Part shown: piece after piece, positions 1 to 30,228 of the stretch
Position numbering within the stretch: the stretch's first letter is position 1
How the letters are laid out: the number at the start of each line of letters is the position of its first letter
Virus record (IMG/VR): IMGVR_UViG_3300029448_000256
Location: 1-30,228 of that record
DNA from: a virus
Strand: one strand, 5' to 3'
Length of the DNA stretch: 30,228 bases
Notes under the pieces: model-generated
The model's input: only the letters and a program-made list of their open reading frames with translations
What the model was told of the DNA's origin: nothing
Databases searched by the model: none
Made by a program: the position numbers and the translations under genes

Positions 1-1
1 T

Positions 2-74
2 GGGGCTGTAGCTCAGTTGGGAGAGCACCTCCCTTGCACGGAGGGGGTCGCAGGTTCAAATCCTGTCAGCTCCA
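2..74 (+). tRNA. tRNA-Ala (anticodon TGC)
   Basis: A complete cloverleaf can be folded. The acceptor stem is GGGGCTG/CAGCTCC, the D-arm GCTC/GAGC, the anticodon stem CCTCC/GGAGG with loop CTTGCAC (anticodon at 35-37), and the T-arm has loop TTCAAAT. The third acceptor pair is G-U, the classic identity element for alanyl-tRNA synthetase. The discriminator is A74 and no CCA is encoded, so the host must add it. The seven-base acceptor stem is identical to that of the tmRNA further along, which is also an alanine acceptor. Confidence 0.96.
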
Positions 75-98
75 CTAAATAAAGGAGAACGATTTACT

Positions 99-482
99 AT
101 GATAGCATTAGAATGTAATAGGTGTGGTCGTTGGGTAGATAATCTCGGCGAAGAAACACATACCGTAGTTTGTGCTTATTGTGTTTTGAAAGCAGTAGGT
201 ATGCCAGAGGAAAAACCAAGTTATACACCTACAGGTCGTCCTGCAGGTTGGCACTTTATGAAAGAGTTTGTTGATAAAGATGGTAATGTGTTTCACAGAG
301 GTGTTGAAGCAAAACAATTAAAAGGTACTTTACCACCTACTAAAATAACTAAAACTAAAGTGAAAACTAAACGTAGGACTAAAGAACAAATACTTTTAGA
401 TAGAGCAAAAGAAAAAAAAGCAGCTCTGAAAAAAGCTCATCAAAAACAAAAAGATTTTTTAAATCATCAAGTAGGTAAATAA
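99..482 (+). CDS. Small zinc-ribbon-like phage protein of unknown function
   Basis: The 127-residue product begins with a CNRCG pair of cysteines (residues 6 and 9) and has a second pair, CAYC, near residues 25-28, so the N-terminus probably binds zinc. A central region contains GRPAGWHFMKEFVDKDGNVF, which I associate with hypothetical proteins of marine T4-like phages. The last 45 residues are almost all Lys, Thr, Arg and Ala, forming a basic tail that could touch nucleic acid. A Shine-Dalgarno AAAGGAG lies about a dozen bases before the ATG. The stop codon overlaps the next start by one base (TAATG). No enzymatic function can be assigned. Confidence 0.8.
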   Translation: MIALECNRCGRWVDNLGEETHTVVCAYCVLKAVGMPEEKPSYTPTGRPAGWHFMKEFVDKDGNVFHRGVEAKQLKGTLPPTKITKTKVKTKRRTKEQILLDRAKEKKAALKKAHQKQKDFLNHQVGK

Positions 483-616
483 TGGCAAAAAAGAAAAAAC
501 AACCATTTCATATTGCAAATAAACTTAAACAATTTGAGTTAAAAGATGGTACTAAGTTTTGGGCAAAGGACGAAGAAGATGCTAAACTATACAGAAAACA
601 CGTAGGTGAAAAATAA
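482..616 (+). CDS. 44-residue basic protein, unknown
   Basis: This short frame starts with ATG inside the TAATG junction with the preceding gene and ends in another TAATG junction, so it is likely translated by coupling. The product starts MAKKKKQPFH and contains LKDGTKFWAKDEEDAKLYRKH. It has no membrane segment or recognisable domain. Its existence is supported by the unbroken chain of one-base overlaps from 99 to 1120, not by homology. Confidence 0.62.
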   Translation: MAKKKKQPFHIANKLKQFELKDGTKFWAKDEEDAKLYRKHVGEK

Positions 617-696
617 TGTTTGAACTTATTGTAGTTTTTTTGTTAGGTTATATTGCATTAAAGATGTACGATAACAATAATAATCCGAGGATTTAA
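616..696 (+). CDS. 26-residue single-helix membrane peptide
   Basis: A very short frame whose ATG shares one base with the preceding TAA and whose TAA shares one base with the next ATG. The product MFELIVVFLLGYIALKMYDN followed by a polar tail has one hydrophobic helix covering about residues 3-17. It could be a membrane micropeptide. Without comparative data it remains tentative, but the tiling of starts and stops favours a real gene. Confidence 0.5.
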   Translation: MFELIVVFLLGYIALKMYDNNNNPRI

Positions 697-845
697 TGAA
701 CGACTTTTTACATTTTTTAAAACATTTAATTGGGTTGTGTGGTGAGTATTCACATCCAAGTATATTATTAACTGGTGGAGTATTTCTTACTACAATGGGA
801 TTGTATTGGAAAAAATTAATAGGTTATATGAAAGATTTCTTTTAA
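696..845 (+). CDS. 49-residue putative membrane protein
   Basis: The frame is linked at both ends by one-base TAATG overlaps. The product begins MNDFLHFLKHLIGLCGEYSH and has a hydrophobic stretch around residues 23-43 (ILLTGGVFLTTMGLYWKKLI) ending in basic residues, consistent with one transmembrane helix. Holin-like or other membrane roles are possible but nothing specific can be shown. Confidence 0.55.
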   Translation: MNDFLHFLKHLIGLCGEYSHPSILLTGGVFLTTMGLYWKKLIGYMKDFF

Positions 846-1120
846 TGGGTTTTAAGGACAATTTAGTTAAAGAAAAAGATGGTTCTTACGTTTTAAAATC
901 AAAATCAAAAAAAGTTAAGAAAAAAGGAACTTGTATTGAGTGCGGAGAGAATAGTGCAGTTAGAAATTTGTTATATGAATATGATACAGAAGATGTAATG
1001 AATGTAAGAAATTACATAGAGGACCATTTGACCACACACACGACCCATAAATCTATGAAAGCTATTTGGTGTGGTACTTGTAATGCCTTAATAAAGTATG
1101 AGGTTAAACTAAATAAATGA
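845..1120 (+). CDS. Small protein with two cysteine pairs (zinc-binding?)
   Basis: I place the start at ATG 845, which shares a base with the upstream stop, and not at the in-frame TTG at 806 inside the preceding gene. The 91-residue product has a basic lysine-rich segment (KSKSKKVKKK), then CIECG, then HTTHKS and WCGTCN, so two CxxC pairs could hold one zinc ion with the C-terminal beta strand IKYEV. The stop TGA overlaps the start of the peptide deformylase gene by four bases (ATGA), so the two are translationally coupled. Function unknown. Confidence 0.72.
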   Translation: MGFKDNLVKEKDGSYVLKSKSKKVKKKGTCIECGENSAVRNLLYEYDTEDVMNVRNYIEDHLTTHTTHKSMKAIWCGTCNALIKYEVKLNK

Positions 1121-1767
1121 AACAAGTAATTAATTGTTTAAAAGAAAATAATCCATTAATTAATAAAAAATTAAAAGAGGTAAGTGTAGATGAAGGACTC
1201 AAGATTGCAGAGGAGTTATTCAGGATTCTTAATGAAAGAAAAGACGGAATTGGTCTTGCGGCTAACCAGGTGGGTATCGATGCTAGTGTTGCTGTGGTTA
1301 ATGTTCGTGAACCAATAATATTAATTAATCCTAAAGTAATTAAAGTTTGGGACGAAATACCTTATTATGAAGGGTGTTTGTCGTTTCAAGGTAAAGGTAT
1401 ACAAACTAAACGATATAAAAATATAGAAATCAAAACAGAACAAGTAGAGAGTAATTGGTATTTCAGTGGAGCTGATAATGTTTCAGATGGTAAAGGTAGT
1501 TGGGAAGAAACAAATCATAAACAAGAAGATACTGAGTTAAGACTACTTGAAACTATTTGTGTACAACACGAAATAGACCATTTAAATGGTATGACTATTA
1601 TGGACAGACAAATGATAAACACTATAGTTAATACAGAAAAATTTGGTAGAAACGAAAAAGTTATGATTACTGATGGTGAAGTATCAGTAGAAATGAAATA
1701 TAAAAAAGCAAAACCACTTATAGATAGTGGTAAATGGGAACTCTATGTAGGAGGACCGATAACATAA
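1117..1767 (+). CDS. def: Peptide deformylase
   Basis: This metallohydrolase removes the formyl group from the initiator methionine of nascent proteins. All three family motifs are visible: GIGLAANQ (residues 44-51), EGCLS (85-89, metal-binding Cys) and QHEIDH (150-155, the HExxH metal site and catalytic Glu). At 216 residues it is longer than most phage deformylases because about 30 polar residues are inserted between motifs 2 and 3 and there is a C-terminal extension. Phage deformylases are known from marine T4-like phages. The neighbours tRNA-Ala and tmRNA make this a translation-support module. It overlaps the previous gene by four bases. Confidence 0.95.
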   Translation: MKQVINCLKENNPLINKKLKEVSVDEGLKIAEELFRILNERKDGIGLAANQVGIDASVAVVNVREPIILINPKVIKVWDEIPYYEGCLSFQGKGIQTKRYKNIEIKTEQVESNWYFSGADNVSDGKGSWEETNHKQEDTELRLLETICVQHEIDHLNGMTIMDRQMINTIVNTEKFGRNEKVMITDGEVSVEMKYKKAKPLIDSGKWELYVGGPIT

Positions 1768-1941
1768 ATGAAAAAAGTGATATCAAAAAAGACAATAAAA
1801 GTTGGGAAAAAATATTATACAGAAGAAAAATATTGGGCTAGATTTCCCTCAGATAGAATTATTACAACAAGAACAAGACAAATATTACCACGATGGATAA
1901 GGGTAGTGATAAAAAATATCAAAAATATTGTATGTAGATAG
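1768..1941 (+). CDS. 57-residue basic protein, unknown
   Basis: The ATG follows the deformylase stop immediately. The product MKKVISKKTIKVGKKYYTEE continues with a Lys/Arg-rich chain and no acidic patch, giving a strongly basic protein that could bind nucleic acid. The end, WIRVVIKNIKNIVCR, looks like an amphipathic helix. No domain is recognised. The call rests on tight spacing and continuous frame only. Confidence 0.5.
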   Translation: MKKVISKKTIKVGKKYYTEEKYWARFPSDRIITTRTRQILPRWIRVVIKNIKNIVCR

Positions 1942-1949
1942 TTAAGTAT

Positions 1950-2111
1950 ATGAATTACTTTAAACTATTAACAAAACCATTTGAAATTATATTAATTGCA
2001 TTTGTGAGTTTTTTAGCTGCTATTATACTAGCTGTTTATTTATTATTGTGTATAATAGTCGAGATAGGTAGAAAAGGATATAGATATGGATTTGGAAGAA
2101 ATATTACATAA
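1950..2111 (+). CDS. 53-residue single-pass membrane protein
   Basis: Starts eight bases after the previous stop. The product has a long hydrophobic stretch at about residues 12-38 (IILIAFVSFLAAIILAVYLL) flanked by N-terminal Lys and a basic C-terminal tail with RKGYRYGFGR. This predicts one transmembrane helix. It overlaps the following acidic gene by 26 bases in another frame. Function unknown. Confidence 0.5.
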   Translation: MNYFKLLTKPFEIILIAFVSFLAAIILAVYLLLCIIVEIGRKGYRYGFGRNIT

Positions 2112-2226
2112 ATTAGATGAAGCAAAAGAATTAGAAGATTGGGATATGGTTGATGAATGTATAGAATCCCTCAGAATTTTAATAGATGACTATGACGAAT
2201 ATAATAGTGAAGAAGATTGGGGCTGA
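2086..2226 (+). CDS. 46-residue acidic protein overlapping the tmRNA 5' end
   Basis: The frame starts at ATG 2086 and encodes a very acidic helical protein (MDLEEILHKLDEAKELEDWD, then repeated Asp/Glu to the end). The last codons, TGG GGC TGA, are also the first bases of the tmRNA (2219-2226), so the gene stop and the mature RNA 5' end share eight bases. Processing of the tmRNA would therefore cut this message at its stop codon. Function unknown. Confidence 0.55.
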   Translation: MDLEEILHKLDEAKELEDWDMVDECIESLRILIDDYDEYNSEEDWG

Positions 2227-2625
2227 CATTGGTTTCGACAGATGTTATTTGACAATAGAGTGCAGCAGAGATTGAGTAGGTCTCGTTACAAAATACTCAC
2301 AACTGAAATGGCGATAAATCGCTACAAGGGTTGGAAATCGACTGGCATTTAGCCAGTGCTGAAATGGGATTTGATAATTTCGTTTCTGATTCTCAACCAT
2401 CTCACGTTTACGCGTAAGATACTGAGTTGTTTAACACTCGGTCATAAAATAAGTTAAACACTAACTCTTTCGTATGTAGAGTATAAAGAAGTACACTCTT
2501 TCGTATGTAGAGTATAAAGAAGTACAAGTAGTTTGTCAGTTGCTCCTTTAATTGAAACTGAACTAAGCTGTGAAAGACTTTATCGAGAAAACATTTGGAC
2601 GTGGGTTCGAACCCCACCAGCTCCA
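2219..2625 (+). ncRNA. ssrA: Transfer-messenger RNA (tmRNA, one-piece)
   Basis: The 5' end GGGGCTGACATTGGTTTCGA and the 3' end CCACCAGCTCCA fold into the tRNA-like domain with an alanine-type acceptor stem, including the G-U third pair, and a T-arm with loop TTCGAAC. Internal elements can be drawn. PK1 pairs 2268-2271 with 2281-2284 and 2273-2278 with 2294-2299. A helix-5-like hairpin, ACTGGC/GCCAGT, lies at 2341-2357. PK2 is a hairpin at 2421-2440 whose loop pairs perfectly, 8 bp, with 2453-2460. Next come two identical 31-base units, and the last pseudoknot pairs TAGTT and CAGTT with AACTGAACTA. The length is 407 bases and no CCA is encoded. By position the resume codon is probably near 2305, but the tag is uncertain. 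tmRNA rescues stalled ribosomes together with host SmpB. Confidence 0.96.
2464..2525 (+). repeat. 31-base exact tandem duplication inside the tmRNA
   Basis: Units 2464-2494 and 2495-2525 are identical. Each contains ACTCT, a nine-base loop, then AGAGT, and a downstream GAAG that can pair with TTTC of the loop, so each unit can form a small pseudoknot. They occupy the place of PK3 in the tmRNA ring. Confidence 0.95.
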
Positions 2626-2658
2626 CAAAAATTAATTAAGTTTTACTAAACTAACAGA

Positions 2659-2676
2659 TATTTATAAAAGAACAAA
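2659..2676 (+). promoter_or_regulatory. Candidate phage promoter motif (TATTTATA type)
   Basis: The sequence TATTTATAAAAGAACAAA lies between the tmRNA and the 3D-domain gene, 13 bases before its ATG. The TATTTATA core recurs in the spacers before 10869 and 25527, with a variant before 22583. AT-rich background makes chance matches possible, and one also occurs inside the QueD coding region. Confidence 0.35.
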
Positions 2677-2688
2677 GAAAAGGTAACT

Positions 2689-3204
2689 ATGAATAAGAAT
2701 ATGACATTATTAGGAATAGCTATTATATTGATTACGTATGCTAATGGCATCGTATCAACTAAATTTCTTAGCGATAAGAATATTCAACTACAATCTCTGG
2801 TAGATGAAAATAAAAGACTATCAGATAAGTTGAATGAATATGAAACAGAGGGAATGCACGTGACCGTAACTATGTATCAACCAGTGGCACGTCAAACTGA
2901 TTCTACACCGAACATTCTCGCGGATGGTACGCGCATACGAGTTGGAGAAGCTTCCAACTACAAATTTATAGCGGTTAGTAGAAATCTTTTGAGACGCTGG
3001 GGCGGTTGGTTAGATTATGGTGATTTCATTCTGTTAAAAGGAACTGATGGTAAAGATGGTGTATATCAAGTTAGAGATACGATGAATAAACGATATGTTA
3101 ATCGTATTGATATTCTTGAATCTATTGATGTTAAGCCATACAAGTTCGATAGTGCACAAATAATAAAAACTGATTTAGTAACTAATGGATATAGTTCAAA
3201 TTAA
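2689..3204 (+). CDS. Membrane-anchored 3D-domain (RlpA/MltA-like) protein
   Basis: The 171-residue product has an N-terminal hydrophobic segment (about residues 5-24), a short helical linker rich in Gln, Lys and Glu, then a double-psi beta-barrel of the 3D family from about residue 57. The pattern is VTVTMYQP, then LADGTRI (Asp 79), FIAVSRNLL, LDYGD, VYQVRDTMN (Asp 130) and RIDIL (Asp 141), giving the three conserved aspartates. 3D domains occur in peptidoglycan-processing proteins such as lytic transglycosylases, so a role in cell-wall degradation at lysis or entry is plausible. The helix could be a signal anchor placing the domain in the periplasm. A ribosome site AAAAGG precedes the ATG. 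Confidence 0.75.
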   Translation: MNKNMTLLGIAIILITYANGIVSTKFLSDKNIQLQSLVDENKRLSDKLNEYETEGMHVTVTMYQPVARQTDSTPNILADGTRIRVGEASNYKFIAVSRNLLRRWGGWLDYGDFILLKGTDGKDGVYQVRDTMNKRYVNRIDILESIDVKPYKFDSAQIIKTDLVTNGYSSN

Positions 3205-3214
3205 AAAATAATAC

Positions 3215-3243
3215 TTGACAAGTGAGAAAAAATGTCGTATATT
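3215..3243 (+). promoter_or_regulatory. Sigma-70-type promoter of the deazaguanine operon
   Basis: TTGACA (3215-3220), a 17-base spacer and TATATT (3238-3243) match the bacterial housekeeping consensus almost exactly. It lies in the only spacer of the region, 34 bases before the QueD start. It probably lets host RNA polymerase transcribe the operon early. Confidence 0.8.
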
Positions 3244-3277
3244 AAGACATTGAAAAATACAATAAAAATGAGGTTAT

Positions 3278-3721
3278 ATGAAATTCAAATCAACTAAAAG
3301 ATTTGGACCTATTACTACAGGTCATAGGCAATGGCGTGATTCCGGTCATTGTTCTTATATTCATGGATATGGTAGATATGTTAGATTGACTTTTGAGGCA
3401 TCACAACTTGATGAACGTGGTTGGGTTATGGACTTTGGTGATTTAAAAGATATAAAGAAATGGATTGAGAGTGAATGGGACCACAGAACATTAATAGCTA
3501 ATGATGACCCTTTACGTTCTGAATTGATTGACTTACAAGAAAGAGGTGGAATATATCTTAATATACTACCCAAAGGTTATGGTCCTGGTATCGAAGAATC
3601 TTGCAGATATTTATATGATATGATAAACCCTAAGATTAAAACAAAAACAAACAATCGTGTTGAGATTACACGAGTAGAAGTTTGGGAACACGAAAATAAT
3701 CACGCTGAATATGTCGGATAA
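3278..3721 (+). CDS. queD: 6-carboxy-tetrahydropterin synthase (QueD), phage-type
   Basis: QueD converts dihydroneopterin triphosphate to 6-carboxy-5,6,7,8-tetrahydropterin, the second step of 7-deazaguanine synthesis. The 147-residue protein shows the T-fold signature: His16, the catalytic Cys25 in GHCSYIHGYGRYV, LDERGWVMDFGDLK (about 44-57), WDHRTL (67-72) and a C-terminal VEVWEHENNHAEY with the substrate-binding Glu. The usual HGH zinc motif reads HGY here (His29, Tyr31), a variant I associate with a phage and alphaproteobacterial branch. It is the first gene after the sigma-70-type promoter and overlaps QueE by 11 bases. A GAGG ribosome site precedes the ATG. Confidence 0.9.
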   Translation: MKFKSTKRFGPITTGHRQWRDSGHCSYIHGYGRYVRLTFEASQLDERGWVMDFGDLKDIKKWIESEWDHRTLIANDDPLRSELIDLQERGGIYLNILPKGYGPGIEESCRYLYDMINPKIKTKTNNRVEITRVEVWEHENNHAEYVG

Positions 3722-4457
3722 AGTTTTACCTATAAATGAAATGTACACTTGTTTACAAGGTGAAGGTAAACTTATGGGTGTGCCACATATTTTGATACGA
3801 GTGAGTGGTTGTAGATTACGTTGTCAATTTGCTGATTCGTTTTGTGATACACCTTATAGTTCTTGGAAACCCGAGAAAGGTAAATTTACATATCAAGATG
3901 TTGACAAGTTTTTTGAAAAACATCCTCACATACATCATACTATGATTACTGGAGGAGGTCCTACACTACACGGAAAAATGTTACAAAAACTTTGTGAGAT
4001 AGCTAAGAAACGTTATCACCATATTACAATCGAAACTGAAGGTAGTGAGTTTGTGTCTACTATGGGTGATTTGATATCGTTATCACCTAAGTTATCGAAT
4101 AGTACACCGAAACCAGGAACAACTATGCCATTTACAGGTAAAATAGTTACAGAAAAAGATAAAGAAAAACACGAGAAGTGGCGTTGTAATTATGAAGCTA
4201 TGAAACAACTTATAGAACATCATCCTGATTATCAACTCAAACCTGTTATCTCAAGTGAGGAAGATTTAGAAGAAGTAAAAGAGTTACAGAAAATATTAGA
4301 TGTTCCTAATCATATGGTATATTTGATGCCCGAAGGTCTTGAACGTAATCAGTTAAATGAAAGACGTAAATGGTTAACAGAATTATGTACTCGTGAAGGT
4401 TATAATTTTACAGATAGATTACATATTATAGTTTATGGAGATGAACGTGGGGTATGA
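3711..4457 (+). CDS. queE: 7-carboxy-7-deazaguanine synthase (QueE), radical SAM
   Basis: QueE is a radical S-adenosylmethionine enzyme that contracts the QueD product to 7-carboxy-7-deazaguanine. The N-terminus NEMYTCLQGEGKLMGVP is the family substrate-binding region. The iron-sulfur motif is Cys34, Cys38 and Cys45 (CX3CX6C), four residues wider than the usual CX3CX2C, and it keeps the CDTPYSSW context. The SAM-binding TGGEP motif reads TGGGPTL (80-86). ETEGS follows near residue 105. The 248-residue length fits. These departures are consistent with a phage-specific subfamily and not obviously with inactivation, because the three cysteines are present. The 3' end overlaps the next frame by 23 bases. 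Confidence 0.92.
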   Translation: MSDKVLPINEMYTCLQGEGKLMGVPHILIRVSGCRLRCQFADSFCDTPYSSWKPEKGKFTYQDVDKFFEKHPHIHHTMITGGGPTLHGKMLQKLCEIAKKRYHHITIETEGSEFVSTMGDLISLSPKLSNSTPKPGTTMPFTGKIVTEKDKEKHEKWRCNYEAMKQLIEHHPDYQLKPVISSEEDLEEVKELQKILDVPNHMVYLMPEGLERNQLNERRKWLTELCTREGYNFTDRLHIIVYGDERGV

Positions 4458-4668
4458 TTGGATAGGTTGGATAGGAACTGTTGCTATAGTAGCAGGTTAC
4501 TACTTCAACGCTAAAAAAATAAAAACTTGTTTTATTATCTGGGGATTAGGTAATGTAGCATTCTTGATATATGCTTACTTGATTGATGCTCCTCCTCAGA
4601 TAGCAATAAGTGCATTTGTAATTGGTATGAATATTTTCGGTTACAGACAATGGAGTAAAGATGAATAA
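4435..4668 (+). CDS. Small three-helix membrane protein (PnuC/SemiSWEET-like size)
   Basis: The 77-residue product has three hydrophobic segments, roughly residues 9-25, 31-49 and 53-69, and ends in a charged tail (RQWSKDE). The start may be ATG 4435 or the in-frame ATG 4441, both inside the end of queE. The pattern of IWGLGN in the second helix and NIFGYRQW in the third resembles half-size members of small-molecule transporter families, but I cannot place it firmly. In this operon a precursor or nucleoside transport role could be imagined. That is inference only. It overlaps FolE by eight bases. Confidence 0.7.
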   Translation: MEMNVGYDWIGWIGTVAIVAGYYFNAKKIKTCFIIWGLGNVAFLIYAYLIDAPPQIAISAFVIGMNIFGYRQWSKDE

Positions 4669-5293
4669 ATTAAAACATGCTAACGGAAACAATCCGTTGA
4701 CAGAACAAGAAAAATTAAAAATGATTGAAGAAGCGGCTGAACATTATGGTCGTTATATGACTGCTTTAGGTTTTGACTGGGCGGAAGACCCTAACTCTTC
4801 AGAGACACCTATCAGAGTAGCTAAAGCTTTTGTCAATGATTTAGCTTCAGGTGTTTATAATGAATCACCTAAGATAACAGCATTTGATAATGTAGATGGT
4901 TATGATGGTATTGTGTTTCAGGGTAATATTAAATTACATTCATTTTGTTCACATCATCATTTACCTTTTGTAGGACATGCTCACGTGGCTTATCTACCTA
5001 CACCTGAGGGTAAAGTGATTGGACTTAGTAAACTCAATCGTATTGTTGATTTTTATGCTAGACGACCTCAAGTACAAGAGAACTTAACAATGCAGGTACA
5101 CGACCACATTCACGATGTGTGTGAAGAAAACATTGGTGTTGCTGTATCTGTCGAGGCTGACCATATGTGTGCTTGTGTACGTGGTATCAAACATAATTCT
5201 ACTATGAAAACATCTAAGTTGAGTGGTGAGTTTATGAATTATGATAGTCATTCACGAGAAGAATTTTATAACTTTATAAGGGATTTAAAATGA
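4661..5293 (+). CDS. folE: GTP cyclohydrolase I (FolE)
   Basis: FolE opens GTP to 7,8-dihydroneopterin triphosphate, the entry step to both folate and 7-deazaguanine. The 210-residue sequence shows the family blocks: SSETPIRVAKAF (N-terminal helix), HSFCSHHHLPFVGHAHVAYLP with zinc ligands Cys96 and His99, VIGLSKLNRIVDFYARRPQVQE, and DHMCACVRGIKH with zinc ligand Cys170. The C-terminal STMKTSKLSGEF is also typical. Full length and intact. It is flanked by QueD and QueE, which argues for deazaguanine rather than folate supply. The stop TGA overlaps the next start (ATGA). Confidence 0.96.
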   Translation: MNKLKHANGNNPLTEQEKLKMIEEAAEHYGRYMTALGFDWAEDPNSSETPIRVAKAFVNDLASGVYNESPKITAFDNVDGYDGIVFQGNIKLHSFCSHHHLPFVGHAHVAYLPTPEGKVIGLSKLNRIVDFYARRPQVQENLTMQVHDHIHDVCEENIGVAVSVEADHMCACVRGIKHNSTMKTSKLSGEFMNYDSHSREEFYNFIRDLK

Positions 5294-5547
5294 ATAATTT
5301 TAAAATTATAGAAGGTAGAAAAAATGAAAAAGATAAGATTTTATTGTATAATGGAAAACCAGTTACATTTGTAGATGTTGCTATAATGTGTAGATTTTTT
5401 ATAGAGAATGAAGACGCTGTATATCCTCCACCACGATATAAAGGAGGTCAAATGTTTATTGAGTATATAAAAGAAGTATTAGATACAAGAAAAATACCAA
5501 GTAATGAAAAATATCAATTAGATAAAAAGGAGTTAGTTCAAGTATGA
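5290..5547 (+). CDS. 85-residue protein, unknown
   Basis: Coupled to FolE and to the phosphoribosyltransferase by four-base ATGA overlaps at both ends. The product has no membrane segment; it contains ILLYNGKPVTFVDVAIMCRF and a YPPPRYKGGQMF turn. I recognise no family. A strong internal ribosome site AAGGAGGT (5441-5448) sits just before an in-frame ATG at 5452, so a shorter 32-residue product is also possible. Confidence 0.7.
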   Translation: MNNFKIIEGRKNEKDKILLYNGKPVTFVDVAIMCRFFIENEDAVYPPPRYKGGQMFIEYIKEVLDTRKIPSNEKYQLDKKELVQV

Positions 5548-5957
5548 AAGAATTTGTAAGTTGGGAGTTAATTGATGAGTGTATCACAGATATAGCGTTT
5601 TATCTAAAAGATGAAGATAGAGGTAAAGTTTTTGAAGGTGTTTATGGTATACCTAGAGGGGGAGCGTTGTTAGCTATATTATTAAGTCATAAAATGGATA
5701 TTCCATATATTGATAGATTTGATGATGTGAATGAAAACGTTGTAATAATTGATGATATAGCTGACACGGGTAATACATTAAAAAAATATAAAAATCATCC
5801 TAAATCAGAGAAAAGTTTTTATGTAACAATTCACGAACACGAACAAAGTATTGTTAAACCAGATTTAGCATTAATTGATAAACGGGATAAATGGATTGTT
5901 TATCCTTGGGAAACTAAAGATTCAGAAGAAATACAGGACTATTTAAATGAAAACTAA
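5544..5957 (+). CDS. Type I phosphoribosyltransferase
   Basis: The PRPP-binding signature VVIIDDIADTGNT lies at residues 66-78 and is preceded by the GIPRGGALLA loop (35-44) expected in this fold. At 137 residues it is a minimal PRTase. Such enzymes join a base to ribose-5-phosphate using PRPP or act in reverse. Hypoxanthine, xanthine or guanine types are closest in size. In this operon it may salvage or activate a purine or a deazapurine. That substrate is inferred from context only. It overlaps both neighbours (ATGA upstream, 11 bases downstream). Confidence 0.85.
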   Translation: MKEFVSWELIDECITDIAFYLKDEDRGKVFEGVYGIPRGGALLAILLSHKMDIPYIDRFDDVNENVVIIDDIADTGNTLKKYKNHPKSEKSFYVTIHEHEQSIVKPDLALIDKRDKWIVYPWETKDSEEIQDYLNEN

Positions 5958-6294
5958 TATAATATGTAGACTACAAGTTGAAGGACTACACTGGTGGTCA
6001 GAAGCAAGTAAATATGAACCCACAATGGTATACCTTGAATCAGTTCATAGGCATATGTTTCATATCGAAGTTAAAAAAGAAGTTTTTCACGATGACAGAG
6101 ATGTAGAGTTTATTGTGTTTAAAAGAAAGGTCAAAAAGTATTTAGAAGATAAATACTATGATGAACAATATGATTGCTGTAACTTCAAGGCAAAGTCTTG
6201 TGAGATGTTAGCTAAAGAATTGTTAAAAGAATTTGATTTAGTATATTGTTCTGTATTTGAAGATAACGAGAATGGAGCTGAGATATATGGGTAA
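5947..6294 (+). CDS. Conserved phage protein, possibly a divergent T-fold (PTPS-like)
   Basis: The 115-residue product contains LQVEGLHWW, HRHMFHIEVKKEV, HDDRDVEFIVFKRKV, SCEMLAKELL and a final SVFEDNENGAEIY. The order of a histidine-rich strand, a DxE segment followed by a helix, a helix beginning S/T-x-E and a final strand ending in E-x-x-E-N-G-A-E resembles the layout of QueD and other tetrahydropterin synthases. It lacks the canonical Cys and HGH motifs. I also associate the motif set with hypothetical proteins of other phages. Being inside the deazaguanine operon supports a pterin-related idea, but this is inference. Overlaps the glycosyltransferase start by eight bases. Confidence 0.6.
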   Translation: MKTNIICRLQVEGLHWWSEASKYEPTMVYLESVHRHMFHIEVKKEVFHDDRDVEFIVFKRKVKKYLEDKYYDEQYDCCNFKAKSCEMLAKELLKEFDLVYCSVFEDNENGAEIYG

Positions 6295-7267
6295 AATAGT
6301 TTACTTACCTCTTGAACATATTGAATCAAGATACACAACTCATATGGACAGAGATATATCAAACTATCTTGATAACTTAGATAGAGAATGTATCAAAGTT
6401 TATCCTGATATTCCCGTTCCTACAAGTATGAAAGCAGGAAGTTTTCTTGATGCTGAGTTTACAATCAGATTCAAAGCTGCTCAGATTGAAGAGGTAGCTA
6501 GATTATATCGTGAAGATGTGATTGATAGTGGAGATGTTATTTGGAGTTCTGATTTATGGCATCCAGGACTTCCCGAAAGTATAGCTTATATGAATTACTT
6601 TGCTAAGAAAGATGTAAAGTTAAGAGGACTTATTCACGCTGGTAGTTTTACTGATACTGATTTTGTGAGAGATATGGAACGATGGGCTAAAAACTTTGAA
6701 GATACTTTGTTTGATATTGCTGACGAAATTTATTGTGGTAGTGATTTTATAAAAAATGATATTATTAAAAAACGATTGATAAATCCTGACAAGTTAGTTG
6801 TAACTGGATTCCCTTTAGATACAGAAAATCTTGATAAAGTTGAAAAGAAACCTAAAGAAGATATAGTAGTATTCTCAGGTAGAAATGTAGATGAAAAACA
6901 ACCTTGGTTATTTAAACAAATGGAAGATAGATTAGGTGATGTTATAGGTAGTACTCAGTTTATCAACACTCTTGAACATAACTTTTCAAAAGATGAGTAT
7001 TATGATTTGTTGAGTAGAGCTAAAGTTGTAGTAAGTTTTGCTCTACAAGAAAACTTTGGATTCAGTATTGCTGAAGCTGTTTATTTAGGTTGTGTTCCAG
7101 TTGTTCCTAACAGATTGGTTTATCCTGAGTTTTATAGTGAACAATATTTGTATGATACTTTCGATACTGCTTGTGATAAAGTTAATATGGCTTTGAAAGG
7201 TAACTTATTAGCTCCATTACACGTTAGAGATTATCAAGAAGCTATAGAAAGGTGGTTCCGTGATTAA
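6287..7267 (+). CDS. GT-B glycosyltransferase, GT4-like
   Basis: I choose ATG 6287, with GGAG nine bases upstream, over the in-frame ATG at 6257; the product is then 326 residues and begins MGKIVYLPLEHIESRY. The C-terminal half has the nucleotide-sugar-binding Rossmann pattern: VVTGFPLD, IVVFSGRNVDEKQP, then SRAKVVVSFALQENFGFSIA with the E-x7-E pair (Glu255, Glu263) and GCVPVVPNRLVYPE. The N-terminal half is an acceptor domain with WSSDLWHPG. It lies between the deazaguanine genes and the transglycosylase gene, overlapping the latter by eight bases. A sugar added to the modified base, or to DNA generally, is the attractive possibility; cell-envelope or protein glycosylation are alternatives. 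Confidence 0.82.
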   Translation: MGKIVYLPLEHIESRYTTHMDRDISNYLDNLDRECIKVYPDIPVPTSMKAGSFLDAEFTIRFKAAQIEEVARLYREDVIDSGDVIWSSDLWHPGLPESIAYMNYFAKKDVKLRGLIHAGSFTDTDFVRDMERWAKNFEDTLFDIADEIYCGSDFIKNDIIKKRLINPDKLVVTGFPLDTENLDKVEKKPKEDIVVFSGRNVDEKQPWLFKQMEDRLGDVIGSTQFINTLEHNFSKDEYYDLLSRAKVVVSFALQENFGFSIAEAVYLGCVPVVPNRLVYPEFYSEQYLYDTFDTACDKVNMALKGNLLAPLHVRDYQEAIERWFRD

Positions 7268-8462
7268 AACTAATTTTATTTATTTTCCTTCATTCTCAGC
7301 TGGTGAGATGGGTTCTAACTTTGTAAAAGACCATCGTTTCAGAAATGATATGACGATAAGATTTTATAGTGAAGAATATCCTGAAGAGTTTCAACACAAT
7401 CAACTATTGATTACAGCTGGAGCGCATATGTCAGTACAAGACTATAAAAACAAAATGGGTCTTACTGATAGAAATCTTGTAATGGGTGATTCAGGTGGAT
7501 TTCAATTTGCCTCTGGAGCCTTAAAATGGGATTTAAAATATAGAGATAAAATTTTCAATTGGTTATCTGTAAATACTGATGTGGCTATGAACTTAGATTT
7601 ACCTCCTCGTCTAAAAAATGAAGGTAAATTTCAAGAGTGTTTAGATGTTAGTTTAGATAACTTTAAATACTTTCAAGAAAAACAAGATGGTTCAACAAAG
7701 TTTCTAAATGTAGTTCAAGGTGATGATGAACATACTTATAAACATTGGTATAATCAAGTAAAAGATTTTGACTTTAACGGTTGGGGTATTGGTGGTGCTG
7801 GAGGAAGTCTTTATCGTTTTATGTCAGGTGTATATTCTTTATTACAAGGTAAAGAACACTTGAATCCTCGTAATGAATACTTTCATATTTTAGGTACTTC
7901 TAAGATTAGAGATTTTTTAATGTTAATTCAATTACAAAAATCATTAGAAGATATAGGTTCTAAAATAGTTGTAACGACAGATAGTTCTTCACCCGATAGA
8001 GCTGTAGTATTTGGTACGTATTATACACGATTTAGTATCAAGAAAGGTACATTTGAATCAATCAATTTTCCTAACGAAAAACACAATCCAGATATTATAG
8101 ATTGGTTTAGAGAAACACCTAATCAAGATTGGCCTCGTATGACAGCATTTGATGATGTTTTAAAAGGACTTGTTTCTTGGAAAGATGTAGCTGATTGGAA
8201 TACACAATGTACTATGGGTATGAGATTACATAACTTTTATGTATTTAAAGATGCTATAAGAATGGTAACTGAATTGATTTATGGACACGATTATATCTTG
8301 AAACAAGCAGTAGATAGTGAAGTATACAAGATATTAAGGTCAATAGATGAAATGGTAAAGGGTGATGACCCGAATAAAATATTTGAAAAATATAAACAAT
8401 TATATATGAAAATGAGTAATACTAAAAAAGAACCAACAAACTCAAAACATAATTTCTTTTAA
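7260..8462 (+). CDS. dpdA: DpdA-like DNA guanine transglycosylase (TGT family)
   Basis: The start is GTG 7260, preceded by AAAGGTGG; no earlier ATG exists in frame. The 400-residue TIM-barrel protein carries TGT-family landmarks: GDSGGFQ (Asp77 opens the substrate pocket), NLDLPPR, LNVVQGDD (150-156) and GWGIGG (174-179). The zinc-binding CxCxxC segment of tRNA-guanine transglycosylases is not seen, which together with the phage setting favours the DpdA group. DpdA enzymes exchange guanine in DNA for a 7-deazaguanine and so protect phage DNA from restriction. The operon supplies FolE, QueD and QueE, so the inserted base should derive from 7-carboxy-7-deazaguanine. A tRNA substrate cannot be excluded. 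Confidence 0.85.
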   Translation: MIKTNFIYFPSFSAGEMGSNFVKDHRFRNDMTIRFYSEEYPEEFQHNQLLITAGAHMSVQDYKNKMGLTDRNLVMGDSGGFQFASGALKWDLKYRDKIFNWLSVNTDVAMNLDLPPRLKNEGKFQECLDVSLDNFKYFQEKQDGSTKFLNVVQGDDEHTYKHWYNQVKDFDFNGWGIGGAGGSLYRFMSGVYSLLQGKEHLNPRNEYFHILGTSKIRDFLMLIQLQKSLEDIGSKIVVTTDSSSPDRAVVFGTYYTRFSIKKGTFESINFPNEKHNPDIIDWFRETPNQDWPRMTAFDDVLKGLVSWKDVADWNTQCTMGMRLHNFYVFKDAIRMVTELIYGHDYILKQAVDSEVYKILRSIDEMVKGDDPNKIFEKYKQLYMKMSNTKKEPTNSKHNFF

Positions 8463-8471
8463 GGAGATAAA

Positions 8472-9290
8472 ATGACATTTACAGCAGAACAACTACAAGA
8501 TAATTGGGATAAACTAATTGATATTGTAGAAACTACATTTGAAGGAGAACGTAAAGAAAAGTTACTTGAAATGTATGAATATTTTAAAGACCGAGCAATG
8601 TTTGCTCCCGCAAGTGGTGTTGTGTATTATCACAATGCTATACCAGGTGGATACGTTGACCATATTCTTAACATAACAAAATGTGCTAAAAAAATATACA
8701 AGATGTGGAAAAAGATGGGAGCTCATACAGAAGAATATACAGAAGAAGCTGTAATATTCTGTGCTCTACATCACGATTTAGGTAAGTTAGGTGATTTAAC
8801 TGAAGATTATTATGTACCTAATGAATCAGAGTGGCATCGTATTAATCAAGGTAAGATGTATGAGTATAATGAGAAACTACATTATATGACCGTAACAGAT
8901 AGAGCAGTTTGGTTGTTAAATCATTTTGATATTAAAATGACACAAATAGAATATCTTGCTCTCAGACTTACTGATGGTATGTATGAAGATGCCAACAAAG
9001 GTTATTTGATGGGATTTGGTGAAGCTAAAAATCTTAAAACTAATTTACCTTTAATTCTACATCAAGCTGATATGATGGCTACACGATTAGAAAAAGAAAG
9101 ATATATGTTTAGTAAAGATTCTGATATAAATTATACTGAGATTTTACACCCTGAAGTAAAAGAAGAACGTGAAGAAAAAGAAGAAAAGTCAGTAGAGAAT
9201 ATTAAGAAAGCTATTTCAGAGGAAAAAACACCTGATATATTATCAGAAAAATCAAAAGATTTATTTAATGAATTATTCGGAGATAAATAA
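8472..9290 (+). CDS. HD-domain phosphohydrolase
   Basis: The 272-residue protein has the HD metal site: His64 (GGYVDH), His101-Asp102 in ALHHDLGKLGD, and Asp200 in LHQADMMATRLE. HD proteins hydrolyse phosphate esters such as nucleotides or cyclic dinucleotides. Similar genes occur in marine T4-like phages without a settled function. A charged, Glu- and Lys-rich linker (about 228-245) separates the enzyme core from a short C-terminal helix (DLFNELFGDK). AAGGAG precedes the ATG. It ends in a one-base overlap with the next gene. Confidence 0.85.
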   Translation: MTFTAEQLQDNWDKLIDIVETTFEGERKEKLLEMYEYFKDRAMFAPASGVVYYHNAIPGGYVDHILNITKCAKKIYKMWKKMGAHTEEYTEEAVIFCALHHDLGKLGDLTEDYYVPNESEWHRINQGKMYEYNEKLHYMTVTDRAVWLLNHFDIKMTQIEYLALRLTDGMYEDANKGYLMGFGEAKNLKTNLPLILHQADMMATRLEKERYMFSKDSDINYTEILHPEVKEEREEKEEKSVENIKKAISEEKTPDILSEKSKDLFNELFGDK

Positions 9291-9550
9291 TGGTAGTAGA
9301 AATAATATTAGGATTACTTGTTCTTGTAGAGGGATATGTAATTTGGAACCTATTTAGAAAAACAGAATTACTTGAAACTTGGGTAGAAGAATTTACTCAA
9401 AGAATACAGAGTGTACAAAACGATTTAAGTAATATAGATTCGACTGGTCATTTTGAAGCAGATGATGAAGTTGGAAGCATATTTGAAGCAATAAAAGACA
9501 CTATAAGACAATTAGATAGTTTAAAAGGAGAAGAAGTTGATGCCAACTAA
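9290..9550 (+). CDS. Single-pass membrane protein with coiled coil
   Basis: The 86-residue product begins with a hydrophobic helix (residues 2-21, VVEIILGLLVLVEGYVIWNL) followed by a heptad-like, Leu/Gln/Glu-rich region to the end. It resembles small anchored coiled-coil proteins. It overlaps the HD gene by one base and the late sigma gene by 11 bases. The second half contains the ribosome site of the sigma gene (AAAGGAG). Function unknown. Confidence 0.7.
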   Translation: MVVEIILGLLVLVEGYVIWNLFRKTELLETWVEEFTQRIQSVQNDLSNIDSTGHFEADDEVGSIFEAIKDTIRQLDSLKGEEVDAN

Positions 9551-10301
9551 AACAACGAAACCAGCAGAGAAACCAGTTAGAAAGATTATTAAAAAAAGAC
9601 GTAAAAAGAGTAAAATATATTTTGGTACACCAGTTCAAAATGCTATTATTCGATACAATGAATGTCCGAATCCTGCTATAAGAAATAGAATTTATCGAGA
9701 ACACATAGCTGCTGCATTTGATAAATTAGCTGAAAACTTAATTCACACATTTAAGTTTTATTATTTTGATTATCCTTTTGAAGAAGTCAAACACGAAGTA
9801 GTTTCTTTTTTAGTTATGCAAATGCCTAAATATAAGGCTGATAAAGGTAGAGCATTTTCATACTTTTCAGTTATTGGTAAAAACTATTTAATTTTAAATA
9901 ATAACAATAATTACAAAAAGATGAAAACTCACGATGAAGTGAAAGTTTTAGATTTCAAACGAAACGTTTTATCAGAATCTATGCAAGTAGAATCCGATGA
10001 ATTTAATGTACAATTCGTAGACCAAATGTTAGAATATTGGGATAATAATATCACTAATATTTTTCGTAGACAAAAAGATATATTAGTAGCAGATGCTGTC
10101 TTAGAGTTATTTAGACGAAGAAAAAATATTGAAAACTTCAATAAGAAAGCATTGTACATTATGATTCGTGAGATGACTGGTTCTAACACACAACACATTA
10201 CAAGAGTAATTAATCAAATGAAACGTTACTATTTTAATATGATAGAAGAATTTACTGCTGCCGGTCAAATAGATACATCAAATACAGGTTCTATATTTTA
10301 A
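9540..10301 (+). CDS. Late-transcription sigma factor, T4 gp55-like
   Basis: I place the start at ATG 9540, nine bases after AAAGGAG, not at the TTG three bases upstream. The 253-residue protein has a basic N-terminal tail (RKIIKKRRKKSKIYF) and then a sigma region-2-like block: an AFDKLAENLIHTFKF helix, YPFEEVKHEVVSFLVMQMPK and the helix-defining YKADKGRAFSYFSVIGKNYL. A C-terminal part with a possible helix-turn-helix follows (IREMTGSNTQHITRVINQMK). T4 gp55 directs polymerase to late promoters of TATAAATA type with the clamp and co-activators. It is the last gene before the late structural region, a natural place for a switch. Confidence 0.82.
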   Translation: MPTKTTKPAEKPVRKIIKKRRKKSKIYFGTPVQNAIIRYNECPNPAIRNRIYREHIAAAFDKLAENLIHTFKFYYFDYPFEEVKHEVVSFLVMQMPKYKADKGRAFSYFSVIGKNYLILNNNNNYKKMKTHDEVKVLDFKRNVLSESMQVESDEFNVQFVDQMLEYWDNNITNIFRRQKDILVADAVLELFRRRKNIENFNKKALYIMIREMTGSNTQHITRVINQMKRYYFNMIEEFTAAGQIDTSNTGSIF

Positions 10302-10309
10302 AATTATAT

Positions 10310-10402
10310 GGCGACGTTTGAATAGCTGGTGCTTTCCGCGGCCTTCAAAGCCGTAGTGTAGTAGTTGATACTACAGGTGGGTTCGATTCCTATCCGTCGC
10401 CG
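10310..10402 (+). tRNA. selC: tRNA-Sec-like (anticodon TCA, UGA-decoding)
   Basis: The fold has the hallmarks of bacterial selenocysteine tRNA. The acceptor strands are eight bases (GGCGACGT/CCGTCGCC, seven paired, the eighth T-C mismatched) followed by a 5-bp T-stem with loop TTCGATT. The D-stem has six pairs (GAAAGC/GCTTTC with one bulged T at 10323) and only a four-base loop, TGGT. The anticodon stem is GCGGC/GCCGT with loop CTTCAAA, the same loop as E. coli selC, and anticodon TCA at 10345-10347. A 7-bp extra arm occupies 10357-10375 (TGTAGTA/TACTACA). The discriminator is G10402, with no encoded CCA. A serine-type opal suppressor is the alternative, but the D-arm and the 8+5 layout argue for Sec. 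Confidence 0.88.
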
Positions 10403-10403
10403 C

Positions 10404-10436
10404 AAAAAAAAAGGGAAGCTTTCGCTTCCCTTTTTT
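10404..10436. terminator. Bidirectional intrinsic terminator
   Basis: A run of A residues, GGGAAGC, loop TTTC, GCTTCCC and six T residues form a stem of 7 GC-containing pairs extended by six A-T pairs. It can work on both strands and separates the plus-strand tRNA from the convergent minus-strand gene. Confidence 0.93.
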
Positions 10437-10476
10437 AGTGTCCAATAGTGTAGGAATACTATTGTACTATTTCGTC

Positions 10477-10698
10477 CTACTTTCGAAATAAACCCACCAA
10501 CACCAACAAGGTGACGAGTCCGGCGAAACCCGATTCGCCAAACTTGTTTATGATGGATGTCAGGTTACCAATAACATTCACACCAAAGATACCACTTCCA
10601 AAGATTACTTCAGAAACAGCACCGATAGCTACAAAAGATAACATTAGATGACCTAAGTCATCAATCCATCCCTTGAATGTAGTTACGATTTCCTTCAT
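10477..10698 (-). CDS. Two-helix membrane protein, holin-like size
   Basis: The only convincing minus-strand gene in the window. The 73-residue product, MKEIVTTFKGWIDDLGHLML then a hydrophobic segment (about 18-36, with VSEVIFGSGIFG), a polar turn (SIINKFGES) and a second hydrophobic segment (about 58-70) ending in RK, has two transmembrane helices. Reading on the minus strand, GGGAG lies about six bases before the ATG. The stop is TAG. Base composition is richer in G and C than in neighbours. Size and topology would suit a holin, but Gly-rich helices are common in other phage membrane proteins too. It ends toward the shared terminator. Confidence 0.72.
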   Translation of the reverse strand: MKEIVTTFKGWIDDLGHLMLSFVAIGAVSEVIFGSGIFGVNVIGNLTSIINKFGESGFAGLVTLLVLVGLFRK

Positions 10699-10801
10699 GG
10701 TTTTCTCCCGTTAGTTAGAAAAAAAGGTCACCCAGTTAAATTCAGAACCGAGTAACCCTCAATAATAACTATGTTGTTAACAAATAATAAACTTCAATAT
10801 A

Positions 10802-10847
10802 TATTTATATATGAAAGTTTTTAGGTTATTCTATATTTATAGATGAG
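10802..10847 (+). promoter_or_regulatory. Two candidate late-promoter motifs in the divergent spacer
   Basis: The 170-base spacer between the minus-strand gene and the structural operon holds TATTTATATATGAAAG (10802-10817) and TATTTATAGATGAG (10834-10847). The first shares 15 identical bases with a site before the T9SS cargo gene. The complement of the core reads TATAAATA, the T4 late-promoter consensus, so the sites could face the minus-strand gene, the structural genes or both. The rest of the spacer shows nothing else clear. Confidence 0.45.
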
Positions 10848-10868
10848 TAATAATATTTAAGGTAAATT

Positions 10869-11258
10869 ATGGCTATTGATTATGAAATCTTTGATGGAAA
10901 ATCACTTTCATCTCTTTTTAAAGACATTTACGAAAATACAGAGTTTAATAGAAAACAACTTGAAGTTTTAACAAAAGAACTTGTGCAGTTCATTAAAGAC
11001 GGAGATACTGCAGTTCAAATAGTTCCTATGATAAAAGAGTATTTAGAAATAAATGTAAAAAATGACGACCAGTTAGTTAAAATGGCTGGTATCGTACAAC
11101 GTTTAATATCTGCTGAAAACAAAGCAGGTTCTGAAAATGAATTTGGTCTATCTGAAGAGGAGAAAACTCAATTACTTACAGGATTAGAAGATAGTATTAA
11201 AGATATACAAATTGAATCAGATAAAATCCACAACAAAATAGAATCAGTTAAAGGGTAA
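10869..11258 (+). CDS. Helical virion-region protein, unknown
   Basis: The 129-residue protein is mostly amphipathic helix, with FKDIYENTEFNRKQLEVLTK near the start and a C-terminal coiled region (LLTGLEDSIKDIQIESDKIH). No membrane segment is present. It is the first gene after the candidate late promoters and directly before the gp5-like hub gene, so it may be a structural or assembly protein of the tail. Confidence 0.75.
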   Translation: MAIDYEIFDGKSLSSLFKDIYENTEFNRKQLEVLTKELVQFIKDGDTAVQIVPMIKEYLEINVKNDDQLVKMAGIVQRLISAENKAGSENEFGLSEEEKTQLLTGLEDSIKDIQIESDKIHNKIESVKG

Positions 11259-11262
11259 ATAA

Positions 11263-12264
11263 ATGTCTTTTATAGAAAAAACTGGTGTAGATACACATAC
11301 TTCTATACCGTTAGACCGTTTAAGTACTCCACAACAAATAAGTTCATATATAAAAAAATTAATAAAAGCTTCGACATATCTTTATCACGAATCTGAAGCA
11401 GTGGTTGTGTCTAAAGTTTACTCAAATGACCCAGATAACTATGGTGCTATCAAAGGAAAATTTTTAGTATCTGGAGGTGAAGTAGATAACGTTTTACCTT
11501 TGATGCCACACATAACTGATATGCCTTTAATAGGTGAACACGTATTAGTTACAGAGTATAATGGTAACAACTTTTACTTATCACAAATAAACAGAAAAAA
11601 TTCACCTAATGAAAATTCTATTCCAGTTGATTTACCTGAAAATACAAAATTTGGTGAAACATTTGAGAAAAAAGATATCAGAAGAGTTGAAGTAAGTGAG
11701 GGTGATATTGTTTATGAAGGTAGATTTGGTAATTCTATAAAACTTGGTAGTGACCATACTAATAATTCACCAGTTATTAAAATAAGAGCTGGACAAACAC
11801 TTGATGTAGAAACACGAGAAGTAACTGGAAAACCAGTAAAGGAAAATATTGATAGTGATGCATCTTCAATATATCTTATTTCAGATGGATTACGTGGTAC
11901 AAAGTTTGATAATCAACAAATCCAAGGGAAAAAAATACTAATAAAAAGTGATGGTATATTTATTAAAGGAAGCGATATTAGAATAGGAAGTGGAGATAAT
12001 AATAATTTACAACCTGTTGTAAAAGGTAATGATTTGAAAGAATTACTTGACCCGATATTTACAGCTCAACAATCAGTAAATCAGGCTACGATAGCTAAAA
12101 ACACAACAGAAATCGTAGCATCATCACCAGGAGGACCAACACCGAATCCTCAGAAAGTTGTTGACTTGACAAAAGAAAATCAAACACTTTTACAACAAAA
12201 TATAGACTTACAAAATGCAATAGATAATTCCACTTATTTAAGTGATAAAGTAAAAACAATATAG
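11263..12264 (+). CDS. Baseplate hub protein, gp5-like OB-fold
   Basis: The 333-residue protein has an N-terminal helix, then a beta-rich OB-like domain (EAVVVSKVYSNDPDNYGAIK through LPLMPHITDMPLIGEHVLVT) and a second segment with EGDIVYEGRFGNSIKLGS, a stretch I recognise from gp5-like hub proteins of marine T4-like phages. The C-terminus is Gln- and Asn-rich helix. There is no T4-type lysozyme domain. In the virion it would sit at the centre of the baseplate and carry the spike. The next genes encode gp25- and gp6-like wedge proteins, matching a typical order. The stop is TAG. Confidence 0.78.
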   Translation: MSFIEKTGVDTHTSIPLDRLSTPQQISSYIKKLIKASTYLYHESEAVVVSKVYSNDPDNYGAIKGKFLVSGGEVDNVLPLMPHITDMPLIGEHVLVTEYNGNNFYLSQINRKNSPNENSIPVDLPENTKFGETFEKKDIRRVEVSEGDIVYEGRFGNSIKLGSDHTNNSPVIKIRAGQTLDVETREVTGKPVKENIDSDASSIYLISDGLRGTKFDNQQIQGKKILIKSDGIFIKGSDIRIGSGDNNNLQPVVKGNDLKELLDPIFTAQQSVNQATIAKNTTEIVASSPGGPTPNPQKVVDLTKENQTLLQQNIDLQNAIDNSTYLSDKVKTI

Positions 12265-12272
12265 GAGTTGTT

Positions 12273-12719
12273 ATGACCAAAAAAGACCTTATAAAAATAA
12301 TACGAGAAGCAGTTCGTATAGAGGTAAAAAAAGAAGTTAAAAAGATATTTATAAATGAAGAACCTACACCCAAATTAGAAAATATGATAAGTTCTAAAGT
12401 CTCAAAACCTAAAAAACAAAAACAAATAAAGTATACAAAAGATGAAGTTTTGAATAAGGTGTTAAACGAGACAAGAGGTGGTATTCCACAACAAGGTAAA
12501 GAGGAATATCCAACTCTCGGTGGAGGTGCATTTGATACAAGTCGTATGACCGAACTTATGGGTTACGGTAAACCAGATGAAGTACAACGTGATATGGTAG
12601 CAGTAGATACTATGAAAAAAGCAGGAGTTACTTCAGAACAAGTTCCAGAACACGTTACAAATGCATTAACTCGCGACTATTCAGACTTGATGAAAGCATT
12701 AGATAAAAAAGGCAAATAA
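12273..12719 (+). CDS. Virion-region protein, unknown
   Basis: The 148-residue product starts with a charged helix (TKKDLIKIIREAVRIEVKKE), a Lys-rich linker and a central stretch GGIPQQGKEEYPTLGGGAFD that looks disordered. The C-terminal half is helical. AGGAG precedes the ATG. It lies between hub and wedge genes and is probably a baseplate or assembly component. I know no family for it. Confidence 0.75.
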   Translation: MTKKDLIKIIREAVRIEVKKEVKKIFINEEPTPKLENMISSKVSKPKKQKQIKYTKDEVLNKVLNETRGGIPQQGKEEYPTLGGGAFDTSRMTELMGYGKPDEVQRDMVAVDTMKKAGVTSEQVPEHVTNALTRDYSDLMKALDKKGK

Positions 12720-13133
12720 ATGTCGGCAACTGAAACAGATTTAAATCCTAATAAAACCGTTGGACTAAAATTACCATTGGGACGAGATAAACTAAATGAT
12801 TTTAGTTTAACTAAAACTTCATTAGAACAAGCTCAGTATAATTTAAAAAATCTATTACAAACCTATATAGGTGAAAGACCTATGCAACCAGAATTCGGTA
12901 GTAGATTAAGAGAACTATGTTTTGAACCACAAAATGATGAATTACCTCAAAAGATTGAAACAGAAGTTAGAAGAGCAGTTTCTGAATGGTTGGACTATAT
13001 AAAAATTCAAGAAGTCGAAACTCTAACCGAAGAGGGTGATTTAAATCAAGTTTATGTTCAAATAAAATATAACACGATATTGAATCCAGATACGATGGCT
13101 GAGATAACATTAAACGCCACAGGAGCATATTAA
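12720..13133 (+). CDS. Baseplate wedge protein, gp25-like (GPW/gp25 family)
   Basis: The 137-residue protein is close to the 132 residues of T4 gp25. It shows the family pattern: VGLKLPLGRD, LEQAQYNLKNLLQTYIGERP, PEFGSRLRELCFEPQND and the helix IETEVRRAVSEWLDYIKI, ending in short strands. In contractile injection systems this protein nucleates the sheath at the baseplate inner ring. The ATG follows the preceding TAA directly, and the stop overlaps the gp6-like gene by one base. Confidence 0.93.
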   Translation: MSATETDLNPNKTVGLKLPLGRDKLNDFSLTKTSLEQAQYNLKNLLQTYIGERPMQPEFGSRLRELCFEPQNDELPQKIETEVRRAVSEWLDYIKIQEVETLTEEGDLNQVYVQIKYNTILNPDTMAEITLNATGAY

Positions 13134-15124
13134 TGGCACGTACAAGTAATAATAAGAATGTAGTAAAACAAGTAAACTATTTAAATAAAGATTTTAGTGA
13201 TTTTAGAGAAAGTTTAATTGAATATGCAAAGGTTTACTTCCCTAATACCTACAATGACTTCAATGAAGCCTCACCAGGAATGATGTTTATCGAGATGGCT
13301 GCGTACGTTGGCGACGTACTATCATATTACATCGATTCTACGTTTAGAGAATCACTTCTTGCTTATGCAGAAGAAAAAAGAAATGTTTATAATATAGCAC
13401 AATCTTTTGGATACAAACCAAAAGTTACGACACCTGCTACAGCAGTTTTAGATGTGTTTCAGACGATACCAGCTTTTAATGGTAAACCAGACAATAGATA
13501 TTCTCTGAATGTGAAGGCAGGAACAACTATACAAGCAGCAAGTACTGGTACAAAATTTAGAACTATAGAAGATGTAAACTTTAAATTTTCAAGTTCTTAT
13601 GACCCAAAAGAGGTAACGGTTTTTGAAAGTGATAGTGGTAGTGTAACAAAGTTTTTACTTAAAAAACAAGTAAAAGTAGAAAGTGGTAATATAACATCTG
13701 AAAAATTTACATTTGGTGCAGCTGAAAAATACACACAAATAAAGTTAGGTAGTCCTGATATAATTGAAATCATATCTTGTATTGATAGTGATGGTAACGA
13801 ATGGTATGAAGTTGATTCACTTGCTAAGGATACGATATTTGAAGATATGGAAAATAATTCTGAAACAGACCCTACATCCGTTATCAATCGTGATGTAGCT
13901 CCATATATTTTAAAATTGAAAAAAACACCACGTAGATTTACAACTTATATAAATGATGAAGATGAAACCATATTAAGATTTGGAGCGGGAGTATCAGACA
14001 ATCCAGATGAGGAAATTATACCTAACCCCACAAACGTAGGTTCAAACTTACCTGGTAGTCCTTCTAAAATAGGAAGTGCTTTTGACCCAAGTAATTTTTT
14101 AAAGACAGAAACTTATGGATTAGCTCCATCAAGAACAACGTTAACAATTAAATATTCTCACGGTGGTGGTATAGATGATAATGTAAATTCAAATGACATT
14201 AATCAAATACAAGGTATTTCATACGAGATACAAGATGCATTATTAAATGGTAATACGGTAGCAGAATCAAAAAATTCTGTATCGTTTACTAATCCAAGAC
14301 CAGCCACAGGTGGTTCGGCCGGACAAACAATTAGAGAGGTTCGTGAAAGTGCTTTAGCATATTTTCAGGCACAAAGTAGAGCAGTTACAAAAGAGGATTA
14401 TGTAGTAAGAGCATTAGCATTACCACAAAAATATGGAAATATAGCAAAAGTTAATATGGTTCAAGATGACCAATTAAACAAAGCAACTGGGATTGACGAA
14501 CTGGAAAGAAAAGTAACTCAAGCTGATGTAGATAACGGAAGAACAATTAAGTCTTTACAAGTTAGAACACCTAACCCACTAGCTATGAATATGTATACAC
14601 TAGGTTATGATTCTAATAAAAACTTAACACCATTAAGTCAAACCGTAAAACAAAATTTAAAAACATATTTATCACAATTTAGATTAGTAACAGATGCTGT
14701 AAATATAAAAGATGCATATGTTATAAACATAGCTGTTAATTTTTCTATTTTAACAAAGACTGGGTTCAATAAAAATGATGTTCTTCTTAGATGTGTTGCT
14801 ACTTTACAAGATTTTTTCAATATAGATAGGTGGCAAGTAGGACAACCGATTGTAATGTCAGACCTAGCATATGAGTTGTCATTAGTTGATGGAGTTTCTT
14901 CAGTTGTAAAACCAACTGAAAACAATCCTAATGATTTACCAATAGTAATTGAAAACAAATATAAAATTACAGAAGGTTACTCTGGTAATTTTTATGATAT
15001 AAATAGTGGTATAATTGATGGAGTATTGTATCCTGCTTTAGACCCAAGTATTTTTGAAATTAAATATCCTAACGCAGACATTAAGGGTAAAGTTGTCGGC
15101 GATAATTTAGGTGTAGTGGAGTAA
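13133..15124 (+). CDS. Baseplate wedge protein, gp6-like (baseplate J family)
   Basis: The 663-residue protein matches T4 gp6 (660) in length and place. The N-terminus has LNKDFSDFRESLIEYAKVYF and MMFIEMAAYVGDVLSYYID, the helical arm that ties wedge proteins together. The core contains REVRESALAYFQAQSRAVTK and EDYVVRALALPQKYGNIAKV, the baseplate-J-like segment. It forms the dimer that joins wedges around the hub. It follows gp25 with a one-base overlap. Confidence 0.93.
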   Translation: MARTSNNKNVVKQVNYLNKDFSDFRESLIEYAKVYFPNTYNDFNEASPGMMFIEMAAYVGDVLSYYIDSTFRESLLAYAEEKRNVYNIAQSFGYKPKVTTPATAVLDVFQTIPAFNGKPDNRYSLNVKAGTTIQAASTGTKFRTIEDVNFKFSSSYDPKEVTVFESDSGSVTKFLLKKQVKVESGNITSEKFTFGAAEKYTQIKLGSPDIIEIISCIDSDGNEWYEVDSLAKDTIFEDMENNSETDPTSVINRDVAPYILKLKKTPRRFTTYINDEDETILRFGAGVSDNPDEEIIPNPTNVGSNLPGSPSKIGSAFDPSNFLKTETYGLAPSRTTLTIKYSHGGGIDDNVNSNDINQIQGISYEIQDALLNGNTVAESKNSVSFTNPRPATGGSAGQTIREVRESALAYFQAQSRAVTKEDYVVRALALPQKYGNIAKVNMVQDDQLNKATGIDELERKVTQADVDNGRTIKSLQVRTPNPLAMNMYTLGYDSNKNLTPLSQTVKQNLKTYLSQFRLVTDAVNIKDAYVINIAVNFSILTKTGFNKNDVLLRCVATLQDFFNIDRWQVGQPIVMSDLAYELSLVDGVSSVVKPTENNPNDLPIVIENKYKITEGYSGNFYDINSGIIDGVLYPALDPSIFEIKYPNADIKGKVVGDNLGVVE

Positions 15125-15128
15125 GTTA

Positions 15129-16268
15129 ATGCATTATTTTACGTTCGCAGAAAAAGACGCAACCTTATATGAAAAGAGTGGTAGTTTAAACTCTGGATTA
15201 GACGAGATACTTGAAATAAGAAAAGATGTTAGTGATGCAGGAGATGTAATAACCGTTTCTCGTGCTGTAATTAAATTTGATTTAAGTACAATTTCTAAAC
15301 TTAAAACAGCAGGAACTATAAAAGATACTGCAAAATATTATTTAAATCTTTTTGACGCACGACCTACTGCATTAGCAACTTCTCAAAGTTTATATGCATA
15401 TCCTGTTAGTCAATCTTGGACAATGGGTGATGGTCGTTCTTATGATGACCCAGTAACTACAGAAGGTTGTAGTTGGTTTTATAGGAATGGTGAAAACGAT
15501 GGTTTGTTATGGACCGAAGAAAGTTCTTCTGGAGGTTCTTGGTATTCAAACAATGATGGTGCTTATGAAATGTCTCATTCATTTGGTTTCAAATCAAAAG
15601 ATATGAGAATGGATGTAACTGGTATTGTAAATGCTTGGTTAGATGAAACAATACCGAATGAAGGTTTCATACTTAAACGAAGTGGAAGTTATTATGACCC
15701 TACTACAACTTCAGGTTCTTTTGGTAATAACGATAGTGGTAGCGATGAAGGTAATTCAACACGATTTGGTAATTTCTCATTCTTCTCTACAGACACACAC
15801 ACGATATATCCACCAACTTTAGAAGCAGTATGGGACGATTCAAAATGGACAACAGGTTCATTGGACGCACTTACAAAATCTAATATTGAAGATATGGTAA
15901 TTTATATGAAAGGACTAAGACCGGAGTATAATGAAAAATCTATAGCAAAGTTTAGAGTTGTAGGAAGAGAGAGATTTCCAGATAAAACATATTCAACAAC
16001 AGCAGACAATTTAACAATAAAATATTTACCAAGTGGTTCATCTTTTTATTCAATCCTGGATGCTGAAACAAATGATGTAATTGTACCTTATGGTAGTGGT
16101 TCTAAACTTAGTTGTGATTCTGATGGTAATTACTTTTTATTACGAATGGATGGATACCAACCTGAAAGATACTATAAAATTGAATATAGAATCCAAAGTG
16201 GTAGCGCAACAGACGAAGAAACTGACCAATACTTTGATGAAGGATTTACATTTAAGGTAACCCTATAA
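15129..16268 (+). CDS. Virion protein with DNRLRE-like beta domain
   Basis: The 379-residue product has a beta-rich N-terminal two thirds with VSRAVIKFDLSTISKL, AKYYLNLFDARPTALATSQS, YPVSQSWTMGDGRS and MDVTGIVNAWLDETIPNEGF. This layout (strand, FDLS, W-x-G, V-x-x-W, N-x-G) is that of DNRLRE/CBM96-type domains that occur in cell-surface and fibre proteins. A short C-terminal domain (from about 260) follows with YMKGLRPEYNEKSIAKFRVV. It is probably a peripheral tail protein that binds glycans or neighbouring fibres. It overlaps the next gene by one base. Confidence 0.75.
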   Translation: MHYFTFAEKDATLYEKSGSLNSGLDEILEIRKDVSDAGDVITVSRAVIKFDLSTISKLKTAGTIKDTAKYYLNLFDARPTALATSQSLYAYPVSQSWTMGDGRSYDDPVTTEGCSWFYRNGENDGLLWTEESSSGGSWYSNNDGAYEMSHSFGFKSKDMRMDVTGIVNAWLDETIPNEGFILKRSGSYYDPTTTSGSFGNNDSGSDEGNSTRFGNFSFFSTDTHTIYPPTLEAVWDDSKWTTGSLDALTKSNIEDMVIYMKGLRPEYNEKSIAKFRVVGRERFPDKTYSTTADNLTIKYLPSGSSFYSILDAETNDVIVPYGSGSKLSCDSDGNYFLLRMDGYQPERYYKIEYRIQSGSATDEETDQYFDEGFTFKVTL

Positions 16269-16819
16269 TGCCATACACAAAACAAGAGTTACAAGATGTC
16301 GATTTTTATCAAGATTTTGTAAACGAATTACGAAATAGATATTTAGAACAAATACAAGAATATACTGATAGACCAGTACCATTTAGTGATGAAAATATAG
16401 ATTTATATCTGTTTGAAGATATCATAACTGGTATGGGTATAGAAGATGCTCAAGTAACTCAAGATAGTATTTATAAAACATACCTTACACCAGAAGCACA
16501 AAAGTTTTCAACTTCTGTTCAAACTTCAAAATATTCCATATATGATAAAACTGAATTATTAGAAAAAACAATAGATAGAAATGTTTCAGAATTAGCAGAG
16601 TTAAAAATTGGTAAAGACTTACCAGACAATATAGAGAATGGAATGATAGTTACAAATGATGTGGCAAATGATTCAAGAAGATGGTTAATTCAAAATAATA
16701 CAAAAAGATTATTTGAAGATTTAGGAACATATTATGCAACTGATTATGCTCTAACTAAGTTAGAAACATATAAACAAAATATAATAGATTCTATAGTAAC
16801 TGGAGACCCAATAGAATAA
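16268..16819 (+). CDS. Helical virion-region protein, unknown
   Basis: The 183-residue protein is rich in Asp, Glu, Tyr and Thr and mostly helical by pattern, with VDFYQDFVNELRNRYLEQIQ at the start and NDSRRWLIQNNTKRLFEDLG near the end. One-base overlaps link it to both neighbours. No family is recognised. Its place between a surface-domain protein and tail proteins suggests a structural connector. Confidence 0.78.
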   Translation: MPYTKQELQDVDFYQDFVNELRNRYLEQIQEYTDRPVPFSDENIDLYLFEDIITGMGIEDAQVTQDSIYKTYLTPEAQKFSTSVQTSKYSIYDKTELLEKTIDRNVSELAELKIGKDLPDNIENGMIVTNDVANDSRRWLIQNNTKRLFEDLGTYYATDYALTKLETYKQNIIDSIVTGDPIE

Positions 16820-18168
16820 TGGGAAGATTAACACAAAAAGATAATGAACTTTTAAATAGTAATCAAGTAATAGACCTGAGTTCAAATAAATACGCATATT
16901 TAGGAGGTGAGTTTGGAACCAATGCAAATGATTACGTAGAAGTTTTAGTTTACTCAGGAGAAAATCTTTTAGAATCTGCAGTCGTTGATACCACAGACTA
17001 TACGAATGAAGGAACAGATGGTATTAGATTAAAAACAGGTACTATACTCAGAAAATTAGGTTATGATAGAGGAAGATATACCGTAAAATATAATTTTTTT
17101 AGAAAAACTGCAGGTTCATACGAAACTATATTAGTTGATGTTTTAGGTAAAGTATGGAGAGGTGAGTATCACACTATGAGTGATGGTACTATAATGTCAG
17201 GAGCTGAACATTCAGATGCTTCATTTAGATTATATCTAAAAGAAAATAAATATATTATTCAAGAAATATCACCATCGAGAAACGAAGTACGTTTAATCTC
17301 ACAAAATATTAAAGATTTAGAATACAAAGATAACTTTTATGATAGTCAAAGACCAAGAAAAAAACGTCAAATTAATGAAACTGCACAATTTGTAGCGGAT
17401 TCAGAATCAACAAAGGGTGATTCATTAACAATGGAATTAACTGGTTTGACTGATAGGTTTAGAGATGTTAAAAGTTTAATTGGTGGTTATGTATACTTAC
17501 CCAATAGTTTCATAGAGAAAACTATACCACCACCACCTGCAGCAGATGGAACAACAGGAGCCGAAATTGGTAGTGAGGTAGAAAGTAATATCGTACAAGC
17601 AAACTTTATAATTTCTGATGAAAGTCAAGCAAGTCGTAGAAGAGGTGACACCTCGTTTAAAAAGATATTTGATATATTCAAAGATGGATATCCTAGTCAA
17701 CAATTCTTGAGAGATAAAGGATATGATGGTGATTATGGTTATATGTTATCACAAGTAATAGGTCATCAAAGTGGTAGAGGTAAAATAGAAGAGATTCGTA
17801 AATTAAATGGAATACTAATGGAAGCACCAGCTTATGGTAAAAACGATATTATCACATTAAAAAGTGTTTCGAGTAAACCTAATACAGCAACGACCTACAC
17901 TTGGACATTTTACGGGTGGGATTGGAACTCTGATGGAGGAGGTACGTGGACAAAATTTACAGATAACAGAGATGACGTAACAATTCAAAACCCTCCCTCT
18001 GCAACACTACAAGTAATTGATAAAGACAAAACAGATGGTAGTGAAGTAACAATAGCTCTCGGAAGTTATAACTCACATATCGGAGTTAGTTTAAAAATAG
18101 ATACAAAGAATGAGACAAGCACACTTTCATTACCAGGGTGTATTGAAGTTATGGGTAAAGGTGATTAG
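16819..18168 (+). CDS. Tail or baseplate structural protein, unknown family
   Basis: The 449-residue product is beta-rich at both ends. Residues 1-170 contain GEFGTNANDYVEVLVYSGEN and VLGKVWRGEYHTMSDGTIMS. The middle has a proline run (PPPPAADG). The last 100 residues (TTYTWTFYGWDWNSDGGGTW to LSLPGCIEVMG) look like an immunoglobulin-like or PKD-like fold. A segment with RLISQNIKDLEYKDNFYDSQ is helical. The stop is TAG and the next gene starts two bases on. Likely part of the distal tail. Confidence 0.75.
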   Translation: MGRLTQKDNELLNSNQVIDLSSNKYAYLGGEFGTNANDYVEVLVYSGENLLESAVVDTTDYTNEGTDGIRLKTGTILRKLGYDRGRYTVKYNFFRKTAGSYETILVDVLGKVWRGEYHTMSDGTIMSGAEHSDASFRLYLKENKYIIQEISPSRNEVRLISQNIKDLEYKDNFYDSQRPRKKRQINETAQFVADSESTKGDSLTMELTGLTDRFRDVKSLIGGYVYLPNSFIEKTIPPPPAADGTTGAEIGSEVESNIVQANFIISDESQASRRRGDTSFKKIFDIFKDGYPSQQFLRDKGYDGDYGYMLSQVIGHQSGRGKIEEIRKLNGILMEAPAYGKNDIITLKSVSSKPNTATTYTWTFYGWDWNSDGGGTWTKFTDNRDDVTIQNPPSATLQVIDKDKTDGSEVTIALGSYNSHIGVSLKIDTKNETSTLSLPGCIEVMGKGD

Positions 18169-18170
18169 GT

Positions 18171-21100
18171 ATGGCTACTACAGCAGAACAATTTAATCAA
18201 ATTAGCTTAGATAAAGCACCCGATAACACTTATAGTGGTGTTTTAACCAATACTATTCTATTATCATTACCAGAATCCATACGTCAAAATATAGAATTTG
18301 AATATGTAAATTGGTCTCTTCACAAAGTGAATGGTGAACTTCTATATGAATTAACTGGTCAGGGTTTAAGTTTTAATGTTAATGTTGCAGATATTATAGG
18401 TCAAGGTGCAGAAAATGTAGGTCAATATCGTATAGTAGCAGATTTAGTATCCACTGGTCAATCAGAAGGTAGTGAAGTAAATGAAGCTTCATTTGAAATA
18501 CAATTTACATTAAATCTTGCAGGTGGTGAATTACCGAACGCAGTTTTTATTCCTTTTGTAGCTCAAATAGCTGACGTTGAAAATAATACAATTAAAATAA
18601 ATACAAGTTGGAACGAGTTTTCAAATAAAATAGTAAAAGAAAGTGAATTTCTAAATCCTATCTCAGCTTTTTCAAACTACGAAGTATCATATAAAATAAA
18701 TGATTATAGTGATTTAAATACGTACTTACATTTAGGTGATGATAATGTTACGTTGATTACAAATGTAAAATCAGATGACGAAACAATTAAAACTTATCCT
18801 AATTCTGGAATATATAAATTATACGAACCTTTATCTGATGATATACAAGAAAAAGATAGTGTTTTTATTGTAAGAGAAATACTACCTCAATTAGAACAAA
18901 CCGTAGAATTATTTCCATATGAACAAGAAGATGAAGATGTATTAGTATTAAGAAATCCGGAAAATTCACAAGTAGATTCACCTATAACAAATCGTTCTAC
19001 TAATCTACAAGCATACAATGATTTAGTTACTGGTGATGAAAGATTAAAAAAAGAAATTGAAGATAAATTTATAAGTGGTAGTTTAAAACCAGTTAATTTA
19101 AATGTAGATTATTCACAATATGAAAACTTTATAAATTTTTCATCTGCAGAAAAACGATTAAAAAACTTTAAATATAAATTACAATTAATAGAAGAATATA
19201 CTGCTAAAAGTGCATCGTTTGTTGAAATAACAAATGCAGAAACAGATGCTAATAGATTTGATACAAGAATAAGAAATGTTAAAACAAATTTTGACGGATA
19301 TGAAAACTATTTGTATCACGTAAGTTCATCTTATGTATCGAGTTCACTTGGAGAGTTTCACGATGCGTCCTTGCCAAAAACAGGTAGTGGTACTTATGAT
19401 GACCCATTTGTTCCTGTTAGTTCTTCTCACGCTGATTTTATAGATTGGTATGGTTCAGTTCGTGGTCAGTATGGACAAATACATAGTGCGTCCCTGTATG
19501 ATGCTGAAAATAAAAATAGATTAATTAATACATTACCAACTTTCATACGAGAAGATGATAACAATGTTCAATTCTTAGATTTTATTGATATGGTAGGTCA
19601 ACATTTTGACGAATTGTGGAGTTATACAAGAGGTATAGCAGATTTAACAGATAGACAAAATGACTTGACTAAAGGATTTTCAAACGATTTAATTTTTAAT
19701 TTAGCAGAATCTTTAGGTTGGAGTGTTAATGATGGTAAGGATTTATTAGATTTAAGTAGAGTTGGATTCGGTCAAAAATTAAGTGGAGACACATATTCAT
19801 TATACACATCAGGTTCGACTGGATTTAGTAGGGTTACTGATGGAGTAGGTACTTCTGTACCCGAAGGTGAAATAGCAAAAGAAATAACAAAAAGACTTAT
19901 ATCAAGTATGCCATACATACTGAAAACAAAGGGTACGGTAAGTTCATTAAAAGCTATAATGAATTGTTATGGTATACCATCCAGTATATTACGAGTTAGA
20001 GAATATGGTGGACTACAAAAAATAACACAAGAACCTCAATTTGAAATAGCAAGAAGATTTACAAAAGCATTAGGATTTAGAGGTGCTCAATTTATTAGAA
20101 CACCTTGGGAAGATGATACTGATTCAGGTAGAAAACCAGATACGGTTGAATTTAGATTTAGAGCATTAAGTGGCTCTGCACAACAAATACTTGTACAAAA
20201 AGATGACCAGTGGGCCATAAAATTAAAAAACAATGGTAAGTCTGATAATTTTGGAACGGTAGCATTTCAGTTATCTGGTTCACCGGGTTATCAAGAAATA
20301 AATTCGTCATTGATGCCTGTATATGATGGTGAATATCATTCAGTAATGTTAAGAAAAACTAAAGTTGATACCAATGTATTTACACATCCTGGATTTGAAA
20401 CTTCTTCACTTTTCAATCCACCTTTTATAACTGGTGGTACAGATACCACAAATGCTGAATTTGGTAATCTTAAAATAGTTAGTAGTTCAGGTGTTTCTCG
20501 TACAGGTGATAATGCATTAAGACACGAACATATTGGAGAATCAAATAATATTTCATATACAAATTTGTATAGAAATGATAATATAAATTACCCATCATTA
20601 GAAGCATCTGTAGTATCTGTAAGTGAGGGTGAAACTTATGAATTTTCTGCATACGCTAAAGTCTCAGCAAGTTCTGTCGATTCTGTAGGAAGTTTAGCTT
20701 TATTTGAGTTAGATTCTGATGGCGAAGTTGTAAATTGGAATGTTGATTCAAACATACGTAAAGGTGGTATAAATGAATCACAAGTTGTTGGATTGAACGA
20801 GACAGATTGGAAACAAATCAAAGTACAAAAGACAATTAATTTCTCAAACACAGCAGGACTCGGTCTACGATTTGAAAATAGAAAAGCTAAATCTACAATT
20901 TTATGGGACGATGTATCTGTAAGAAAAGCAATAACAAGTACAGATAATATAAATGATGCTTTTATTTATGATTTATATGTTAAAAAATATGATGCGGGTA
21001 TAGATAGAATAACACAATCATCTAAGGCATCAATGTATATAACTGGTTCTGATGCTAATGCAACGGCATCATACAATGCAGCTTGGACTGGTAGTGGTGA

Positions 21101-22505
21101 TTTATTCATAGGTGGTAATGCTAGTACAACAGATTTTGGTGATAATGATATACAATTTAGTGGTTCAATGATGGAGTTTAGATTGTGGACAGAAACACTA
21201 CAAGAAGATAAATTTGATAATCACGTTTCGAATCCAAAATCATATACTGGTAATACACCATCATCTTCCTATTATAATTTAGTTAGAAGATTACCAATGG
21301 ACGATAATACTGAATTTACAGCAAGTAACGAAGATGGTGTCAGAGATACAAGAGCAAATCAAACCACTACACAATCAGGAAGTGCTCACGGATTTGATAA
21401 TTTAAATACGTTTGAATCTGTAAATGATAAAACAAAAACGTTTGTACCTAATTATGGACCAGTACGTAGGACTGCTACAAAACTTAGAATAGAAAATAAT
21501 GTACTGAGTGGTAGTGGTGCTGTACTGAATCGAAAAACGAGATATGACCAAAGTTCAAATGATTTTGCTTCTTTAGATTCACCAAAACTTGGAATTTATT
21601 TTTCACCAGTTGATGGTGTAAATGATGACATTGTAGATTCATTTACTAATCTTGATTTTAATCAATTTATAGGTGACCCAAGAGATAATTATAAATCAGA
21701 ATACAGAGATTTAAAAAATATAGCAAATCAATATTTCCAAAAGTATACAGATAATAATAACTTTTGGGATTATATGCGTTTAATAAAATATTATGACCAA
21801 TCAATATTTAAACAACTGAAAAAAGTTATACCAGCAAGAGCTAAAGCACAACTTGGAACTATAATTGAAGGTAATATATTTGAAAGACCTAAATCACCAG
21901 TACAAAAAAATAGACCATCGTTTACTCAACCATATTATGAAGATGATATAAATATTGGAAATTTTGAACTAAATGATGAAAATGAAGATAGTCGTTCTGT
22001 TATAATAATAGAAACACAATATCCTAATTATACAGGTGAGATTGATAGTACTGAAACTTTTAGAACACCTTCATTATATAACTTAGAACAAGTTAATTTT
22101 AATTTTGATGAATCAGATTTATACATACACGCGACAGCTTCGTATGGAGGTCCTAATCGTGTATTTACTGAGGCTACAGGAGCTATGGCATTAGAGGGTA
22201 TAAAATCAGAATTTAATCAAGTATATGAGTTTTTCTATACAAGTTCAGGAGAGTACTACAATAGTAATAGATTCACACTTAATAGAACTGAAAACTTTTA
22301 TCATACTAAATCATTAAGAACTACTGATATTGACCCTCGATATCACGAAGTAACTGCTTTAAATAATAGTTTTTATGAGGGCGTAAAAAATACAACACAA
22401 ACAACTTTAGATGGTGATTTACCAATCATCATAAGAAAAACAGCACCTACGGTTGCAGTACCAACAGACGTTGGTATTTCAAACTTACGTGTAGATGAGG
22501 ATTAA
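18171..22505 (+). CDS. Large tail/fibre protein with LamG-like domain containing a CBM-like insert
   Basis: At 1,444 residues this is the largest protein in the window. Its first 650 residues combine beta-rich repeats with helices, including LINTLPTFIREDDNNVQFLD, common in phage tail proteins. From about residue 659 a concanavalin/LamG-like sandwich begins (VEFRFRALSGSAQQILVQKD, YDGEYHSVMLRKTK), is interrupted, and resumes at about residue 925 (FIYDLYVKKYDAGI, SGDLFIGGNAS, GSMMEFRLWTETLQ). The interruption (about 737-920) has the CBM4/9 pattern HPGFETSS, GETYEFSAYAKVSASS, TDWKQIKVQKT and ILWDDVSVRKA. These are glycan-binding folds, so this protein probably contacts the host surface. The C-terminal 350 residues are helical and Asn-rich. 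Confidence 0.82.
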   Translation: MATTAEQFNQISLDKAPDNTYSGVLTNTILLSLPESIRQNIEFEYVNWSLHKVNGELLYELTGQGLSFNVNVADIIGQGAENVGQYRIVADLVSTGQSEGSEVNEASFEIQFTLNLAGGELPNAVFIPFVAQIADVENNTIKINTSWNEFSNKIVKESEFLNPISAFSNYEVSYKINDYSDLNTYLHLGDDNVTLITNVKSDDETIKTYPNSGIYKLYEPLSDDIQEKDSVFIVREILPQLEQTVELFPYEQEDEDVLVLRNPENSQVDSPITNRSTNLQAYNDLVTGDERLKKEIEDKFISGSLKPVNLNVDYSQYENFINFSSAEKRLKNFKYKLQLIEEYTAKSASFVEITNAETDANRFDTRIRNVKTNFDGYENYLYHVSSSYVSSSLGEFHDASLPKTGSGTYDDPFVPVSSSHADFIDWYGSVRGQYGQIHSASLYDAENKNRLINTLPTFIREDDNNVQFLDFIDMVGQHFDELWSYTRGIADLTDRQNDLTKGFSNDLIFNLAESLGWSVNDGKDLLDLSRVGFGQKLSGDTYSLYTSGSTGFSRVTDGVGTSVPEGEIAKEITKRLISSMPYILKTKGTVSSLKAIMNCYGIPSSILRVREYGGLQKITQEPQFEIARRFTKALGFRGAQFIRTPWEDDTDSGRKPDTVEFRFRALSGSAQQILVQKDDQWAIKLKNNGKSDNFGTVAFQLSGSPGYQEINSSLMPVYDGEYHSVMLRKTKVDTNVFTHPGFETSSLFNPPFITGGTDTTNAEFGNLKIVSSSGVSRTGDNALRHEHIGESNNISYTNLYRNDNINYPSLEASVVSVSEGETYEFSAYAKVSASSVDSVGSLALFELDSDGEVVNWNVDSNIRKGGINESQVVGLNETDWKQIKVQKTINFSNTAGLGLRFENRKAKSTILWDDVSVRKAITSTDNINDAFIYDLYVKKYDAGIDRITQSSKASMYITGSDANATASYNAAWTGSGDLFIGGNASTTDFGDNDIQFSGSMMEFRLWTETLQEDKFDNHVSNPKSYTGNTPSSSYYNLVRRLPMDDNTEFTASNEDGVRDTRANQTTTQSGSAHGFDNLNTFESVNDKTKTFVPNYGPVRRTATKLRIENNVLSGSGAVLNRKTRYDQSSNDFASLDSPKLGIYFSPVDGVNDDIVDSFTNLDFNQFIGDPRDNYKSEYRDLKNIANQYFQKYTDNNNFWDYMRLIKYYDQSIFKQLKKVIPARAKAQLGTIIEGNIFERPKSPVQKNRPSFTQPYYEDDINIGNFELNDENEDSRSVIIIETQYPNYTGEIDSTETFRTPSLYNLEQVNFNFDESDLYIHATASYGGPNRVFTEATGAMALEGIKSEFNQVYEFFYTSSGEYYNSNRFTLNRTENFYHTKSLRTTDIDPRYHEVTALNNSFYEGVKNTTQTTLDGDLPIIIRKTAPTVAVPTDVGISNLRVDED

Positions 22506-22531
22506 TAATGTGTAAAAATTTAACTTACCAA

Positions 22532-22549
22532 TATTTATTAATAGGAAAG
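22532..22549 (+). promoter_or_regulatory. Candidate promoter motif upstream of the fibre genes
   Basis: TATTTATTAATAGGAAAG lies in the 77-base spacer between the large tail gene and the next gene. It resembles the TATTTATA motifs elsewhere but departs at the last core base. A TATATATATA run follows. Confidence 0.3.
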
Positions 22550-22582
22550 TTATATATATACACCTAAATCTTGGAGATAAAA

Positions 22583-23254
22583 ATGGGATTTTTAGATAAT
22601 TCAACGATAACCGTTGATGCGATTTTAACAAAAAGAGGTCGTGAGATACTATCACAAGGTGGTAATTTTAATATCACTAAGTTTGCACTTAGCGATGAAG
22701 AAGTTGACTATACCTTATATGATGTTACGCATCCAGATGGTACTGATTCTTACGGTGCAGTAATAGAAAATATGTCTTTACTTGAAGGCGCACCGAATAG
22801 GTCAACTTTTAATAGTTTTCTTATAAATCAGTCGGCAGCAGGAGCAACTTTGGAGATAGCTCAGTTAAGTTACTCTGGTGTAGCCGCTGCGGCACCAATC
22901 ACAATTTCACCAACAACTAAAGGTGGACCTGTAGAAGATTATGTCTTTACAATAGAAAATACAAATATTGTTAGATTTAAAGGTCAAGCTGCAGCCAAAA
23001 CCTTTACTGGTAAAACTGGTGAATTGGTAGCTCAGTCTTTCGGTACACCGAGTCCAAATGCAACTACTACCGTACAAGTACAAGGACTTGATTCAGGACT
23101 TGTAGCTGTAATTAGTATTACCGTAAAAACTGATACAGGTGGTACTGGTGATGCTCAGGGTACACAAGACGCAACTAATACTCAAACAGGCGGAACTGGC
23201 ACTGGTGGTCAAACTACTCCTTCAGCAAACACAGGTTATGGGGAGACACCATAA
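22583..23254 (+). CDS. Tail-fibre-region protein with low-complexity C-terminus
   Basis: I take ATG 22583, with GGAG just upstream, over the in-frame TTG at 22571. The 223-residue product begins MGFLDNSTITVDAILTKRGR, a start I recognise from marine phage structural proteins, followed by LSQGGNFNITKFALSDEEVD. Beta strands fill the middle. The last 45 residues are Gly-, Thr- and Gln-rich and likely disordered or used for display. It is the first of three adjacent fibre-like genes with tight junctions. Confidence 0.8.
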   Translation: MGFLDNSTITVDAILTKRGREILSQGGNFNITKFALSDEEVDYTLYDVTHPDGTDSYGAVIENMSLLEGAPNRSTFNSFLINQSAAGATLEIAQLSYSGVAAAAPITISPTTKGGPVEDYVFTIENTNIVRFKGQAAAKTFTGKTGELVAQSFGTPSPNATTTVQVQGLDSGLVAVISITVKTDTGGTGDAQGTQDATNTQTGGTGTGGQTTPSANTGYGETP

Positions 23255-24282
23255 TGTCATATTATAAAAATTTAACAGATAGTGATAAAGTATCCGATGT
23301 AGCTATTGTTACTTCAGGAGTATTTCAAAATGGTGCTTCAAGTATCACCACATTTCACACATCATCTACACAATACACTAACACTGGTGATTACAATATA
23401 GATTTATATAGATATGAACCAGGAACAAATGCTTCAGCTTCTGTTCAGTTTGGTGTAGTGTTTGGTGACAGAGATGGTAGTGGTTCATTAGGAGGTGTTG
23501 GTGTCTCAGGAGATAGACCTACAGCAGCTATATTTGGTCAATTTAATAATTTCATAAATCCACCTGAAACTACCACTTTTACATTTGGTGATAAAAGTTC
23601 TAAAGATTTTTATGCAGTTGTATTTAACAGAGCAAGAATCAGAGAAAATCTTGAAGCTGGTGGTTGGGAACTACATTTAAAAAATGGAGCTTCTGGACCA
23701 GTTGTTAAGTTGATTGATGATTCTTCTACTAATAAAGGCGGTAATACAGGACAAAGAAACTTTGCTCCTGAATACAATATAGTTAGTGGAACATTAATTG
23801 GTGGAACTACTATTGATACAGCAGCAGCAAGTGAAGGAGCAACAGGTACTTATGGTAAGTTTTATCCAAGTATCGGTGTATTAGTATTAAATCCGGAAAG
23901 ATTAGCAGACCCTTCAGAACTTAACTTAGTTACTGCAAGTGGTTCAAACAACGATGATAGAAATAATGAATTATTTTATAATGTATTGAAAACAGGTGCT
24001 TATTTCCAAGCTAAAAGAGAAGAACAAATTACTTCTCGTCATTTCTTTGTCAGAGCAACTGCAAATGAATTTAATGCAACAACAAATGAAACATTTTATA
24101 CAGAATCAGTAGCAGGAGTTAAACGAATAATTAATGGATTAGCTTCAGACCCTAAAACATATATTACTTCGGTAGGAATGTATAATGCAGATAATGAATT
24201 GTTAGCTGTTGCAAAACTAAGTCAACCTATCTTAAAATCAAAATCGAGAGAAGCTCTTATAAAAGTCAAACTTGATTTCTAA
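23254..24282 (+). CDS. Tail fibre-like protein A
   Basis: The 342-residue protein is beta-rich with many Ser, Thr, Gly and Asn. The middle contains FGDKSSKDFYAVVFNRARIR and GGWELHLKNGASGPVVKLID. The C-terminus TYITSVGMYNADNELLAVAK followed by LSQPI closely matches that of the next gene (TYITNIGLYNDQNELLAVAK, PSKPI), so the two share a C-terminal module, perhaps a trimerisation or attachment domain. It starts with a one-base overlap to the preceding gene. Confidence 0.78.
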   Translation: MSYYKNLTDSDKVSDVAIVTSGVFQNGASSITTFHTSSTQYTNTGDYNIDLYRYEPGTNASASVQFGVVFGDRDGSGSLGGVGVSGDRPTAAIFGQFNNFINPPETTTFTFGDKSSKDFYAVVFNRARIRENLEAGGWELHLKNGASGPVVKLIDDSSTNKGGNTGQRNFAPEYNIVSGTLIGGTTIDTAAASEGATGTYGKFYPSIGVLVLNPERLADPSELNLVTASGSNNDDRNNELFYNVLKTGAYFQAKREEQITSRHFFVRATANEFNATTNETFYTESVAGVKRIINGLASDPKTYITSVGMYNADNELLAVAKLSQPILKSKSREALIKVKLDF

Positions 24283-24295
24283 AGGGGGTTCATAA

Positions 24296-25414
24296 ATGTC
24301 ATTCAAGAAAAACCTTGAACCCGAAGATGTATTAGTTTCGTCATTTCAAGTCCACAAGACTTTTTCATTTACAGAAGCAGATAGTGGTAGTGGGATATAT
24401 TCTGTACCTATTACAAAAGGTACTGATTCTACTATTTACAACTTCAACTTAGATGACGCAACCTCAAAGACAATAGGATACAGCACAGGTTCTAATGCAT
24501 CTTCTCAAAGTGTTTTTTATAAAGTTCCCACGTATCACGCTATTAACAATCTTTATTATAGAGATATTACTAAAATGGATGGTTATATAGATTTGATACG
24601 AGGAGTTCCTACCTCTTCAGAAGCTATAATAGATTATACTTTTACAAGATTTTTAACCACAGGTTCTGAACCTCAAACTTTTAATTACAGACGACCATAT
24701 ACTCGACAATTAAGAGATGATGCTAATATTATTTCAATACCACAAGAGATATATGGAGAAAATATAAGACCATTTTCAGTAAAACTTGTAGATGATAGTA
24801 CAACTAAAACAATCGTACTACGTGATGATGGTCGAGGTAATTTATATGATGTAGCATTTTCTGGAAGTTATTCAAGAAGAGAACCTAATACAAATTTAAT
24901 GAGTGGTAGTGTAGTTGGTAATGTTTTTTATAATGACGGATTGATAGTAGTTACAGATACAGGTTCATACGATACCGTAGGTTCAAAAGAGGGTAGTGAT
25001 GGTTATACTTTAGAATTTGATTCTACACAAACAATTTATGAACGTTCTTATTTCTGTACAATAGAAGAAAATAAATTTATACACACTACAAACAAAAGTT
25101 TAAAAATTGGTCAAAGTGGTAGTATAGCATTCGGAGGACAACCTCATACTGCTTCTGTATTTGCAAATAATGAAAATCCAAACTTTCCTTATGAAGCAGT
25201 TGGATATACTACAGGTTCCTTTAATCCCGAGGGATATAATATAGGAAATGAATTATTAGGTGTAGCTACACATTCAGACTTTAATACTTATATTACTAAT
25301 ATAGGATTATACAATGACCAAAATGAACTATTAGCAGTCGCTAAACCATCCAAGCCAATCAAAAACGAAAAGGAATTATCAATTTCTTTTATTGTGAAAT
25401 TTGACACAAACTAA
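24296..25414 (+). CDS. Tail fibre-like protein B, paralogous C-terminus
   Basis: The 372-residue protein starts MSFKKNLEPEDVLVSSFQVH after a strong ribosome site (AAAGGGGG). Its body is beta-rich and Tyr/Ser/Thr-rich, with FNYRRPYTRQLRDDANIISI and GSYDTVGSKEGSDGYTLEFD. The final 45 residues match the C-terminus of protein A. It ends the clear virion block; the next spacer (25415-25526) has a promoter-like motif and no strong terminator. Confidence 0.78.
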   Translation: MSFKKNLEPEDVLVSSFQVHKTFSFTEADSGSGIYSVPITKGTDSTIYNFNLDDATSKTIGYSTGSNASSQSVFYKVPTYHAINNLYYRDITKMDGYIDLIRGVPTSSEAIIDYTFTRFLTTGSEPQTFNYRRPYTRQLRDDANIISIPQEIYGENIRPFSVKLVDDSTTKTIVLRDDGRGNLYDVAFSGSYSRREPNTNLMSGSVVGNVFYNDGLIVVTDTGSYDTVGSKEGSDGYTLEFDSTQTIYERSYFCTIEENKFIHTTNKSLKIGQSGSIAFGGQPHTASVFANNENPNFPYEAVGYTTGSFNPEGYNIGNELLGVATHSDFNTYITNIGLYNDQNELLAVAKPSKPIKNEKELSISFIVKFDTN

Positions 25415-25448
25415 ACACGCATACCTACATTTTTCATTATATATATGA

Positions 25449-25463
25449 TATTTATATATGAAA
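25449..25463 (+). promoter_or_regulatory. Candidate late promoter of the surface module
   Basis: TATTTATATATGAAA is identical over 15 bases to a site in the spacer before the structural operon (10802-10816). It lies 63 bases before the TTG start of the T9SS cargo gene, in the 112-base spacer after the fibre genes. Confidence 0.5.
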
Positions 25464-25526
25464 TAAAGTCTATACTTTTTATTCTAAAAGGTTACCTCAT
25501 TTAGAAACATATTAAGGAGATTTACT

Positions 25527-28355
25527 TTGAGTAAACTTTTTTTTAGTCTATTGATGGTGTTGAGTTTTTTACAAGCCCAAACACCAATTATTAGACTTAT
25601 GCAAAGCAGAGACTACAAGACACCAAAGATGTGGTGGAGAGACCAAGAGACATTTAAGTTACGGGGGTATTTAGCAGACGATACAACTGGTATGAATACA
25701 GCTAATGCCACGTCTGGTGTTGCATATAAGAACAATAACTTTGATGTCTGGAGAGATTCAGTAATGACAATGGCTGTTACACTTGATGATAACGGAGCAA
25801 GTGTTACTGCATTTCGTTTAGACCTAGCTTTTGACAATGATTTATTCACGTGGGGACACGATTCAACTCACGTAGAGAAAGGTGCATATATAAATGGTTG
25901 GACTGAAGGAGATAGTTCAGCAGGTGCACATTACTCTTACGAAGTCGTTAGGTATGCTAATGTAGGATATACCGATTCATTAGCAGATGCTGATGATGAA
26001 TTATCTGCAAGTGATAATAGATATGATTGGTTAAGAATAACAATGGTATCTCATAATGGGAATGTAAAAACATTTGGAAATGGTAATGGTACACAAACAG
26101 AATTATTAAAACTACATTTTAAAGTTAATGATGTAGCTGACAACTTCGCACCAAGAGCCTTTAGAGTTGCTACAAAATACGATGGTAGTACAGGATATTA
26201 TACTTACGTAACAAACGGATTTTATGCATCTAATTATAAAGTATACATTGATGGTAACACTGGTACAGAAGGAGTTGGTATAGGTGGTGCTCGTGGTGAT
26301 ATTACACTACACCCAAAACTATTAGATATTGAGGGATACTTCAGATACGCTCAAGGTAAAGATAGAGCTCTTGGAGCCGCTTGGAGTGCACCAGCAGAAA
26401 ACACATATCCATATTGGAAAGTAAAATTTGAGTTAGATAGAAACGAAGCCAACTTTAGTCCAAGAATATCTAATTGGTTAAATTTAGAGAATACTACTAA
26501 CGAATCTAATTTAGTTGATGAGGATAACTCCGATGACGTTATTGGAGACCACACATCAACATTTTATTATGATAACAAATCAACAACTGCTTTACAGGCA
26601 TTACCCAAAGAAGGATTTCTTGGTATATCTTATTATGATTCAACTTACACGGACCATAAAGGATATTATAGTATTCAGTTACCAAGAAATAACAGATATC
26701 GTATCTCGTTTTGGCCACCTGATGCAAGTGATAACATTGAAGCACATAATCAACTTGAGTTAGATAGAACTGCAATTACAAATGCAAATGATGCCATAGC
26801 TTCATTTAATTTCCAATCAGGTAAACATCATAACTATAATAGTGGTGGTGGTAGAATAGATACGTTAACTGCTATAGAATATTTAATCGGTGATGTAGAT
26901 GGTGATGATTTGTATCAACTAAATGACACTTATATATTATGGGCTTATGTATCAAGTATTTTAGATAACTACACACATCATAATGGAAATACTTATGAAG
27001 ATTGGTCTACGATAGAAGTGTTTAAAGAGGGTGGAAGTGCTAATAACTATGTGTATTATCAAACTCTAAACGGACAATCAAGACCACAGAAATACGAGTT
27101 TACGGTTTATTGGGACGAGACCACAACCGCAGAATCAGGTACTGCAGGAGATAGGTCATCTGGTGTCAATAATGGATTTAAATCACCAACAACGACAACA
27201 AGAGCTTTAGCTACCGCTCAAAAAGCATTATCGTTTGGTCAGATAGAAACTATAAACCCTTTGATGGATGACCATCAAACAGGATTAGATACACTTCACT
27301 TAATATTAGGTGGAGGTTACTCATCGTGGAGTGCAGCAAGAACGAGTGAACAAAGTGGTCAAGCAGGTAACCCAGATTATTTAATGCCTGATATAGGATA
27401 TTATTTTACAGGTGATGTTAACGCTACAGGAACTAAAGTTACTGAGGGTGGTGGAGATGGATATCAAGATGATATTTCTTCTAACACATTTTATCGCTGG
27501 AGCGGGGGAAGTGCACCAGGAAATCACTTAAATAAAGTGATGGTAAATAATGCAGTTGTAAACGCAGATGTAGAACTTTCATTACCAGCTGATTCTACGG
27601 TTAGAGTTCAATCTGGTAATCAAATAGAAATACCACTAACGATTACACCTAAAGAGGGAGTTCTTATAGCTGGATTTGAATTTGAAGTAGAATATAAAGA
27701 AGATGAATTAAAATTCATAGATATGAAAACAGATATATTACCAGGTCCTTGGATGACGTATGTGAATGTTCACGAAGCTGTAAATGGTTGGAGAAAAGTA
27801 TCCTTTGGTGGAGTTGATTATTCACCAAATAATAAACCTGAAACATATTGGATAGATAAAGAAATTACAGGATTAAATTTATTATTTGAAGCAAACTTTC
27901 CTGATAGTGAGTGGACAACAGCACCTATAAGATTTACAGGTAAATACTCAGCTGGAACACCTGCAGGTAGAGATTTATTAATGAAAAGAAATGATGGTAA
28001 AGTATTAGTATGGAATAAGTATTGGGCATTCGGTGGTGGTAAACCTGATAATGATGAGATAACATATAATTATCCAAATCCATTTATAGATAATACGACA
28101 TTTCAATTTTATTTACCAGAATCAAAAGATGTAAAATTATATATTTTAAATACAATGGGACAAAAAGTTGGAACATTATTAGATGAAAATGTTTTAGCTG
28201 GACTACATACATTTGATTTCACAAATGAACCTAGTGTATGGATACCTGAAGTTAGTGTATACGAAAATCACAAAACTTTAGAACCAGGAGTTTATATCTT
28301 TGTATTACAAACAGATAACAGAATTAAAGCTAATAAATTTACGGTCGTAAAATAA
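25527..28355 (+). CDS. Exported multidomain protein with T9SS C-terminal sorting domain
   Basis: The start is TTG 25527, six bases after AAGGAGA. Residues 1-17 form a Sec signal peptide (MSKLFFSLLMVLSFLQA, then QTP). A cohesin-like beta domain spans about 75-215 (TMAVTLDD, VTAFRLDLAFDNDLF). A dockerin-like calcium loop, GDVDGDDLYQLNDTYILWAY, lies at 455-474 and a second Asp/Gly-rich segment near 629. A clearer cohesin-like domain is at about 690-815 (IEIPLTITPKEGVLIAGFEF). The last 95 residues match T9SS type A sorting domains: YNYPNPFIDNTTFQFYLPES, VKLYILNTMGQKV, LEPGVYIFVLQ and a final KANKFTVVK. Such domains direct passage through the host outer membrane and surface attachment. The next long gene is a PorV-like T9SS barrel. 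Signal and sorting domains are atypical of virion proteins, so surface display on infected cells is my reading. Confidence 0.87.
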   Translation: MSKLFFSLLMVLSFLQAQTPIIRLMQSRDYKTPKMWWRDQETFKLRGYLADDTTGMNTANATSGVAYKNNNFDVWRDSVMTMAVTLDDNGASVTAFRLDLAFDNDLFTWGHDSTHVEKGAYINGWTEGDSSAGAHYSYEVVRYANVGYTDSLADADDELSASDNRYDWLRITMVSHNGNVKTFGNGNGTQTELLKLHFKVNDVADNFAPRAFRVATKYDGSTGYYTYVTNGFYASNYKVYIDGNTGTEGVGIGGARGDITLHPKLLDIEGYFRYAQGKDRALGAAWSAPAENTYPYWKVKFELDRNEANFSPRISNWLNLENTTNESNLVDEDNSDDVIGDHTSTFYYDNKSTTALQALPKEGFLGISYYDSTYTDHKGYYSIQLPRNNRYRISFWPPDASDNIEAHNQLELDRTAITNANDAIASFNFQSGKHHNYNSGGGRIDTLTAIEYLIGDVDGDDLYQLNDTYILWAYVSSILDNYTHHNGNTYEDWSTIEVFKEGGSANNYVYYQTLNGQSRPQKYEFTVYWDETTTAESGTAGDRSSGVNNGFKSPTTTTRALATAQKALSFGQIETINPLMDDHQTGLDTLHLILGGGYSSWSAARTSEQSGQAGNPDYLMPDIGYYFTGDVNATGTKVTEGGGDGYQDDISSNTFYRWSGGSAPGNHLNKVMVNNAVVNADVELSLPADSTVRVQSGNQIEIPLTITPKEGVLIAGFEFEVEYKEDELKFIDMKTDILPGPWMTYVNVHEAVNGWRKVSFGGVDYSPNNKPETYWIDKEITGLNLLFEANFPDSEWTTAPIRFTGKYSAGTPAGRDLLMKRNDGKVLVWNKYWAFGGGKPDNDEITYNYPNPFIDNTTFQFYLPESKDVKLYILNTMGQKVGTLLDENVLAGLHTFDFTNEPSVWIPEVSVYENHKTLEPGVYIFVLQTDNRIKANKFTVVK

Positions 28356-28471
28356 TGAATGAGGGACAATTTTTCTTAGCAGTAGCGGCAATGTTACCAG
28401 CATTATATTATACGATGAAACTTATTGTTTGGTTTTCAGATAAAATGGAAGAAAAAAATGAAAAAAAATAA
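28355..28471 (+). CDS. 38-residue single-helix membrane peptide
   Basis: The ATG shares one base with the stop of the T9SS cargo gene. The product MNEGQFFLAVAAMLPALYYT continues MKLIVWFSDKMEEK and has one hydrophobic helix at about residues 6-27 with a charged C-terminus. It overlaps the PorV-like gene by 14 bases. Tight coupling suggests a real gene of the same transcription unit. Function unknown. Confidence 0.55.
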   Translation: MNEGQFFLAVAAMLPALYYTMKLIVWFSDKMEEKNEKK

Positions 28472-29330
28472 ATTTTGGATACTATTTGGTTTGACAATAT
28501 TACTATCGTTAGGTAGTCAATTATTAGCACAAGCTAACAGAATACTTACACTAACACCAACTGCACATACAAGTTCAATTGGTAATGTAACGTTACCGAT
28601 GATGAATCCAGCACGTAATCTTTATAATAAAGATAAGTTTAGTTTTAGTAGAGTTAATTGGTTGACTAATATCGTTAATGATATGAGTTATAACTTTATA
28701 GATTTTGATAGAGGTCCTTTTGGTGCTAATGTTATGTTCTTTAATTATGGAGAACAAAATCAAGCAGATGAATATGGGATTATACAAGGAACATTCACAC
28801 CATTGAGTGCAGTATATGGATTCAATTATGGTAAAACATTTAAATATGATACGAGTTCATTTCATTTAGGATTTGATACTAAAATAATAACACACGATTT
28901 ACACACACAAACTGCAACAGGATTTGTTTTTAGTGTAGGTGGTTATTTTCCTAAAGTTTTTAAGGATTTAGATGTTGATGTTATGGTTCAGAACTTCGGT
29001 ATAGCACCTAAATTCAGTGGACATAAATCAGAGTTACCTACAAGTGTGAATATAGGATTTAGTTATCCATATAAAGAATGGATGCTTTATGGACAAAACA
29101 ATTTTCATAAAGGATATTATACATTTGGAAGTGGAGCAAGTTACAATTATAAAAATATGTTATGGGGAAAAGCAGGATATTATGGTGATTTAGACCACGA
29201 TTTATTTTACCCTACATTTGGAATTGATTTTAAATATGATAAGTATATTATAGGTATGAGTTATATTTATGGAGACAAGACGTTACCATTAGGTAACACT
29301 ATTAGATTAACTATTAACTTGGAGTTATAA
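28458..29330 (+). CDS. PorV/PorQ-like outer-membrane barrel (T9SS shuttle)
   Basis: I choose ATG 28458; upstream in-frame starts fall in the preceding gene, and this start gives a textbook signal peptide (MKKNKFWILFGLTILLSLGS, then QLLA and cleavage before QAN). The mature protein of about 266 residues is an alternating-strand barrel of the FadL/PorV type: SSIGNVTLPMMNPARNLYNK near the N-terminus, LHTQTATGFVFSVGGYFPKV, ELPTSVNIGFSYPYKEWMLY and a C-terminal NTIRLTINLEL strand. In FCB bacteria PorV binds T9SS cargo at its C-terminal domain and carries it to the attachment complex. The gene lies 102 bases after a T9SS cargo gene. PorQ or another barrel is possible. Confidence 0.75.
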   Translation: MKKNKFWILFGLTILLSLGSQLLAQANRILTLTPTAHTSSIGNVTLPMMNPARNLYNKDKFSFSRVNWLTNIVNDMSYNFIDFDRGPFGANVMFFNYGEQNQADEYGIIQGTFTPLSAVYGFNYGKTFKYDTSSFHLGFDTKIITHDLHTQTATGFVFSVGGYFPKVFKDLDVDVMVQNFGIAPKFSGHKSELPTSVNIGFSYPYKEWMLYGQNNFHKGYYTFGSGASYNYKNMLWGKAGYYGDLDHDLFYPTFGIDFKYDKYIIGMSYIYGDKTLPLGNTIRLTINLEL

Positions 29331-29331
29331 T

Positions 29332-29367
29332 ATGAATTGTGATTGTTGTAGTTGTAATTGTTGTTAA
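29332..29367 (+). CDS. 11-residue cysteine-rich micropeptide (candidate)
   Basis: A frame encoding MNCDCCSCNCC then TAA starts one base after the PorV-like gene stop, with GGAG eight bases before its ATG (29321-29324). Six of 11 residues are cysteine, in C-x-CC-x-C-x-CC order. It ends 12 bases before the next gene. The length is too short to judge by coding statistics, so the call rests on spacing, ribosome site and composition. Confidence 0.4.
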   Translation: MNCDCCSCNCC

Positions 29368-29379
29368 AGGAGACATAAA

Positions 29380-29772
29380 ATGGCAAAAAATAAAGTAGTA
29401 GACGCTGAAGCAGCTGTCGAAGAAATAAAAAATAAAAAGTTTGGACTATCAATCCAAAATATCATAGCACTTGTAACGGTTTTATCCACAGGTATCGCAG
29501 GTTGGTATTCATTTACTGGTCGTATCGATGGTTTAGAAGAAATTGTTGAAGGTTTTGCTGAAGCTAGTGATATAGAATTAGTAACAACTAAACTTGAAAA
29601 GTATGATGAAGATTTTAAATATCTTCGTGAGAAAGTTGATAAGATGAAAACACCTAAAGTTAAGTCTTATGATAAAGATGTAGCTAATTTAAACAATGAA
29701 ATCAAAGATTTGAAAAGACAAATCAAGAAATTAGAAAAATTGTTGAAAGACCCTTTATCTGATTTAAGATAG
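29380..29772 (+). CDS. Membrane-anchored coiled-coil protein
   Basis: The 130-residue product has a short charged N-terminus, one hydrophobic helix at about residues 27-45 (NIIALVTVLSTGIAGWYSF) and a long Lys/Glu/Leu coiled coil from about 78 to the end (VANLNNEIKDLKRQIKKLEK). AGGAGA precedes the ATG. The topology, a helix followed by a coil, resembles phage spanin-like or structural anchor proteins, but no specific family is identified. The stop is TAG. Confidence 0.75.
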   Translation: MAKNKVVDAEAAVEEIKNKKFGLSIQNIIALVTVLSTGIAGWYSFTGRIDGLEEIVEGFAEASDIELVTTKLEKYDEDFKYLREKVDKMKTPKVKSYDKDVANLNNEIKDLKRQIKKLEKLLKDPLSDLR

Positions 29773-29781
29773 GAGATAAAA

Positions 29782-30228
29782 ATGAAAAAACTATTACCTT
29801 TACTATTAGTATTTTTCGGTTGTGCAGCTTCCGTATCAACAGAACAATATGTAGGTGAGTATGAAAAACAAAAATCAATGGATGAAGTTGTTGTAACTAA
29901 AGTTGATGGATTAAAAATTCTTGAAGTCAAAGCTAATAAAGAAATGGAAGAACGATATCCTGAACTAGCTGAGAAGAGAGTTGCTTTTGGTCTAACACAA
30001 GAACTTCAGAACGTTGTATCTTATATCGGTAGATTTAATATGATTGAAGCCGACAGAGATATGCAGTTAGCTATTAGAAATGATTTGAAAGCTAACAATG
30101 CTAAAATCACAACAGCAAAGTATTCTGGTTATGTAACCATTTATGATTTTGCTGTAAATCTAAAAGAAGAAATAAAAGCAGGTAAGGTGGAGACTATCAA
30201 TGAAACAATAGTTGGTATTCAGGTTAAA
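29782..30228 (+). CDS. Lipoprotein, possibly CsgG-like (runs off window end)
   Basis: At least 149 codons are open to the edge. The N-terminus is a lipoprotein signal: MKKLLPLLLVFFGC, with Cys14 as the lipidated residue. It is followed by ELAEKRVAFGLTQELQNVVS, then GRFNMIEADRDMQLAIRNDL, and AKYSGYVTIYDFAVNL. The order of a long helix, an 'R-F-x-x-I/V-E' strand and a later 'G-x-V-x-x-Y/F' strand recalls CsgG-family secretion lipoproteins. AGGAGA lies seven bases before the ATG. Similarity is partial and the C-terminal half is missing, so CsgG is a possibility only. Confidence 0.7.
   Translation, partial: MKKLLPLLLVFFGCAASVSTEQYVGEYEKQKSMDEVVVTKVDGLKILEVKANKEMEERYPELAEKRVAFGLTQELQNVVSYIGRFNMIEADRDMQLAIRNDLKANNAKITTAKYSGYVTIYDFAVNLKEEIKAGKVETINETIVGIQVK

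Follow-up and report, generated by a model that had tools for sequence, protein, structure and literature searches.

The viral sequence IMGVR_UViG_3300029448_000256 from IMG/VR, analysed over 30,228 nt (the window), raises the question of why a phage would encode a T9SS substrate, referred to here as the cargo, directly ahead of an outer-membrane barrel resembling PorV. The reading favoured here, to which a probability of roughly 60% is assigned, is that the host Sec pathway and T9SS would export the cargo, with the phage barrel carrying or anchoring it on the infected cell. Coordinates are those of the window, and all features of the locus described below lie on its plus strand.

The cargo gene (25527..28355) opens with a TTG codon, preceded by AAGGAG, and encodes a 942 aa type A T9SS substrate with a cohesin-like domain. 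Residues 1-18 (MSKLFFSLLMVLSFLQAQ; 25527..25580) read as a predicted signal peptide, as had been claimed in the first-pass annotation. The same pattern, comprising a short basic start, a hydrophobic stretch and an end that is mostly AQ, SQ, GQ or PQ, recurs in the complete cargo homologues, with these peptides, like that of the window, having been identified by eye. The cohesin-like domain (residues 681-845; 27567..28061) scores 20.0 bits against Pfam Cohesin PF00963, under the gathering score of 24.1. Cohesins are its top Foldseek matches, and it aligns by hhalign (E 6e-9) with the cohesin of immuto35A_15, a protein of the Flavobacterium phage vB_FspM_immuto (hereafter immuto). In the predicted cargo structure, which has a mean pLDDT of 53, this domain alone is good enough to describe; the cargo has also been credited with dockerin-like domains. 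The cargo homologues are under purifying selection, with dN/dS values of 0.05-0.21 between them.

At the C-terminus, residues 847-942 (28065..28352) constitute a type A sorting domain (CTD). TIGR04183 matches residues 849-940 at 28.7 bits, covering model positions 2-71 of 72 and exceeding the curated cut-off of 23 bits, and it is also matched by all 31 cargo homologues (E up to 0.01). A near-C-terminal lysine, K937, is invariant in the A1 cargo alignment and aligns with the lysine of cellular CTDs, a nearly invariant lysine near the C-terminus being a feature of type A CTDs (PMC10994853). An NCBIfam scan of cargo and barrel returned TIGR04183 and PorV_fam, and neither a type B CTD (TIGR04131) nor a PorP/SprF model. 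When 396 Flavobacteriales genomes were searched with the A1 cargo profile, cellular proteins matched it over the CTD only, and no other region of the cargo has cellular relatives that can be recognised. Alignment also revealed a 15-residue CTD insertion (residues 901-915; 28227..28271), present in the aligned phage cargos and missing from both the aligned cellular CTDs and immuto35A_15. The HMM search proposed in the first-pass annotation has therefore confirmed its type A sorting domain, while the contrary case that it had named, a virion immunoglobulin-like domain, was not found. The Pfam model of the sorting domain reaches 19.3 bits, under its cut-off of 27, and this, together with the modest TIGR04183 score in the window, counts against the favoured reading.

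The downstream gene encodes a PorV/PorQ-family outer-membrane barrel with a signal peptide. It was listed as a 301 aa open reading frame from a TTG at 28425, but the ATG at 28458 is the more likely start, giving a protein of 290 aa (28458..29330). The family model NF033709 scores 92.2 bits, against a cut-off of 90, and is matched by 28 of 28 barrel homologues (E up to 0.001). The equivalog models remain under their cut-offs, with 42.3 bits for PorV (NF033710, cut-off 250) and 67.2 bits for PorQ (NF033711, cut-off 220). The AlphaFold2 model (pLDDT 87) is closest to the PorV structures 8gl6_F and 6h3i_F by Foldseek and VIA, at Z 30.3 and 29.5, with FadL close behind at 27.5; a profile search of the PDB returned PorV only (E 2.5e-14). 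In a phylogenetic tree, the phage barrels form their own clade outside the PorV clade, to which they are weakly sister. Identification of the barrel as PorQ is ruled out by the equivalog cut-off and by its position in this tree, where PorQ was tentatively assigned among the cellular paralogues. The barrel is consequently PorV-family by sequence and fold, but not PorV itself: the earlier description of a PorV-like barrel stands as regards family and closest fold, the feared lack of any relationship to PorV was not encountered, and only an identity with PorV fails, on the equivalog cut-offs and the separate clade.

Cargo and barrel are closely linked. A conserved 38-aa single-transmembrane open reading frame (28355..28471), with a similar one at this place in most relatives inspected, overlaps both genes, so that the two are very probably co-translated, in agreement with the single transcription unit that had been suggested. 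The barrel lies directly behind the cargo in 49/49 other viral contigs with room for it, and a separate scan found the cargo in front of every untruncated barrel, so the survey of related contigs returned the very gene pair that had been anticipated. The 112-nt gap before the cargo contains a 16-nt motif, ATATTTATATATGAAA (25448..25463), which is a possible late promoter element. Its copy at 10801-10816, ahead of the structural block, is identical, and copies with no more than 3 mismatches occur in 25/44 upstream regions, counting the window's own. The shared motif reported earlier is thus real, although it is 16 and not 15 nt long; lying in AT-rich sequence, it is no more than a candidate promoter.

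The pair constitutes the start of a larger conserved envelope module which is not tied to tail genes. It is followed by an inner-membrane protein with one transmembrane segment and then a coiled coil, a topology read from its sequence (CC; 29380..29772), and by a lipoprotein cut by the end of the window, which has a homologue in immuto (LIPO; 29782..30228). Both are present in 36/36 contigs with room, and the module's neighbours span the envelope, comprising the inner-membrane coiled coil, lipoproteins and a secreted barrel-like protein. Because the pairing is the same in all 49 contigs and runs on into this module, the pair is no assembly artefact. The join of phage and bacterial fragments near 25415 that the first-pass annotation had allowed for was checked and not found; such a chimera, for which no favourable indication emerged, is refuted by the same gene order in dozens of independent contigs and has practically no chance of being correct.

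The genes upstream form a baseplate/tail block, with a baseplate wedge at 13133-15124, and the cargo lies directly behind baseplate/tail genes in 62/66 contigs. The two genes just upstream of the cargo match no family, so the label of tail fibre genes is not supported, while the placement of the pair after a baseplate/tail block is. This position, together with the Ig-like domains that virions commonly contain, could suggest that the cargo is a virion protein, such as a tail fibre or a decorated Ig-like protein, with the CTD match an Ig-fold coincidence. Such an origin appears very improbable in view of the signal peptide seen by inspection in complete homologues and of a CTD that exceeds its cut-off and has the conserved lysine. 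Furthermore, the module evolves as a block apart from the adjoining tail genes and has been exchanged between phages. Distance matrices correlate at 0.88-0.92 among the tail genes themselves, at 0.81 between barrel and cohesin and at 0.72 between barrel and CTD, against 0.06-0.42 between tail genes and module. The contigs L014 and L024 do not differ until a point inside the cargo gene, beyond which the cargo C-terminus and the barrel are jointly replaced by L011-like sequence, and the modules of L002 and L003 are 99-100% alike, with tail proteins about 60% divergent. In L048, L051, L055 and L065 the module stands beside other genes, and in immuto some 69 kb separate the homologue from the baseplate genes. 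This independence, exchange and occurrence away from tail genes make a virion-fibre role unlikely. For neighbouring genes, linkage by itself would already account for part of the co-inheritance, a point against the favoured reading.

The viruses that carry the pair form a large marine family infecting Bacteroidota. Searches of 50,697 phage records by tblastn with the cargo and with the barrel gave no match, and the isolated relative immuto, whose host is Flavobacterium, was reached only through the LIPO homologue and a baseplate protein. A profile search of genome contigs with the cargo alignment yielded one weak CTD-only match and one phage contig within a Flavobacteriales MAG. This MAG also encodes PorV, and 41 of its CTDs exceed the cut-off, among them that of the phage cargo. 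Like the window cargo, immuto35A_15 combines a signal peptide, a cohesin (36.6 bits against Pfam Cohesin) and a type A CTD (45.4 bits), and is followed by a membrane protein, the LIPO homologue and a YTDPC protein. It differs in being a separate short protein that lacks the N-terminal half, and the position of its gene in the genome is different. The cargo N-terminal half resembles immuto35A_14 in architecture, with no hhalign support for the comparison. No PorV-family barrel was detected in immuto, which thus appears to manage a CTD cargo without a barrel of its own, and this counts against the barrel as a carrier.

Phage-encoded T9SS cargo has been described for Cryophage (PMC7468147) and for crAss-BACON cluster 2 contigs (PMC6949934), which likewise have genes with type A sorting domains and presumably use the host system. 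As described there, these cargo genes are variable (endoglucanase, GH39, PA14, BACON), whereas in the window phage a single cargo type goes with a barrel as part of a conserved module; the passages describing those phages mention no PorV-family barrel. The earlier statement that no example had been described is therefore limited to cargo and shuttle together, for which no description was found. A parallel in arrangement that favours the carrier reading is that of Flavobacterium johnsoniae, where the genes of type B substrates are directly followed by that of the cognate shuttle (PMC12618676), although that bacterium pairs type B CTDs with PorP/SprF barrels and the phage a type A CTD with a PorV-family barrel. 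In the SprA translocon, PorV binds type A CTDs with the conserved lysine (6h3i, 8gl6; PMC10994853) and has the same barrel fold; the phage barrel differs in its separate clade, its 15-19% identity in structural alignment and its length (290 against about 400 aa, or ~110 shorter), so that the loops holding the CTD may be reduced. Its shortness and its low score on the PorV equivalog model count against the favoured reading.

In the favoured reading, the module would act in surface display late in infection. Host Sec would export the cargo, whose CTD would then enter the host T9SS translocon, and the phage barrel, replacing or supplementing host PorV, would draw the cargo out and hold or deposit it on the outer membrane. 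The cohesin-like and dockerin-like domains could then act outside the infected cell with the module lipoproteins and a further outer-membrane protein. A rather unlikely alternative has the host T9SS exporting the cargo with host PorV alone, while the barrel has some other function, for instance that of a pore in the outer membrane, of an anchor for the surface complex or of a receptor mask. As type A CTDs are served by the general PorV (PMC10994853, PMC12618676), a shuttle from the phage ought to be superfluous, and the immuto cargo, the separate barrel clade and the FadL-type channels of the same fold also fit this alternative. Strict pairing and the recombination history that the barrel shares with the cargo C-terminus argue against this alternative, as does the CTD insertion, which barrel-accompanied phage cargos have and immuto35A_15 lacks.

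It is less probable still that the module as a whole serves lysis or egress through the Bacteroidota envelope, with cargo, barrel, CC, LIPO and the proteins encoded further downstream jointly breaking up or remodelling the outer membrane. The envelope-spanning neighbours and weak spanin-like PHROG matches are in line with such a role, and a part in lysis has been proposed for phage curli-type pores (PMC9004378). The spanin matches, however, reach only around E 0.006, neither endolysin nor holin was found among the module proteins scanned, and known lysis routes need no surface-sorted 942-aa adhesin-like protein. The CsgG/CsgF pores of pelagimyophages and Melnitz (PMC9004378) similarly place a phage envelope lipoprotein beside a small secreted partner. 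LIPO aligns with HTVC008M CsgG by hhalign at E 0.0025 and 12% probability and has no CsgG match in the PDB, and no homology of the module's YxDPC protein to CsgF was detected.

In encoding a cargo with its own barrel, these viruses may be coating the infected cell or changing its surface. As the module is conserved in a broad group of Bacteroidota viruses, it is probably of importance to infection in marine waters. Phage takeover of replication, transcription and metabolism is known; a phage supplying both substrate and carrier to a host secretion system would, if true, extend it in a new way to the cell surface. This would also bring within reach of experiment two points of T9SS biology, namely the possibility that type A substrates, like those of type B, possess carriers of their own, and the determinants of specificity in CTD and barrel. 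The natural CTD and barrel swaps among phages are ready-made experiments. The likeliest surface role, put forward tentatively, would be to prevent adsorption of further phages, either as superinfection exclusion or as a safeguard against re-adsorption to debris; the cell aggregation and altered attachment suggested in the first-pass annotation are candidates too, as are capture of cells and alteration of the envelope.

The virus record, 30,228 bases in length, carries a T4-like gene for a baseplate wedge (13133-15124), with more structural genes as far as 25414, followed after a gap of 112 nt by the 942-aa cargo ORF (25527-28355), which starts with TTG and is preceded by AAGGAG. A conserved, single-transmembrane ORF of 38 aa (28355-28471) lies between the cargo and the barrel ORF (ATG at 28458, end at 29330), and most relatives with a gap of about 100 nt behind the cargo carry a similar ORF. 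Judging from the sequence, the three are very likely on one transcript, since they overlap at the gene ends. A membrane coiled-coil protein (CC, 29380-29772) and a lipoprotein (LIPO, from 29782), the latter cut by the window end, complete the visible part of the envelope module.

The first-pass annotation had assigned a T9SS type A sorting domain (CTD) to the cargo C-terminus, and this assignment was borne out by residues 849-940, which match TIGR04183 with 28.7 bits (curated cut-off 23), as do all 31 non-redundant cargo homologues; the Pfam equivalent is weaker (19.3 vs a cut-off of 27). A putative Sec signal peptide was recognized at the N-terminus by inspection, and the nearly invariant lysine described close to the C-terminus of type A CTDs (PMC10994853) is in place as K937. 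Across 396 Flavobacteriales genomes, the cargo profile met cellular proteins over the CTD columns only and found no cellular relative of the remainder, which argues that the tag is, by its sequence, of the cellular T9SS kind; the single longer match, in G001, is a phage contig itself. Residues 681-845 are cohesin-like, yet under the Pfam cut-off, and cohesins are the first matches of their predicted fold, in an overall poor cargo model. A 15-residue CTD insertion in the aligned phage cargos is absent from the aligned cellular CTDs and from the barrel-less protein of Flavobacterium phage immuto; as only two lineages are involved, it is a hint of a dedicated carrier.

The barrel had been described as PorV-like, which holds for family and fold. 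It passes the PorV/PorQ family cut-off (NF033709, 92.2 bits against 90), and 28/28 homologues match this family; PorV is its sole PDB match in a profile search (E 2.5e-14) and the best Foldseek match of its AlphaFold2 model (pLDDT 87), with VIA also ranking PorV best (Z 30.3 and 29.5) and FadL next (27.5). PorV itself is rejected: the barrel scores far below the equivalog cut-offs for PorV and for PorQ, and a tree that includes cellular family members places the phage barrels in a single clade (support 100/97), with PorV as its weakly supported sister (92/62). The barrel is therefore a phage-specific family member.

Scans of viral contigs yielded 68 cargo and 60 barrel loci. In all 49 contigs that extend 400 nt or more beyond the cargo, a barrel stands behind it, which rules out an assembly artefact and establishes the proposed pair as real and recurrent, and CC and LIPO come next in 36/36 contigs with enough room. 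Among newly found distant loci, a cargo precedes every untruncated barrel. Also conserved further downstream are a secreted YxDPC-motif protein, a second lipoprotein-like protein and a membrane protein, and dN/dS is 0.05-0.24. The first of these (327 aa, L080:3893-4873, behind LIPO in relatives) has barrel-like C-terminal strands, matched no family and has its N-terminus in common with immuto35A_18. The second (secreted, 172 aa, L080:4886-5401) looks like a LIPO paralogue, because the LIPO profile recognizes it in relatives (E about 1e-10).

The module is INDEPENDENCE from the tail, as pairwise distances show: for the tail proteins they agree with one another (0.88-0.92) and hardly with those of the module (0.06-0.42), inside which barrel distances best fit the cohesin part (0.81), then CC (0.73) and the CTD (0.72). 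Linkage alone would account for part of this pattern; it does not account for the loss of correlation across the short stretch that separates the tail gene from the cargo. Modules that are all but identical stand behind tail proteins about 60% different in L002 and L003, and other genes adjoin the module in L048, L051, L055 and L065. L014 equals L024 until about one third into the cargo gene, past which L024, and not L014, is 85-97% like L011 through CTD and barrel.

Phage immuto, whose host is Flavobacterium sp. LMO8, has a baseplate wedge related to that of the window (41.6%). At a site remote from the tail genes it encodes a protein that combines a signal peptide with a cohesin (36.6 bits, cut-off 24.1) and a T9SS CTD (45.4 bits, cut-off 23), the one CTD that its genome yielded. 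Cargo residues 681-937 are homologous to this protein (hhalign E 6e-9); its gene is followed by those of a membrane protein, a LIPO homologue (28.8%) and a YTDPC protein, and a search of the immuto genome gave no PorV-family match. A secreted C-type lectin protein adjoins the cohesin-CTD protein (L082:4797-5792, Pfam Lectin_C, 58 bits). A Flavobacteriales MAG binned with a module-bearing contig has PorV and 41 CTDs above cut-off, one being the phage's. Bacteroidota hosts are therefore likely for module-bearing phages; that of the window's own phage we infer.

In F. johnsoniae, type A substrates exit from the SprA translocon on PorV loops (PMC10994853), and type B substrates have a cognate SprF-like shuttle encoded directly downstream (PMC12618676). 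The phage pair resembles the former in domain types and the latter in gene arrangement. The cargo would be exported by the T9SS (probability about 0.8), and the barrel may well be its carrier or anchor, the simplest reading being a dedicated carrier. Superinfection exclusion as the purpose of surface cargo is a rather doubtful suggestion; it has been made for Cryophage, which is reported to encode a T9SS cargo (PMC7468147), as are crAss-BACON contigs (PMC6949934). The earlier claim of novelty thus fails for phage-encoded cargo and stands for a phage PorV-type shuttle, of which no description was found in the open-access papers searched.

Elsewhere in the window, auxiliary genes (1117-5954) encode a peptide deformylase, a QueE-like radical SAM protein, a GTP cyclohydrolase and a phosphoribosyl transferase. 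Directly before the structural block, ARAGORN predicts a tRNA (10310-10403) whose anticodon is TCA and whose variable arm is long, and labels it tRNA-SeC; TGA is a rare yet used stop (4/31 genes).
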